Below are positions 1 through 64,000 of a stretch of DNA of 64,000 nucleotides, piece after piece (within the stretch, counting starts at the first letter, position 1; each line of letters begins with the position of its first letter). The position numbers and the translations under genes were made by a program. Below the pieces are notes generated by a model that saw nothing but the letters and a program-made list of their open reading frames with translations, had not been told where the DNA came from and searched no databases. Origin of the DNA: Thiohalorhabdus sp. Cl-TMA (lineage in GTDB: Bacteria > Pseudomonadota > Gammaproteobacteria > Thiohalorhabdales > Thiohalorhabdaceae); contig NZ_JBGUAW010000008.1 in assembly GCF_041821045.1 (NCBI RefSeq), positions 124,001 to 188,000 of the forward strand, in the 5' to 3' direction.

Positions 1-733
1 TCCCGACAAACTCGTCCGCCTTCAGGGAGGCGCCGCCGATCAGGCCGCCGTCAATGTCCTCCTGGGCCATCAGATCCGGGGCGGAGGCGGCCTTCATGGA
101 ACCTCCGTACAGGATCTTCAGGGATTGCCCCGTGACCGGATAGCCCTCCTTGACCTGCCCGCGGATCAGGGCGTGCATCTCCTGAGCCTGCTCCGGGGTG
201 GCAGTCCGGCCGGTACCGATGGCCCACACCGGCTCGTAGGCGATCACCGCGTCCCGGAAGGCGTCCTCCTTGCCATCCCCGAGAACGGCCTCCACCTGCT
301 CGCGAACCACCTGCTCCGCCTTGCCGGCGTCGCGCTCCGCCTCGGTCTCGCCCACGCAGAGAATCGGGATGAGGCCGTTGCGCTTAGCCGCATAGAACTT
401 CTCGGCAACCAGCTCGTTGCTTTCGCTGAAGTACTCGCGACGCTCCGAGTGGCCGACCACCACATAGGTGCAGCCCAAGTCCTTGAGGAGCGGTCCGGCC
501 ACTTCACCGGTGAAGGCGCCGCTGTCCTCCTGATGGAGGTTCTGCGCGCCCCAGGCGACGGGGGAGCCCTGCACCGCACCGGCTACGCGATCGATCAACG
601 GGAAAGGCGGGCAGATCCCGGAGCCGACGTGCTCCCAATCCACCTCCGCCTCGGCGATCGCCCGGGCCAGATCTTCGGCCTCGCCCACGCGACCGTTCAT
701 TTTCCAGTTGCCGACCACTAACGGCTGGCGCAT
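1..733 (-). CDS. tpiA: Triosephosphate isomerase (3' end cut by window edge)
   Basis: This enzyme interconverts dihydroxyacetone phosphate and glyceraldehyde 3-phosphate in cytosolic glycolysis and gluconeogenesis. The translation starts MRQPLVVGNWKMNG, with the substrate-binding N and K of the NWKMN motif. It carries the electrophile histidine in VVGHSERR and the catalytic glutamate in AYEPVWAIGTG, followed by the phosphate-binding ILYGGS loop. About 244 codons are visible, against roughly 250 for the family, so only the last few residues are missing. The ATG at 733 has a GGAGG-type ribosome site just upstream. It is the last visible gene of the minus-strand series ftsH-folP-glmM-tpiA; in many gammaproteobacteria secG and nuo genes follow, but that lies outside the window. 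Confidence 0.97.
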   Translation of the reverse strand, partial: MRQPLVVGNWKMNGRVGEAEDLARAIAEAEVDWEHVGSGICPPFPLIDRVAGAVQGSPVAWGAQNLHQEDSGAFTGEVAGPLLKDLGCTYVVVGHSERREYFSESNELVAEKFYAAKRNGLIPILCVGETEAERDAGKAEQVVREQVEAVLGDGKEDAFRDAVIAYEPVWAIGTGRTATPEQAQEMHALIRGQVKEGYPVTGQSLKILYGGSMKAASAPDLMAQEDIDGGLIGGASLKADEFVG

Positions 734-903
734 GCCTCCCTCCTCGGTAATCCTGTCGGAAAACGAGCCATCTTAGCCGTGCGGGAACGCAGGGTCAACG
801 AAGACCCGGATTACAGGCGGGGAAATGCCATTCACTGGCCGAAAGAGGGAAATGGCGGTCCCTGCGAGCTATATCCTCCAGGGGCCGTAGCCCGCCTGGG
901 TGA

Positions 904-925
904 CCGCCCCGCCACCGCGGGGCGG
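904..925. terminator. Perfect 9-bp GC hairpin between glmM and tpiA
   Basis: A 9-bp perfect inverted repeat (904-912 and 917-925) with a CACC loop lies about 40 bp downstream of the glmM stop. No T-run follows on the minus strand, so it is not a canonical intrinsic terminator. It may stabilise the glmM 3' end or reduce read-through into tpiA. The rest of the 230-bp gap (734-962) shows nothing else that I recognise. Confidence 0.4.
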
Positions 926-962
926 CATGCCGTTCGGACGCCGGAATCCCGGGAAGCCGGCT

Positions 963-2324
963 TCAGGCCTGGGCGGTTGCCACCTCCGCACGCACCACTT
1001 CGGCGATACGCTCCGCCAGCGCGTGGGTACCGGGCTCATCTCGGCCTTCCACCATCACCCGTACCTTGGGCTCCGTGCCGGAATTGCGCACCACGACCCG
1101 GCCCTCCTCGCCCAGCTCGGCTTCCACCTGGCGGATCACTTCCGCCACGGCCGGAAACTCCCCGATATCGCGCTGCTCGGGCAGGCGGATGCTTACCTGC
1201 GCCTGCGGGAAATAGCGCAGATCCGCTACCGCCTGATCCAGCGGCTGACCCGAGTGGGCCAGCTCTGCGAGCACCATCAGCGCAGTCACGATACCGTCGC
1301 CGGTGGTATTCCGGGTCAGGCACATGACGTGCCCGGAGGGCTCTCCTCCGAGAATCCAGCCGTGCTCCCGGAGCATCTGGAAGACGTGACGGTCTCCCAC
1401 GGGTGCGCGCTCGAAGGGGATTTCCGCTCCCGCCAGGCCCTGCTCCAGCCCCAGATTCGACATGATCGTCCCGACCACGCCGCCATCCAGCTCGCCGCGC
1501 TTCTTCATCTCCAGCGCGGCCAGATAGAGGACACCGTCACCGTCCACGATCCGTCCCCGGGAGTCGGCGAACACCACGCGGTCCCCGTCGCCGTCGAAGG
1601 CCATTCCGGCGTCCGCCTCCCGCGCCACCACCTCCGCGGCCATGGTGTCGGGATGCATGGAGCCCACGTCCTCATTGATATTGAAACCGTCCGGTCGAGC
1701 GCCCACCTCGATCACCTCGGCGCCAAGCTCCCGAAACACCTGGGGAGCCACCCGGTAGGTGGCGCCATGGGCACAGTCCACCACCAGCCGCATGCCCTCC
1801 AGAGTCAGATCCTTGGGGAAGGTGTGCTTGCAGAACTCGATGTAGCGCCCGGCGGCATCCTCCACCCGTGTGGCCTTGCCAAGCTTGGCCGGCTCGGCGG
1901 TCAGAAGGGGGTCCGCCATCCGGCTCTCGATGGCCGCTTCCACGTCATCAGCCAGCTTACAGCCGTCCGGACCGAAGAGCTTGATTCCGTTGTCCGCGAA
2001 GGGGTTGTGGGAAGCAGAGATGACCACGCCGGCATCGGCGCGCAGGGCCCGGGTCAGGTAGGCAATGCCCGGGGTGGGCATGGGGCCAATGAGCAGGACA
2101 TCCACGCCCGCGGCGGCGAGCCCCGCCTCCAGCGCCGATTCCAGCAGGTAGCCCGATACGCGGGTATCCTTGCCGATCACCACCCTGGGATGGTCGCCGT
2201 TGTCCCCGGCGAGCACCCGCCCGGCCGCCCAACCGAGCTTCAGTACCTGGTCCGGGGTGATGGGCCATTCACCCACCTGTCCCCGCACCCCGTCCGTGCC
2301 GAAGAAGGTACGCTTTCCGCTCAA
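963..2324 (-). CDS. glmM: Phosphoglucosamine mutase
   Basis: GlmM converts glucosamine 6-phosphate to glucosamine 1-phosphate, feeding UDP-GlcNAc synthesis for peptidoglycan and lipopolysaccharide. The 453-residue protein has the family length (E. coli 445). It begins with KRTFFGTDGVRG, carries the phosphoserine loop VVISASHNPFADNG near residue 100, the metal-binding DGDGDR motif near 240, the sugar-binding GGEPSGH motif near 325, and the C-terminal phosphate-binding VRNSGTEPKVRVMVEG. It lies about 90 bp downstream of folP on the same strand, the conserved folP-glmM pairing of gammaproteobacteria, and is probably co-transcribed with it. All key residues are present. Confidence 0.97.
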   Translation of the reverse strand: MSGKRTFFGTDGVRGQVGEWPITPDQVLKLGWAAGRVLAGDNGDHPRVVIGKDTRVSGYLLESALEAGLAAAGVDVLLIGPMPTPGIAYLTRALRADAGVVISASHNPFADNGIKLFGPDGCKLADDVEAAIESRMADPLLTAEPAKLGKATRVEDAAGRYIEFCKHTFPKDLTLEGMRLVVDCAHGATYRVAPQVFRELGAEVIEVGARPDGFNINEDVGSMHPDTMAAEVVAREADAGMAFDGDGDRVVFADSRGRIVDGDGVLYLAALEMKKRGELDGGVVGTIMSNLGLEQGLAGAEIPFERAPVGDRHVFQMLREHGWILGGEPSGHVMCLTRNTTGDGIVTALMVLAELAHSGQPLDQAVADLRYFPQAQVSIRLPEQRDIGEFPAVAEVIRQVEAELGEEGRVVVRNSGTEPKVRVMVEGRDEPGTHALAERIAEVVRAEVATAQA

Positions 2325-2414
2325 GCCTTTCTCCCTAACTGACTAGCCGCCTGTTCGGCGGCGTTCCGGGGTACAGCCACCCCCTTTACGGCCACCGGCC
2401 CGGAACGGGTCTGT

Positions 2415-3257
2415 TCAGGGCCGGCGCCCCCGTTTCAAGAGCTCGGTCATTCGGACGACATCATACATGGCCTGCACATCGTGCACGCGCACGATGTCCG
2501 CCCCGTGTGTCACCGACCAAGCCACCAGCGCCGCATCGAAATAAGTCCGCTCGTGGACCGCCCGGTCGAAGAGCTTACCGGTCAAGGATTTCCGGCTGGT
2601 TCCCACCAGGAGGGGACGGCCCAGCTCGGCAAAATTTTCCAGTGCGTGCATGAGCGCTAGGTTGTGCTCCACGGTCTTGCCGAAGCCGATCCCTGGATCC
2701 ACCAAGATATTATCGGCTTTTATCCCGGCCTGCTGACAATGCTCCATGCGCTTAGCCAGATACGTCTTCACCTCCGACACCACGTCCTCGTACCGGGGAT
2801 CATCCTGCATGGTTTCGGGGGTACCCTGCATATGCATAAGGCATACCGGAACATCGAGCTCCACCGCAGCCGACACGGAATCCGGATCGTGCTCGAGGGC
2901 CGAGACATCATTGATCAGGGTCGCCCCCGCGGCCACCGCCTCCCGCATCACCGCCGCCTTGCGGGTATCCACCGAAACCGGGACACCCAGTCCGGCGACC
3001 GCCTCCACGGCGGGAATCACGCGATCCAGCTCCTCCTGCACGGGAACTTCCGTGGCCCCCGGACGCGTGGACTCGCCGCCCACGTCCAGGATGTCCGCTC
3101 CCGCCTCCACGAGACTGCGGGCATGCGCCGCCGCGCCCTCGCGGTCCGCATAGCGGCCGCCGTCACTGAACGAATCCGGGGTAACGTTCACGATCCCCAT
3201 GATCCGGGGCCGCTCCAGATCCAGGGTCAGGTCCTTGAAACGCAGCTCCCTGGCCAT
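2415..3257 (-). CDS. folP: Dihydropteroate synthase
   Basis: FolP condenses p-aminobenzoate with the pterin pyrophosphate to make 7,8-dihydropteroate in folate synthesis; it is the sulfonamide target. The 280-residue TIM-barrel protein shows the family signatures IMGIVNVTPDSFSDGG (pterin/pyrophosphate loop), ILDVGGESTRPGA, LINDVSAL, ILVDPGIGFGKT and LLVGTSRKS. The ATG at 3257 is preceded by an AAGGAGAGAGG-like ribosome site. It lies between the ftsH terminator and glmM, so the sequence suggests a folP-glmM transcription unit that starts after ftsH. Confidence 0.97.
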   Translation of the reverse strand: MARELRFKDLTLDLERPRIMGIVNVTPDSFSDGGRYADREGAAAHARSLVEAGADILDVGGESTRPGATEVPVQEELDRVIPAVEAVAGLGVPVSVDTRKAAVMREAVAAGATLINDVSALEHDPDSVSAAVELDVPVCLMHMQGTPETMQDDPRYEDVVSEVKTYLAKRMEHCQQAGIKADNILVDPGIGFGKTVEHNLALMHALENFAELGRPLLVGTSRKSLTGKLFDRAVHERTYFDAALVAWSVTHGADIVRVHDVQAMYDVVRMTELLKRGRRP

Positions 3258-3313
3258 GCCTCTCTCCTTGTGGTTCAGCCCAACGCCTCCATGACGCCGG
3301 ACTCAATAGGTAC

Positions 3314-3348
3314 AAAAAAAGCGCGAACCGAGCAAGTCGGTTCGCGCT
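3314..3348 (-). terminator. Strong intrinsic terminator after ftsH
   Basis: A perfect 12-bp inverted repeat (3320-3331 with 3337-3348, 5-nt loop) is followed on the minus strand by seven T residues. It sits about 20 bp past the ftsH stop and separates rlmE-ftsH from folP-glmM. Confidence 0.92.
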
Positions 3349-3370
3349 AACCGGGACATAGAGGACCGGG

Positions 3371-5290
<1,920 letters not shown>

Positions 5291-5456
5291 AATCGCTCCT
5301 CGTCCGATCGCCGGCGCGGGACAGCCCGCATTGGTCAATCAGCCGCACGTTCACTCTAGGATCAGCCGCCGACGGATGCAATGACCCGCCCGGCGCAACT
5401 TCAAGGTGCTGAAGGCAAAAATTTCTTATTACGACCTGAGACCGCTGGCTGGCGGC

Positions 5457-6071
5457 TCAGTTTCCCGAGAACCCGCGAGCCACCAGATATTGCTCGGAGC
5501 TTTCCCCCCGCGAAGCCTCCGGCTTGCGGGCGGCGACGCTCCGGAATTCCGCCCGCAGCGCGCGCAAAAGCTCCTCGAAGCCCTCCCCCTGGAAGGCCTT
5601 CATGACCAGGGCCCCTCCCGGCCGCAGGACCTCGCGGGCCAGCTCCAGGGCCAGCTCGCACAATTCCATGGCCCGGGCCTGATCGGCAACCTTGATCCCG
5701 GAAAGCTCGGGGGCCATATCCGACAGAACCACATCCACCGGCCTCCCGGCAATCTTCGTCCGCAGCGCGGCGAGCCCCTCGTCGGTGGCGAAGTCCTCCC
5801 GGATTATCGTTGCCCCGGGAACGGAATCCATGGGCAGCCGGTCGATCCCGATCACCGTGCCGCCGTCGCCGAGCCGTTCCACGGCCACCTGCATCCAGCC
5901 CCCGGGTGCGGCCCCGAGATCCACGACCACCGAACCGGGTGTCAGGAAGCGGTCCCGGTCATCGATCTGCGTCAGCTTGAACGCCGCCCGGCTCCGGTAT
6001 CCCGCCCGCCGGGCTTCCGCCACGTAGGGATCCGCGGCCTGGCGGCGCTGCCAGCGATTGCTCTTCCCCAA
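5457..6071 (-). CDS. rlmE: 23S rRNA (uridine-2552-2'-O)-methyltransferase RlmE (FtsJ)
   Basis: RlmE methylates the ribose of U2552 in the 23S rRNA A-loop late in large-subunit assembly. The 204-residue protein has the usual length. It contains the SAM-binding motif VVDLGAAPGGWMQVA near residue 50, DVVLSDMAPELSG near 120 and VMKAFQGEG near 160, giving the K-D-K-E catalytic set (first K in RAAFKL near residue 34). The start is a TTG at 6071 with GAGG eight bases upstream, matching the family N-terminus GKSNRWQRRQ. It precedes ftsH on the same strand, the classic ftsJ-ftsH pair, which is heat-inducible in E. coli. Confidence 0.95.
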   Translation of the reverse strand: MGKSNRWQRRQAADPYVAEARRAGYRSRAAFKLTQIDDRDRFLTPGSVVVDLGAAPGGWMQVAVERLGDGGTVIGIDRLPMDSVPGATIIREDFATDEGLAALRTKIAGRPVDVVLSDMAPELSGIKVADQARAMELCELALELAREVLRPGGALVMKAFQGEGFEELLRALRAEFRSVAARKPEASRGESSEQYLVARGFSGN

Positions 6072-6116
6072 GCGGAGCGCCTCTTTATATTGGGAGGTAC
6101 CGGACCGGATGCTATC

Positions 6117-6341
6117 CTACCGGACCTCGGCGGCCCCCCGCACCGCCCTGCGGGTCCGCCAGATCACCCAGCCGCCGGCGGCCACGCCGTACAGGCCCAG
6201 GGCCAGCGCCTGGCCGATCCCGGTCAGCAGCACTGTCACCACCAGACTGTAGAAGGGCATCCCCACCAGAAGGGCGGCGGCCTGCATCTTCACCCGGCCC
6301 AGCGCGTAATCCAGGTCGGAATCGGAGGTGGACATGTTCAT
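6117..6341 (-). CDS. Small two-helix membrane protein of unknown function
   Basis: I do not recognise this 74-residue protein. It starts MNMSTSDSDLDYALGRVKMQ and then has two hydrophobic segments, roughly residues 21-40 and 43-60, joined by a very short glycine turn. An arginine-rich tail (WRTRRAVRGAAEVR) suggests the C-terminus is cytoplasmic. It lies upstream of rlmE in the same direction, with 45 bp between stop and TTG start, and only 12 bp from the divergent yhbY start. It could be the first gene of the rlmE-ftsH operon. Base composition looks like its neighbours. A chance reading frame is possible, but the hydrophobic pattern and tight packing support a real gene. Confidence 0.55.
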   Translation of the reverse strand: MNMSTSDSDLDYALGRVKMQAAALLVGMPFYSLVVTVLLTGIGQALALGLYGVAAGGWVIWRTRRAVRGAAEVR

Positions 6342-6353
6342 CGCGAGGTTCTC

Positions 6354-6650
6354 ATGGCATTGACCAACAAACAACGCAGCTTTCTGAAGGGCAAAGCCCA
6401 TTCGCTGCACCCGGTGGTCCAGCTCGGCGAGGCGGGCCTCACGGAGGCGGTTACCGCGGCAACCGACGAGGCCCTGGCCCACCACGAGCTGATCAAGGTC
6501 CGCTTCCAACAAGGCGACCGCGAGGAGCGACGCGCCCTGGCAAAGGACATCTGCGACCGGACGGGCGCCGATTTGGTGCAGGAGATCGGTCGCATGGCCG
6601 TCCTTTTCCGGCCCGCCGAGGAACCGCAGATCCAACTTCCGGCAACCTGA
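6354..6650 (+). CDS. yhbY: Ribosome assembly RNA-binding protein YhbY (CRM domain)
   Basis: YhbY is a small CRM-domain RNA-binding protein associated with pre-50S ribosomal particles. The 98-residue translation from the ATG at 6354 matches the family length (E. coli 97) and shows the conserved LTNKQRSFLKGKAHSLHPVVQLGEAGLTEAV start, including the GxxG-like loop, and the central HELIKVR. It runs opposite to greA and rlmE; divergence from rlmE and the yhbY-greA convergence are usual in gammaproteobacteria. The start is set by homology, because an open frame continues far upstream through rlmE antisense sequence. Confidence 0.93.
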   Translation: MALTNKQRSFLKGKAHSLHPVVQLGEAGLTEAVTAATDEALAHHELIKVRFQQGDREERRALAKDICDRTGADLVQEIGRMAVLFRPAEEPQIQLPAT

Positions 6651-6664
6651 TCCCCCTCAAGCCA

Positions 6665-6684
6665 CCGGGGAGAAGCCTCCCCGG
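6665..6684. terminator. Hairpin between convergent yhbY and greA
   Basis: An 8-bp perfect stem (6665-6672 with 6677-6684) and AAGC tetraloop lies in the 54-bp gap between the two convergent stops. There is no T-run on either side, so it is at best a weak or factor-assisted bidirectional terminator. Confidence 0.45.
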
Positions 6685-6704
6685 CGGAGGGCGACCATCC
6701 GCCC

Positions 6705-7177
6705 CTACTTGTACTCGATCTCCACCACCTCGTAGGTGCGCGTTCCGCCCGGGGCCTGCACGTCCACCACCTCCCCCTCGCCGCGGCCGATGAGCGCCCG
6801 GGCGATTGGCGCGTTGATGCTGATCTTGTTCTGCTTGATGTCGGCTTCTTCGTCACCGACGATCTGATACTGCACTTCCTTGCCGCTCTCGTCGTCCACC
6901 AGGGAAACCGTCGCCCCGAAGGCCACGGTCTCCATGTTGATCTCGGCCGGATCGATGACCTGGGCCCGGGCGATCTTGTCCTCAAGCTCCCGGATGCGGG
7001 CCTCGACGAAGGCCTGCTGCTCCTTGGCGGCATCATACTCGGCGTTCTCGGAAAGATCGCCATGCTCCCGGGCGGTGGCGATAGCCTCGACCACGCGGGG
7101 ACGCTCTTCGTGCTTGAGCCGTTGCAGCTCGTCCTTGAGCTGCTGCGCCCCTTGCTTGGTCATGGGAACCTGTTCGC

Positions 7178-7181
<4 letters not shown>
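6705..7181 (-). CDS. greA: Transcription elongation factor GreA
   Basis: GreA enters the RNA polymerase secondary channel and stimulates cleavage of backtracked transcripts. The 158-residue protein has the standard length. The N-terminal coiled coil (residues 1-75) ends in a tip with the family signature [17 protein letters not shown], whose acidic residues are needed for cleavage. The C-terminal domain contains [21 protein letters not shown] and the [12 protein letters not shown] motif. Its ATG overlaps the carB stop by four bases (ATGA), so it is translationally coupled to carB in the carAB-greA operon typical of this class. Confidence 0.97.
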
Positions 7182-10420
<3,239 letters not shown>

Positions 10421-10471
10421 TCGGGCGCTACTCGGCGTCAGGGGAGCGGAAAGGATGCGAAAAGAGGCCCC

Positions 10472-11647
10472 TCAGGCCTCGCGACGCACGGGGCCAGCCG
10501 GCTCTTCGCCCCGATACTCCCGGATGAGAGCGAGGAATTGGTCGAACAGGTACTGGGAATCGTGGGGACCCGGGCTGGCCTCCGGGTGGTACTGCACCGA
10601 AAAGGCCGGTCGGCTGCGGTGCCGTACCCCTTCCAGCGTGCCGTCGAACAGGGAGGTATGGGTTACCTCCAGGGCCTCCGGCAGCGAGTCGCCGTCGATG
10701 GCGAAGCCGTGGTTCTGAGCGGTGATCTCCACCCGACCGGATTCGTGATTCTTTACCGGATGGTTGCCGCCACGGTGGCCGAATTTCAGCTTCTCGGAGC
10801 GGGCGCCTTCCGCGAGACACAGGAGCTGGTGGCCCAGGCAGATCCCGAAGATCGGGACCCCGGAGGCCAGGAGCTGGCGCAACGCCTCCACCGCATAGGT
10901 AACCGGCTCGGGATCGCCCGGCCCGTTGGACAGGAAAATTCCGTCGGGATCGGCGGCCAGCACCTCTTCCGCGGTAACCGTCCCGGGCATCACGGTCACG
11001 CGGCAGCCGCGATCCACCAGCAGCCGCAGGATATTCTGCTTGCAGCCGTAATCGAGAGCCACCACGTGGAAGGGCAGATCGTCGGGCTGCTTGGGCGCCG
11101 GCAGGCCGCCCTGATCGAGGCTCCACGTCCCCTGGGTAAGGCTGTAGCTGTGGGGCGTGCTCACCTCCCCCGCTAGGTCCAGGCCGGTAAGCCCGTGGAA
11201 GCCCCGGGCTTCGGCGACCAGGGCCTCCGCATCGAGGTCCTCCCCCGCGGCCACCACCCCGCGCATGGCGCCCTGATCGCGCAGATGGGTGACCAGCTTA
11301 CGGGTATCGATGCCCGCGATGGCCACCACATCGTTGCGGCACAGGTAGTCGGTAAGCCCCTCGGCGGCCCGCCAGCTGCTGGTTTGCATCGGAAGATCCC
11401 GGATGACCAGCCCGGATGCGAACACCTCCCGGCTCTCGTCATCCTCCGGGTTGGCCCCGGTGCTTCCGATATGCGTATAGGTCAGCGTAACGATCTGGCG
11501 GGCATACGAGGGGTCCGTGAGGATCTCCTGATACCCCGTCATGGAGGTATTGAAGCAAACCTCCCCTACCTGCCGGCCGGGTACCCCGATTGAATACCCG
11601 TCAAAGATGGTCCCGTCTTCCAGGGCCAGGATGGCTGGTCCACTCAC
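10472..11647 (-). CDS. carA: Carbamoyl-phosphate synthase, small (glutaminase) subunit
   Basis: CarA hydrolyses glutamine and channels ammonia to CarB. I prefer the GTG at 11647 as start: GGGGGA lies four to five bases upstream and the protein then begins [14 protein letters not shown] like the family, giving 391 residues (E. coli 382). A longer frame opening at 11719 adds 24 unconserved residues. The N-terminal CarA domain is followed by a class I glutamine amidotransferase domain with the nucleophile cysteine in [11 protein letters not shown] and the His/Glu pair in [14 protein letters not shown]. It heads carAB-greA and lies about 200 bp downstream of dapB, past a terminator. Confidence 0.96.
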
Positions 11648-11718
11648 CACATCCCCCAACGAAGTTGCGATCGGGAAAAACTGGAGTCCGGGGGCAGGCC
11701 CCGCGTCGTCCGGACACA

Positions 11719-11750
11719 CAAAAGCGGGAGGCTGGGCTCCCGCGTTTTAT
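11719..11750. terminator. Bidirectional-looking terminator between dapB and carA
   Basis: A 7-bp stem (11724-11730 with 11737-11743) is followed by TTTT on the minus strand and by GTTTTATT on the plus strand. On the minus strand it ends dapB transcription just before the carA leader; attenuation of carAB is a less likely reading. Between here and dapB two further small palindromes are visible (stems near 11781-11796, and 11815-11820 with 11826-11831). Confidence 0.75.
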
Positions 11751-11849
11751 TCCCGGCCCGGCGTTCAGATCGGACCGGCAGCCCGCTAAAGCGGGCGGCA
11801 CCTTGCTTTTTCGCTTAGCCGTACAGGCTAATGCGGTCCGATACGGCTG

Positions 11850-12656
<807 letters not shown>

Positions 12657-12689
12657 CTACCCTTTCAGGTTCCGAAGCGCGCGCCTCGA

Positions 12690-13820
12690 TCAGGACGCCA
12701 GGCGGTCGAGGAAGTCGCGCACCTTATCCCACCAGGACTTGCTGTGCGGATGGGAGCCGTTCTGCTTCCCGGCCTCCTCCTCCAGCTCCCGCAGCAGCTC
12801 CTTCTGGCGGTTGTTGAGGTTCACGGGGGTCTCCACCTTCACGGTGCAGAGCAGATCCCCGGGCCGGGAGGAACGGACCCCCTGGATACCCTTGCCGCGC
12901 AGTCGGAAGGTCTTGCCGGACTGGGTGCCCCCGGGCACCTTCATCTTGGCCTCGCCCTCCAGAGTGGGGACGGTGACCTGATCGCCGAGCGCGGCCTGGG
13001 TGATACTGATGGGCACCTCGCAGCGCAGGTCGTCACCTTCCCGTTCGAAGATGGGGTGCGGCTTGATGCGCACTTCCACGAACAGGTCGCCGCGCGGGCC
13101 GCCGTTCTCGCCCGGCTCGCCCTCGCCGGAAAGGCGGATGCGATCGCCGCTGTCCACCCCGGCCGGGATGTTCACCTCCAGGCTCTTCTCCTGGCGCTGG
13201 AAGCCGGTGCCGCGGCAATCCGTGCAGGGCTGTTCGATCTTGACCCCCTCGCCGCCGCAATCCGGGCACGGCTGGGTGACCGAGAAGAAGCCCTGCTGCA
13301 TTCGCACCTGCCCCATGCCGCCGCAGGTGGAGCACTTGCTCTTGGAGGTTCCCGGCTTGGCGCCGGAGCCCTCGCAGGTATCGCATTTGACCTTGCTCGG
13401 CACCTTGATGGTGACCTCGGTGCCCCGGGCCGCCTCCTCCAGGGACAGATCCAGGGAATAGCGCAGGTCCGCGCCCCGGTAGGCCCGCTGCCGACCCCGG
13501 CCGCCGCCACCGAATATATCGCCGAAAATGTCGCCGAATATATCGCCGAAACCGCCGAACCCTTCGGCGCCGCCCCCGCCTCCGGCCGCGGCGCCTTCCA
13601 CGCCGGCGTGGCCGAAGCGGTCATAGGCAGCCCGCTTCTGCGAGTCCGACAGGACCTCGTAGGCCTCCTTGGCCTCCTTGAATTTCTCCTCGGCATCCTC
13701 GTCATCCGGATTGCGGTCCGGATGGTATTTCATGGCCAGACGCCGATAGGCCTTCTTGAGGTCTTCATCGGAGGCGTCCTGGCTGACTCCGAGGATCTCG
13801 TAATAATCCCGCTGAGCCAT
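12690..13820 (-). CDS. dnaJ: Chaperone DnaJ (Hsp40)
   Basis: DnaJ binds unfolded polypeptides and stimulates DnaK ATP hydrolysis. The 376-residue type I protein shows all domains in order: J domain with the HPD motif in [12 protein letters not shown] near residue 33, a Gly/Phe-rich linker (about 75-115), and a zinc-finger region with four repeats ([32 protein letters not shown], about 145-215). The C-terminal substrate-binding domains follow. It lies 92 bp downstream of dnaK and upstream of dapB. Confidence 0.98.
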
Positions 13821-13858
13821 GAAAGCCCTTTCCCGTTAATTCGGTTCCGTCTAATGGC

Positions 13859-13889
13859 AATCAGGCGCGGGGAGCCCCCACGCCTGATT
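13859..13889. terminator. Hairpin in the dnaK-dnaJ gap
   Basis: A 9-bp perfect inverted repeat (13859-13867 with 13881-13889), with further GC pairing possible inside the loop, lies between the dnaK stop and the dnaJ start. There is no T-run on the minus strand. It may be a processing or partial termination site that sets the DnaK:DnaJ ratio, rather than a full stop. Confidence 0.5.
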
Positions 13890-13912
13890 CCGGACGCTTG
13901 CGTGATGATACC

Positions 13913-15856
<1,944 letters not shown>

Positions 15857-15928
15857 GGCCTAATCCCCTTGGCTTGAATTCGGTAATACGGATTCGGTTT
15901 CGTGGATCGCGTGTCGATGCCGGGCCGC

Positions 15929-16543
15929 TTATTCGGAGTCCTGTTCCGCGTCGTCCTTCTGGGCGCTGTCCGGTCGGACGGAGACCTCCACCATGGCCGG
16001 CCGCACCAGGCGGCCGTTCAGCAGGTAGCCCTTCTGCATCACGGAGACCACCTGGTTGGGGTCACCCTCGGTCTCCACGGTGCTCATGGCCTGGTGGTAG
16101 TTGGGGTCGAAGGATTCCTCGACGGGATTGACCTCCTCGATGCCGTGCTTGGAAAGCACCTCATTGAACATATCGAGGGTCATACTGACGCCCTTGTGGA
16201 GCTTCTGCGCGCTGTCGGCTCCCTCCACTTCGACCTGGAGGGCCATCTCCAGGCTGTCCTTTACCGGAATCAGCTCCTTAAGGAAGCCCTCCAGGGCGAA
16301 CTTGCGGGCCTGCTCGGCATCCTTCTCCGCCCGCCGCCGCGCATTCTCTCCCTCGGCCCGGGCACGCAGGACCTGATCCCAGTAGTCGGAAGCGGTGGAT
16401 TCCAGCTCCTCCACCTTGCCTTCGAGCTCCTGGACGCGGGCCTTCAGCGTTTCCGGGTCGTCGGACGTCTCCTGGGTCTGCTGCTCCGTCTCCTGCTCGG
16501 GGACGTGCTCTTCACCCTCATTCTTTTGGCTGGAGTCAGTCAT
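15929..16543 (-). CDS. grpE: Nucleotide exchange factor GrpE
   Basis: GrpE releases ADP from DnaK and acts as a thermosensor. The 204-residue protein has a long acidic, glutamine-rich N-terminal coiled coil (residues 1-90). The conserved core follows, with ARAEGENARRRAEKD, KDSLEMAL and, in the C-terminal beta domain, FDPNYHQAMSTVE and LLNGRLVRPAMVEV. It is the first gene after the hrcA terminator, followed by dnaK after about 70 bp. The spacing and the upstream sigma32-like boxes suggest that grpE-dnaK-dnaJ form the heat-inducible unit. Confidence 0.97.
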   Translation of the reverse strand: MTDSSQKNEGEEHVPEQETEQQTQETSDDPETLKARVQELEGKVEELESTASDYWDQVLRARAEGENARRRAEKDAEQARKFALEGFLKELIPVKDSLEMALQVEVEGADSAQKLHKGVSMTLDMFNEVLSKHGIEEVNPVEESFDPNYHQAMSTVETEGDPNQVVSVMQKGYLLNGRLVRPAMVEVSVRPDSAQKDDAEQDSE

Positions 16544-16611
16544 GGCTCCCTCGTTGATCTAAGCACCGGTTAGGTTCAACCCCGAACCGCCATCCGGCGG
16601 GTTCCTGGATT

Positions 16612-16639
16612 AATTGGGGGCCCGGCTCCCGGGTTTCAA
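16612..16639 (-). promoter_or_regulatory. Putative sigma32 (heat-shock) promoter for grpE-dnaK-dnaJ
   Basis: On the minus strand TTGAAA (16639-16634) is followed after 14 bp by CCCCAATT (16619-16612). The RpoH consensus is CTTGAAA, a spacer of about 11-16, then CCCCATNT. The site lies after the hrcA terminator and about 70 bp upstream of the grpE start. The match is good but not perfect, and rpoH itself is not in the window. Confidence 0.65.
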
Positions 16640-16663
16640 CCGGGAAGGAAGAATTTTTTCACG

Positions 16664-16690
16664 AAAAAACCGATCCCGGCGGGATCGGTT
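16664..16690 (-). terminator. Intrinsic terminator after hrcA
   Basis: A perfect 10-bp inverted repeat (16668-16677 with 16681-16690, GGC loop) is followed by a T-run on the minus strand. It ends hrcA transcription before the grpE promoter, so hrcA and grpE are separate units or only partly coupled. Confidence 0.88.
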
Positions 16691-16719
16691 CGATGAAATC
16701 GGGCAGCGGGAACCGGGTA

Positions 16720-17790
16720 TCAGGCGGTATCCCTGGCTCCCGGTGGACTGTTCAGGGACAGCACGGAGGAAAGCTGGCGGGCGGTGCAGTCCACGAACGG
16801 AATGGTGGCCGCGTAGTTCATGCGCGCGGGGCCAATCACCGCCACGGTGCCCAGCCCGTCGTCCTCGGTGCTGTAGCTGGCAGTGACCACGCTGCAGTCT
16901 TCCAGGGCCTCGTGCCCTACCTCATCGCCGATCATGAGCTGCACCCCGGAGCTCTCCTCCCCCCGGCCGTCCTCGGGGGCCGCCTCCAGCACGCGGGTGA
17001 GCTCCTCGGGCGCCTCCAGCACCTCGAACAGCTCACGCAGCCGTCCGCCCTGGGTGAATTCGGGATAGTCGAGGAGATTGCCCTGCCCTTCGATGAACAG
17101 TTCCTCCTCCTCGTCGTAATCCAGGGCCGACCAGCCGATCTCCGCGGCGAGCGCCTCCAGGGTACCCGGCTCGCCGCGTGCTTCCCCGGCCAGGGTCCGT
17201 TTCACTTCGGTCAGGGGTCGTCCCTGGAAGCGCTCGTTCAGGTAGTTGGCCGCCCGCTCCAGCTCGGATTCCGAAGGGGCCCTACCCAGCTCGACGATGC
17301 GGTTCTGCACGATCCCGGTGGTGGTAACCAGGATCGCCAGGATGCGGATCCGGGAAAGGGTGAGGAACTGGATCTGGCGAAACCGACCCTGTCCCAGGCG
17401 CGGCACCAGGACCAGGCCCACGTAGTGGGTGCGCCCGGAGATAAGCCGACCCACGGCGTGGTACAGCTGGTAGATATCGGAGGCCTGCTGGTAGAGATTA
17501 TCCCGGATCTGGGCCTGCTCCTCGGAGGCCAGGGGCCGCATCTCCAGCATGATGCCGACGAACAGCCGGTAGCCCCGGCTGGTGGGGACCCGGCCGGCGC
17601 TCGTATGCGGGGACTGCACCAGCCCCCGCTCCTCCAGGTCCGCTACCGTATTCCGCACCGTGGCGGCGCTGACATCCAGCCCGCATTCCCGGGCAAGGAC
17701 CCGGGAGCCCACCGGGGCGCCGGTCTCGATGTACAGGCGAACCAGGGCTTTCAATACCTGTTTGGATCGGGCGTCCAGCTCGGAGTGCAA
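16720..17790 (-). CDS. hrcA: Heat-inducible transcription repressor HrcA
   Basis: HrcA represses chaperone genes by binding the CIRCE operator and needs chaperone help to fold. The 356-residue protein has an N-terminal winged helix (YIETGAPVGSRVLARECGLDVSAATVRNTVADLEERGL, roughly residues 17-55). HTSAGRVPTSRGYRLFVG follows, then the GAF-like dimer domain and the C-terminal IGPARMNYAATIPFVD. The length fits the family. It begins the chaperone cluster and is divergent from nadK. I found no CIRCE sequence near it or near grpE, dnaK or dnaJ, so its target here is unclear. Confidence 0.95.
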   Translation of the reverse strand: MHSELDARSKQVLKALVRLYIETGAPVGSRVLARECGLDVSAATVRNTVADLEERGLVQSPHTSAGRVPTSRGYRLFVGIMLEMRPLASEEQAQIRDNLYQQASDIYQLYHAVGRLISGRTHYVGLVLVPRLGQGRFRQIQFLTLSRIRILAILVTTTGIVQNRIVELGRAPSESELERAANYLNERFQGRPLTEVKRTLAGEARGEPGTLEALAAEIGWSALDYDEEEELFIEGQGNLLDYPEFTQGGRLRELFEVLEAPEELTRVLEAAPEDGRGEESSGVQLMIGDEVGHEALEDCSVVTASYSTEDDGLGTVAVIGPARMNYAATIPFVDCTARQLSSVLSLNSPPGARDTA

Positions 17791-18037
17791 ACGCGCCTAC
17801 CTCTATCTGCCTTTGGTCCCCTGTCCGGCCAGCGGAAGCTAGCAGGCGGACCGGAGGGTGTCAATTCTCGGCCTGCGGGGACGATGCCGAGCGTTATACC
17901 CCATTTTTTGCTTCCGCAACAGGGCGTTCAAGAAGCATGCCGGCTTGGCGGCTGCCCGCCCCCGTGCTAGGTTGATCCCTTCGCGCGGGAATGGTTCCCC
18001 GCGAGCCCCTTCCCTACAGAGACAGCGAATCCCTACG

Positions 18038-18919
18038 GTGCAGGCGGTAAACTTCCAGACGGTCGCCCTGATCGGCAAGTACGGCGACCCCAATGTAAAG
18101 GAATCCGTGGCCCACTTGGTGGAGATGCTCACCGCCGAGGGCGTCACTGTGCTGGTAGAGCACGCCACCGCCGGCTCCCTGCCCACGAAGGCCCGCTACG
18201 AGGCCTCCAGCCTGGCGGCCATTGGCAACCGCGCGGATCTGGCCATCGTCGTGGGCGGCGACGGCACCCTCATCGGCGCGGGCCGCAACCTCTGCGAGTA
18301 CGAGATACCGCTGGTGGGCGTGAACCTGGGGCGGCTGGGCTTCCTCACCGAAACCAGCCTGACCAACATCGAGGGCAGCCTGGAAGATCTGCTGGCCGGC
18401 GCCTACCAGGTGGAGGAGCGCATGATGCTCCGGGTCCGGGTTCAGCGCCAGGCCGGGGACCTGGCCGTGGAGCGGGCCTTCAACGACGTGGTCATCCATC
18501 GCGGCAACATCGCCCGGATGGTGGAGATGGAGACCTACGTCGACGGCCTGTTTGTCTTCTCCCAGCGCTCCGACGGCCTCATCGTCGCCAGTCCCACGGG
18601 CTCCACCGCCTATGCCCTCTCCGCCGGCGGACCCATCGTGCACCCTTCCATGCGCGCCTTCACCCTGGTGCCGGTGTGTCCGCACACGCTGACCAACCGG
18701 CCCCTGATCGTTCCCGGCCACAGCCATATCGAGGTGGTCCTTGCCAACAACCCGGGCGAGGTCCAGCTCACCATGGACGGCCAGACGAACTTCGCCCTGC
18801 AGGACGGCGACCGCATCCACATCCAGCGGGACGAGCACAACGTGCATCTGCTCTCCGATCCCCGGCGCAGCTATTTCGACGTACTGCGGGAGAAGTTCAG
18901 CTGGGGCGAGCGGAATTGA
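18038..18919 (+). CDS. nadK: NAD kinase
   Basis: NadK phosphorylates NAD to NADP in the cytosol. Taking the GTG at 18038 as start gives 293 residues (E. coli 292) beginning VQAVNFQTVALIGKYGDP. A longer open frame extends upstream but is not conserved. The diagnostic GGDGT motif occurs in LAIVVGGDGTLIGAGR near residue 72, and the second signature IVASPTGSTAYALSAGGP near 185. The gene is divergent from hrcA and precedes recN, the common order hrcA/nadK-recN of this class. No strong ribosome site precedes the GTG, so the exact start is uncertain by a few codons. Confidence 0.93.
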   Translation: MQAVNFQTVALIGKYGDPNVKESVAHLVEMLTAEGVTVLVEHATAGSLPTKARYEASSLAAIGNRADLAIVVGGDGTLIGAGRNLCEYEIPLVGVNLGRLGFLTETSLTNIEGSLEDLLAGAYQVEERMMLRVRVQRQAGDLAVERAFNDVVIHRGNIARMVEMETYVDGLFVFSQRSDGLIVASPTGSTAYALSAGGPIVHPSMRAFTLVPVCPHTLTNRPLIVPGHSHIEVVLANNPGEVQLTMDGQTNFALQDGDRIHIQRDEHNVHLLSDPRRSYFDVLREKFSWGERN

Positions 18920-19058
18920 CGGCCGCCGGAGCGGACCGACCCGTGCGGATGCGCCGCGGCTTGCCCCGCTCCGGGCCCCTGCGATCTACTGAAGGGCCGG
19001 AATCGCGACCCCCGCGCTCCGGGGCCGCCGGACTTCCCCATTAACCGGGCAGGCTGAC

Positions 19059-20741
19059 ATGCTCCAACACCTTTCCATCCGCAACCTCGCCGTGATGGCG
19101 GCCTGCGACATTGAGCTCGGCCCCGGATTCGCCGTTCTGACCGGCGAGACCGGCGCCGGCAAATCCATCCTCGTGGACGCGCTCGGCTTGGTGCTCGGCG
19201 ACCGCGCGGACCTCGATCAGGTGCGCAGCGGCGCCGATCAGGCGGAGATCAGCGCCACTTTCGAGCTTCCACCGGACAGCCCGGCGCGAGCCATCCTGCG
19301 CGATCAGGCCCTTGAGGGCGAAGAGGGCGAGTGCGTGATCCGCCGGGTGCTGTCCCGGGAGGGCCGCTCCAAGGCCTTCATCAATGGCCGCCCGACGCCC
19401 GTTCAGACCCTCAAGGACCTGGGCGAGTGGCTGGTGGACATCCACGGCCAGGGCGAGCATCACACCCTGCTCCATACCGCCACCCAGCGCGACCTCCTGG
19501 ATGCCTTCGCGGGATCCGCGGAGCAGGCCGGTTGGGTGGCCGAAGCCTGGCGGAACTGGCGCTCGGCACGGGAGCGACTGGAGGAGCTGGAGCGGAGCCA
19601 GGGGGAGCGCGAGGAGCGTCGGGAACTGCTGCGCTTCCAGGTGAGCGAGCTGGAGGAGCTGGACCTGCGGTCCGGGGAAACGGAGGAGCTGGAAACGGAG
19701 CGGAACCGGCTGGGCTCCGCACACCGCCTCATGGAGGGCGCCCAGGGACTGATCCAGCTCCTCTACGAGGAGGAGGGCTCCGTCTCCGACCGCCTCGGGC
19801 ACGCCCAGACGGAACTGGAAAACCTGTCGGAGACCGATCCCGAGCTGGCGGAGGCCCGTGACCTAGTGGCCAACTCCACGGCCCAGGCGGAGGAGGCCGC
19901 GGAGGCCGTGCGCCACTACCTGAATCGCCTGGAAGCGGATCCCGAGCGACTGGCAGCGGTTCAGGAACGCCTGGACACCGTCTACCAGCTGGCCCGCAAG
20001 CACCACGTGGAGCCCGAGGAGCTGGTGGGGCTCGCCGAGCGGCTGCGCGGCGAGCTCGACGAGCTGGAGGAGCTCGGCCCCAGGCTGGAGGCCGCCCGGA
20101 AGGAGGTGGAGCGCACACGCGGCATCTATGCGGACGCCGCCGCCGAGCTGACGCGCATGCGCGGCGCGGGCGCCGAGAAGCTCGCCGAGCGGGTCACCGA
20201 GGAGATACAGGTTCTGGGCATGCCGGACGCCGCCCTGGTGGTTGCGGTGGAGACCGCCGACGATCCCGCGGAGGGTGGAGCACACGGCATGGACCGGGTG
20301 GAGTACCGGGTGCGGACCAATCCGGGCGAGCCGCCGCGCTCCCTGGCCAAGATCGCCTCGGGCGGCGAGCTATCGCGCCTGTCCCTGGGCATTCAGGTGG
20401 TGCTGGCCCGGCACACGGAGGTGCCTACCCTGATCTTCGACGAGGTGGACGTGGGCGTCTCGGGGGCGGTGGCGGAAATGGTGGGCCGCAAGCTGCGGGC
20501 GGTGGGCGAGCGCAGCCAAGTCCTGGCGGTTACCCACCTGCCCCAGGTGGCGGCGCAGGGCCACCACCACTTGCGGATTTTCAAGGAAACGGACGCCGAG
20601 GGCGCCTACACCCGGGTGGAGCCTCTGGCCCACGAGGACCGGGTGGAAGAGATCGCCCGCATCCTGGGCAGCCGCAACATCACAGACTCGACCCGAGCCA
20701 ACGCCCGGGAGATGCTGGCCGAGGCGGAGGCGGCCGACTAG
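19059..20741 (+). CDS. recN: DNA repair protein RecN
   Basis: RecN is an SMC-like ATPase that helps repair double-strand breaks. The 560-residue protein starts MLQHLSIRNLAVM and has Walker A LTGETGAGKS near residue 35. Two long glutamate/leucine-rich coiled-coil arms follow (about 150-215 and 275-370). The ABC signature SGGELSRLSLGIQ lies near 435 and Walker B TLIFDEVDVGVSG near 458. It follows nadK by about 140 bp and converges on fur with only five bases between stops. I saw no LexA-type box upstream, unlike E. coli where recN is strongly SOS-induced. Confidence 0.96.
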   Translation: MLQHLSIRNLAVMAACDIELGPGFAVLTGETGAGKSILVDALGLVLGDRADLDQVRSGADQAEISATFELPPDSPARAILRDQALEGEEGECVIRRVLSREGRSKAFINGRPTPVQTLKDLGEWLVDIHGQGEHHTLLHTATQRDLLDAFAGSAEQAGWVAEAWRNWRSARERLEELERSQGEREERRELLRFQVSELEELDLRSGETEELETERNRLGSAHRLMEGAQGLIQLLYEEEGSVSDRLGHAQTELENLSETDPELAEARDLVANSTAQAEEAAEAVRHYLNRLEADPERLAAVQERLDTVYQLARKHHVEPEELVGLAERLRGELDELEELGPRLEAARKEVERTRGIYADAAAELTRMRGAGAEKLAERVTEEIQVLGMPDAALVVAVETADDPAEGGAHGMDRVEYRVRTNPGEPPRSLAKIASGGELSRLSLGIQVVLARHTEVPTLIFDEVDVGVSGAVAEMVGRKLRAVGERSQVLAVTHLPQVAAQGHHHLRIFKETDAEGAYTRVEPLAHEDRVEEIARILGSRNITDSTRANAREMLAEAEAAD

Positions 20742-20746
20742 ACCGC

Positions 20747-21181
20747 CTATTCCTTGTCCTGCTGCTCCCGGATGCAGTCCGCGCAGAGCCCATAGAGCTC
20801 CATGCGGTGGTCCGTGAGCCGGAAGCCATGCTCCTTGGCCACCTCTTGCTGAAGGCGCTCGATCTCGTCTTTGACGAACTCCTCGACGCGGCCGCAGCGG
20901 ACGCAGACCATGTGGTCGTGGTGCTTGTTCTCGTCCAGCTCGAAGAACGCGCGCTCACCGTCGAAGTGGTGGCGCTTCACCAGCCCCGCCTGCTCGAACT
21001 GGGTCAGTACCCGGTAGACGGTGGCCAGGCCCACCTCCTCCCCCGCGTCCAGCAGGCTGCGATAGACCCCCTCGGCGGTGAGGTGCCGCTCCTCGGCATC
21101 CTCGAGCAACTGTAATATCATCAAACGCGGCCGGGTCGCTTTGAGCCCGACCTGCTTCAGTTCCTTGGTTTCCCGGCTCAT
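20747..21181 (-). CDS. fur: Ferric uptake regulator Fur
   Basis: Fur is the iron-responsive repressor of uptake genes. The 144-residue protein has the winged-helix domain (GLKATRPRLMILQLL to VGLATVYRVLTQFEQAGLV, residues 12-62). The metal-binding dimer domain has the histidine-rich HHDHMVCVRCGRVEEF segment and two CxxC pairs (CVRC and CADC) of the structural zinc site. It is divergent from bamE and convergent with recN. A Fur-box-like promoter is present in this window ahead of the TonB receptor operon at about 31.7 kb, a likely target. Confidence 0.96.
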   Translation of the reverse strand: MSRETKELKQVGLKATRPRLMILQLLEDAEERHLTAEGVYRSLLDAGEEVGLATVYRVLTQFEQAGLVKRHHFDGERAFFELDENKHHDHMVCVRCGRVEEFVKDEIERLQQEVAKEHGFRLTDHRMELYGLCADCIREQQDKE

Positions 21182-21314
21182 GCACGGGCCTCCTTCACGG
21201 GAAACGATCCCACAGGGAACGGGAATCGGATTAAATCATTATTTTACACCCGGAGGACCGATGAAACGAAAGCGGCATTCCATGCGTCCTCCAGTACCAT
21301 CCAGGGAGCGCACC
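21182..21314. promoter_or_regulatory. Divergent fur/bamE promoter region
   Basis: The 133-bp gap contains an AT-rich patch (about 21229-21246) that stands out in GC-rich DNA. It includes AATCATTATT (21234-21243), which matches 9 of 10 bases of one Fur-box half; the other half does not match. Autoregulation of fur is possible but the site is weak. Confidence 0.4.
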
Positions 21315-21674
21315 ATGTGCAAGTCCGGCCCCACCCGCCGCCTGCTTCCCGCCGGTCTAGCGGTCCTACTCGGCCTGGGTGGCTGCGCGGCCATGGACAT
21401 CGAGCAGGGAAGCTATCTGACTCGCGGCCAGGTGGCAAAGATGGAGCAGGGCATGAGCCGCTCGGAGGTGCGCCGGGCCCTGGGCGAGCCGCTTCTCCAG
21501 GACCCCTTCCATCCGCGGCGCTGGGACTACGTCTTCATGCGGATCTCCGAGGACGGCGAGCGGACCTATCGCCGGTTGTCGGTCTTCTTCGACGGCCAGG
21601 GCCGGGTGGCACGCACGGAGAAGGCGGGCTCCGACTTCCCCGAAGGCTATGTGCCCTCCTCCGGGGCATCCTGA
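21315..21674 (+). CDS. bamE: Outer membrane assembly lipoprotein BamE
   Basis: BamE is a small lipoprotein of the BAM complex that inserts beta-barrel proteins into the outer membrane. The ATG at 21315 has GGGAG six bases upstream and gives 119 residues. A hydrophobic signal ends in a lipobox (GLGGC, cysteine near residue 22), so the mature protein is lipid-anchored. The mature part has the family pattern: RGQVAKMEQGMSRSEVRRALGEPLLQDPFHPRRWDYVF, then RLSVFFDGQGRVAR. The last 28 bp overlap the 3' end of rnfH on the other strand. Divergence from fur and proximity to ratA-rnfH are conserved. Confidence 0.93.
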   Translation: MCKSGPTRRLLPAGLAVLLGLGGCAAMDIEQGSYLTRGQVAKMEQGMSRSEVRRALGEPLLQDPFHPRRWDYVFMRISEDGERTYRRLSVFFDGQGRVARTEKAGSDFPEGYVPSSGAS

Positions 21675-21982
21675 CCGGCCTTAGTCCCTTCCGCCTCGCC
21701 GCCGGATTCCTCCTCCGCCTGCTTGCGCTTGCGGGTCCGGGCCTTCTTGGGATCCGCCTGAAGGGGGCGATAGACCTCCACGCGGTCGCCCTCCCGCAGC
21801 TCCTGATCGTTCTTCACCGGCTTGCCGAAGATCCCGAGCTTCTTCCCCTCAAGCTCCAGGTGGGGGAACTTCTCCAGGATGCCCGACATCCGCACCGCCT
21901 GCTCGGCGGTGACCCCCTCGGGGGCCTCGAACTCCACCCACTCCTGGTGGTCCGGCTCCGCATAGGCCACGCTCACCTGCAT
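21647..21982 (-). CDS. rnfH: RnfH family Ubl-fold protein
   Basis: This is a ubiquitin-like-fold protein of the RnfH/UPF0125 family (called RatB in E. coli, where it lies next to ratA). Its biochemical role is poorly known. The 111-residue translation starts MQVSVAYAEPDHQEW and has the family signatures VTAEQAVRMSGILEKFP and KLGIFGKPVKNDQELREGDRVEVYRPL. A basic then acidic low-complexity tail (about 80-111) follows, longer than usual. A strong GGAGGGGG ribosome site precedes the ATG. It follows ratA by 15 bp and overlaps the end of bamE by 28 bp tail to tail. Confidence 0.88.
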   Translation of the reverse strand: MQVSVAYAEPDHQEWVEFEAPEGVTAEQAVRMSGILEKFPHLELEGKKLGIFGKPVKNDQELREGDRVEVYRPLQADPKKARTRKRKQAEEESGGEAEGTKAGQDAPEEGT

Positions 21983-21997
21983 TGTCCGCCCCCTCCT

Positions 21998-22438
21998 TTA
22001 TCGGGACCGGCCGTAAACCGATTCCGCCCGCTTCCGGAAGTCGGCCACCAGGGTATCCACCGCCCGGTGGAAGACCGGGCCCACCATCATGGACAGCATG
22101 CGGTTGACGAACTCGAACTGGATGGACATATGCACCCGAGTGCCGCGGCCCTCCAGCGGCTCGAAGGTCCAGACTCCCTCCAGGAAACGGAACGGCCCCT
22201 CCAGCAGGCGCATCTCCACCAGCTTGGGCCGCTGAAAGGCGTTACGGGTGGAAAAGGACTTACGGAGCCCCTTGTACTCCAGGGTCAGCTCGGCGGTGAG
22301 GTTGTCCTCCTCCCGGGTAAGGACCCGGCCCTTGCTGCACCAGGACAGGAATTCCGGATAGGACTCGATATCCATGACCAGGTCGTACATCTGATCGGGG
22401 GAGTAGGGAACGACCTCGCTGCGTTCCATGGACGGCAT
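21998..22438 (-). CDS. ratA: RatA-type START/COQ10-like protein
   Basis: This protein belongs to the Coq10/polyketide-cyclase START-fold family. E. coli RatA was described as a toxin blocking 70S ribosome association; mitochondrial Coq10 binds ubiquinone. The 146-residue sequence shows SEVVPYSPDQMYDLVMDIESYPEFLSWC near the N-terminus and the GPFRFLEGVWTFEPL and FEFVNRMLSMMVGPVF signatures. There is an alternative ATG three codons downstream. Its position beside smpB, ssrA and rnfH is the conserved neighbourhood. Whether it acts as a toxin or in quinone handling cannot be told from sequence. Confidence 0.9.
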   Translation of the reverse strand: MPSMERSEVVPYSPDQMYDLVMDIESYPEFLSWCSKGRVLTREEDNLTAELTLEYKGLRKSFSTRNAFQRPKLVEMRLLEGPFRFLEGVWTFEPLEGRGTRVHMSIQFEFVNRMLSMMVGPVFHRAVDTLVADFRKRAESVYGRSR

Positions 22439-22495
22439 AGACGGACAGTGCCTCCGGTTTCGGTTCTTTTCTCGGGTGTCGCCATCCCGGGGACC

Positions 22496-24163
22496 TCAAT
22501 CGGCTCCGGGCCGGTCCTCCTGGCGCCAGGAATGGAGGTCGATGATCACCGCCACCGCCAGGGTAGCCAGGAGCCACCCCAGCCCGATACCCACCACCGC
22601 CCACGGGGAATAGCCGCCATAGGGGGCGAGGAACTCCTGGGCCAGGGCCCGATCCAGCAGACCCAGAAGGGCCACGGGAATGATGATCTTGAGGCTGTAA
22701 TCCAGCCAGGAGCGCTGCAGCCAGACGCCGGCGATGGAAAGCAGCACGAACAGCCTTCCCAGGAAGGTGCCGAGGCCGTCTTCCGCCTGGTGCAGACCGA
22801 ACCAGGTAAAGGCCAGGGCGCCGGTCATGAGCAGCCGCATGAAGGTGCCGTAGTGGCTGCTGAAGCGGAAGCTGCCCGCGCCCTCGATATGGGAGCCGAG
22901 CCGCTCACCACCGAACACCCAGCCCACGATAAGTGCCTCGAGCAGGCCTACCAGCACCAGACCGTAGCTCGTCATGAAGTGGTCGACGATGTCCAGCCAG
23001 CTGATGCCGGCGCCGGTGGTGAATACGATTCCCATCAGGAAGCCCACGGTGCACACGGTACCCACCACCTTGGTGCGGTTGACCTCGTACTTATCCGAGA
23101 GCGCGGACACGAAGGCCTGGATGATGGAGATGGAGGAGGAAAGGCCAGCGATGGCCAGGGCGGTGAAGAACAGGACGCCGAATACGGTGGGCAGGAAGGG
23201 AAGCTCGCTTATCACCTGCGGGTAGGCCACGAAGGCCAGGCCGATGCCACTGGTTACCACCTGGTCGACGCCCTGGCCCTGCGCCTGGGCCATGAAGCCC
23301 AGGGTGGCGAACACCGCCACGCCGGCGAAGATGGCGAAGCCGCTGTCCGCGAAGGCGGTGATCAGGGCGTTGCGTGTGATGTTGGACCGCTCCGGAAGAT
23401 AGGAGGCATAGGCGATCATGATCCCGAAGCCCAGGGACAGGGTGAAGAAGATCTGGGTGATGGCCTCCACCCATACCCGCCAGTCGGCCAGCTTGCTCCA
23501 ATCCGGCGCCAGGTACCAGGCGAGGCCCTGCCCCGCCCCGGGCAGGAACAGAGACCAGATCACGAGCACGATCATGAGCAGAAACAGCATGGGGATGAAC
23601 ACCCGGATAACCGGCTCCACCCCGCCGCGCAGGCCGCGGCCCACGATGATGCCGTTGAGCGCCCAGACGACAGCCAGCGACACCAGGATGGTGAAACGGG
23701 GCGCCGTCAGCTCGAAGGGCTTGCGCAGGCCGTCCTCGGTGCTCGCACCCAGAAACTCCCCGAAGAAGAAGGCGTTGGCGCCGCCGTCCATGCCGGCCCA
23801 AGGCTGGTAGAGGGCGAAGAAAATGAAGTTCAGGCACCAGGCGATCACCACGCAGTAGTACACCAGGATGCCGAACATGGTGAAGCCCACGGCCCACCAG
23901 CCCACCCACTGGAAGCGCCGGTCGATGCGGAACAGCGACACCGGGGCCGAGGCCTTCATGTAGTGACCGATACCGAACTCCAGCATCAGCAGCGGGATGC
24001 CGACGATGAACAGGGCCAGTATGTAGGGCACCAGAAAGGCGCCGCCGCCGTTCTCATAGGTGACGTAGGAGAAGCGCCAGATATTCCCGAGCCCCACCGC
24101 CGAGCCGATGGCCGCCATAATGAAGCCCGCGGTGGATTGCCACTGCTCCCGTTGCTCGCTCAT
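22496..24163 (-). CDS. Sodium:neurotransmitter-symporter (SNF) family transporter
   Basis: This 555-residue inner-membrane protein belongs to the SLC6/LeuT-like family, which couples sodium entry to amino acid or related solute uptake. The N-terminus has the family signature WQSTAGFIMAAIGSAVGLGNIWRFSYVTYENGGGAFLVPY, with the unwound TM1 GSAVGLGNIWRF that forms the sodium and substrate site. About 12 hydrophobic segments follow. The substrate cannot be predicted. It is inserted between ratA and smpB, which are adjacent in many relatives, and is divergent from smpB. Confidence 0.92.
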   Translation of the reverse strand: MSEQREQWQSTAGFIMAAIGSAVGLGNIWRFSYVTYENGGGAFLVPYILALFIVGIPLLMLEFGIGHYMKASAPVSLFRIDRRFQWVGWWAVGFTMFGILVYYCVVIAWCLNFIFFALYQPWAGMDGGANAFFFGEFLGASTEDGLRKPFELTAPRFTILVSLAVVWALNGIIVGRGLRGGVEPVIRVFIPMLFLLMIVLVIWSLFLPGAGQGLAWYLAPDWSKLADWRVWVEAITQIFFTLSLGFGIMIAYASYLPERSNITRNALITAFADSGFAIFAGVAVFATLGFMAQAQGQGVDQVVTSGIGLAFVAYPQVISELPFLPTVFGVLFFTALAIAGLSSSISIIQAFVSALSDKYEVNRTKVVGTVCTVGFLMGIVFTTGAGISWLDIVDHFMTSYGLVLVGLLEALIVGWVFGGERLGSHIEGAGSFRFSSHYGTFMRLLMTGALAFTWFGLHQAEDGLGTFLGRLFVLLSIAGVWLQRSWLDYSLKIIIPVALLGLLDRALAQEFLAPYGGYSPWAVVGIGLGWLLATLAVAVIIDLHSWRQEDRPGAD

Positions 24164-24365
24164 GGCCGCGAAATCCCCTTTCGCCGAGAGCGGCCCCGCC
24201 CGTGGGGCCGAGGGTGGGCTGAATCGCCGATAACCGGCGGCGCGAAAAGCGCCACCAGCCTACCAGACTTGTCCAGCCCGTGCCCTCGGCGGAATTGAGG
24301 CGCTTACCGCTTCCGGGTAGCATAGATCGCTTACGCCCAGGCCAGTATTCCGGGAAAAGGAGCCC

Positions 24366-24830
24366 ATGGGAGCACCACCGCGCCAGATCGCCCAGAACAA
24401 GAAGGCCCGCTTCGACTTCCACATCGAAGAGGAATTCGAGGCCGGCATCGAGCTGCAGGGCTGGGAGGTGAAGGCCCTGCGGGCCGGGCGGGCGAACATC
24501 AAGGAAAGCCACGTCATCATCCACCACGGCGAGGCCTTCCTGGTGGGCGCGCGCATCTCACCACTGCCCGAGGCCTCCACCCACGTGAGCCCCGACCCCA
24601 CGCGGACCCGGCGGCTGCTCCTGCACGCCCGCCAGCTCCGGACCCTGATCGGCCAGACCCAGCAGAAGGGATTTGCCATCGTGGCCCTGGACATGCACTG
24701 GACCCGCGGCCTGGCCAAGGTGCAGATCGCCCTGGCCAAGGGCAAGAAAAAGCAGGACAAGCGTGCCGACATCAAGGAGCGCGACTGGCAGCGCCAGAAG
24801 CAACGGCTACTGAAGGAAAAGAACCAGTAG
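24366..24830 (+). CDS. smpB: SsrA-binding protein SmpB
   Basis: SmpB binds tmRNA and delivers it to stalled ribosomes for trans-translation. The 154-residue protein has the expected length. It contains [43 protein letters not shown], the [26 protein letters not shown] core, and the basic C-terminal tail KDWQRQK-like [13 protein letters not shown] that enters the decoding channel. AAGGAG precedes the ATG. The tmRNA gene lies about 300 bp downstream on the same strand. Confidence 0.96.
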
Positions 24831-24840
24831 GCGCGGGGCC

Positions 24841-25022
24841 AACCGCCAAGTACACCCAGGAAGGCGAACAATAATGGCTGTAGCCTCTCCTGGCGAGCAC
24901 CCGAACAGCTGCACCGTCCATTTCGGCTCTGCGATCCGACCGGCCCGGAAGCCACCGATATTTTTCTCTTTATTCCTGCCTTCGTCGTCTTGGCGTGCTT
25001 GGCGTCCCTGACGGTTCAACCT
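24841..25022. repeat. Inverted-repeat element with CGCCAAG ends between smpB and ssrA
   Basis: The gap 24831-25133 contains no gene that I can support. Its left part begins AACCGCCAAG (24841-24850) and its right part has CTTGGCGTGCTTGGCG-like repeats and ACGGTT (about 24989-25016), so the two ends are roughly inverted copies. A similar CGCCAAG/CTTGGCG arrangement occurs at 45650-45810. This looks like a short non-coding dispersed repeat. A GC-rich palindrome (about 25090-25103) precedes ssrA. Confidence 0.45.
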
Positions 25023-25133
25023 TCTGTTCCCGACCGTGGAACTTCCCCACAAGCCCACAGTCCTAGTAGGTGAATTTGGCCGAGGGATGGCCCCCGCGGG
25101 GCCGATCTGATAGGCTGGTCAACAGCTTGCGAA

Positions 25134-25494
25134 GGGGGCGATTCTGGATTCGACGTGAACCCGCAAGCTATTGGTGCATGCCGAGGTAGCTGGGTAACCT
25201 CGTAAATCCTCCCAGCGGGCAAAGATACCTGCCGACAACGAAGAGTTCGCCGTAGCCGCATAGCCGGCTGCCCCGCTTCCCGAGCTGCCCGTGGCAAGGG
25301 ATCAAGCGGGTCGACCTTCACGGGACCGCGGCAGCGCCCCGCCCGGGGCCACCTGCCGTTAAATCCAATCCGGGCTAACCGGTCACATCCCCGTCACCCG
25401 GGACCGTGATCGGTGAAACCAAAGGGTGACTAAGCATGTAGATCCAATAGTGGACGGTTCGCGGACGCGGGTTCGAGTCCCGCCGCCTCCACCA
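25134..25494 (+). ncRNA. ssrA: Transfer-messenger RNA (tmRNA)
   Basis: tmRNA rescues stalled ribosomes and adds a degradation tag. The 5' end GGGGGCGATTCTGGATTCGACG and the 3' end with GGTTCGAGTCCC and an encoded CCA pair into an alanine-type acceptor stem: G1-G7 pairs with 25484-25490, including the G3-U identity wobble. The tag reading frame runs from 25231 (GCC) to the TAG at 25261-25263 and encodes ADNEEFAVAA, ending in the protease-recognised AA after a hydrophobic residue. Length is about 361 nt. It lies downstream of smpB and has its own terminator. Confidence 0.96.
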
Positions 25495-25529
25495 ACATCC
25501 GGTCCGGCGAAATCCGAGACCTCCTGGAA

Positions 25530-25558
25530 GCCCGCCAAATGGCGGGCTTTTTTTTATT
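25530..25558 (+). terminator. Intrinsic terminator after ssrA
   Basis: A 7-bp GC stem (25530-25536 with 25541-25547) with an AAAT loop is followed by eight T residues. It lies 36 bp past the tmRNA CCA end. Confidence 0.93.
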
Positions 25559-25614
25559 CCCAATCCCTCCGCAATACCTCACCGCACGCACAACCGTCCG
25601 GCCGGAAGTCGAAA

Positions 25615-26154
25615 CTACTTATCCGGCCGGGGAGCCGACGCCACGGGCTTCAGAACCTCCTCCAGCTTCGGCACGAGAAAACCGGCCGCCCGGCGGAAGG
25701 CCCGGTCATTATCGCCCCGGAAGGAAAACAGGCGGTCGAGCAGCAGTTTCTCAGTCCGCAAATCGAGGACGTATACCTTCCCCCACTGGACAAGCGTGCT
25801 CATCTTGTGAACCCCGCCGTACACGAGGATCCGACCACCGGCCTGCTCTGCCGCCCGGATCAGATCCGCCGGGGCCATACTCCCGGCGGAGCAGCGCGCG
25901 GCTCCGCATTGCAGTGGAGCAGCCGCGTATTCCTCCCCGGCCGATAGCTGTTCCCGGAGGATCCGCACGAAGGTGCGCATCCGCGCGGCGTGCTCCGCGC
26001 TCTGGTCCCGTACCTCTCCCGAGGTGTCCTTATAGTCGAAATCGGCGATCACCACCGGAACCGGGCTCTCGGCGCTGGCCGGAGCGGGGACCGTCAGATA
26101 CGCCATTGCCATCAGGAGCACTACGCTACGAAAGACTCGCCGGCCATGCCGCAT
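25615..26154 (-). CDS. Secreted DUF2380-type protein
   Basis: The function is unknown. The ATG at 26154 has a GGGAGGAG ribosome site and gives 179 residues; a frame opening at 26175 lacks one. A signal peptide is evident (MRHGRRVFRSVVLLMAMAYL, then PAPASA as cleavage site), so the product is periplasmic. The mature part resembles the DUF2380 pattern: VVIADFDYKDTS, a pair of cysteines in APLQCGAARC, AGGRILVYGGVHKMSTL, YVLDLRTEKLL and a C-terminal FRRAAGFLVPKL. It lies 190 bp downstream of the chelatase-like gene on the same strand and could be the last gene of the TonB receptor operon. The family name is from memory of the pattern and is less certain than the secretion call. Confidence 0.72.
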   Translation of the reverse strand: MRHGRRVFRSVVLLMAMAYLTVPAPASAESPVPVVIADFDYKDTSGEVRDQSAEHAARMRTFVRILREQLSAGEEYAAAPLQCGAARCSAGSMAPADLIRAAEQAGGRILVYGGVHKMSTLVQWGKVYVLDLRTEKLLLDRLFSFRGDNDRAFRRAAGFLVPKLEEVLKPVASAPRPDK

Positions 26155-26344
26155 GGCTCTCCTCCCGAATCCCATCCCGCGCCCGATGCGCGGGCAGTCA
26201 TGGGCCCTTTCTCCGGGAGGTTATACCTTGCCGGGCGCAACCGCTTCTCTTTTCGCGCCAAGGGTGCACGGGGGAGGAGCCTCTCCTTTTTCCGAACACC
26301 CTGCGCCGCCGGAAACTCGAGCCTTCTGCCACAGGACTTTTCCC

Positions 26345-28036
26345 CTACCGGCCCGACCCCTGCGCGGCCTTCGCCGCCTTGCGTAATGCGCTGGTCAACC
26401 GTCCGCCAAGGGCCTCACGATAGGTTTCCAGTCCCGCGGCCACCTGCTCCCGAAGCCAGTCCTCGAACAGGGGATGAGGCACGAAGCCCTTGCCGAGCTC
26501 GAGCTCGAGGCCCTTCAGGAATTCCTCCGCGTGACCGGTACCGGTAGTGCGCGCGGGAACAACGATGGCCCGCCCGCCGTCCGCCGCGGCCTGGCGCACC
26601 AGCTCCCGCACGCGCCCCACCGCGGCCTGCCGCTTTTCCGACCAATCCTCCCGCCACGTGGCCACACGGATATGGCGGAAGGCATCCCCGCCGTGCGCCC
26701 GCATGCGCTCGGCAAGCCGCTCCAGGGTCTCCAGCCAGGCCTTGTTGGCCTTGTCCTGGCCCACCCCGTGGGCCACCAGGATCACGGACTCCCGCTCGGG
26801 ATCCGAGGAGTGCGCTTGGGCACGGTCGAGGAGGGCCCGGGCGAACAAGGGATGGGCACCCAGGCCGCCCACCGTGAGTGCCTGGGCGGTGGTGCGAATA
26901 CGCTTCGGGGGCGGCCCCGAGCTGCCGCCGTGGCCGACCATGCCGCCAGCGGCTGCAACCCCGCCGGTGCCCTCGATGTCGCGGCCGAGCATGCGCCGGA
27001 TGGTGTCCCGGAACGAGGTCTCGCGTCCGAACACCCGGACCAGCAGGATCAGGCGGGCCCCCTTCGCCTCCAGACGCTCCACGGCGGGCTCGATGGTGCG
27101 CTGGTCGGCCATGGAGAAGGCGAAATCCAGCCGATAATCCTCGGCCAGCCCAGCCGCCGCCCGTCGCATGCGCTCGTTCCAGTGGTAGTCGGCGCCGTGG
27201 GCGTGGAACAGCACGCCGATGTCGTCGGCGGCGAGCGGCAGGTGCCGGTTGGCCTCGCGCAAGGCCCAGGTAGCCACCGCGTCGTGGGGCAGGAGCCCGG
27301 AGAGGACTCGGCCCTTGTCGCCCATGCGCCGTTGCCAGGAAGCGGTGACGTTCATGCGGCTGTCGTACTTGGGCCCGAGGTGGAATGGCGCCAGAACCTT
27401 GGGCTCGGGGCCCTGGCGCAGCCCCCTGACGGTGGCCCCGGCGCAGCGGGTGTCGCCGGCCTTGCCGTGGGCGGGCCACACCTCGGCCGTCACGGAGGCG
27501 AAGCCGAAGCCCCTGGCCGCCTGTCGCGCCAGTCGGGCCAAACCCTCGCGCATGGCCCCGCAGCTGGCCTTGTCCCCGGCTCCGTAGCCAGCCACCACCA
27601 AGTGCTTGTCCGCGGGGGAGCGGACGTTCCGGAGCCGATCGGCCAGCACTTCCACGGCCAGATAGCTGCGGCCGAAGACTCGGCCCCGGTCGACCGTGTC
27701 CGCCTTCAGGCCAGCCATGACCACTTCCAGGGTATCGAAGGCCGGGCTGCCCTCGGACAGGAACAACGGCAGCACCGTCACCGCCGACACCTGCTTTCGC
27801 AGGTCCTCGACGTCCGAGGCGAGCATGTCGCCGGTGCGGTCGTCGGTAACGAACAGGAGACGGGCAGGGTGGCGCTCCGACAGCTTGTCGAAGACCCGGC
27901 GTGCCTGCTCGTTGCCCAGAAAGCCCCGGTCGGGCACGGCCAGCACGAAGCCGTGAGCGGCCTCGCCGGCCAGGGTCGTTGACGAAAAGCCCGGGGCCAC
28001 TAAGAGGGCCAGGACCCAAATGGCTCGAATCATCAT
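26345..28036 (-). CDS. Secreted multi-lobed CbiX/SirB-like chelatase-family protein
   Basis: The ATG at 28036 follows GAAGGAGGACC and gives 563 residues. An N-terminal signal (IRAIWVLALLVAPGFSSTTLA) predicts export, unlike cytosolic sirohydrochlorin chelatases. I see four alpha/beta half-domains of the CbiX/CbiK type, as if two bilobal chelatases were joined: lobes near 28-110, 145-230, 272-345 and 416-510. Lobe 1 has VTVLPLFLSEG. Lobes 3 and 4 keep the candidate metal-ligand histidines in GVLFHAHGAD (H278, H280) and ILVAHGVG (H423); lobes 1 and 2 have LAVPDRG and VAGYGAG instead. A Gly/Ser/Pro linker lies near 355-380. It is in an operon with a TonB receptor and a PepSY protein. Role inferred: periplasmic handling of a metal or tetrapyrrole. 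Catalysis is unproven. Confidence 0.75.
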   Translation of the reverse strand: MMIRAIWVLALLVAPGFSSTTLAGEAAHGFVLAVPDRGFLGNEQARRVFDKLSERHPARLLFVTDDRTGDMLASDVEDLRKQVSAVTVLPLFLSEGSPAFDTLEVVMAGLKADTVDRGRVFGRSYLAVEVLADRLRNVRSPADKHLVVAGYGAGDKASCGAMREGLARLARQAARGFGFASVTAEVWPAHGKAGDTRCAGATVRGLRQGPEPKVLAPFHLGPKYDSRMNVTASWQRRMGDKGRVLSGLLPHDAVATWALREANRHLPLAADDIGVLFHAHGADYHWNERMRRAAAGLAEDYRLDFAFSMADQRTIEPAVERLEAKGARLILLVRVFGRETSFRDTIRRMLGRDIEGTGGVAAAGGMVGHGGSSGPPPKRIRTTAQALTVGGLGAHPLFARALLDRAQAHSSDPERESVILVAHGVGQDKANKAWLETLERLAERMRAHGGDAFRHIRVATWREDWSEKRQAAVGRVRELVRQAAADGGRAIVVPARTTGTGHAEEFLKGLELELGKGFVPHPLFEDWLREQVAAGLETYREALGGRLTSALRKAAKAAQGSGR

Positions 28037-28083
28037 GGTCCTCCTTCTGCAATACCGTCTCGCCGTTCGGACCGGGCCCGGGA

Positions 28084-28275
28084 TCAAAAGCGATCGGGAA
28101 GGGTGGCGCGTGCCCCGATCAACAGGGACACGACGGTGGGTATGGTCAGCGCCGCCCAGGAGAGGACATCGCCGAATCCGTCGGAGAGCAGGGCGGCCAC
28201 CAAGCCGATCCCGGAGAGCAGGGCCAGCGCCAGCGGAGCGCCCCAGACACGGCCTCTGGGTCCGGCCCGGGTCAT
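28084..28275 (-). CDS. Small two-helix membrane protein of the TonB/PepSY operon
   Basis: I do not recognise this 63-residue protein. After a basic start (MTRAGPRGRVWG) it has two hydrophobic segments, about residues 13-30 and 37-54, and ends with a short charged tail. Its ATG overlaps the stop of the PepSY gene by four bases (28272-28275), strong evidence that it is translated and coupled. The chelatase-like gene follows 48 bp later. Small membrane partners of this size are common next to PepSY proteins in iron uptake operons. I infer a role in the same inner-membrane complex. Confidence 0.72.
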   Translation of the reverse strand: MTRAGPRGRVWGAPLALALLSGIGLVAALLSDGFGDVLSWAALTIPTVVSLLIGARATLPDRF

Positions 28276-29417
28276 GGCGTCCGCCCCCGGGATTCAGGGC
28301 CATTCCCGGGTCGCGGGCCGGCTTCAACGGACCGGCCGCCGTTGCGCCGCAGCCAGAGGTAGAGGCCGGTAACCAGGACACCGATGGCAAGCAGGTCCAG
28401 AAGCCCCCACAGGATCTTCAAGGGCAAGCCGCCGTAATCGCCGAAATGCAGCGGCTGCGATAGCAACAGGGCGCTTACGTACCAGGGGAGCCCGCGCGTG
28501 GCGACAACCTCGCCGGTATCGGCATCGATCATCACCGGGGTCAGCAGCTGTGCGGTCAGCGGCGTGGTGCCCTGCATGTAAGCCATGAAGTGGCCATCGC
28601 CGGTGAAACCGTTGCCCGGGAAGGCCATGAAGCTCAGCGCTTTGTCCGGCTGGGCCCGGCGGGCGGCCGTCACCGCCTCGGCCGGAGATCGCTCGGCCAC
28701 AGTGTCGTCCCCCGTCGCCCCGGCGGTCATCTCGGCAAGCTGAGTGGATTGCCACTGGCTGAAGATGGGCACCGACAGGGTATTGACTACTCCTGTAAAG
28801 CCCACCACAAGCACCCAGACCAGGGTGGCCATGCCCACCAGGTTGTGGGCGTCCAGCCAGCGCAGGCGCCTTGTTTGCCGGCGCACCCGGCCGAAGCCCG
28901 CCCGCCCCAGATAGGGGGCGTACAGCACGGCGCCGGACACCAGGGAGGCCACCAACAGCAGCCCCATCGCTCCCAGGAACAACGTCCCCCACAGCCCCGC
29001 GAACATGTCCACGTGCAGGCGGAGGATGACATTCATGACCCCCTGCCCCACCGGGTAGGCGTTCAGCAGCTCGCCGGTGCGGGCGTCGTAGGTCAGGAAC
29101 GACGAGGCCTCGGTCGCCTCCACGGTCTCGCCCAGGCGCACGAACCACAGATCCGGATGTTCCGGCTCGCGCACTAGGAACTGGACAACCTCGTCCGGCC
29201 GGCGCTCCCGTGCGTCGGCCAGGATGGCATCAACTTCCGCCCGCTGCCCCGAGGCCTCGACCGCCGGGGCGCTCACGCGGTAGCCCAACGCCCGGTCGAT
29301 CTCCTCGTGGAAGATCAGCGGCAGCCCGGTCACGAACAGCAGCAGCATGAATACGGTGCAGATCAGGCTGGTCCACTTGTGCACCCGGTACCAGCCCTTC
29401 AGGCGCCTTCCGTTCAC
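28272..29417 (-). CDS. PepSY-associated TM-helix (PiuB-like) inner membrane protein
   Basis: Members of this family, called PiuB or PepSY_TM, accompany siderophore receptors and are thought to reduce or release iron at the inner membrane. The GTG at 29417, with GGAGGG five bases upstream, gives 381 residues. The first helix follows the typical WYRVHKWTSLI motif. Further membrane segments are near 145-170, 200-220 and 345-365. Periplasmic PepSY-like stretches include FLTYDARTGELL and PVMIDADTGEVVA. Conserved histidines occur in LRLHVDMF, WLDAHNLVGM and SQPLHFGDYGG. It lies downstream of the TonB receptor and overlaps the next small gene. Confidence 0.9.
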   Translation of the reverse strand: MNGRRLKGWYRVHKWTSLICTVFMLLLFVTGLPLIFHEEIDRALGYRVSAPAVEASGQRAEVDAILADARERRPDEVVQFLVREPEHPDLWFVRLGETVEATEASSFLTYDARTGELLNAYPVGQGVMNVILRLHVDMFAGLWGTLFLGAMGLLLVASLVSGAVLYAPYLGRAGFGRVRRQTRRLRWLDAHNLVGMATLVWVLVVGFTGVVNTLSVPIFSQWQSTQLAEMTAGATGDDTVAERSPAEAVTAARRAQPDKALSFMAFPGNGFTGDGHFMAYMQGTTPLTAQLLTPVMIDADTGEVVATRGLPWYVSALLLSQPLHFGDYGGLPLKILWGLLDLLAIGVLVTGLYLWLRRNGGRSVEAGPRPGNGPESRGRTP

Positions 29418-29448
29418 GATTTCCCTCCTGGGCGGACCCAATGCAAAC

Positions 29449-29473
29449 GGCCCGGGGCATGGCACCCCGGGCC
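29449..29473 (-). terminator. Hairpin between TonB receptor and PepSY gene
   Basis: A 9-bp perfect inverted repeat (29449-29457 with 29465-29473, 7-nt loop) lies just after the receptor stop. On the minus strand it is followed by GTTTGC, not a full T-run. It may be a partial terminator or an RNA-stabilising element that keeps receptor mRNA in excess. Confidence 0.5.
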
Positions 29474-29495
29474 TGTGGCGCGACCCTAGAGCGGG

Positions 29496-31697
29496 TTAGT
29501 AGGTGACACTATAGGAGGCGCTCAGGGTCCGGCCGCGGCCGGCGAACACATAGCCAGCCAGGTTGTAGGCCTGACCCAGCGGCGTGATGTACTGCTCGTC
29601 GAGCAGATTATTGATACCCACCTCTAGGCTGCCCGGGCCCACCTCGACGCGACCACTAGCGTCAACCAAGGTGTAACCGTCGACCTTGCCCTTGGCGAAC
29701 GCATCGCTAGCAGGCAGAGCAGCTGAGTCGAAACGATCGCGGTCGAACACCTGCTTGGCCTGCAGGCGTGCGGACCAGCGCTCGGTTGGGGCATACTCGC
29801 CGTACAGGGTCAGTTCCGGCGGCGCGATCCGGGTACCATCCAGGTACTCGTCGGTATCGCCGTCGCTGTCGGTGTCCACGCGCCCTTCCTGCCAAGAGGC
29901 GGTGCCGCCCAGCCGCAGGGCGCGGGTGGCGTCCACGTCGGCGGTCAGCTCCACGCCGTAGATCTGCTCCTTGCGCCGGAGCAACGGGAAGTTGGGCGGG
30001 CCGCCGAAGGTGGCGCCCTGATCGGAGACGCTGTAGTAAGCGCTGGCGCTTGCCCGCCAGGCGTTGAAGCGCCCCCGCCAGCCGATCTCGTAGTTGTCCA
30101 CCACTTTGGCTTCTGACTCGAAATCCTCCGCCTCGATGTCGTTACCCGCCGGGATTTCATTGTCGATATCCGCACTTTTTGTGCGAAGCTGGCGACCGAT
30201 GTCGGCTACCGAGAAGCCCTGGCTGAAGCTGGCGAACAACTCCTGCCGGTTGGTCAGGTAGTGCACCAGGCCCGCGTTGAAAACGGTCTCGCTATAGCTG
30301 AGCTTTCCTCCCAACACGGTATGGGAATCCTGCCAGCCTTCATCCTGGAAGGTGGGCACATCGATCTGCACGCGCTCGTGGCGAACCCCGCCCCGCACTA
30401 ACCAGTCCTGGCCCAGATTGGCCTGCAGCTGCAGGAAGGGCGCGTAATTCACCTGGTCGAGCTCACCCACGCTGGTGCGGCCGTCCACGAAGCTCTGGGA
30501 GGAGGTCTCTGTGCCAACATCGATGCCGTAGACGGCGTTGGCGCTCTGACCGATGGACCGGTCGTGGGCCAGCCGCACGCCGGTGTGCTGGGTCTCCAGA
30601 TAGGTCTGCCCGGCCCCGGTGGTGTAATAAGGGTAGTAGCCAAAATCAGTACGGTAGTCCTGATGGTAGACCTGGGTGGACAGGGTACCGCCGAGCAGGT
30701 CCTGCCAAGTGTGGTCCAGGCTGATATTGAGGTTCTCGGTGCCGGGATCGATACCTTCCGGCTCCTCGTCGAGGGCCTGGGTGGCCTCATCGGTATCGGG
30801 ATTGCCTCTGCCTGGATCCGTCTCACCAGGGCGGCGGTGTTCGGCATCCTGGGCATGGTCGTAGTAGTTGATCGCCAGCCGCAGGCGCTGGTCGGGAGTC
30901 AGCTGGTAGCCCAGCTTGGTCTGCAGGTTGTACTCGCGGGACTCGGCGAGTCCACCGCCCTGGGAGCCGAAGTTGGGCGGGATGAGGTCTCCCTCACCGT
31001 CGTACCAGCTACCGGTGTCCCTAACACTCAGGTTGACGCTATAGTCGAAAGCGCCCGTGTCGCCGCGGAAGGCCTGGTAGAGCCGGCCGCCGAAGCTGTC
31101 GCTGTCCTCCATCTGGCCAGTGACGCCGACCGTGGTCTGCATTTCGGTGCCGTCAAGGCCCTGGCCACTTTTGGTAATGAAGTTGATGATGCCGCCGGTG
31201 GAGCCCGCGCCGTAGGTGGCCACGGCCCCGCGAATGACCTCGATGCGCTCGATGGCCCCCGGCGAAACGCTGCGAAGGTGCTTGAAGGCCTGGCGCAGCA
31301 CGGCGTTCTGGGGCACGCCGTCGATCATCACCAGGAAGCTGCGGCCGCGCATCTGCTGGCCGTAGTTGGTCAGGCTCTCGGAAGACTGGCCCAGACCAGG
31401 CACCAGGTTGGACAGAATCTCGCCCAGGTCCTGCGTGGTACGGGTCTGCTTTTCGATCTCCTCTCGGTCGATCACGGTCACCGAGCCGGGTATATCGGCG
31501 ATAGAGCGTCCCTGACTGGTGCGCGTGGTGGTCACCGTGATGGATTCCAGATCTTCGCTATCCGCCAGGGCCTGTCCCGGCGCGACCGCGAGGCCGGACA
31601 GCGCGAGGAGGAGCAAGGGGTTCCGGACGGACGGCCGCCGGCCCATGGATTGGAGGCGGACAGCAGCCGTATTGCGGCGCCTGCGTGGGGGAGCCAT
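29496..31697 (-). CDS. TonB-dependent outer membrane receptor
   Basis: This receptor imports a scarce ligand, probably a ferric siderophore, across the outer membrane using TonB energy. The ATG at 31697 has GGGAGGAAG upstream and gives 733 residues; an ATG at 31721 lacks this support. A long basic signal peptide (about 1-45, ending GQALA) is followed by a TonB-box-like ESITVTTTRT. The plug domain contains IPGSVTVIDREEIE, GLGQSSESLTNYGQQMRGRS and GAGSTGGIINFITKSG. The barrel ends in the aromatic residue Y (SASYSVTY). A Fur-box-like site overlaps its promoter. It starts the operon receptor - PepSY - small membrane protein - chelatase-like protein. The ligand is unknown. Confidence 0.94.
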   Translation of the reverse strand: MAPPRRRRNTAAVRLQSMGRRPSVRNPLLLLALSGLAVAPGQALADSEDLESITVTTTRTSQGRSIADIPGSVTVIDREEIEKQTRTTQDLGEILSNLVPGLGQSSESLTNYGQQMRGRSFLVMIDGVPQNAVLRQAFKHLRSVSPGAIERIEVIRGAVATYGAGSTGGIINFITKSGQGLDGTEMQTTVGVTGQMEDSDSFGGRLYQAFRGDTGAFDYSVNLSVRDTGSWYDGEGDLIPPNFGSQGGGLAESREYNLQTKLGYQLTPDQRLRLAINYYDHAQDAEHRRPGETDPGRGNPDTDEATQALDEEPEGIDPGTENLNISLDHTWQDLLGGTLSTQVYHQDYRTDFGYYPYYTTGAGQTYLETQHTGVRLAHDRSIGQSANAVYGIDVGTETSSQSFVDGRTSVGELDQVNYAPFLQLQANLGQDWLVRGGVRHERVQIDVPTFQDEGWQDSHTVLGGKLSYSETVFNAGLVHYLTNRQELFASFSQGFSVADIGRQLRTKSADIDNEIPAGNDIEAEDFESEAKVVDNYEIGWRGRFNAWRASASAYYSVSDQGATFGGPPNFPLLRRKEQIYGVELTADVDATRALRLGGTASWQEGRVDTDSDGDTDEYLDGTRIAPPELTLYGEYAPTERWSARLQAKQVFDRDRFDSAALPASDAFAKGKVDGYTLVDASGRVEVGPGSLEVGINNLLDEQYITPLGQAYNLAGYVFAGRGRTLSASYSVTY

Positions 31698-31727
31698 GCA
31701 CTTCCTCCCGGGTTGGTTCAAAAAGGT

Positions 31728-31758
31728 TTTATATTGAACAATAATCCTAATGAAAATC
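31728..31758 (-). promoter_or_regulatory. Predicted promoter with overlapping Fur box
   Basis: On the minus strand TTTTCA (31756-31751), a 17-bp spacer and TATAAA (31733-31728) form a sigma70-type promoter about 30 bp upstream of the receptor ATG. The plus-strand sequence AATAATCCTAATGAAAATC at 31740-31758 matches 13 of 19 bases of the Fur consensus GATAATGATAATCATTATC and covers the -35 box and part of the spacer. This placement fits repression by Fur-Fe(II). I did the comparison by eye. Confidence 0.68.
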
Positions 31759-32454
31759 GTTTTTATTTACAAAAAAGACTCAGCCCGCTCCTGAAGGACA
31801 TCCCCGACTCCATAAGGACTGGATGGCCTGAACCGACCCGGGCATGGTCCGGCCGGAATCTTGGAAGCGTTTACGGGGTTGGAGCTGACGGGAGGTACAT
31901 GCGCGGAGGATCTGTGCCCGGGATACTTCTCTTTTTGCCTTTTCCGGACAAATCGAGTCCATGATGCAAGGGATCAGCGTCTGGATTTTGCAAGGTCCTC
32001 GACCACCTCTCCCACATAAATACTTCATACTTTTTAAAGATTTTCTGCTTTCCGAAGCTCATAATAAATACCCCCCCCTTAAAAATAAAACAGATATTAT
32101 CTGACCCCCCGAAAAAAACAAAAATTTAAAAAGAAAAAACAAGTACCAACAAAACATACACTAAAAAGCAAAGCCCTCCTCATATCCGTAAATATCTTTC
32201 GCATCAAGAGCCCCGGAATGGCCCTATCCGAATTCCGCATTCTCCTCATGCTTTCGGAAAGCGACACCATCCCCGATATAAGAGCCAAGGACTGCGGATC
32301 ACGGCAAGAGGGCTGGAGGTGCTCGATGAACGGAACGCCGAAGCGGAGGCTGAACGGGATTCCAGCTGACACCCGGATATCCCCCGCTTTCCGGACCCGG
32401 CAGGGGCCCGCTTTACAATGCCCGCCTACCTTTTATCGGACCGCGCTAGCGCAC
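31759..32454. other. Non-coding stretch with a strongly AT-rich core
   Basis: No convincing gene lies in this roughly 700-bp gap. The core, about 31975-32215, is rich in A and T runs and contrasts sharply with the surrounding GC-rich DNA. It contains two C-runs (8 C at about 32071-32078, 6 C at 32105-32110) around a perfect 13-nt palindrome CAGATATTATCTG (32091-32103). Short frames on the minus strand (for example ending at 32097, with a phenylalanine-rich end) look like chance. It may be a regulatory region or the scar of foreign DNA. Confidence 0.5.
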
Positions 32455-32483
32455 AAAAACGCCCGCGGGTTCTCCCCGCGGGC
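32455..32483 (-). terminator. Intrinsic terminator after the ferritin-like gene
   Basis: A 9-bp perfect GC stem (32461-32469 with 32475-32483, 5-nt loop) is followed on the minus strand by a short G and TTTTT. It lies about 24 bp past the stop of the ferritin-like gene. Confidence 0.9.
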
Positions 32484-32506
32484 GGCTGGCACGACCCCCA
32501 GAAAAG

Positions 32507-33724
32507 TCAGTGCTTTTCTTCCCGGAGCTCGTTCACCGGGTGCTCGCCGGCGGGCTGACTCCGATATTCGTCTCCCTTGGAATCCCTGTGGGAGCCGATA
32601 ACCTCTTCGCTGGGCACCCAACCGTCGCCGTGGACTTTCTTCTGGTACTCGTAGTAGCGGTGCCCTTCGGGGAGATCGTCGACGCGGACGAAGTCCGTCC
32701 CGTCCCCCGTGAGTGCCACCTGGTCGGCCAGCACCTGGCGCACGTACTGCTTGTTGCTCTCGAACTTGAGCGGCTCGGGCAGGCTTTCCGGAAGTAGCTC
32801 GGCCGCCGGATCGCGACCGTCGAGCTTCTTCATGAGCTCCACGGCACTCTTGAGCTGCTCAATCTCCATGGCCAGGTGGGTCTCCCAGACCTTGCGGATG
32901 CGCTCGTCGTCCTCGGTCTGCATGAAGGACCAGTACAGCCAGCATTCGTTGTATTCGTGCATTACCAGCTGCTCCGCCCAGCTGGCGTCCGCGGGGAGCA
33001 TGCTCTCGTAATGGGTGACGTGCTGCTCCTCGATCTGCGCGATCTCCTGGTATAGGGCGCGGGCAAGCGGCTCCTCCGGGCGATTGCCCACGTTGCAATA
33101 GAAGTTCAGCGTCTGCTGCTCGGCGGCCGTAATGGTCATGGCATGCATGGCCGAACGGGGGTCGCTGGTGCGCGCCAGGGGCCGACGGATGTCGTCATAC
33201 GGGTCCCGATGCTCGAACACCGTGGGCCGGCCGGGCATGATCTCGGTAAGATCACCGACCAGCTCGGTAGCCTTCCGCGGATTCGTCATGTCCATCAGAT
33301 TGGCGTACCGGAACAGGTGGTCAAAGTCCTCGAGCAGACCGAAGTCGTAGCACTGCTTGGCGTAGGGATCGGGCTCCTGCTGGGCCACCCAGGCGGTCAG
33401 GTCCACCGCCACCTGCTCGTAGCCGATGGTCAGCTCCAGGGCGTCCTCGTTGCCGGGTATGAGCCAGTTGTTCACCTTCTGCTGCTGCGTTTCGATACGG
33501 CGCACCTGGGCAAGCTGGCGCTTGATGTCCAGGTCCGTAGTGTGGCGGGCGAAGTGGTGCCCGAACCACATGCTCTCCATTTCCGCGCCGTTCATGACGA
33601 TGATCCGGCAGCGGGTGTAGGGATTCACCGACTGGGTGTCATAGGGCTCCACGTTGAGCTCGCGCCAGGAACGAAGCTGCTGATCGAGCGGAATTCCGGT
33701 TTCGGTGAGGGGATTGAACGCCAT
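32507..33724 (-). CDS. Large ferritin-like (putative diiron) protein
   Basis: This 405-residue soluble protein resembles the ferritin-like superfamily but is far longer than ferritins or rubrerythrins. No signal peptide is seen. The middle has helices with spaced acidic and histidine ligands: E202 in TAAEQQTLNFY, E232-x-x-H235 in QIEEQHVTHYES, E257/E260 in MHEYNECW and E288 in HLAMEIEQL, compatible with a four-helix diiron site. An earlier segment (about 45-140, with GHHFARH and LEDFDHLF) might form another helical bundle. A GGAGG-type site precedes the ATG. It has its own terminator. Neighbours are a Pmp3 peptide, a hemerythrin and the iron uptake operon, so a role in iron or oxidative stress is inferred. 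The specific function is unknown. Confidence 0.7.
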   Translation of the reverse strand: MAFNPLTETGIPLDQQLRSWRELNVEPYDTQSVNPYTRCRIIVMNGAEMESMWFGHHFARHTTDLDIKRQLAQVRRIETQQQKVNNWLIPGNEDALELTIGYEQVAVDLTAWVAQQEPDPYAKQCYDFGLLEDFDHLFRYANLMDMTNPRKATELVGDLTEIMPGRPTVFEHRDPYDDIRRPLARTSDPRSAMHAMTITAAEQQTLNFYCNVGNRPEEPLARALYQEIAQIEEQHVTHYESMLPADASWAEQLVMHEYNECWLYWSFMQTEDDERIRKVWETHLAMEIEQLKSAVELMKKLDGRDPAAELLPESLPEPLKFESNKQYVRQVLADQVALTGDGTDFVRVDDLPEGHRYYEYQKKVHGDGWVPSEEVIGSHRDSKGDEYRSQPAGEHPVNELREEKH

Positions 33725-33790
33725 TGCGGACCTCCTCCGCGATTTGCAAGGGGCGGAACCATCCGCCAGTACAATGAACAGCGGGGCTAC

Positions 33791-33824
33791 GGCTCCCGGA
33801 CGCGCTCGCGTTGCGGCGGGAGCC
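33791..33824 (-). terminator. Hairpin between Pmp3 gene and ferritin-like gene
   Basis: An 8-bp stem (33791-33798 with 33817-33824) with a long GC-rich loop lies downstream of the Pmp3 stop. No T-run is present. It may end or slow transcription before the ferritin-like gene. Confidence 0.4.
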
Positions 33825-33852
33825 CCACCCTGTCAACAATTCCAGGCAGCCC

Positions 33853-34038
33853 CTACCGCCTGGCAATCACCCAGACGGCGTGAATGATCCCCGGTATGAA
33901 TCCAAGAATGGTAAGCAGGATATTCAGCCAGAAGGCCCCCTTGATCCCCACCTGAAGGAAAACGCCCAGGGGCGGAAGAATTACGGCGGCTATGATGCGC
34001 AGAATATCCATGAAGAGACTGTCTTCCCGTGCTTCCAT
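33853..34038 (-). CDS. Pmp3/YqaE family small membrane protein
   Basis: Pmp3-type proteolipids are tiny two-helix membrane proteins, often induced by salt, cold or other stress and thought to affect membrane potential. The 61-residue sequence has the family pattern: ILRIIAAVILPPLGVFLQVGIKG, then AFWLNILLTILGFIPGIIHAVWVI. The proline pair in the first helix and the GFIPGIIHAVWVI end are diagnostic. It lies between a decayed alcohol dehydrogenase and the ferritin-like gene, all on the minus strand. Confidence 0.9.
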   Translation of the reverse strand: MEAREDSLFMDILRIIAAVILPPLGVFLQVGIKGAFWLNILLTILGFIPGIIHAVWVIARR

Positions 34039-34085
34039 CCCTCGCTCCTCGGTAAGCTCGAACCGGTGGAGGCCTCCGTCGAGCC

Positions 34086-34555
34086 CTACTGCAGCGCCAC
34101 CTTGCCCCAGCCCGGCCGACGCTCATCGAACCGGCTGTAGGCCTCCAGAACGTTGGTGACGGGCTCCCGCCGGGTAAGGATCCCCTCCGGATCCAGGGAA
34201 CCGTTTTTCACCAGCTCCACCATTCCCGGGATGTATTGGCGGTGATTGCAGTTGCCCATGGGTAGGGTCAGGTTCTTGGACATGGCCTGGCCGGTGGGGA
34301 AGCTCCGATGCATGGGCGGATAGACCCCGATGATCGAAAGCAGTCCCGCGTTGGCCGTCCCCCCCTCCTCGGGCAGCTTTACCGTACCCACACCCACATT
34401 GCTGAAGGGGAGGTTCCGCGCACCATGTGCAGGTCCGTACCGCAGATGGCGCTGCTCGTCGTGCGAATGACGGCGTCCTTACCCTCGTGGAGCCCGGGAT
34501 CGGCAACGTTGTCGAGCCGAATATCGCCCACGTCGTGAAAGACCACGGCCTTTAT
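34086..34555 (-). pseudogene. Decayed zinc-dependent alcohol dehydrogenase
   Basis: The upstream part (about 34400-34555) reads KAVVFHDVGDIRLDNVADPG and then the zinc-ligand motif SSAICGTDLHMVRG, the N-terminus of a medium-chain alcohol dehydrogenase. The position of the initiator codon is ATA (34555-34553) instead of ATG. After LHMVRG the frame is lost. The downstream part (34086-34390, another frame) reads the family C-terminus: NLTLPMGNCNHRQYIPGMVELV, then GWGKVALQ. Most of the cofactor-binding Rossmann domain is missing. So there is a start-codon mutation, a large internal deletion and a frameshift. The gene lies between hemerythrin and Pmp3 and cannot make an active enzyme. Confidence 0.85.
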
Positions 34556-34580
34556 TGCTTCCCCCCGAATGCCTGGCCAC

Positions 34581-35027
34581 CTATTGCCGGGCCAGCTGCG
34601 CCTTCTGCTGATCGAAGCTGCGCCCGATCTCGCCGGCCTGCTGCGCATCGAAAATATCCTGGGCCTCGGAGAAAATCTGGCTCTCCTCCTCGTCCACATG
34701 GGCTTCCACGTTCTGCTTCAGCTCGCGGAACTTGGCGGCCCATTCCGGAGTGGAGCGATCGAGATGGCTGAGCTCCCGCAGCATGTTCTCCACCTCGTCG
34801 TGCTCGTGCTTGGCATGCTGGGCATCGCCTTCGCTCTCCCGGTGCTGGCGCAGGGCGTTATAGAACGTGGCGTCCTCCGCCCGGGCATGCATGAGAAGCT
34901 CCTGCTTCAGCTTGGCGAACAGGTCGTCCCGCCGCACCGGATCGCTCTCAGCGATGTTGTCCAGCTCCGAGAGGATCTTCGCGGTCTCGCGGTGATCCTG
35001 GACCAGCTTCTGGTAGATATCCGTCAT
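34581..35027 (-). CDS. Hemerythrin HHE domain protein
   Basis: Hemerythrin-like proteins bind a diiron centre and sense or carry oxygen, or handle reactive species. The ATG at 35027 has GGAGGAAC upstream and gives 148 residues. The histidine/acid pattern is visible in LVQDHRETAKIL, ELLMHARAEDATFYNAL, QHAKHEHDEVENML and VEAHVDEEESQIF, consistent with the helices of the HHE fold. It is soluble, with no signal peptide. It lies on the same strand as the alcohol dehydrogenase remnant, the Pmp3 peptide and the ferritin-like gene, a probable stress group. Confidence 0.9.
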   Translation of the reverse strand: MTDIYQKLVQDHRETAKILSELDNIAESDPVRRDDLFAKLKQELLMHARAEDATFYNALRQHRESEGDAQHAKHEHDEVENMLRELSHLDRSTPEWAAKFRELKQNVEAHVDEEESQIFSEAQDIFDAQQAGEIGRSFDQQKAQLARQ

Positions 35028-35441
35028 TACGGTTCCTCCGCTTTCGTTTCTAGCAGGCTTACTCCCAGGCCGGGAGTCGGTCCATTGGGGGCAGCCGCAG
35101 CCTCCCTGGCATTTGCCCGAAGCCGCTCCGGCGCGGATGCATGGGCCGGTGTGGAACGGTTGGCGGAAACGGAGGAAGCGGCGGCGGAGGAAGAGGATTC
35201 GAGCCGGGAGCGCAGCCGCCAGCACCGGTTACGGGCTGCGCCACACCGGAACGCCCGAAAGGAGCGGGCTCGCCGAAGACAGGGGGCAGGGCTTCCCGGA
35301 CAGGCACGCGGACATCCGCGCTTGAAACACGGCCAAAAAACACGTATACAGAGTAAGGCTACTTTGACCGCCATCAATTCCCGGCGGGCCGTCCGCCGCT
35401 AGCCTGTCCCGAAACACTCCAATCGAGAGCTGAAGCGCTCC
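35028..35441. other. Intergenic region without a supported gene
   Basis: This 414-bp gap separates the divergent hemerythrin and nitronate monooxygenase-like genes. Several open frames cross it on both strands, but they are arginine/alanine-rich, have no convincing ribosome sites and look like products of GC-rich composition. I see no RNA gene. It presumably holds the two divergent promoters. Confidence 0.5.
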
Positions 35442-36623
35442 ATGATCGATCACGCATTTCCCGCGCTCCGCATCCTCGGCCGGAAGCTTCTTCCCATCAT
35501 TCAAGGCGGCATGGGTGTGGGGGTTTCCGCCCACAACCTGGCCGGAACCGTCGCCGCCGCGGGGGGCGTGGGCACCATCGCCAGCGTGGACCTGCGCCAG
35601 CTGCACCCCGACCTCCTCAAGGAGCACAAGCGCAGCCGGGATCCGGCGGACCATACCGCCGCCAACCTGGTGGCCATCGACCGGGAAATCCGGGCGGCGC
35701 GGGCCATTGCGGGATCCGGGGGCTTCATCGCGGTGAACGTCATGCGCGCCCTGCGCGATTACGCCGAGCAGGTGCGCCAGGCCTGCGCCAGCGGCGCAAA
35801 CGCCATCATCATGGGGGCCGGCCTGCCGCTGGAGCTTCCGGCGCTCACCGCGGACTACCCCGATGTGGCACTGATTCCCATCGTTTCCGATGGCCGCGCC
35901 CTGCGGATCACCCTAAAGCGCTGGAAACGGCAGAACCGCCTCCCCGACGCGGTGGTGGTGGAGAATCCCCGCTACGCCGGGGGCCATCTGGGAGTGGGCA
36001 AGGTGGGCGAGGAGCGGGACCCGCGCTACGACTACCCCACGGTGCTGCCCGAGGTGCGCGCCGCCCTGGCCGAGTTCGGCGACGAGGCCGCCGCGGTGCC
36101 GGTGATCGCCGCCGGGGGCATAAACGGACCCGAGCGGCTAGCCGAGGTCATGGAGCTGGGCGCCGACGGCGCCCAGGTGGGCACCCCCTTCGCCGTTTCC
36201 GCCGAAGGCGACGCCCATCCCGAGTTCAAGCGCGTCCTGCTGGGGGCCAACCCGGCCAGCGACACCGTGACCTTCATCAGCGCCGCCGGCCTGCCCGCAC
36301 GGGCCGTGCGCACCCCCTGGCTCGACCGCTACCTGGGACTGGAAGAGCAGCTCTTGAACCGAGCCTGCCCGGAAACGGCCACCTGCCCCACCTTCGTCGA
36401 GTGCCTCGCCCATTGCGGCTTCAAGGACGGCAAGGCGAGCGCCGGCCAGTTCTGTATCGAGACGCGCCTGGCCGCCGCCCAGAAGGGCAAGGTCAGCCAG
36501 GGCCTGTTCTTCCGCGGCGGCGCCGCCCTTCCCTTCGGGAGCCAGATCCGCTCGGTGCGCGAGACGCTGTGCCACCTCCTGGGCGTCACTGCCTCCCATG
36601 AGACGGCCATAGCGACCCCCTGA
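35442..36623 (+). CDS. Nitronate monooxygenase family flavoprotein
   Basis: The 393-residue protein is a TIM-barrel FMN protein of the nitronate monooxygenase/2-nitropropane dioxygenase family. It starts with LLPIIQGGMGVGVSAHNLAGTVAAAGGVGTI, the usual substrate and flavin loop. It carries ENPRYAGGHLGVG, with the GGH segment of the family, and VPVIAAGGINGPERLAEVMELGADGAQVGTPFA for phosphate binding. The C-terminal third has several cysteines (ACPETATC, CLAHCGFK). Relatives detoxify propionate 3-nitronate or act as enoyl reductases; the substrate here is not predictable. It precedes the suf operon but is separated from it by the sufR promoter. Confidence 0.85.
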   Translation: MIDHAFPALRILGRKLLPIIQGGMGVGVSAHNLAGTVAAAGGVGTIASVDLRQLHPDLLKEHKRSRDPADHTAANLVAIDREIRAARAIAGSGGFIAVNVMRALRDYAEQVRQACASGANAIIMGAGLPLELPALTADYPDVALIPIVSDGRALRITLKRWKRQNRLPDAVVVENPRYAGGHLGVGKVGEERDPRYDYPTVLPEVRAALAEFGDEAAAVPVIAAGGINGPERLAEVMELGADGAQVGTPFAVSAEGDAHPEFKRVLLGANPASDTVTFISAAGLPARAVRTPWLDRYLGLEEQLLNRACPETATCPTFVECLAHCGFKDGKASAGQFCIETRLAAAQKGKVSQGLFFRGGAALPFGSQIRSVRETLCHLLGVTASHETAIATP

Positions 36624-36658
36624 CCCAATACCCGACCAAAAAAATCGGACCATAAGTA

Positions 36659-36694
36659 TTGCATGGGAAACTAAATAGGACTAGATTAGTCCTA
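36659..36694 (+). promoter_or_regulatory. suf operon promoter with palindromic SufR/IscR-type operator
   Basis: TTGCAT (36659-36664), a 17-bp spacer and TAGATT (36682-36687) form a likely promoter. A perfect inverted repeat TAGGACTA-gat-TAGTCCTA (36676-36694) covers the -10 box. Its GACTA core resembles Rrf2-family (IscR type 1) operators, and the first downstream gene encodes an Rrf2 regulator, so autorepression is the natural reading. Confidence 0.72.
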
Positions 36695-36713
36695 GTTTCC
36701 CGACAGGGCGAAC

Positions 36714-36799
36714 CAGGGTGTTGCAAAACGTAGAGCGGGCGCTGCTGAACGCCCAGGCCCGGAAGCAAGGCGAGTCCCCGATCGTTTTCCAACAGCCTG
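36714..36799. repeat. 86-bp inverted-repeat element in the sufR leader
   Basis: Left end CAGGGTGTTGCAAAACG (36714-36730) and right end CGTTTTCCAACAGCCTG (36783-36799) are inverted copies matching at 15 of 17 positions. The unit lies entirely between the suf promoter and the sufR start. It looks like a non-autonomous MITE- or REP-like element and would form a long hairpin in the 5' untranslated RNA. Confidence 0.6.
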
Positions 36800-36817
36800 T
36801 GAACGGAGCGGCACCGG

Positions 36818-37297
36818 ATGCTACGCATCAGTAAGATGACCGATTACGGCACCGTGGTCATGACGCACCTCGCCAGGAACCCGGAGCGGCGGTTCAGCGC
36901 TCGGGAGCTAGCGAGCGATCTGCACATCGGCGTGCCCACGGTGAGCAAGATCCTGAAGGTCCTGGAGCGCGGCAACCTGCTGGTGGCCCAGCGCGGCAAG
37001 AACGGCGGGTATTCTCTGGCCCGCGACCCGAAGGAGATCTCCGTGGCCCAGGTGATCCGGGCCATGGAAGGGCCCATCGCCCTGACCGAGTGCGCCAGCG
37101 ACGCCCTGCAGTGCGAGCAGGAGAAGTCCTGCTCGGTGCAGAGCAACTGGCAGCGCATCAATCACGCCATCATGCGGGCCCTGGAAGGGGTCTCGGTGGC
37201 AGAAATGACGGAACCGATTTCGGTCCAGGGTGTGCAGACCCGCACCCTGGCGTTCCTGGGGGTCCACGAGCAGGCCCCCCTGGTCCAAGCGGAATAA
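36818..37297 (+). CDS. sufR: Rrf2-family SUF operon regulator
   Basis: This regulator probably senses iron-sulfur cluster status and controls the suf operon. The 159-residue protein has an Rrf2 winged helix (MLRISKMTDYGTVVMTHLA, ASDLHIGVPTVSKILKVLERGNLL, GKNGGYSLAR). Three cysteines follow in ECASDALQCEQEKSC (about residues 92-106), the usual cluster ligands. It matches the proteobacterial SUF regulator type rather than the cyanobacterial SufR of the ArsR-like class; the symbol is used by position. sufB follows 54 bp later on the same strand. Confidence 0.9.
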   Translation: MLRISKMTDYGTVVMTHLARNPERRFSARELASDLHIGVPTVSKILKVLERGNLLVAQRGKNGGYSLARDPKEISVAQVIRAMEGPIALTECASDALQCEQEKSCSVQSNWQRINHAIMRALEGVSVAEMTEPISVQGVQTRTLAFLGVHEQAPLVQAE

Positions 37298-37351
37298 AAC
37301 GACCCGGACGCGGTCCGGAGGGATTTCCCAATTCCCGGGATGGAGGCAAAT

Positions 37352-38803
<1,452 letters not shown>

Positions 38804-38864
38804 AACTTCCAATGGCCGGGGCCAGCGCTCCGGCCGAACACCGAATCATGAAGAGGACGGCACC

Positions 38865-39644
38865 GTGCTCAGCATCAAGAACCTGCACGCGAGCGTGGAC
38901 GACACCGAGATCCTGAAGGGGATCAACCTGGAGGTGGGCGACGGCGAGGTCCATGCCATCATGGGCCCCAACGGCTCCGGGAAATCCACCCTGGCCGGGG
39001 TGCTCGCCGGCCGCGACGGCTACACCGTCGGCGCCGGGGAGGTGTCCTTCGACGGCAAGGACCTCATGGACATGGAGCCCCAGAAGCGGGCCAACGAGGG
39101 TCTGTTCCTGGCCTTCCAGTATCCCGTCGAGATCCCCGGCGTGAGCAATATCTACCTCCTCAAGTCCGCGGTGAACGCCGCCCGCAAGCACCGCGGCGAG
39201 GAGGAGCTGGACGCCATGGACCTGGTGGCCTTCATCCGCGAGAAGATGAAGCTCACCGGCATGGACGACAGCCTCCTCTACCGCTCGGTGAACGAGGGCT
39301 TCTCCGGCGGCGAGAAGAAGCGCAACGAGATGCTGCAGATGGCCGTGCTGGAGCCCAAGCTGGCCATCCTCGACGAGACCGATTCGGGCCTCGACATCGA
39401 CGCCCTGAAGATCGTCGCCGACGCGGTGAACCAGCTGCGCGACGAGAAGCGCTCCTTCATCCTCATCACCCACTACCAGCGGCTGCTGGACTACATCGTC
39501 CCGGACCAGGTGCACGTGCTCCACAACGGCCAGATCGCCAAGTCCGGCGACGCCGGCCTGCCGCAGGAGCTGGAGAAGACCGGATACGCTTGGCTCACCG
39601 GCGCCGATCAGGCGCAGGCCGAGGAAGTGGCGCAGGGGCAGTAA
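38865..39644 (+). CDS. sufC: Fe-S assembly ATPase SufC
   Basis: SufC is the ABC-type ATPase that drives conformational change of SufB-SufD. The 259-residue frame starts at a GTG with GAGGAC upstream; a nearby ATG at 38848 is out of frame. It begins LSIKNLHASVDDTEILKGINLEV and contains Walker A GPNGSGKST near residue 35, the SufC-type signature FSGGEKKRNEMLQM near 145, Walker B LAILDETDSGLDID, and the switch histidine in ILITHYQRLLDYIVPD. It lies 60 bp after sufB and 3 bp before sufD. Confidence 0.97.
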   Translation: MLSIKNLHASVDDTEILKGINLEVGDGEVHAIMGPNGSGKSTLAGVLAGRDGYTVGAGEVSFDGKDLMDMEPQKRANEGLFLAFQYPVEIPGVSNIYLLKSAVNAARKHRGEEELDAMDLVAFIREKMKLTGMDDSLLYRSVNEGFSGGEKKRNEMLQMAVLEPKLAILDETDSGLDIDALKIVADAVNQLRDEKRSFILITHYQRLLDYIVPDQVHVLHNGQIAKSGDAGLPQELEKTGYAWLTGADQAQAEEVAQGQ

Positions 39645-39647
39645 GCC

Positions 39648-40985
39648 ATGACCGAACGCACCGAGATCGTCGATCACTATTCCGGGCTGTTCGAGCAGGA
39701 GCGGGAACGGCTGCCCGGCTCGGACGTGGCCTGGGTAACCGAGCGGCGCCAGGCCGCCATGAACCGCTTCGCCGAGACCGGCCTCCCCGCTCCGCGGGAC
39801 GAGGAGTGGAAGTACACCTCATTGCGGCCGCTGGAGAAGCGCCAGTTCGGGCTTCCCGCTACCGAGGCGCCGGGACTGCGGCCGGAGGAGATCGCCGAGT
39901 ACGTTTTCGACGACCCAGAGACCGTGCGCCTAGTGTTCGTTGACGGCGTGTACTCCCCCGCCCTGTCCCGCACCGCGCCGTTGCCGGAGGGCGTGGTGGT
40001 GCAGCCCATGAGCGCGGCGTTGGCGGAGCCCTCCGAAGCGCTCCAGCGCAACCTGGGGCGATACGCCGATCCGGAAGGTACGGCCTTCGTGGCCCTCAAC
40101 ACCGCCCTCATGGGTGACGGCGTGTACGTCCACGTGCCGGCCGGCACCACCGTGGATACCCCCATTCACGCTCTGTTCCTTACCAGCCCGGGCGCCGAGG
40201 GCGTGGGCCCCCACTACCGGAACCTGGTAGTGGCCGAGGAAGGCGCCTCGGTGACCGTGCTGGAGGATTTCGTCGGTCTCGGCGACGGCGCCTACTTCAA
40301 CAACACCGTCACCGAGGCGGTGGCTCCCGCCCAGGCCCGGGTGGAGATCTACAAGCTCCAGCAGGAGGGCCCCGGCGGCTACCACGTAGCCACCTTCGAG
40401 GGCTACCAGGGCGAGAACAGCGTGCTCACGCACCACAACATCGCCCTCGGCGGCCGGCTGGTGCGCAACGACATCAACGATGCCCTGGACGCCGAAGGGG
40501 CCCTGGTGAACCTGAACGGCCTGTACCTGGGCGACGGGCGCGAGCACGTGGACAACCACACGCGCATCGACCACCTGAAGCCCAACGCCGAGTCCCGGGA
40601 GTACTACAAGGGCATCCTGGACGGCCGCGCCCGCGGGGTCTTCAACGGCAAAGTGGTGGTCCAGCCCGAGGCCCAGGGCACCGAGTCCGACCAGCAGAAC
40701 CGCAACCTGCTGCTGTCCCGGAACACCGAGGTGGACCCCAAGCCGGAGCTGGAGATCTTCGCCGACGACGTTTCCTGCACCCACGGCGCCACCGTGGGCC
40801 AGCTCGACGAGGACGCGCTGTTCTTCCTGCGCTCCCGCGGTATCGGCTACGAGGATGCCCGCAACCTGCTGATCTTCGGCTTCGCCAACGAGATCATCGA
40901 GCGGGTCCGGATCGAGCCGGTACGGGCGCGGCTGGAGGAGCGGCTGCTCAAGCGGTTGCCGCATACCGAAGCCATGGAGGACTAG
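39648..40985 (+). CDS. sufD: Fe-S assembly protein SufD
   Basis: SufD pairs with SufB in the SufBC2D scaffold and helps acquire iron. The 445-residue protein has the family features: a helical N-terminus with RFAETGLPAPRDEEWKYTSLRPL, a beta-helix core with VHVPAGTTVDTPIHALF, and the C-terminal core TEVDPKPELEIFADDVSCTHGATVGQLDEDALFFLRSRGI, with the conserved cysteine and histidine of the CTHGAT motif. It starts 3 bp after sufC and ends 4 bp before sufS, so translation is tightly coupled. Confidence 0.97.
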   Translation: MTERTEIVDHYSGLFEQERERLPGSDVAWVTERRQAAMNRFAETGLPAPRDEEWKYTSLRPLEKRQFGLPATEAPGLRPEEIAEYVFDDPETVRLVFVDGVYSPALSRTAPLPEGVVVQPMSAALAEPSEALQRNLGRYADPEGTAFVALNTALMGDGVYVHVPAGTTVDTPIHALFLTSPGAEGVGPHYRNLVVAEEGASVTVLEDFVGLGDGAYFNNTVTEAVAPAQARVEIYKLQQEGPGGYHVATFEGYQGENSVLTHHNIALGGRLVRNDINDALDAEGALVNLNGLYLGDGREHVDNHTRIDHLKPNAESREYYKGILDGRARGVFNGKVVVQPEAQGTESDQQNRNLLLSRNTEVDPKPELEIFADDVSCTHGATVGQLDEDALFFLRSRGIGYEDARNLLIFGFANEIIERVRIEPVRARLEERLLKRLPHTEAMED

Positions 40986-40989
40986 GACC

Positions 40990-42249
40990 GTGTCCGTGAA
41001 AGAAATGCGCAGCCAGACGGGCAAGGTCACCGACGCCGACTCGGATCGCTACCGCCAGGACTTCCCGTGTCTTCAGCAGGAGGCGCACGGCAAGCCGCTG
41101 GTCTACCTGGACAGCGCGGCCACCAGCCAGAAGCCGCGCGCGGTGATCGACGCCCTTAGCCGGTTCTACGAGACCAGCTATTCCAATGTCCACCGCGGCG
41201 CCCACATGCTCTCCGAGCGGGCCACGGAGGCCTACGAGGGGGCGCGCTCGCGGGTGGCGCAGTTCATCGGTGCGGCCGACTCCCGCGAGATCGTCTTCGT
41301 GCGCGGCGCCACCGAGGCCATCAACCTGGTTGCCGCCAGCTACGGTCGGGTCAACTTCGGGCCGGGCGACGAGATCCTGCTCACCGAAATGGAGCACCAC
41401 TCCAACATCGTCCCCTGGCAGCTCGTCGCCGAGCAGACCGGGGCGGTGATCAAGGTGGTCCCCATCAGCGACGACGGCGAGCTCATGATGGACCGTTTCG
41501 ACGAGCTGCTCGGCGAGCGGACCAAGATGGTGGCGGTGGGTCACGTCTCCAATGCCCTGGGGACCATCAACCCCCTGAAGGCGATCATCGAGAAGGCCCA
41601 CGCCCAGGGCGCCAGGGTGCTGGTGGACGGCTGCCAGGCGGCGCCGCGGGTTCCGGTGGACGTGACCGAGCTGGGCTGCGATTTCTACGTCTTCTCTGGC
41701 CACAAGCTCTATGGGCCGAGTGGTATCGGCGTTCTTTACGGCCGGCAGGAGCTGCTGGAGGCCATGCCCCCTTACCAGGGCGGCGGCGAGATGATCCAGC
41801 GGGTGACCTTCGACCACACCACCTATGCCAAGGTCCCGCAGAAATTCGAGGCGGGCACGCCGAATATCGCCGGTCCCGTGGGCCTGCATGCCGCCATCGA
41901 CTACGTGGACGGCATCGGCCTGGAGGCCATCTTCGAGCACGAGCGCGACCTACTGGCCTATGCCACGGACGCCATCCGGGAGCTGCCCGGAGTGCACCTG
42001 ATCGGCACCGCCCCGGAGAAAGCCGGCATCCTCTCCTTCGTCCTGGAGGGCATCCACCCCCACGACATCGGCACCATCCTGGACAACCAGGGAATCGCGG
42101 TGCGCACGGGCCATCATTGCGCGCAGCCGGTAATGGACCGGTTCCAGGTTCCGGCCACCACCCGTGCCTCCTTCGGTCTCTACAATACCCGCGCCGATGT
42201 GGACGCCTTCATCCAGGGGCTGCAAGAGGTGCAGGACATCCTCGGCTAG
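40990..42249 (+). CDS. sufS: Cysteine desulfurase SufS
   Basis: SufS takes sulfur from cysteine as a persulfide using pyridoxal phosphate. From the GTG at 40990 the protein has 419 residues; an ATG five codons later is an alternative. It is a class V aminotransferase-fold enzyme of the group II type: VYLDSAATSQKPRAVIDA, EMEHHSNIVPWQ, the PLP lysine in YVFSGHKLYGPSGIG (near residue 230) and the catalytic cysteine in VRTGHHCAQPVMD (near 377). No sufE is present; the following SufU is the likely sulfur acceptor. Confidence 0.97.
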   Translation: MSVKEMRSQTGKVTDADSDRYRQDFPCLQQEAHGKPLVYLDSAATSQKPRAVIDALSRFYETSYSNVHRGAHMLSERATEAYEGARSRVAQFIGAADSREIVFVRGATEAINLVAASYGRVNFGPGDEILLTEMEHHSNIVPWQLVAEQTGAVIKVVPISDDGELMMDRFDELLGERTKMVAVGHVSNALGTINPLKAIIEKAHAQGARVLVDGCQAAPRVPVDVTELGCDFYVFSGHKLYGPSGIGVLYGRQELLEAMPPYQGGGEMIQRVTFDHTTYAKVPQKFEAGTPNIAGPVGLHAAIDYVDGIGLEAIFEHERDLLAYATDAIRELPGVHLIGTAPEKAGILSFVLEGIHPHDIGTILDNQGIAVRTGHHCAQPVMDRFQVPATTRASFGLYNTRADVDAFIQGLQEVQDILG

Positions 42250-42333
42250 CGCTCGGGATCGGGCCCAAAGCGGATACGGAACCCAACCAACAAGAACAAG
42301 TGGATCAGCCGCTTTCTGCAAGGAGTACCGTCC

Positions 42334-42792
42334 ATGGCGGACGTTCGCGATCTCTACCAAGAAGTGATCTTCGAGCACAATAAGAACCCCCGGAACTTCG
42401 GGGTGCTGGCCGAGCACAACCGCCATGCGGTGGGCCACAATCCGCTATGCGGGGACCAGCTCACCATCTACCTGGAGGTGGATGAGGCCGACACGGTCCA
42501 GGACGTGAAATTCGAGGGCTCCGGGTGCGCCATCTCGGTGGCGTCGGCCTCGCTGATGACCCAGATCATCAAGGGCAAATCCAAGGCGGAGGCCGAGGAG
42601 ATCTTCCAGGCCTTCCACGACGTGTGCACCAAGCAGCGCGAGGCCGACGACACCCCGGAGCTCGGCAAGCTGTCCGTGCTCACCGGGGTTCGCGACTTCC
42701 CCTCCCGGGTGAAGTGCGCCACCCTCGCCTGGCACACCGTTCACGCCGCCCTGGAGCACGACGAAGAAGGCGCCAGCGTTACCACCGAGTAG
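42334..42792 (+). CDS. sufU: SUF-type sulfur acceptor/scaffold SufU
   Basis: SufU is an IscU-fold protein that takes persulfide sulfur from SufS, in many bacteria through a zinc site. The 152-residue protein contains VIFEHNKNPRNFG, then three cysteine motifs NPLCGDQLTIYL, EGSGCAISVASASLM and RVKCATLAWH. It has the SufU-type insertion between the second and third cysteines (about residues 75-115). A GGAGTACC site precedes the ATG. It is placed between sufS and sufT, as in other SUF operons lacking sufE. Confidence 0.94.
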   Translation: MADVRDLYQEVIFEHNKNPRNFGVLAEHNRHAVGHNPLCGDQLTIYLEVDEADTVQDVKFEGSGCAISVASASLMTQIIKGKSKAEAEEIFQAFHDVCTKQREADDTPELGKLSVLTGVRDFPSRVKCATLAWHTVHAALEHDEEGASVTTE

Positions 42793-42850
42793 CGCCCGCC
42801 CGCCGCCTGCCGGCGGTCCGGGCCAAGCCGTTGCCTGAGGAGCGAGCCTG

Positions 42851-43471
42851 ATGAGTGAACCGCGTGTACAACCCCAGGAGATCCGCCCCCATACCAAGTC
42901 CAAGCGTCTGGAGATCGAATGGGGCGACGGGCACATCTCCGATTTTCCCTATAGCTTCCTGCGGGAGAACGCCCCCGCCCTGCCCGATCGGGCGGACGCG
43001 GAGGGGATCGACATCTCCGGCTTTCAGCCCGTGGGGCACTACGCCATCCAGATGACCTTCGACACGGGCGAGTCCGCCACCTACACGTGGGAGGCGCTGC
43101 GCAATAGCGACCCCGCCGACCCGACCGGCTCGGAGCCGGAGGAAGAGGTGGACATTTCCCAGCTCCCGGAGATCGAGCAGGACCGGATCATTAGCGCCCT
43201 GCGCGAGGTCTATGATCCCGAGATCCCGGTCAACATCTACGATCTGGGCCTCATCTACAACCTCGACATCCACCCCAGCCACAAGGTGGATGTGAAGATG
43301 ACCCTGACCACTCCCGGCTGCCCCGAGGCGGCCACCTTCCCCGGAAAGGTGGAGGCGGCGGTGAAGTCCGTGCCCGGAGTGGCCGACGCCGAGGTGGAGC
43401 TGGTCTGGGATCCGCCATGGACCAAGGACCACATGTCCGAGGACGTAAAGCTGGCTTTGGGAATCTGGTAG
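42851..43471 (+). CDS. sufT: SufT-type Fe-S maturation protein with N-terminal DUF971 domain
   Basis: SufT proteins carry a MIP18/DUF59 domain and help mature iron-sulfur proteins. This 206-residue protein joins two parts. Residues about 10-95 look like the DUF971/gamma-butyrobetaine hydroxylase N-terminal domain (SKRLEIEWGDGHISDFPYSFLRENAPA). Residues about 112-206 are DUF59: ISALREVYDPEIPVNIYDLGLIYNL, MTLTTPGCPEAATFPGKVEAA with the conserved cysteine, and VWDPPWTKDHMSEDVKLALGIW. The final 16 codons are duplicated at 45591-45638, marking an insertion point of foreign DNA. The present 3' end may therefore come from the inserted element. The operon ends here at a terminator. Confidence 0.92.
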   Translation: MSEPRVQPQEIRPHTKSKRLEIEWGDGHISDFPYSFLRENAPALPDRADAEGIDISGFQPVGHYAIQMTFDTGESATYTWEALRNSDPADPTGSEPEEEVDISQLPEIEQDRIISALREVYDPEIPVNIYDLGLIYNLDIHPSHKVDVKMTLTTPGCPEAATFPGKVEAAVKSVPGVADAEVELVWDPPWTKDHMSEDVKLALGIW

Positions 43472-43473
43472 CG
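43426..43473 (+). repeat. attL: left 48-bp direct repeat (3' end of sufT)
   Basis: This 48-bp stretch, the last sufT codons through the stop plus CG, recurs at 45591-45638 with 45 identical positions. The three differences fall at third codon positions (GTA/GTT, GCT/GCC) and in the stop (TAG/TAA), so both copies encode the same C-terminus. I read it as the left attachment site of an integrated element. Confidence 0.82.
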
Positions 43474-43497
43474 TAAACCCCTGATCCTAGGGAATTC

Positions 43498-43537
43498 GGA
43501 AGGCCCTTCGTGAATGGCGGGGGGCCTTTCCTTATTT
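43498..43537 (+). terminator. Terminator after sufT
   Basis: A stem formed by 43498-43506 and 43522-43530 (GGAAGGCCC with GGGCCTTTC, one G-U pair) is followed by CTTATTTT. It lies about 27 bp past the sufT stop and ends the suf operon; it is on the element side of attL. Confidence 0.75.
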
Positions 43538-43637
43538 TGGGGCCATGTCTCGGTCACCGCTTCCCATCCTAACCGCGTTCCGCAGTCCGTCATCCTACCG
43601 GAGCGGACACCTTAGAAATCCTCCGGACATGTCTGTA

Positions 43638-43658
43638 GGGTATGTGTCGTTCATACCC
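43638..43658. promoter_or_regulatory. Perfect inverted repeat before the TRL-like lipoprotein gene
   Basis: GGGTATG (43638-43644) and CATACCC (43652-43658) form a perfect 7-bp inverted repeat with a 7-nt spacer, about 12 bp upstream of the ribosome site. It may be an operator or a leader hairpin. Confidence 0.5.
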
Positions 43659-43680
43659 AACCGGCAAAAGGAGGACTAAC

Positions 43681-43998
43681 TTGCGGTTTTCCCAGCTTAA
43701 AAAACTGGTCGTGGTAGGGGTCGCAGGGCTGGCGATCACTGGATGCTCCACTAAAACCAGCCCTGTGGTGAACACCAACAACTTCCAAACCACCGACTTC
43801 TCGAAGGAATTTCAGAAGGGGAAGGCTTGCGCCAACTACCTTTTGGGTTTCATCGGTCCTTTCGGGGATGCTTCGTTGGTGGAAGCGGCTAAGAACGGCA
43901 ATATCTCCAACGTGGAGGTTGTCGATTATAGGTGGTCGTACTATGTCCTCCTTGGCCAAGACTGCGTGATTGCTTACGGGGACAACTCGAAGAGCTAA
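43681..43998 (+). CDS. TRL-like family lipoprotein (island cargo)
   Basis: The TTG at 43681 follows a very strong AAAGGAGG site six bases upstream and gives 105 residues. A frame opening at 43642 lacks such a site and would put charged residues before the signal. The N-terminus is a lipoprotein signal, RFSQLKKLVVVGVAGLAITGC, with lipobox ITGC (cysteine near residue 21). The mature part resembles TRL proteins (named for a tRNA-associated locus): KACANYLLGFIGPFGDASLVEAAKNGNISNVEVVDYR, and a second cysteine in GQDCVIAYGD. The function of this family is unknown. Base composition is lower in GC than its neighbours, which fits transfer. It has its own terminator. Confidence 0.82.
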   Translation: MRFSQLKKLVVVGVAGLAITGCSTKTSPVVNTNNFQTTDFSKEFQKGKACANYLLGFIGPFGDASLVEAAKNGNISNVEVVDYRWSYYVLLGQDCVIAYGDNSKS

Positions 43999-44032
43999 CC
44001 CGCATTTTCCGACAGCAAACCGCTACCCAAAG

Positions 44033-44055
44033 GCCCCGCTCCGGCGGGGCTTTTT
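44033..44055 (+). terminator. Intrinsic terminator after the TRL-like gene
   Basis: GCCCCGC (44033-44039) and GCGGGGC (44044-44050) form a 7-bp stem with TCCG loop, followed by TTTTT. It lies 35 bp past the lipoprotein stop. Confidence 0.9.
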
Positions 44056-44161
44056 AGTGTCTGGACCGGTTAATGAGAATAGGAAACAATTGACCTGCTC
44101 CCCGATTTCCCGACCAGTAATTTCTTTGTAGAGTCCGCTTAACCCCTGAGGAGGCGGACGG

Positions 44162-44674
44162 GCAAAAAAGAAGCGGTTCGGCGAGGAGCAGATTGCCTCC
44201 GGATTCTGAAGGAGGCCGAGTCCGGTGTGGGCGTAGCGGATCTGTGCCGGAAATACGGCTTCAGCGACGCCACATTCTATAACTGGCGAAAGAAATACGG
44301 CGGCCTGGAGGTCTCGGAAGCCCGCCGACTGAAGACGCTGGCAGAGGAAAATCAACGCCTCAAGAAGCTGCTGGCGGACAGCATGTTGGACAACGAAGCC
44401 CTGAAAGCGCCGTTGTCGGAAAAGTAGCGACCCCGCAGGCCAAGCGCGAGGCAGGGCAGCCCGGATGCGGGCACAGACGGCCATTTCCGAGCGTCGGGCC
44501 TGTCGGCTTGCGGGGATCTCCCGATCGGTGCTGCGCTATGAATCCCGCCAATCGGCCGAGGAGGTGCAGCTCCAGCAAGCAATCATCGACCATGCCCTGG
44601 AGCGGCGCCGGTTCGGCTACTGGCGCATTCACGCCCGCCTGCGCCTAGACGGGCATGCGGTCAACCACAAGTGA
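44162..44674 (+). pseudogene. IS3-family transposase remnant (orfA and start of orfB)
   Basis: The first part reads KKKRFGEEQIA, then shifts frame near 44198 and continues RILKEAESGVGVADLCRKYGFSDATFYNWRKKYGGLEV up to about 44427. This is the helix-turn-helix and leucine-zipper region of an IS3-family OrfA. The second part (44465-44671) reads RRACRLAGISRSVLRYESR and YWRIHARLRLDGHAVNHK, the N-terminus of OrfB. The catalytic DDE domain is absent. The remnant breaks off at 44671, where integrase sequence begins on the other strand. It appears to have inserted into, and truncated, the integrase gene. Confidence 0.87.
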
Positions 44675-45462
44675 TGGAATGGTCACGCCCGTTTTTCGTG
44701 TCCGCGAAATGAATCCACCCATTCCGAATATTAGCCCACCGCGCCACGTTGATTCCCCCCCCCCCCCGCCGTTGGGCGGTCCCGAGCAACACGCGGCAAA
44801 GTGTACCGAACGGGCTTCCGATTTGGTGGGTAGCCTCAAGGAAAACCCGGATTTCATCGTCCGACAGAATCCGCTCCTTGGCCTTCTCCTTAGCTGGCCG
44901 CTTGAGGCCCGCGCAAGGGTGGCCCGGAGCATATCTCGCTCAATAAGCCAGTTAAAAACTTCCGCGTCCAGGCCAAGGCCCGATTGGCTCCCGTGGATAG
45001 CCCTTGATCCTGGAGAGCATCCAACATGGCCACCACGTCCCCGCGCTGGACTTCCGATAGGGCCTTGTCGCCAAGGTGGGGGATCATCTTTTTCCGAAGG
45101 ATACGGCTAACTTCATCCCCGGATTTGAGCGTTACCAGATAGCGGGCCTCGAATTGCTCCAGGGCCTCCACCACCGTTGGCTCGCGGTGGGCCTTCTCCG
45201 CCATGGGGTCCACGCCCCGATCCACCTTGTCCATTACGTCCAGGGCTTCACGGCGGGCGGTGGCTAGGTCCTTGGCCGGATACCTGCCGAGCGTGAACCG
45301 CTTTTTCTTATCGTTGAAGCGGTAGACCACCACCCACGTTTTGCGACCCTTCTCGCTGATTCTCAGGGCAAGGCCCCGAGTGCTAGAATCGGAAATCTCG
45401 ACTCGCTTACCGTGGCTTTTCGCGGCCTCAACATTTTTCGGGGTGAGTCGTTTGGTTGGCAT
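44673..45462 (-). pseudogene. Tyrosine integrase, frameshifted and truncated
   Basis: The ATG at 45462 begins PTKRLTPKNVEAAKSHGKR, the DUF4102 arm-binding domain of phage/island integrases, followed by WVVVYRFNDKKKRFTLGRYP and the core-binding domain (PTVVEALEQFEARYLVTLKSGDEVSRILRKK). Near 44950 the frame shifts. The catalytic domain continues as LKRPAKEKAKERILSDDEIRVFLEATHQIG and LCRVLLGTAQRRG, shifts again in a run of 13 C (plus strand, 44755-44767), and continues VARWANIRNGWIHFADTKNGRDHSI. It stops at 44673 against the IS3 remnant, so the C-terminal catalytic tyrosine is missing. The gene lies next to attR and is not functional as it stands. Confidence 0.9.
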
Positions 45463-45590
45463 TCTGGGTCCCTTCTCGGTCACCATTTCGGGCCACAAAA
45501 CCCGTGGCCCCGTGAATTTCGACCGAGACAGACCCAAATGTAAGCCCCTGATTTTTAGTCTTTCTGCACGGGGCTTGCGCCACTGACGCC
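45463..45590. other. Integrase upstream region inside the element
   Basis: No gene is seen. The sequence GTAAGCCCCTGATTTTTAG (about 45540-45558) resembles GTAAACCCCTGATCCTAG just after attL (about 43473-43490). Such matching sequences near both ends could be integrase arm-binding sites. Confidence 0.35.
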
Positions 45591-45638
45591 GGACCACATG
45601 TCCGAGGACGTTAAGCTGGCCTTGGGAATCTGGTAACG
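45591..45638 (+). repeat. attR: right 48-bp direct repeat of the sufT 3' end
   Basis: This is the second copy of the sufT C-terminal coding sequence, without any upstream sufT. It differs from 43426-43473 at three synonymous positions. It probably preserves the original chromosomal sufT end, with the host's native downstream DNA following. Confidence 0.82.
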
Positions 45639-45649
45639 ACGGAAAACCA

Positions 45650-45810
45650 GAAAGCGCCAAGAACGCCAACACACCAAGACATACTAGAGCAAAGTCCCTG
45701 TTGGAGCGGCCTCCAGGCCGCGATCTACGGACGAATTCCAGCCGGCATGCCGGATAGCGCCTGTATTCCGAGTTTTTCCTTCTTGGCACCTTGGCTTCTT
45801 GGCGTTTTCT
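45650..45810. repeat. Composite repeat with CGCCAAG inverted ends and an internal REP-like palindrome
   Basis: The left end GAAAGCGCCAAGAACGCCAA (from 45650) and the right end (about 45780-45810), reading CTTGGC and TCTTGGCGTTTTC, are inverted copies. Inside is TTGGAGCGGCCT-CC-AGGCCGCGATCTAC (about 45701-45727), a REP-like hairpin with a 7-bp perfect stem (45706-45712 with 45715-45721). A related element lies at 24841-25022. It separates attR from the Rieske gene, and its right end runs up to the Rieske ribosome site. Confidence 0.55.
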
Positions 45811-45838
45811 CTTTCCTTAACCAAAGAGGAGATCGCGC

Positions 45839-46159
45839 ATGGCCGACTGGGTCGAGGTAGGCACCACCGAAGACCTGCCGCCGGGCTCCTACACCTCGGT
45901 GGACGTGGACGACGTGCAGATCGCCGTCTTCAACTGCGACGGCACCTACTACGCCATCGAGGACGTCTGCACCCATGACTACGGCCAGCTCACCGGCGGT
46001 GAGATGGAAGGCTGCCAGGTGGCCTGCCCGCGCCACGGAGCCAAGTTCGACATCACCTCCGGCGAGGCGCTGACGCCCCCGGCCTACGAGCCGGTGGACA
46101 CCTTCCCGATTCGCGTGGAGGATGGGCGCATCTACGTGGCGGACGACCGCTGGGACTGA
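45839..46159 (+). CDS. Rieske-type ferredoxin 1
   Basis: This 106-residue soluble protein is a small Rieske [2Fe-2S] ferredoxin. It has the two ligand motifs CTHDYG (residues 45-50) and CPRHGAKFD (about 62-70). The segment SGEALTPPAYEPVDTFPIRVEDGRIYV is typical of ferredoxin components of non-haem dioxygenases. An AAGAGGAGA site precedes the ATG. No oxygenase is encoded nearby, so the electron acceptor is unknown. A paralogue follows 76 bp later. Position just downstream of the original suf locus may link its cluster supply to SUF. Confidence 0.92.
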   Translation: MADWVEVGTTEDLPPGSYTSVDVDDVQIAVFNCDGTYYAIEDVCTHDYGQLTGGEMEGCQVACPRHGAKFDITSGEALTPPAYEPVDTFPIRVEDGRIYVADDRWD

Positions 46160-46235
46160 TCCTTCCGGTGATCGACCCTGAAGAGCCTTTTCCCGGCGGG
46201 AAAAGGCTTTTTCTACGTCCAAGGAGGCGCGCAGC

Positions 46236-46559
46236 ATGAGCGACTGGTGGGAAGTGGCCCGAGCCGAGGAGATTCCGCCGGGCACGGTGGTGCAAGTGGA
46301 CGCCGACGACACCCCGATTGCCGTGGTGAATCTCGACGGCACCTTCTTCGCGCTATCCAATATCTGCACCCACATGCAGGTGGAGCTCCACGACGGAGAG
46401 CTCGATCCCGAGGGCGAGCTGGAATGCCCCGCGCACGGGGCCCGCTTCGACGTGCGCACCGGCGAGGCCCTTACACCGCCGGCTTTCGAGGGACTGGACA
46501 CCTACCCGGTGCAGGTGGCGGATGGCACCGTCTACGTGCATCCCGAGCCCGCGGACTGA
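46236..46559 (+). CDS. Rieske-type ferredoxin 2
   Basis: A second small Rieske ferredoxin of 107 residues, clearly paralogous to the preceding gene (compare GEALTPPAFEGLDTYPVQVADGTVYV). Ligand motifs are CTHMQV and CPAHGARFD. It differs by a longer acidic loop between the ligands (HDGELDPEGELE). An AAGGAGG site lies upstream. Between the two genes a short inverted repeat (near 46180-46212, CTTTTCCCGG with GGGAAAAGG) resembles a terminator. The photolyase start follows within 10 bp. Confidence 0.92.
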   Translation: MSDWWEVARAEEIPPGTVVQVDADDTPIAVVNLDGTFFALSNICTHMQVELHDGELDPEGELECPAHGARFDVRTGEALTPPAFEGLDTYPVQVADGTVYVHPEPAD

Positions 46560-46567
46560 CCCGGAGC

Positions 46568-47941
46568 ATGGTGGCCCCCGAGCGCATTCACGAGCCGGGT
46601 CCCGGTGCGCCACGCCAGGGGCGCTATGTTCTCTATTGGATGCAGCAGGCCCAACGGGCCTTCGACAATGCCGCCCTGGACCATGCGGTTGTCCGGGCGA
46701 ACGCCCTCCGGATACCGGTGGTAGTGGTCTTCGGCCTCACCGCCGACTATCCGGAAGCCAACCTCCGGCACTATGCCTTCCTGCTGGAGGGCCTGGCGGA
46801 AACCGCTGGAGACCTGAAAGAGCGGGGTATTGCCTTCGTCCCCTTGCTCCGCCAACCGCCGGAAGCAGCGCTCTCCCTGGCCGGGGAAGCCGCGCTGCTG
46901 GTCTGCGACCGTGGATACCTCCGGCACCAGCGCCGATGGCGCGAGCAAGTGGCCGTCGAGGCCCCCTGCCCGGTGACCGAGGTGGAGACGGAGGCGGTGG
47001 TACCGGTGGAGACCGCGTCGGACAAGGCGGAGACCGCCGCCCGCACCCTTCGGCCCAAGATCCGCCGGCTTCGGGAGCAGTTCCTGGCCGCCCGGGAGTC
47101 CGTGGAACCGCTGGTGACGGATCGCCCTTCCGGTATGGAGGGCGATTTTCGCGTCGAGCAGGCCGCGGACGTCCTGGACCGGCTCCCACTGGACCGATCG
47201 GTACCTCCCGTATCCGATCTGCGGGGCGGCTACGGGGAGGCCCGCCGCCACCTCGGCCAATTCATCCGGGACCATCTGCGCGGTTACGCCGACCGGAGCT
47301 CCGACCCCGTGGCCGAGGCCACCTCCCACCTCTCGCCCTACCTGCACTTCGGCCAGATCGGGCCGATCGAGGTCGCGCGGGCCATTCAGGGGGCGGAGGC
47401 CGACGAGGGCGACCGTGAGGCCTACCTGGAACAGTTCATCGTCCGGCGGGAGCTGACCTTCAACCACGCCTGGTTCAACGCGGACTACGACCGCTACGCC
47501 GGCCTGCCCGCGTGGGCCCGCGAAACGCTCCGGCACCACGCGGCGGATCCCCGGGACCCCTGCTACGGGCCCGAGCAGCTGGAGCAGGCCCAAACCGGCG
47601 ACCCCTACTGGAACGCGGCCATGACGGACATGCGCACCCGGGGCTTCATGCCCAACTACATGCGCATGTACTGGGGCAAGAAGGTCCTGGAATGGATGGC
47701 CGATCCGGAGACGGCCTTCGCCACCCTTCTCGCCCTGAACAACAAGTACTTCCTCGACGGCCGGGACCCCAGCTCCTACGCCAACGTCGCCTGGTGCTTC
47801 GGGCTGCACGATCGCGGCTGGCCGGAGCGGCCCGTTTTCGGCAAAGTACGCTATATGAACGCCCGCGGATTGCGCCGCAAATTTGCCATCGACACCTATG
47901 TCCGGCGAGTGCTGGACAAAGCCGATTCGGAGGGGGCATGA
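46568..47941 (+). CDS. Class II deoxyribodipyrimidine photolyase
   Basis: This flavoprotein uses light to split cyclobutane pyrimidine dimers. From the ATG at 46568 it has 457 residues, the size of class II enzymes. The N-terminal antenna domain contains VLYWMQQAQRAFDNAAL, a class II hallmark. The FAD domain includes SHLSPYLHFGQIGP, FIVRRELTFNHAWFN, MRTRGFMPNYMRMYWGKKVLEW and the C-terminal NNKYFLDGRDPSSYANVAWCFGLHDRGWPERPVFGKVRYMN. Class II photolyases are found in scattered bacteria and archaea as well as eukaryotes. The gene follows the second Rieske gene by 8 bp and overlaps the next by four bases. Confidence 0.95.
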   Translation: MVAPERIHEPGPGAPRQGRYVLYWMQQAQRAFDNAALDHAVVRANALRIPVVVVFGLTADYPEANLRHYAFLLEGLAETAGDLKERGIAFVPLLRQPPEAALSLAGEAALLVCDRGYLRHQRRWREQVAVEAPCPVTEVETEAVVPVETASDKAETAARTLRPKIRRLREQFLAARESVEPLVTDRPSGMEGDFRVEQAADVLDRLPLDRSVPPVSDLRGGYGEARRHLGQFIRDHLRGYADRSSDPVAEATSHLSPYLHFGQIGPIEVARAIQGAEADEGDREAYLEQFIVRRELTFNHAWFNADYDRYAGLPAWARETLRHHAADPRDPCYGPEQLEQAQTGDPYWNAAMTDMRTRGFMPNYMRMYWGKKVLEWMADPETAFATLLALNNKYFLDGRDPSSYANVAWCFGLHDRGWPERPVFGKVRYMNARGLRRKFAIDTYVRRVLDKADSEGA

Positions 47942-48336
47942 GCTCGGAAATACGCCGAAACCTGTCGAGCGGGGCGACCTGGCTGCGCGGCCTGTACATG
48001 CTCCTGTTCGCCGTGATCTTCAACCTCGCCGAGCTGGTGCTCGCCGCCGTGGCCCTGTTCCAGTTCGCCGCCCACCTGCTGTCCGGGGCTCCCAACCAGC
48101 GGCTCCGGGATTTCGGGGATAACCTGGCACGCTATCTCAGGGAGATGGCCGCCTTTCTGACCTACAGCAGCGAGATCAAGCCCTTCCCCTTCTCCCCCTG
48201 GCCAGGTAACGGGGAATCCGGGCGGAGTAGCAGGAAAGCGGAGGAGGCTCAGCCCCCGGCCCGGAACGAGCTCCCGGAAGCGGGGGACGGGGGCGACGAG
48301 GAGGGCGGCGAGCCGAACGAGTCCGGCGTGCGCTAG
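47938..48336 (+). CDS. DUF4389 family membrane protein
   Basis: The 132-residue protein overlaps the photolyase stop by four bases (ATGA). It has one or two hydrophobic segments (about 18-45, LYMLLFAVIFNLAELVLAAVALFQF). The conserved-looking APNQRLRDFGDNLARYLREMAAFLTYSSEIKPFPFSPWP matches my memory of DUF4389 proteins. A charged, low-complexity tail follows. The function is unknown. Coupled translation suggests co-expression with the photolyase, perhaps by coincidence of operon order. Confidence 0.82.
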   Translation: MSSEIRRNLSSGATWLRGLYMLLFAVIFNLAELVLAAVALFQFAAHLLSGAPNQRLRDFGDNLARYLREMAAFLTYSSEIKPFPFSPWPGNGESGRSSRKAEEAQPPARNELPEAGDGGDEEGGEPNESGVR

Positions 48337-48362
48337 GCCTACCGAGCCTTACCCCGAAACGG

Positions 48363-48392
48363 AAAAGCCCCGGCGGCGATGCCGGGGCTTTT
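48363..48392. terminator. Bidirectional terminator
   Basis: AAAAGCCCCGGC (48363-48374) and GCCGGGGCTTTT (48381-48392) form a perfect 12-bp inverted repeat with a 6-nt loop. A T-run exists on both strands, so it ends both the plus-strand DUF4389 unit and the minus-strand UDP-sugar genes. Confidence 0.93.
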
Positions 48393-48440
48393 GGGACTCC
48401 TCGAAGCCGCCAATGGAATTCGGGAGCACTCCGCCCTTTT

Positions 48441-49448
48441 TCAAGCGCCGTAATACCACCGATACCAATCCACGAACCGCCCGATGCCGGTCTCGAGCGG
48501 CGTATCCGGCGAGAAGCCCACCGCCTCCTGCAGGTCGGCCACATCGGCGTAGGTGGCCGGCACGTCACCGGGCTGCATGGGGAGCATGCGCTTCTCGGCC
48601 TCCCTGCCCAGGGCGCCCTCCAGGGTGGCGATGAAGTCCATGAGCGCCACGGGACTGTGGTTGCCGATGTTGTAGACCCGGTAGGGCAGATAGGAGCTGC
48701 CGGGGTCCGGAGCATCGCCGGACCAGTCGGGATTGGGCTCGGGAATCTTGTCAGCGGTTCGGACCACCCCCTCGACGATGTCGTCGATGTAAGTGAAATC
48801 GCGCCGCATCTGGCCATGGTTGTAGACGTCGATGGGCCGACCCTCGAGGATGGCCTTGGTGAACATGAACAGGGCCATGTCCGGCCGCCCCCAGGGACCA
48901 TAGACGGTGAAGAACCGCAGGCCGGTCATGGGGGTGCCGTAGAGGTGGCTGTAGGTGTGCGCCATCAGCTCGTTGGCCTTCTTGGTGGCCGCGTACAGCG
49001 ACACCGGATGGTCCACGTTGTGGTGCACCGAGAAGGGCATGGTGGTATTGGCGCCGTATACCGAGCTTGAGGAGGCGAACACCAGGTGGGCCACCCCGTG
49101 GTGGCGGCAGCCCTCCAGGATGTTCAGGAAGCCGGTCAGGTTGCTGTCGGCGTAGGCGTGGGGGTTCTCCAGGCTGTAACGGACCCCCGCCTGCGCGGCC
49201 AAGTGGACCACCCGCTCGGGCTGGTGGCGGGCGAACACCGCCGCCACGGCCTCCCGGTCCTCCAGGGAGACCCGCTCCTCCGTAAAGCCCGCCTGGTCCT
49301 TGATGCGCGCCAGGCGGTCCTCCTTGAGACGCACGTCGTAGTAGTCGTTGACGTTGTCCAGCCCCACCACCTCGTCGCCGCGGGCTAGGAGGCGCTCGGC
49401 GACGTGATTGCCGATGAAGCCGGCGGTGCCGGTAACCAGTATGCGCAT
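48441..49448 (-). CDS. NAD-dependent epimerase, probably UDP-glucuronate 4-epimerase
   Basis: The 335-residue short-chain dehydrogenase-fold protein starts with the Rossmann motif MRILVTGTAGFIGNHVAERLL. It has DNVNDYYDVRLKEDRL (typical of the UDP-glucuronate 4-epimerase subgroup), the catalytic YAATKK (Y-x3-K) near residue 150 with SSSSVYG before it, and RFFTVYGPWGRPDMALFMF. These enzymes make UDP-galacturonate for capsule, LPS or exopolysaccharide. It starts 3 bp after the UDP-glucose dehydrogenase gene, whose product is its substrate. Confidence 0.93.
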   Translation of the reverse strand: MRILVTGTAGFIGNHVAERLLARGDEVVGLDNVNDYYDVRLKEDRLARIKDQAGFTEERVSLEDREAVAAVFARHQPERVVHLAAQAGVRYSLENPHAYADSNLTGFLNILEGCRHHGVAHLVFASSSSVYGANTTMPFSVHHNVDHPVSLYAATKKANELMAHTYSHLYGTPMTGLRFFTVYGPWGRPDMALFMFTKAILEGRPIDVYNHGQMRRDFTYIDDIVEGVVRTADKIPEPNPDWSGDAPDPGSSYLPYRVYNIGNHSPVALMDFIATLEGALGREAEKRMLPMQPGDVPATYADVADLQEAVGFSPDTPLETGIGRFVDWYRWYYGA

Positions 49449-49451
49449 GCC

Positions 49452-50795
49452 CTACCCCTTGCTCGGTTCGTCGGGTGCCCGGCCGATGCCCACGTGCGTC
49501 AGGCCGTGGGGCGCCAGGATGGCGGGATCGTAGATATTCCGGCCGTCGAAGACGACCGGATCGCGCAGGGTGGCGGCGATGTGGTCGAAGTCCGGGCTGC
49601 GGAAGGGCTTCCACTCGGTGACCAGCACCAGGGCGTCGGCGCCCGCGAGCGCCTCGTAGCGCTCCTCCACCAGCGTCAGGTCATCGCGCTCGCCGTAGAT
49701 GCGCCGGCACTCGTCCATGGCCTCGGGGTCGTAGGCGCGCACCACCGCCCCCCGCGCCCACAGGGCCTCCATCAGGGCCCGGGCCGGGGCCTCCCGCATG
49801 TCGTCGGTGTTCGGCTTGAAGGCCAGGCCCCACAGGGCAAACGTCTTGCCGGAGAGGTCTTCGCCGTAGCGCGCCACGATCTTGCGCTCGAGCACCCGCT
49901 TCTGATCAAAGTTCACCGCCTCCACCGCCTGCAGGATGCGCGCGGTGTAGTCGTGCTCCCGGGCGGTGCGCTCGAGCGCCGCCACGTCCTTGGGGAAGCA
50001 GGAGCCCCCGTAGCCGGCGCCGGGATAGATGAAGGCGAAGCCGATGCGTGGGTCCGAGCCCATGCCCTGGCGCACCATCTCCACGTCCGCCCCCACCCGC
50101 TCGCAGAGGTTGGCCACCTCGTTCATGAAGCTGATCTTGGTGGCGAGCATGGCGTTGGAGGCGTACTTGGTCATCTCCGCGGAGCGCACGTCCATGGTCA
50201 GCACCCGCTCGTGGTTGCGGTTGAACGGCGCGTAGAGCTCGCGCAGCAGGGCGCCGGTGCGCACGTTGTCGCAGCCGAGGATGATGCGGTCGGGCTTCAT
50301 GAAGTCGTCCACCGCCGCGCCCTCCTTGAGGAACTCCGGGTTGGAGACCACGTCGAACTCCAGGTCCACACCCCGGCCCGCCAGCTCCTCGGCGACCGCC
50401 GAGCGCACCTTGTCGGCGGTGCCCACCGGCACCGTGGACTTGTCGATGACGACCCGGTACTCGCCCATGCGCTGCCCGATGGCCCGCGCCACATCGAGCA
50501 CGTAGCGCAAGTCCGCCGAGCCGTCCTCGTCGGGCGGGGTGCCCACGGCGATGAACTGGAACAGCCCGTGGTCCACGCAGTCCGCCATGTCGGTGGTGAA
50601 GCGCAGCCGCCCCGCGGCCACGTTCTCGGCCACCAGCCCTTCCAGGCCCGGCTCGTAGATCGGCACTTCACCGCGCTCCAGCGCCGCGATCTTGTCCGCG
50701 TCCACGTCCATGCACACCACGTCGTTGCCGGCCTCGGCCAGGCACGCCCCCGTCACCAGCCCCACATAGCCCGTGCCGACCACGGAAACCTTCAT
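49452..50795 (-). CDS. ugd: UDP-glucose 6-dehydrogenase
   Basis: Ugd oxidises UDP-glucose to UDP-glucuronate with two NAD. The 447-residue protein begins with the NAD motif [30 protein letters not shown]. It has [14 protein letters not shown], the central helix residues [20 protein letters not shown], the catalytic cysteine in [17 protein letters not shown] near residue 260, and the C-terminal [18 protein letters not shown]. It lies directly upstream of the epimerase, so the pair makes UDP-glucuronate and UDP-galacturonate for surface polysaccharide. Confidence 0.96.
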
Positions 50796-50949
50796 TCCAA
50801 CCCCCGAATTGCTTGGCTTGCTGTCTGCTCGAACGAGCCGTTAGCGGCGGCCCGTATTTTCCGGAAAACCGTGCGTCCCGCCCCTTGACCCCCTCCGCTC
50901 CTGGTGCTAACGCGTAAAAAACAATTCCCGCACGCGGGAGGAGGCAGCT

Positions 50950-51477
50950 ATGACTCTGCGCTACAGGAAACGGCGACTATACTTCATCCTCCCCGACGTT
51001 CAAATCACCCGCCAGGTGGTCAACGAACTGTTGCTAGCCCGGGTGGAAGAGCGCCATCTGCACGCCCTGGCCAGGGATGATACAGACCTCGAGGACCTGC
51101 CCCAGGCGGATCTGTTTCAACGCAGCGACATCATCCACGGCGCCGGCATGGGGCTGGGAATCGGCGGCGCCACGGGGGCCGTTGCGGGTCTGACCACCAT
51201 ATTCTTTCAGCCCTCCGGTTGGGCCGAGAGCGGAGGCCTGATTCTGGCCATCGCCCTGGTGGGGGCCATGGTCGGCATGTGGGCCTCCGGGATCATCGGC
51301 ACTTCCGTGCCCAACTCCCGCCTGAAGCAGTTCCAGAAGGACCTGGATGCGGGAAGGGTGCTGCTCATGGTGGACATACCCGAGGGCCGCATGGAGGAAA
51401 TCCGGGAGCTGGTCAAGAAGCACCACCCGGAGGTTTCCGATCGCGGCGTGGACCCGCATATACCCGCCTTCCCCTGA
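50950..51477 (+). CDS. DUF1269 family membrane protein
   Basis: The 175-residue protein has a soluble N-terminus (MTLRYRKRRLYFILPDVQITRQVVNELLLARVEERHLHALAR). Two glycine-rich hydrophobic segments follow (about 64-86, GAGMGLGIGGATGAVAGL, and 94-117, ILAIALVGAMVGMWASGIIG), then a soluble C-terminus with GRVLLMVDIPEGRMEEIRELV and HHPEVSDRGVDPHIPAFP. This fits my recollection of DUF1269/TM1410-like integral membrane proteins of unknown role. A GGGAGGAGG site precedes the ATG. It is divergent from ugd and converges on the molybdenum hydroxylase operon with 5 bp between stops. Confidence 0.82.
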   Translation: MTLRYRKRRLYFILPDVQITRQVVNELLLARVEERHLHALARDDTDLEDLPQADLFQRSDIIHGAGMGLGIGGATGAVAGLTTIFFQPSGWAESGGLILAIALVGAMVGMWASGIIGTSVPNSRLKQFQKDLDAGRVLLMVDIPEGRMEEIRELVKKHHPEVSDRGVDPHIPAFP

Positions 51478-51482
51478 GCCGT

Positions 51483-52097
51483 TCAGGAGCCAGCCGATCC
51501 GGAGGCCACGATGGTCCGCCGCCGGTGCGCACCGCGCCAACCGAGATCCTCCGGGCGATCCACGTCCCGGAGGATGCCGGAATCGTCCACCGGAACGCGG
51601 ACGATCCGGTCGCACGCGGCGCGCAGCACATCCCGGCCGCCCCGGTCCCCTCCCAGCCGTTCCAGGACCGGCCCATACGCCCGCGAGAATCCCACAGGGT
51701 GACCGCCTCGACCCACATGTTCCGGCACGGCAATGGCCGCGCCCTCCCGAAGGCACCGGGCCACCCGCACCACCGTCCCGTCCCGCACCCAGGGCATGTC
51801 CCCCAGGGCGACGAGCCAGCCGTCGGCGCCGTGGGCCGCGGCGACCCCTGCGGAGAGGCTGGCGCCCATCCCCTCCGCGCACTTCGTCGAGGGCGCCACT
51901 GCCACCCCGGCTCGCTCCAGGACTGCCGCCAGCTCCCGCTCTCCCGGCCGCGTAACGGCGAGCACCCGGTCGGCCCCCGCCTGCAGGGCCCGGGCGGCGG
52001 CCACGACCACGGGCTCGCCGCCCGGGAGGCGGGCCAAGAGCTTCTGGCCGCCGAACCGATGGCCGCTTCCTCCGGCCAACAGGAGGCCCTGGATCAT
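51483..52097 (-). CDS. mocA: MocA/MobA-like molybdopterin nucleotidyltransferase
   Basis: The 204-residue protein belongs to the MobA-like NTP-transferase family. MocA attaches CMP to molybdopterin, making the cofactor form used by xanthine-dehydrogenase-type enzymes. It starts with the nucleotide-binding motif LLLAGGSGHRFGGQKLLARLPGG. It has APSTKCAEGMGASLSAGVAAA, VALGDMPWV and GHPVGFSRAYGPVLERLGGDRGGRDVL, all typical of the MocA subgroup. The ATG overlaps the xdhC stop by four bases, so it is the last gene of the molybdenum hydroxylase operon. Confidence 0.9.
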   Translation of the reverse strand: MIQGLLLAGGSGHRFGGQKLLARLPGGEPVVVAAARALQAGADRVLAVTRPGERELAAVLERAGVAVAPSTKCAEGMGASLSAGVAAAHGADGWLVALGDMPWVRDGTVVRVARCLREGAAIAVPEHVGRGGHPVGFSRAYGPVLERLGGDRGGRDVLRAACDRIVRVPVDDSGILRDVDRPEDLGWRGAHRRRTIVASGSAGS

Positions 52098-53122
52098 GGC
52101 ACCGGATACCCGGCACCGGATGCCGTTGGCGGGGCGGCCGCTCGGTGATCCCGGTCATTGCGGATCGCGGTAACCTCCGCCATCACCGAAACGGCGATCT
52201 CCGGCGGCGTCCGGCTGCCGATGGGCAGTCCCATGGGCCCCCGCAGACGATCCACGGCGGAACGGTCCAGGCCCAGCCCGGCCAGGCGCTCCCGGCGCCG
52301 GTCGTTGTTCCGCTTGGAGCCCAGGGCGCCCACGTAGAAAGCGGAAGTGCTCAGCGCCTCCAACAGGGCAAGGTCGTCCAGCTTGGGGTCGTGCGTGGTG
52401 GCCACCACCGCGCTGCGCGCATCCGGCCTCCAGGCAGCCACGGCGTCATCCGGCATCCGGGTGTCCAGAAAGATTCCGCTGCCGGCTTGCTGCCACCGTT
52501 CCGCGTATTCCCGGCGCGGCTCGCAGACGGTCACCCCGTAATCCAGGCGGCCCGCCATGTCCGCAAGCTGGCCCCCCAGCTGCCCGGCCCCGATGATCAT
52601 CAGCCGCCAGCGGGGCCCGAAGAGCTTGCCCACCGTCTCCGCTTCCAACGCCAGCGCGGGATCGGCGCGCGGCTCCGGATCCACCTCCACCGCCCCGGAC
52701 GCCATCCGTACCGTGCGCCGGGCGCAGCGGCCCGCCTCCATTGCCGCGCTGACCGTTTCCAGGCCGTGCTCCTGGCCGGGGGCCAGGGGCTCCACCAGAA
52801 GCTCCAGGGTGCCGCCGCACGGAAGCCCGAAACGCGCCGCCTCCTCCCCGTCCTCGCCATAGCGCCGGGTATGGGGCTGCGTCCCGGGCAGGCGCCCATC
52901 CAGCATCCGCGTACGCAGGTCGTCTTCGACGCAGCCCCCCGATACGGACCCCACCAGGCGGCCGTCCTCACGGATGGCGAGCAGGGAGCCGGGCGGGCGG
53001 GGGGAGGAGCCCCAGGTCCGCAGCACCGTGAACAGGGCCAGCCGCCCACCTTCCCGCAGCCATTGCAGGACGGTCTCGACCACCGGGCGATCCGTGCCGC
53101 GCGCATCCTCCCCGGTCATCAT
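52094..53122 (-). CDS. xdhC: XdhC family molybdenum hydroxylase maturation factor
   Basis: XdhC-type chaperones bind molybdenum cofactor, assist sulfuration and insert it into xanthine-dehydrogenase-like enzymes. The 342-residue protein has the N-terminal XdhC/CoxI domain (FTVLRTWGSSPRPPGSLLAIREDGRLVGSVSGGCVEDDL, with the conserved cysteine in SGGCVE). A C-terminal Rossmann domain follows (LMIIGAGQLGGQLADMAGRLDYGVTVCEPR, VVATTHDPKLDD, YVGALGSKRNNDRR, RLRGPMGLPIGSRTPPEIAVSVMAEV). It lies 11 bp after the large subunit gene. Confidence 0.95.
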   Translation of the reverse strand: MMTGEDARGTDRPVVETVLQWLREGGRLALFTVLRTWGSSPRPPGSLLAIREDGRLVGSVSGGCVEDDLRTRMLDGRLPGTQPHTRRYGEDGEEAARFGLPCGGTLELLVEPLAPGQEHGLETVSAAMEAGRCARRTVRMASGAVEVDPEPRADPALALEAETVGKLFGPRWRLMIIGAGQLGGQLADMAGRLDYGVTVCEPRREYAERWQQAGSGIFLDTRMPDDAVAAWRPDARSAVVATTHDPKLDDLALLEALSTSAFYVGALGSKRNNDRRRERLAGLGLDRSAVDRLRGPMGLPIGSRTPPEIAVSVMAEVTAIRNDRDHRAAAPPTASGAGYPVP

Positions 53123-53133
53123 CGGAACCCCTT

Positions 53134-55302
53134 TCAGGCGGGCCGGTAGCCGGACCGCGTCAGGGGCAGGCGCCGAACCGGATCGCCGGTGGCGGCGAAT
53201 ACCGCATTGGCCAGGGCCGGCGCGATGGGCGGCGTGCCCGGCTCGCCGATCCCCCCCGGATCCTGGTCGCTTTCCACCATGTGCACGTGGACTTCCGGCA
53301 TCTGGTCCATGCGCAGTATGGGATAGTCGTCGAAATTGGACTGCTGCACCTGTCCGCGCTGGACGGTGACCGCCTCCTGCAAGGCTGCGGACAGGCCATA
53401 GGCCACGCCGCTCTCCATCTGCTCGGCGATGATCTCGGGGTTGACCCGCTGCCCGCAGTCAATGGCCACGTCCACGCGGTGCACCCGGACGGCCTTGTCC
53501 GCACCCACGGACACCTCCGCCACCTCGGCACAATAGCTGCCGAAGGAGTGCACCACGGCGATGCCCCGGGACCGCCCCTCAGCAAGTGGGCTGCCCCAGC
53601 CCGCCTTCTCGGCGGCCAGCTCCAGCACGTGGAGATGGCGGGGATGATCCCGAAGGAGCCGGCGGCGCAGCTCGAAGGGATCGGCCCCCGCGGCCGCCGC
53701 CACCTCGTCGAAGAAGGCCTCGCGTATGAAGCCGTTCTGGGAGGCCCCCACGGACCGCCACCACCAGAGCGGGACCGGGGTGTTGGACATGGCATAATCC
53801 ACGTGGATATTGGGCACGGCGTAGGGTACGTCCTGCGCCACCTCCAGGGAGGAGGGGTCGAGCTTCTGATCCTCCTGGAGCATGCCGTTATACGCCATGA
53901 TGGACGGGCCGGCGATCCGGTGCTTCCAGCCGGTGACCGCGCCCGAGCTGTCCAGGGTCGCAGCGAGGCGGTTGTACGTGGCCGGCCGATAGCGGTCGTG
54001 CCGGGTGCTGTCCTCCCGGGTCCAGATCACCTTTACCGGCGCCTTCGCCTTCTTGGCCGTCTCCACGGCGTCCGCCACGAAATCCGTGTGCGAGCGCCGG
54101 CCGAACCCGCCGCCCAGATAGGTGGTATGGACATACACCCGGTCCGGGTCCACACCGCTGACCTCGGCGGCAACCTGCTGCGTGGAGGACTGGTCCTGGG
54201 TAGGCACCCACACCTCGCAGATCCCTTCCTCGATGCGCGCCGTGCAGTTCATGGGCTCCATGCAGGCATGGGCGAGGAAGGGCACCTCGTACTCCGCCTC
54301 CACGGTCCTGGCCGCCGAGCTCAGGGCTTGTCGGATATCCCCCTCGCCGCGGGCGGAGACGGCCTCCCCGGAGTCCGCCGCCTCCCGGAACTGGCGCTGG
54401 ATCCCTGCCGTGGAGAGATCGGCGTGCTCGCCGTAGTCCCATTCCACCTGCAGGGCCTCCCGGCCCTTCTGGGCCGGCCAGAAGCCCTCGGCCACTACCG
54501 CCACGCCCGATTCGATCTCGAAGACGTCCCGGACGCCCGGTACCCGCCGGGCAGCCTCGGCGTCGAACCGCCCGGGGCGCCCGCCGATCACCGGGCAGCG
54601 CGCCACCTGGGCTGTGAGTAGCCCGGGAAGCGTCACATCCATGCCGTAGACGGCCGAGCCGTCCACCTTCTCGGGGGCATCCAGCCGGTCCGTGGGCTTG
54701 CCGAGCAGGCGGAACTGGCCCGGCTCCTTCAGGAACACGGCCTCTGGGACCTGCTGTCCGGCCGCCGCCTCGGCCAGCTCGCCGTAGGTGGCCCGGCGAC
54801 CGCTTTCCGGATGGCGGACCACCTGGTTCTCCGCCCTGCAAGCCTCGGGACGCACGCCCCACCGCTCGGCGGCTGCAGCGAGTAGCATGGCCCTGGCGGT
54901 GGCGCCCGCCTCCCGGAGGGGACGCCACGCGCCCCGGACAGCGGTGCTGCCGCCCGTGGCCTGGCGGCCCAGCAGCGGATTGGTATAGGCCCTGTCGGCC
55001 GGGGCGAATTCCGTGGTCAGCCGTGTCCAATCCGCCTCCAGCTCCTCGGCCACCAGCATGGGCATGGCGGTGAGCACCCCCTGTCCCATCTCCGAACGGC
55101 CGACGATGATGGTGACCTGGTCGTCGCTACTGATGCGGATCCAGGCGTTGGGCTCGAAGTCCCCCTGACCGGGCGGCATATCCGCGGCCTCGGCGTAGCG
55201 GCCACCCGTTGGAAGCCGGAGGCCGAGCACCAGCCCGCCGCCCACGGCGGCACTGGCCTTTAGGAAGGAGCGGCGTGACGTGGTAGCGCGATTCCCGGAC
55301 AT
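53134..55302 (-). CDS. Molybdopterin-binding aldehyde/isoquinoline-type oxidoreductase, large subunit
   Basis: This is the catalytic subunit of a xanthine oxidase family enzyme. The ATG at 55302 overlaps the small-subunit stop and has GGAGCAGGG upstream, giving 722 residues. A Tat signal is clear (TTSRRSFLKASAAVGGGLVLGL), so the folded enzyme is exported to the periplasm. It resembles the beta subunit of isoquinoline 1-oxidoreductase: SEMGQGVLTAMPMLVAEELEADW near the N-terminus, LAHACMEPMNCTARIE, TTYLGGGFGRRSHTDF, and the C-terminal GIGEPGTPPIAPALANAVFAATG with the active-site glutamate motif. The substrate is unknown. No FAD-binding middle subunit is encoded here. Confidence 0.92.
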   Translation of the reverse strand: MSGNRATTSRRSFLKASAAVGGGLVLGLRLPTGGRYAEAADMPPGQGDFEPNAWIRISSDDQVTIIVGRSEMGQGVLTAMPMLVAEELEADWTRLTTEFAPADRAYTNPLLGRQATGGSTAVRGAWRPLREAGATARAMLLAAAAERWGVRPEACRAENQVVRHPESGRRATYGELAEAAAGQQVPEAVFLKEPGQFRLLGKPTDRLDAPEKVDGSAVYGMDVTLPGLLTAQVARCPVIGGRPGRFDAEAARRVPGVRDVFEIESGVAVVAEGFWPAQKGREALQVEWDYGEHADLSTAGIQRQFREAADSGEAVSARGEGDIRQALSSAARTVEAEYEVPFLAHACMEPMNCTARIEEGICEVWVPTQDQSSTQQVAAEVSGVDPDRVYVHTTYLGGGFGRRSHTDFVADAVETAKKAKAPVKVIWTREDSTRHDRYRPATYNRLAATLDSSGAVTGWKHRIAGPSIMAYNGMLQEDQKLDPSSLEVAQDVPYAVPNIHVDYAMSNTPVPLWWWRSVGASQNGFIREAFFDEVAAAAGADPFELRRRLLRDHPRHLHVLELAAEKAGWGSPLAEGRSRGIAVVHSFGSYCAEVAEVSVGADKAVRVHRVDVAIDCGQRVNPEIIAEQMESGVAYGLSAALQEAVTVQRGQVQQSNFDDYPILRMDQMPEVHVHMVESDQDPGGIGEPGTPPIAPALANAVFAATGDPVRRLPLTRSGYRPA

Positions 55303-55778
55303 CAGCCCTGCTCCTGCATGTCTTCGGCCGCCATCCGCACGGCGCGGCGGATCCGCTGATAAGTCCCGCACCGGCAGAGATTGCCGCTCATGGCCGCGTT
55401 GATTTCCGCCTCGGAGGGATCGGGGTTACGCCGCAAAAGGGCGGAAGCCGTCATGAGCTGTCCGGACTGGCAGAAGCCGCATTGCGGGACGTTCGCCCGG
55501 ATCCAGGCCCGCTGCAGGGGGTGGCTGCCGTCCGCGGAAAGGCCCTCGATGGTGGTGACCGCACGGCTGCCCACGTCACTGACCGGTGTCACACAGGCAC
55601 GCACCGGCTGACCGTCCAGATGGACCGTGCAGGCACCGCACTGGGCGATTCCGCAGCCGTACTTGGTCCCGGTCAATTCGAGATTGTCCCGCAGCACCCA
55701 CAACAACGGGGTATCGGAGGGGACATCCACCTCGCGGGCTTCTCCGTTCACCTTCAGGGAAACCGCCGCCATGGACAT
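55302..55778 (-). CDS. [2Fe-2S] small subunit of the molybdenum hydroxylase
   Basis: The small subunit passes electrons from the molybdenum site through two [2Fe-2S] clusters. The ATG at 55778 has GGAAAGGAG upstream and gives 158 residues (a frame opening at 55982 is not conserved). The plant-ferredoxin domain has [21 protein letters not shown], and the helical domain has [10 protein letters not shown] and [15 protein letters not shown]. It carries no Tat signal and is presumably exported with the large subunit. It is the first gene of the operon and is divergent from the LpxH-like gene. Confidence 0.95.
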
Positions 55779-55956
55779 GCGCTCCTTTCCGGACTGAAGT
55801 ACTCGCTTCGGGAAGGCATTCCTTCTTGATAAAGCATTCTCCGCGGCTTCCGCAACCCCGTATGCTGACAGTAAAAAAACCGCAACCGTTTCGTCATACC
55901 GACGCAATCCGCTCCCCCGAGGATGCCCGCAACATCCCGTCGCCAGGGGGAGACCC

Positions 55957-56784
55957 ATGGACAACGCGCCGCATCCGGGCAAACCACACTACCGCACCAT
56001 CTGGATTTCCGACGTGCACCTGGGATTCAAGGGCTGTCAGGCGGAATTCCTGTTGGATTTCCTACAATCCACCACCTGCGACCAACTGTTCCTGGTAGGG
56101 GACATAATCGACTTCTGGAAGATGAAAAGCGGCATTCATTGGCCGCAGAGCCACAACGACGTGGTCCGGGAAGTTCTGGGGAAGGCCAAGCGTGACACCC
56201 AGGTCACCCTGGTCCCGGGCAACCACGACGAACTGCTACGGGACTTCGACGAGACCGAGCTCGGCAACGTCCACATCCGCCGCCAGGCGGTCCACACCAC
56301 CGACGACGGCCGACGCCTGCTCATCATGCACGGCGACGAGTTCGACAGCGTGGTTCAGTGTAGCAAGCTCGTGGCCCTTCTGGGCGCCCACGTCTACGAC
56401 ACCCTGATACGGCTCAACCGCTACGTGAACTGGGTGCGCCGCAAATTCGGATTCCCCTACTGGTCCCTGGCCAACTATCTGAAGCACAAAGTGAAAAACG
56501 CGGTTAACTACATCTCCAACTTCGAGCACGCCATCGCGCACGAGGCGCGCAAGCAGGGCGCGGACGGCCTCGTCTGCGGCCACATCCACCGCGCCGAGAT
56601 CACCCCCATCAACGGGGTGCTCTACTGTAACTGCGGAGACTGGGTAGAGAGCTGCACTGCCCTGGTGGAGGGGGACGGAGGAGACCTACAGATCCTGCAC
56701 TGGGGGGACGAGAAGCAGGCCCTGAAATCCTCGGTGGACGTGCTGCCCGAAACCTCCGGGGAGCCGGTAACCCGGGTCGCCTGA
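55957..56784 (+). CDS. LpxH-like metallophosphoesterase
   Basis: The 275-residue protein is a calcineurin-like phosphoesterase of the UDP-2,3-diacylglucosamine diphosphatase type. It has the metal motifs [49 protein letters not shown] and [10 protein letters not shown]. The insertion with [22 protein letters not shown] and the family [10 protein letters not shown] are like a paralogous LpxH-like group found outside the lipid A locus, so lipid A function is not certain. An AGGGGGAGACCC site precedes the ATG. It is divergent from the molybdenum hydroxylase operon and convergent with spoVR. Confidence 0.88.
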
Positions 56785-56810
56785 CCGAGGGGCTGCCCGG
56801 GGGATCGACG

Positions 56811-56829
56811 GCGCGGGACGGTCCCGCGC
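56811..56829. terminator. GC palindrome after the LpxH-like gene
   Basis: GCGCGGGAC (56811-56819) and GTCCCGCGC (56821-56829) form a near-continuous palindrome. No T-run follows. It lies in the 237-bp gap between convergent genes and may block read-through weakly; I see nothing else in the gap. Confidence 0.35.
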
Positions 56830-57021
56830 GGGGCTCCAAGCCGTTGGCCGGGGGTTGGTCGCAGGACGATTGGAAGGGATGCCCGAAGGGCGGCGGGCCC
56901 CCTTGGAGCCCGGAGCCCCCATCCCGACCAGCGGCGCAATCCAGGATAGCAAACCGCATGTGCAATCCGGGGCGCGGGGCAACACCCGGGCGAAGCGTAC
57001 CCCGCCGACCCGAACGCCCGG

Positions 57022-58440
57022 TCAGCTCCGTTCCAGGATCTGCTCCTTGCCCTTGCCGTCCAGGGTGGAGAGCCGGACCGGCCGGCGCCATACCCGCTGG
57101 ATGTACTCCAGCACCTTCTGGGCGCGGTCCACGTCCAGCCCCTTGCCGTCGGTCTGGTGGTCGTGCTGGAGCATCAGGCTACCGTCGGTACCCATCTCGG
57201 AGACGTACACCCGGGGCGCGCCGTAGTTGAACTTGGGGTGCAGTATGGCCTCGCGGAGCGCGTGTATATCGCGGTCCTGGATGACGTACTGCTCCTCGCC
57301 GCCCCGGCCGCGACGGGTCTTGTAGGAGAACAGATGCAGCTCCTCGGCGAGGTTCTCGTCGAGCCAGTTGCGGACGAAGCTGAAGTCGTCCTCCTCCGCG
57401 CGCAGGCGCAGCGCCGTATCCAGTCCGTGCTCCTCGATGATCTTCTCCCACATCTGAAAGCCCACGTGATACGGATTGATGGACAGGGAAACGGATTTGT
57501 CCCCGGCATAGGGCCGTACCACGTCGGAATGGGCCTTGATGGCATCGAGATAGAGCTGCTGGGGCAGGAATTCGGCCTCGCGGAGCAGGCGCGCGTGCCA
57601 GTAGGACGCCCAGCCCTCGTTCATGATCTGGCAGGCGAACACCGGATAGAAATAGAAGGACTCCTCCCGAACGGAGAGGAAGATATCCTGCTCCCAGCCC
57701 TCCAGGTCGGGGGCGTAGTGGGCGATGAACCAGAGCAGGTCGTACTCCGGCCGGGGCGGGATGGGAGCCCGGACGGAGCCGCTGCCGCCCTCCGTGTCCA
57801 GCTCCTCCTGCTCGCCCGGGAGGTCACTGAAGCGGCCCTGGAATTCGCCGTGCTCGTGCGGATCCTCCCGGCGGCGCCGTTCCATGCGCTCGGGGAATTC
57901 GGCGCGGTTGATGGGGAAATTGATGTCGATGTTCTGTTCCAGGGCCAGCGCCGCATCCAGCGCCGCTTCCACGCGTTTCTGGCCGTGCTCGTTGATGGCC
58001 TCGTCGATCCGGTGCGCCCGTTCCGCGGCCTGCTCCACGATGTGATAGCCCACCTGGGACTGCATGCGGGCGAACAGCTCATTGTTCTTGGAGAAGTCGG
58101 CGTGGCCGAGCACGTGGGCCGTAACCAGGGTATTCTCCGGCAGGGAGTTGTTGTTCACCAGATACGCCCGGTTGGGATTGCCGGGGAACACCACCTCGAA
58201 GATTCGGGAGCCACCCATGCGGTGCTGGATGTACTGATAGATGTAGCGCACCCCGAAGGACCAGTGCGGCATGCGCACGGGCAGGCCGTACACCGCCACC
58301 TCCATCATGAAGGACGGCGGCACCACCTCGAAGTCAACCGGGTAGAAATCCAGCCCCTGATCCTGGGCCAGCCCTTCCAGTTTTGGCGTGAATTCTGCGA
58401 GTTCGGCGTTACTCATGGGACTCTTGGGACCGAATGGCAC
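57022..58440 (-). CDS. SpoVR family protein
   Basis: SpoVR-like proteins (YcgB in E. coli) are widespread stress- or stationary-phase proteins of unknown biochemical role, linked with PrkA and YeaH. The GTG at 58440 has GGAGG eight bases upstream and gives 472 residues, the usual length. Family motifs are DFYPVDFEVVPPSFMMEVAVYGLPVRMPHWSFG, LVNNNSLPENTLVTAHVLGHADFSKNN, MNEGWASYWHARLL with histidines and glutamates that could bind metal, and SLSINPYHVGFQMW. It lies about 105 bp downstream of the YeaH gene. Confidence 0.95.
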   Translation of the reverse strand: MPFGPKSPMSNAELAEFTPKLEGLAQDQGLDFYPVDFEVVPPSFMMEVAVYGLPVRMPHWSFGVRYIYQYIQHRMGGSRIFEVVFPGNPNRAYLVNNNSLPENTLVTAHVLGHADFSKNNELFARMQSQVGYHIVEQAAERAHRIDEAINEHGQKRVEAALDAALALEQNIDINFPINRAEFPERMERRRREDPHEHGEFQGRFSDLPGEQEELDTEGGSGSVRAPIPPRPEYDLLWFIAHYAPDLEGWEQDIFLSVREESFYFYPVFACQIMNEGWASYWHARLLREAEFLPQQLYLDAIKAHSDVVRPYAGDKSVSLSINPYHVGFQMWEKIIEEHGLDTALRLRAEEDDFSFVRNWLDENLAEELHLFSYKTRRGRGGEEQYVIQDRDIHALREAILHPKFNYGAPRVYVSEMGTDGSLMLQHDHQTDGKGLDVDRAQKVLEYIQRVWRRPVRLSTLDGKGKEQILERS

Positions 58441-58545
58441 GTGAATTTCCTCCTCGTCCCCACCCGTTGACCGGGCTTCCCCGCGAGCGGCCCGACGGCT
58501 GCCACGCCGCTCTTTTCATGGCCCGGTACCGATTCCTGGCGTTTT

Positions 58546-59727
58546 TCAGGCCACCTCTTCCGACTGATGCTGGAAGAACTGGCGGATGGCATCCCAAATA
58601 TCGCCCTCCTCGTGAACGGTATAGCTGCCCACCGGATAATCTCGGGCGGCCAGGGCCTTGAACAAGCGCCCCATCTCCGACTTGGAGGCTTCCAGGGGAT
58701 TCTGGGGCGTCTCTACGAAGCCCATGAAGTTGACCATGGCCCCCATCTCGGCGAGCAGGGCCTCCGCGCTCCGGCGGTCGTCGCCGAAGTTGTCGCCGTC
58801 CGAGGCATAGAACAGGTACTGATTGTACTGCGCCGGGTCGTAGCGATCCTCGAAGATGTCCAGGGCGAGCCGGAAGCCGCTGGAGGCCACGGTGCCGCCG
58901 GTGGCGGACACCTGGAAGAACTCCTCCTCCGAGAACTCCCAGGCCTGGTTGGTGTGGGCGATGAAGACAGCCTCCACGTCGCCGTATTGCCGCCGCAGCC
59001 CCTGCATGGCCCAGAAGAAGAAGGATTTGGCCAGCTTGCGCCGTGTCTCGTCCATGGATGCCGAAACGTCGAGCAGGAAGCACACCACGGCGTTGGTGGC
59101 CGGCCGTTTGCGCCGAGCGAGCTGCCGGAAGCGCAGGTCCTCGTTGGAGAAGGGCGTGGGCTCCTCCTGCACGGAGCGCCGCTTGATGGCCTCCTTCACC
59201 GTCCGCCGCCGATCCAGCCGGGCGCGCGGTCCGCGCTTGTCCCACCCCTCCTGTATGAGGTCCTCGTCGGTTAGCGCGTCGGTGGTCTTGGGCTGGAGGT
59301 CGGGAAGGGCAAGCTCTTCCCAGATCCAGTCGACGATGTCGTCCACCTTGAGCTCCAGGACGAAGCGCAGCTCGCCGCCGCCACTGCCCCCCTCGCTGCC
59401 GCTCTCTCCCTCGCCGGGCTTGGCGCGGCGCAGGACGTCTCCCGGCTGCCCGTCCCCCTGCCCCGCCTGGGCCTCTCCCTCGTCCTGCTCGTCGCGCAGG
59501 CGGAACCGATAATGCTCCAGGAACCGCACCGGCACCTGTACGGTTCGGTCAGAGGGCCGGGAAAGGACATCGGAGCCGGAGATCAGATTGGGTAGCTCCT
59601 CCTTTACGGTTTCCCGCACCTTTTCGTTGTGGCGCAGCCAATCCCGGGAGCCGCGCGAGAACAGGTCGTACCAGCGGTTCTCCGTGGCCATCCGGGAGGG
59701 GTATCTGTATTCGGTGCGCTCGCTCAT
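58546..59727 (-). CDS. yeaH: YeaH/YhbH family protein (DUF444)
   Basis: The 393-residue protein contains a C-terminal von Willebrand A-like domain with a MIDAS-type motif (VVCFLLDVSASMDE, near residue 210). The N-terminal part has GGELRFVLELKVDDIVDWIWEELALPDLQ and a charged, glycine-rich stretch (about 80-110). The ATG at 59727 follows GAGGAG. In E. coli yeaH is co-transcribed with the kinase gene yeaG and responds to nitrogen starvation and stress. Here it lies between prkA and spoVR, with a terminator between prkA and this gene. Confidence 0.94.
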   Translation of the reverse strand: MSERTEYRYPSRMATENRWYDLFSRGSRDWLRHNEKVRETVKEELPNLISGSDVLSRPSDRTVQVPVRFLEHYRFRLRDEQDEGEAQAGQGDGQPGDVLRRAKPGEGESGSEGGSGGGELRFVLELKVDDIVDWIWEELALPDLQPKTTDALTDEDLIQEGWDKRGPRARLDRRRTVKEAIKRRSVQEEPTPFSNEDLRFRQLARRKRPATNAVVCFLLDVSASMDETRRKLAKSFFFWAMQGLRRQYGDVEAVFIAHTNQAWEFSEEEFFQVSATGGTVASSGFRLALDIFEDRYDPAQYNQYLFYASDGDNFGDDRRSAEALLAEMGAMVNFMGFVETPQNPLEASKSEMGRLFKALAARDYPVGSYTVHEEGDIWDAIRQFFQHQSEEVA

Positions 59728-59884
59728 GACTCTCCTCGTGATTGCCACCTGGGCCGTGCCTGATTCAGTGGACCGGCCATCCCGGTGGTTAGACCACACC
59801 ATGCGGGGCATGATCTTTTTCGCATCCCTTTTCTTCCCACCTTAGACCCTCCGGCCCGCGTCGGTCTTCCCCGCCGGAAGGCGG

Positions 59885-59912
59885 AAAAAAAGCCGGCCCC
59901 GTGGGACCGGCT
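59885..59912 (-). terminator. Terminator between prkA and yeaH
   Basis: A 9-bp stem (59891-59899 with 59104-type partner at 59104 excluded; partner arm 59904-59912) containing one G-U pair is followed on the minus strand by seven T residues. It lies about 40 bp past the prkA stop. Partial read-through would give more kinase than YeaH and SpoVR. Confidence 0.85.
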
Positions 59913-59951
59913 CTTTGGCACCGAGGGGAAGGATCTGCAATCCGCCAAGCA

Positions 59952-61907
59952 TCACTCCTGCGAGAGCAGGGTGGTGACGTAATTGAGGGCCTCGCGGGCG
60001 GAATGGGCGTTGTAGCCGTACTCGGCCACCAGCCGGTCTTCCACCGCTGAGATCTTCTGCTGCGCCTCCTCGTCGGGCCGGGCGCTGGAGGTGACCAGCC
60101 GCAGCACGTCCCGCCGCTCCTCGAACAGGTACTGCTCGATGGCGTCGTGCAGCCGGGCGTGGCTGTCGAGGGTGAACTTCTCGCCGCGCTTGTAGGCACC
60201 CATGGCCTTGCGCACCACCTCCTGGCGGAAGGACTGCTTGCCCGAATCGGAGATGGATATCTTCTCCTCCACCGAGCGCAGGAAGCGCTCGTCCGGCTCC
60301 CGGTCCTCCCCGGTTATGGGATCGGTCACCTTGCGGTTGTCGAGCACCGCCTCCACCTCGTCGAGGTACTTGTCGAGCAGCTCCTGGGCCTCATCCTCGA
60401 AGGAGACGAACAGCGCCTTGTGGACGTCCTCCTTGACCCACCGGTTGTAGAAGTCCTTGCGCACCGTGACCAGGAAGTCCACCCAGTTCTTCTTCTGCTT
60501 GGAGTCCATCCGCGCATCGGACTCGATGGTGTCCTTGAGCGCCAGCAGCACATCCATGGAGGTGAGGCTCTTCTTCTCCGAGCGGGAGATGGCCCCGGCC
60601 AGGGCATTGACCACGAAGCGCGGGCTTACTCCTTCCAGCCCCTCCTCGGGGTGCTCGGCCTTGATGCGGTCCACCTCGGTCTGGGAGGTGCCTTCCACAT
60701 CCTCGCCGGCATAGAGCCGCACCTTCTTGGACAGGTCCAGGTCCTCCCGCTCCGAGGGATGCAGGCGGGTGAGCACGGCGAAAGTGGCCGCCACGTTCAG
60801 GGCATGGGGGTCCAGGTGCACCTCCTGGAAGGTCGGCGTCGAGGAGATCAGCTTCTCGTAGATCCGGGCCTCGTCGTGATACCGCAGGGTATAGGGCACC
60901 TGCACGATCACCATGCGGTCGAGGAGTGCCTCGTTCTCCTTCTCCTGCAGGAACTTGCGGAACTCCGCCAGGTTAGTGTGGGCGACGATGGTCTCGTCCA
61001 GGTAGATGAGCGGGAATCGGGAGACCTTGACGTTCTTTTCCTGCGTCAGGGTCAGCAGGAGATAGAGGAACTCCCGCTTCACCTTCAGGATCTCGATCAT
61101 TTCCAGCATGCCGCGGCTAGCGGCGTACACCGCGCCCGACCAGGACCAGGCGCGCGGATCGCCCTCGTCGCCGTACTCGGCCACCTTGGAGAGGTCCACC
61201 GAGCCCACCAGGTCGGCGATATCGGCGGTGGTGGGATCGTGAGGTGCGTAGGTGCCCACTCCGCTCCTGCCCGCCTCGTTGATGAAGATCCGCTCCACGG
61301 GCATCTTCATGAAATCGCCGTCGAACTCTTCCTCGAGCCGGGTGCGGCAATAGGGGCAGATGTCGCCGTTGATCTCCACGCCGTAGGTCTCGCGGAACTC
61401 GGCGCGCTTGGTCTGCGGCACCAGATGCAGGGGTGATTCATGGACGGGGCAGCCCTTGATGGCATACAGGGCGCCGTCGTCGGTATGACTGTACTCCTCC
61501 AGGCCGCGCTTCAGCAGGATCACCAGGGAGGATTTACCACCGGAGGGCGGACCCAGCAGAAGCAGCAGCCGGCGTCCCACCTCCGAGCCTTCGCTCGCGG
61601 CCTTGAAATAGTTGGCGACCCGCTCCAGCGCCTCATCCACGCCGAACAGGTCGTTGGCAAACAGGTTATAGCGGGTGACGTGATCCCCCTCGTCGGAAAT
61701 TTCGGAGCCGTACCACTGGATCATGTCCCACATGTACTGGTGGCTGGTACGGGTAATGCCCACCGGGTCCGTGGGCAGCACGTCCTGGAGGAACTCCGCA
61801 AGGGAACCTTCCCAGTGGCGCGCCTTATGCTCCTGGGTAAAGCTCACCAGGGAGTCCAGAAAGCGGTTCTGCTTTTCGGATTCCTGCTTACCGCCGTTAC
61901 CTGCCAT
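59952..61907 (-). CDS. prkA: PrkA (YeaG) serine protein kinase
   Basis: PrkA is an AAA-like serine kinase or protease-type ATPase induced in stress and starvation. The 651-residue protein has the PrkA AAA domain with Walker A LLGPPSGGKSSLV near residue 118. It contains a zinc-like CPYCRTRLEEEF segment near 183, RSGVGTYAPHDPTTADIADLVGSVDLSKVAEYG, and the C-terminal kinase-like domain beginning about 400 (SRSEKKSLTSMDVLLALKD, EDREPDERFLRSVEEKI). AAGGAGGG precedes the ATG. It begins the prkA-yeaH-spoVR module; the promoter should lie in the long gap upstream. Confidence 0.96.
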   Translation of the reverse strand: MAGNGGKQESEKQNRFLDSLVSFTQEHKARHWEGSLAEFLQDVLPTDPVGITRTSHQYMWDMIQWYGSEISDEGDHVTRYNLFANDLFGVDEALERVANYFKAASEGSEVGRRLLLLLGPPSGGKSSLVILLKRGLEEYSHTDDGALYAIKGCPVHESPLHLVPQTKRAEFRETYGVEINGDICPYCRTRLEEEFDGDFMKMPVERIFINEAGRSGVGTYAPHDPTTADIADLVGSVDLSKVAEYGDEGDPRAWSWSGAVYAASRGMLEMIEILKVKREFLYLLLTLTQEKNVKVSRFPLIYLDETIVAHTNLAEFRKFLQEKENEALLDRMVIVQVPYTLRYHDEARIYEKLISSTPTFQEVHLDPHALNVAATFAVLTRLHPSEREDLDLSKKVRLYAGEDVEGTSQTEVDRIKAEHPEEGLEGVSPRFVVNALAGAISRSEKKSLTSMDVLLALKDTIESDARMDSKQKKNWVDFLVTVRKDFYNRWVKEDVHKALFVSFEDEAQELLDKYLDEVEAVLDNRKVTDPITGEDREPDERFLRSVEEKISISDSGKQSFRQEVVRKAMGAYKRGEKFTLDSHARLHDAIEQYLFEERRDVLRLVTSSARPDEEAQQKISAVEDRLVAEYGYNAHSAREALNYVTTLLSQE

Positions 61908-62415
61908 GCGACCCTCCTTGGGTTCGACGCGGCCGTTGCCTATCTACCGGTTTAGAGTCGCAAGCCCATGCTTCCGTTCAATGTTCAGGGACCGGGAGGT
62001 GGAAATTCGGGGCACTCCATAACCGGCAGCAGACCGGGCCGCCACTCCGGTCTGGCTTACGTGAAATCCCTATATCGTTTTAAACCACTTCGGGGGCCCT
62101 GTTAAAGGGGGGATCGGCACCCTGCACCGAGGGATTAGCCGGTAGGATTTTGCTTGATCAGGAGGGGTTAAATTGTAGTGACTGCTAACTTACACGCTTG
62201 TTATTCAGGGTTTACCACTACCCCACGCGAAGGGGTAGTCACCGCTCCCGAAGCACCGCGAATCGGGGCACTCGCCGTAAAAATTTTTCTTGGAGCGAAG
62301 ACCGGAACGGCCGTCCCTGCCAGGGCATACCCCGTTTGGCGTATACGTGCAGCCTATCCCGTCAACGGCCGGATACCGTAAGCGACGCGCACGGCCAAGA
62401 ACCCGCCCGGAACGG
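61908..62415. other. Long intergenic region upstream of prkA, with a palindrome
   Basis: No gene is supported in this roughly 500-bp gap. It should hold the prkA promoter. ACTACCCC (62218-62225) and GGGGTAGT (62233-62240) form a perfect 8-bp inverted repeat with a 7-nt spacer, a candidate operator or hairpin. A short sequence around TCGGGGCACTC occurs twice (about 62007-62017 and 62265-62275). A stretch at about 62050-62180 is less GC-rich than average. I found no sigma54-type -24/-12 pair. Confidence 0.45.
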
Positions 62416-62444
62416 AAAACGGCGGCCCAGGCAGGCCGCCGTTT
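62416..62444 (-). terminator. Terminator after the Sat/CysC gene
   Basis: An 11-bp perfect inverted repeat (62417-62427 with 62434-62444, 6-nt loop) ends in TTTT on the minus strand. It lies about 30 bp past the stop of the sulfate-activation gene. Confidence 0.82.
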
Positions 62445-62475
62445 CGCCTTTTCCGACGATTTCCCCTGGAGGGAG

Positions 62476-64000
62476 CTAGCGCAGGTACCCCTCATTTTCC
62501 AGATGGAACAGCACCTCCTGGGCGGCCTCCATGGGGGTCAGGTCGGTGGTGTCGATGGCCACTTCCGGATCGACGGGCGCCTCGTACGGGTCGTCGATGC
62601 CGGTGAACTCGGTGATCTGCCCGGCCCGCGCCTTGGCGTACAGCCCCTTGCGGTCGCGCGCTTCGCACACCTCCAAGGGCGTTTTGACGTGCACTTCCAC
62701 GAAGCCGCCGTAGCCTTCGATCAGCTGGCGGTTCTCCTCGCGCACGCCCCGGTAGGGGGCGATCGGCGCGCAGATGGCGATGCCGCCGTTCTTGGTGATC
62801 TCGCTGGCGACGAAGCCGATGCGCCGCACGTTGAGGTTGCGGTGGTCCCGCGAGAAGCCCAGCTCGCTGGACAGGTTCTGGCGCACGATGTCGCCGTCGA
62901 GCAGGGTCACGGGGCGCCCGCCGAGCTCCCGGAAGCGCGCCAGCAGGACGTTGGCCACGGTGGATTTGCCGGAGCCGGACAGGCCGGTGAAGAAGATGGT
63001 CAGGCCCTGCTTGTGCTTGGGCGGATGGCTGCGCCGCAGCTCGGCCACTACGTTGGGGTAGGAGAACCACTCGGGGATGTCGAGGCCTTCGCGCAGGCGC
63101 CGCCGCACTTCGGTGCCGGAGATCTTCTTGACGGTGGCGTCACTCGGGATCTCGTCGACGGGCAGGTACTCGGCGCGCTCCTCGACGTAGGCCATCTCCT
63201 GGAAGGGCACCATGCGGATGCCGAGCTCGTGGGCGTACTCGGCCACCAGCGCCTGGGCGTCGTAGGGGCCGTAGAAGTCCTCGCCGTCGCCGTTCTTGCC
63301 GGGGCCGGCGTGGTCGCGGCCGACGATGAAGTGGGTGCAGCCGTAGTTCTTGCGGATCAGGGCGTGCCACAGGGCTTCCCGCGGGCCGCCCATGCGCATG
63401 GCGAGCGGCAGCAGGGAGAGGGTCATCATCTTGTCGGGGTAGTGCTCCGCCAGCGCCTGGTAGCAGCGCACCCGGGTGTAGTGGTCGATGTCGCCGGGCT
63501 TGGTCATGCCCACCACGGGGTGGATGAGCAGCCCCGCTTCCTGCTCGCTCGCCGCCCGCAGGGTGAGCTCCTGGTGGGCGCGGTGCATGGGGTTGCGGGT
63601 CTGGAAGGCCACCACTCGCCGCCAGCCGCGCCGGGCGAACTCGGCGCGCACCTCGGCGGGGGTCAGCCGCAGCTCGGTGAAGTCGTAGTGCAGCGGCAGC
63701 TGCACCCCCTCCACCCGGCCGCCCAGGTAGACGGGCCCGCTGTGGTCGAGCAGGTAGGCCACGCCGGGGTGGTGGCGGTCGGTGGTGCCGAACACCGCCT
63801 CCGCCTCGCGCGCCCGGTCCGGGCGGTAGGCCTCCTCGACATGCAGCACGGCGAGCATGAAGCCCTCGGCGTCGCGCAGCGCCACCGGCGCCCCCACTTC
63901 CAGCCCCGCCGCGGTCTCCTCGGTCACGTCCAGGGTGATCGGCATGGGCCACACGGTGCCGTCCGCCAGCCGGCAGCGCTCCACCACCCCCTGGTAGTCC
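62476..64000 (-). CDS. Bifunctional sulfate adenylyltransferase / adenylylsulfate kinase (5' end outside window)
   Basis: The visible part, over 500 residues, joins an ATP sulfurylase to an APS kinase. The Sat domain shows VVAFQTRNPMHRAHQEL (the HxxH-type nucleotide loop), HPVVGMTKPGDIDHYTRVRCYQAL, LPLAMRMGGPREALWHALIRKNYG, FIVGRDHAGPG and KKISGTEVRRRL. The APS kinase domain from about residue 330 of the visible part has Walker A IFFTGLSGSGKST, then LLDGDIVRQNLSSELGFSRDHRNLNVRRIGFVASEI and KARAGQITEFTGIDDPYE. The frame is open through position 64000, so the N-terminus lies beyond the window. Such fusions can activate sulfate to PAPS, or the Sat part can work in reverse in sulfur oxidation; the direction here is unknown. 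Confidence 0.95.
   Translation of the reverse strand, partial: DYQGVVERCRLADGTVWPMPITLDVTEETAAGLEVGAPVALRDAEGFMLAVLHVEEAYRPDRAREAEAVFGTTDRHHPGVAYLLDHSGPVYLGGRVEGVQLPLHYDFTELRLTPAEVRAEFARRGWRRVVAFQTRNPMHRAHQELTLRAASEQEAGLLIHPVVGMTKPGDIDHYTRVRCYQALAEHYPDKMMTLSLLPLAMRMGGPREALWHALIRKNYGCTHFIVGRDHAGPGKNGDGEDFYGPYDAQALVAEYAHELGIRMVPFQEMAYVEERAEYLPVDEIPSDATVKKISGTEVRRRLREGLDIPEWFSYPNVVAELRRSHPPKHKQGLTIFFTGLSGSGKSTVANVLLARFRELGGRPVTLLDGDIVRQNLSSELGFSRDHRNLNVRRIGFVASEITKNGGIAICAPIAPYRGVREENRQLIEGYGGFVEVHVKTPLEVCEARDRKGLYAKARAGQITEFTGIDDPYEAPVDPEVAIDTTDLTPMEAAQEVLFHLENEGYLR

Follow-up and report, generated by a model that had tools for sequence, protein, structure and literature searches.

The window, a stretch of 64,000 nucleotides from Thiohalorhabdus sp. 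Cl-TMA, contains a minus-strand operon in which genes for a TonB-dependent receptor, a PepSY_TM membrane protein and a 63-residue membrane protein precede a gene for an exported chelatase-like protein, here called CbiX4. The features of this region are, in coordinates of the window:

26345-28036, minus strand: CbiX4, an exported protein of 563 aa with two class II chelatase-like units in tandem and its ATG at 28036
27968-28036, minus strand: predicted signal peptide, residues 1-23, with a putative cleavage site, from the sequence and the leaders of homologues
27239-27967, minus strand: N-terminal chelatase unit (N unit), lobes 1-2, residues 24-266; nearest folds are ferrochelatases
26393-27238, minus strand: C-terminal chelatase unit (C unit), lobes 3-4, residues 267-548; nearest folds are SirB, CpfC, periplasmic CbiK and FetB
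27197-27199, minus strand: codon of H280 in the HAHG motif of lobe 3, invariant in 64/64 sequences of the homologue alignment
26768-26770, minus strand: codon of H423 in the AHG motif of lobe 4, invariant in 64/64 sequences of the same alignment
28084-28275, minus strand: 63-aa membrane protein, its start overlapping the PepSY stop as ATGA
28272-29417, minus strand: PepSY_TM membrane protein (PF03929, 195.6 bits), candidate haem-containing membrane reductase
29496-31697, minus strand: TonB-dependent receptor (PF00593/PF07715), upstream of CbiX4
31740-31764, no strand assigned: candidate Fur box immediately before the receptor gene, consisting of two 13/19 matches that overlap

On the other side of CbiX4, a tmRNA gene with the tag ADNEEFAVAA (25134-25494, plus strand) lies downstream of a probable smpB (24366-24830).

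The CbiX4 reading frame is intact: the ATG at 28036 is preceded by a good ribosome-binding site, AAGGAGGACC, and the stop codon occupies 26345-26347. A 681-aa ORF is the same frame merely lengthened upstream of this ATG. The initial annotation, based on the sequence alone, had proposed an exported protein, and the leader is indeed a family trait: judged by a simple cut-off on hydropathy, 56 of 59 homologues have a hydrophobic export segment ahead of lobe 1. A lipobox is found in only 2 of 59 family members. Residue n of the mature protein corresponds to residue n+23 of the full-length protein. With Pfam, a single lobe is detected in the window protein (PF01903, CbiX, residues 283-352, 24.0 bits against a cut-off of 22). 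Among homologues, two stretches pass with the same profile (L009, 49.7 bits; L011, 40 bits) and L010 reaches only 19. The CfbA nickelochelatase equivalog NF033198 gives 13.3 bits against a cut-off of 120, and a single-sequence PDB search with the window protein returned nothing useful. Three plasmid copies of the gene are annotated only as "hypothetical protein", and the label "CbiX" misleads towards cobalamin or siroheme synthesis.

The AlphaFold2 model, computed from an alignment of 64 homologues, has a mean pLDDT of 92.4 and a pTM of 0.92, and contains four lobes. Foldseek finds significant PDB matches of the model to ferrochelatases and to CbiK, the cobalt chelatase from the periplasm of Desulfovibrio vulgaris. 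In VIA-align comparisons, the N unit (mature residues 3-246) matches the ferrochelatase/CpfC structure 8aw7 with Z 16.8 over 234 residues (rmsd 3.4), while the C unit (mature residues 243-520) matches SirB 5zt8 with Z 16.4 over 235 residues (rmsd 3.1). Further matches of the C unit are CpfC (Z 14.7), periplasmic CbiK 2xvx (13.9), CbiX (13.7) and FetB 9b86 (13.1). Both halves thus have the two lobes around a cleft of a class II chelatase, with Z 16-17 to solved chelatases. The four CbiX-like lobes read from the sequence are borne out by this structure prediction, and since each half matches solved chelatases, CbiX4 consists of two complete units in tandem rather than of four loose half-domains. 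The units are internal duplicates of each other (HHalign probability 99.8, E 7e-27), with lobe 2 matching lobe 4 (E 5.6e-15) and lobe 1 matching lobe 3 (E 1.7e-6). Within a unit, profile comparison (lobe 1 with lobe 2, lobe 3 with lobe 4) revealed no convincing similarity; it is the comparison of unit with unit that shows the duplication. Profile matches to the SirB/CbiX/CfbA chelatases were also obtained (6jv6, E 5.7e-7; 6m25, E 3.5e-5).

The two units differ in their motifs. H280-G281 and H423-G424 are invariant in all 64 aligned homologues and lobes 1-2 are without these histidines in every one, so that the assignment of HAHG and AHG to lobes 3 and 4 only, originally made for the window protein, is valid throughout the alignment. 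A catalytic-type histidine in an HG loop is therefore present in the C unit and not in the N unit, where PDRG and GYGA replace the histidine motifs in the window protein. D36-R37-G38 in lobe 1 and, without a histidine, G152 in lobe 2 are invariant among the homologues, and so are E463-D464-W465 and W434. In HemH from the same genome, it is the catalytic His-Gly that aligns with the loop of lobe 2; combined with the resemblance of lobe 4 to lobe 2, this two-step alignment places H423 at the position of the ferrochelatase catalytic histidine. Lobes 3 and 4 are joined by a variable, histidine-rich loop (10.5% His against 2.4% elsewhere), which has at least three histidines in 39 of 64 sequences and just one in the window protein.

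CbiX4 is rare among relatives of the host, with matches in 6 of 369 genomes of the class. It was not found in either congener searched, one of which (G002) has an assembly that is 82% complete. A scan of 84,980 species genomes yielded 67 loci; it used peptide patterns from four sequences, and the resulting list is incomplete and may be biased. Among the hosts are ammonia oxidisers (Nitrosomonas, Nitrosospira, Nitrosovibrio) and nitrite oxidisers (Nitrospira, Nitrospina), as well as Manganitrophaceae, one anammox bacterium, Salinibacter relatives, Thermomonas, Acidobacteria, KSB1, Ignavibacteria and others. CbiX4 is a real, well-folded, widespread and poorly annotated family. In the tree, the window protein belongs to a 29-row clade with 10 haem-receptor loci (support 100/99), where it lies on a long branch beside its nearest neighbours L034 and L036 (97/72). 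In both of these loci, the gene immediately after CbiX4, with practically no spacing, is SCO1/SenC, which could point to a link with copper or an oxidase.

Several related arrangements were encountered. One genome (G367) encodes exported two-lobed CbiX-like proteins of 337-390 aa at three loci (L013, L014, L015), most with His-rich N-termini, which form a related single-unit family. In two Nitrospira loci (L061, 13914-15439, and L070), CbiX4 and the receptor are followed by a two-lobed CbiX protein of 309-327 aa and a PepSY_TM_like_2 gene. A Nitrospirota genome has two close CbiX4 genes (L038, 6697-8487 and 9950-11683) beside an MFP/MacB-type transporter.

The neighbourhoods of the family indicate the kind of substrate. 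A TonB receptor is encoded within 6 kb of CbiX4 in 45 of 69 loci (65%), many contigs ending short; the chance expectation, estimated from seven genomes with 4-40 receptors each, is about 2-24%, related loci not being independent. Thus, the linkage to TonB receptors predicted from this one operon recurs across phyla; neither an unrelated fold nor an absence of such linkage in other genomes, the two outcomes named beforehand as contrary to the original idea, was encountered. Eleven receptors, that of L009 and ten others, were tested against the NCBI haem-receptor models TIGR01785 and TIGR01786, and eight pass the cut-off of one or the other (L009, L017, L023, L025, L026, L054, L058, L080); the receptor of L010, which is not among these eleven, does not. 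HmuY, a family of haem-binding lipoproteins, is recognised by Pfam in seven loci (L010, L037, L039, L052, L053, L060, L082) from Bacteroidota-like, Nitrospirota, Ignavibacteria and gammaproteobacterial genomes, a count that leaves out L072 and L075 (the latter seen in a first pass only). Two further matches of a custom HmuY profile (L057, L071) are cupredoxin-like by Pfam and were not counted. Moreover, hemP occurs in four loci (L009, L028 from Nitrosomonas europaea, L054, L058), FTR1/TonB/ExbBD genes in three (L009, L026, L032), and a ferritin gene in L016 as well as a ferritin-like one in L009. The set in L009 is full: hemP, tonB, exbB, exbD, a cytochrome c-FTR1 permease, a haem receptor and CbiX4. 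Of 57 loci, 24 have a Fur box of at least 15/19 matches in the 1.8 kb upstream; the expectation from a Markov model is 0.0, and the downstream control gave 3. A group of multicopper oxidases near some loci was set aside, its adjacency being inconsistent.

Taken together, the type of receptor, the HmuY, hemP and ferritin genes nearby and the Fur boxes indicate iron and haem, not cobalt or nickel. Of the three metals originally considered, iron is therefore retained, and the link of CbiX4 to iron and haem is strong for the family and moderate for the window. On account of its export, its Fur boxes and its haem-related neighbours, a role in cobalt, nickel, siroheme or B12 synthesis was rejected. 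A periplasmic insertion of cobalt, nickel, manganese or iron into imported porphyrins could be imagined from the class II fold, which is shared with the periplasmic cobalt chelatase CbiK of Desulfovibrio, and from a review according to which FetB of Porphyromonas gingivalis makes Mn-protoporphyrin (PMC13402209). Such a forward reaction is very improbable, as the Fur boxes are accompanied by iron and haem genes instead of cobalt or nickel genes, and no cobalamin neighbourhood was recognised at the CbiX4 loci.

The window operon itself is more ambiguous. By best scores its receptor is of the siderophore type (TIGR01783, 218.7 bits against a cut-off of 223.5), below every curated NCBIfam cut-off, and it stays far from those for haem receptors (TIGR01785, 123 against 316.9 bits; TIGR01786, 116.8 against 323.8 bits). 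The local substrate is thus deduced from the CbiX4 family. The PepSY_TM gene has a GTG start after AGGAGG, and its product has a weak match in a PepSY domain-containing protein of solved structure (7abw, E 1.1e-5). For the 63-aa protein there was no match in Pfam or NCBIfam. All three genes lie upstream of CbiX4 on the same strand, as originally described. However, in the congener G002 a PepSY orthologue, a homologue of the 63-aa protein and a related receptor occur together with no CbiX4 between them. This module therefore exists independently, CbiX4 having been gained in the window or lost in G002, and the 63-aa protein goes with PepSY and is not specifically tied to CbiX4. The association of CbiX4 with PepSY_TM is real and less frequent than that with TonB receptors: such a gene is nearby in just 8 of 69 loci, in addition to the PepSY_TM_like_2 genes in Nitrospira. 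The Fur-like matches upstream of the window receptor are suggestive only, about 0.4 matches of at least 12/19 being expected per 10 kb of shuffled sequence. No ABC importer is encoded in the window operon. Elsewhere in the same genome (L103, contig C13) there is a paralogous iron locus, with a receptor 66% identical to that of the window, a PepSY_TM gene, a DUF2325 protein, a bacterioferritin-like gene and divergent ExbB/ExbD; DUF2325 genes also adjoin CbiX4 in Nitrosomonas.

On the basis of these local features, the operon might serve the acquisition of a siderophore or copper: the receptor would import a metal chelate, PepSY_TM would reduce it in the way of FoxB or CrpH, and CbiX4 would hold the metal. 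A siderophore-type receptor adjoining PepSY_TM agrees with this, PepSY_TM proteins act in the reduction of ferrisiderophores or in support of copper oxidases (PMC13038864), copper operons with a TonB receptor and PepSY_TM exist (PMC12914433), and an SCO gene follows CbiX4 in L034 and L036. We nevertheless consider it improbable, because the family overall associates with haem receptors, HmuY and hemP, because a Fur-like box lies upstream of the window receptor, and because the congener's module does without CbiX4, so that CbiX4 adds something else.

The gene content of CbiX4 hosts fits haem processing only loosely. In 12 of 40 CbiX4 genomes there is no match to a FecCD permease, so that in these, if the assemblies are complete, haem cannot enter via a HmuU-type importer. 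The window's own genome has a strong FecCD gene (L087) in an apparent cobalamin cluster, with a cobU-like gene and a TonB receptor gene close by. Of the 40 CbiX4 genomes, only 20 have FTR1 or FeoB, and neither was found in that of the window. Heme oxygenase was found in 0 of 40 CbiX4 genomes; its absence was dropped as support for periplasmic processing, since with a class baseline of just 5% (7 of 143 genomes, hence absent from 95%) it is uninformative. The HemS family occurs in 3 of 40 genomes, including one isolated copy in the window's own, and no conclusion is drawn from it. As this genome encodes HemH, its haem synthesis is independent of CbiX4.

It is proposed, with a probability of about one half, that CbiX4 processes haem in the periplasm as part of a haem-uptake system that is controlled by Fur and depends on TonB, with removal of iron as the most likely activity of the protein. 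It probably handles imported haem outside the cytoplasm, and perhaps strips its iron; a catalytic role is plausible. The receptor, together with surface HmuY in some species, would bring haem into the periplasm. The C unit would hold the tetrapyrrole between its two lobes, H280 presumably lying on one side of the cleft and H423 on the other, and would most likely remove the iron by the ferrochelatase reaction in reverse, in analogy with ferrochelatase and HmuS (PMC12583661). PepSY_TM or another membrane reductase may supply the electrons, with the iron leaving as Fe(II). Some PepSY_TM proteins are known to pass electrons to periplasmic metal chelates (PMC13038864), which makes the neighbouring one a candidate donor. 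Many members have a His-rich loop joining the two lobes of the C unit, and this loop may receive the metal once it is released, while the N unit, having lost both histidines, may dock or pass on haem as a relay. The iron might then be imported by FTR1, FeoB or another importer.

The main rival to iron removal is a non-catalytic haem chaperone, which would capture haem from the receptor, buffer its toxicity and hand it to an inner-membrane importer or to periplasmic cytochromes. The N unit without its histidines would suit such a protein, and many CbiX4 hosts are nitrifiers, organisms that are rich in cytochromes. Furthermore, FetB of P. gingivalis is catalogued as a haem-binding protein, and a chaperone role is discussed for HmuS too (PMC13227078). 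Yet the invariant H423, at the ferrochelatase catalytic position by alignment, and E463-D464-W465 suggest chemistry, and several hosts are without any FecCD importer; we therefore regard a pure chaperone as rather unlikely.

Carried further, de-chelation by CbiX4 leads to a broader idea, which is tentative and has the balance somewhat against it: nitrifiers and scattered other lineages might use CbiX4 as a periplasmic haem de-chelatase driven by a PepSY_TM-type reductase, an independent counterpart of HmuS that would require no cytoplasmic haem import. How iron is released from haem in bacteria without heme oxygenase is an open question, and the activity of HmuS has been demonstrated only recently, for gut Bacteroidota. 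If the idea is true, CbiX4 would be a different and widespread candidate under the control of Fur, and its occurrence in oxidisers of ammonia and nitrite would account for the use of haem iron in organisms that are central to the nitrogen cycle.

Among known systems, the sirohydrochlorin chelatases SirB, CbiX and CfbA, which are cytosolic and have one active site per protein or dimer, share the lobe fold and the HG motif with CbiX4. Unlike these, CbiX4 is exported and has two units, one of them without both histidines. The periplasmic CbiK of D. vulgaris (2xvx, 2xvz; Z 13.9 over 222 residues) is likewise an exported class II chelatase; it has one unit and is a cobalt chelatase by its PDB title. 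It had been supposed that no comparable system was known. However, IhtA-IhtB of P. gingivalis combines a TonB receptor with an exported CbiK-like protein: IhtB/FetB is a lipoprotein encoded in a TonB-receptor operon, and a role in taking the iron out of haem has been proposed for it (PMC10913741, PMC6460266). This protein (9b86; Z 13.1 with the C unit) resembles CbiX4 as an exported class II chelatase encoded with a TonB receptor, and differs in having one two-lobed unit, a lipid anchor and an iht operon with the ABC importer IhtCDE. HmuS of Bacteroidota extracts iron from haem, shares its operon with HmuY and a TonB receptor, and is thought to face the periplasm (PMC12583661, PMC13227078). 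In apparent contrast to CbiX4, it is a class I (CobN/ChlH) protein, membrane-bound and with six domains, of which the head and neck are distantly class II-like. No CobN match to CbiX4 is among the Pfam and NCBIfam matches listed, and the chelatase fold matches listed are class II; CbiX4 may be the class II counterpart of HmuS. The CrtA-CrpH copper and FoxA-FoxB ferrioxamine operons resemble the window in that a TonB receptor adjoins PepSY_TM, whereas a CbiX-type protein is not mentioned in the available portions of their descriptions (PMC12914433, PMC13038864). No description of the CbiX4 family was found in the open-access literature. Exported class II chelatases are already known, from IhtB/FetB and the periplasmic CbiK of D. 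vulgaris; what is new, as judged from that literature, is the tandem four-lobed form, the N unit without motif histidines, the association with HmuY and haem receptors outside the Bacteroidota, and the spread through nitrifiers.
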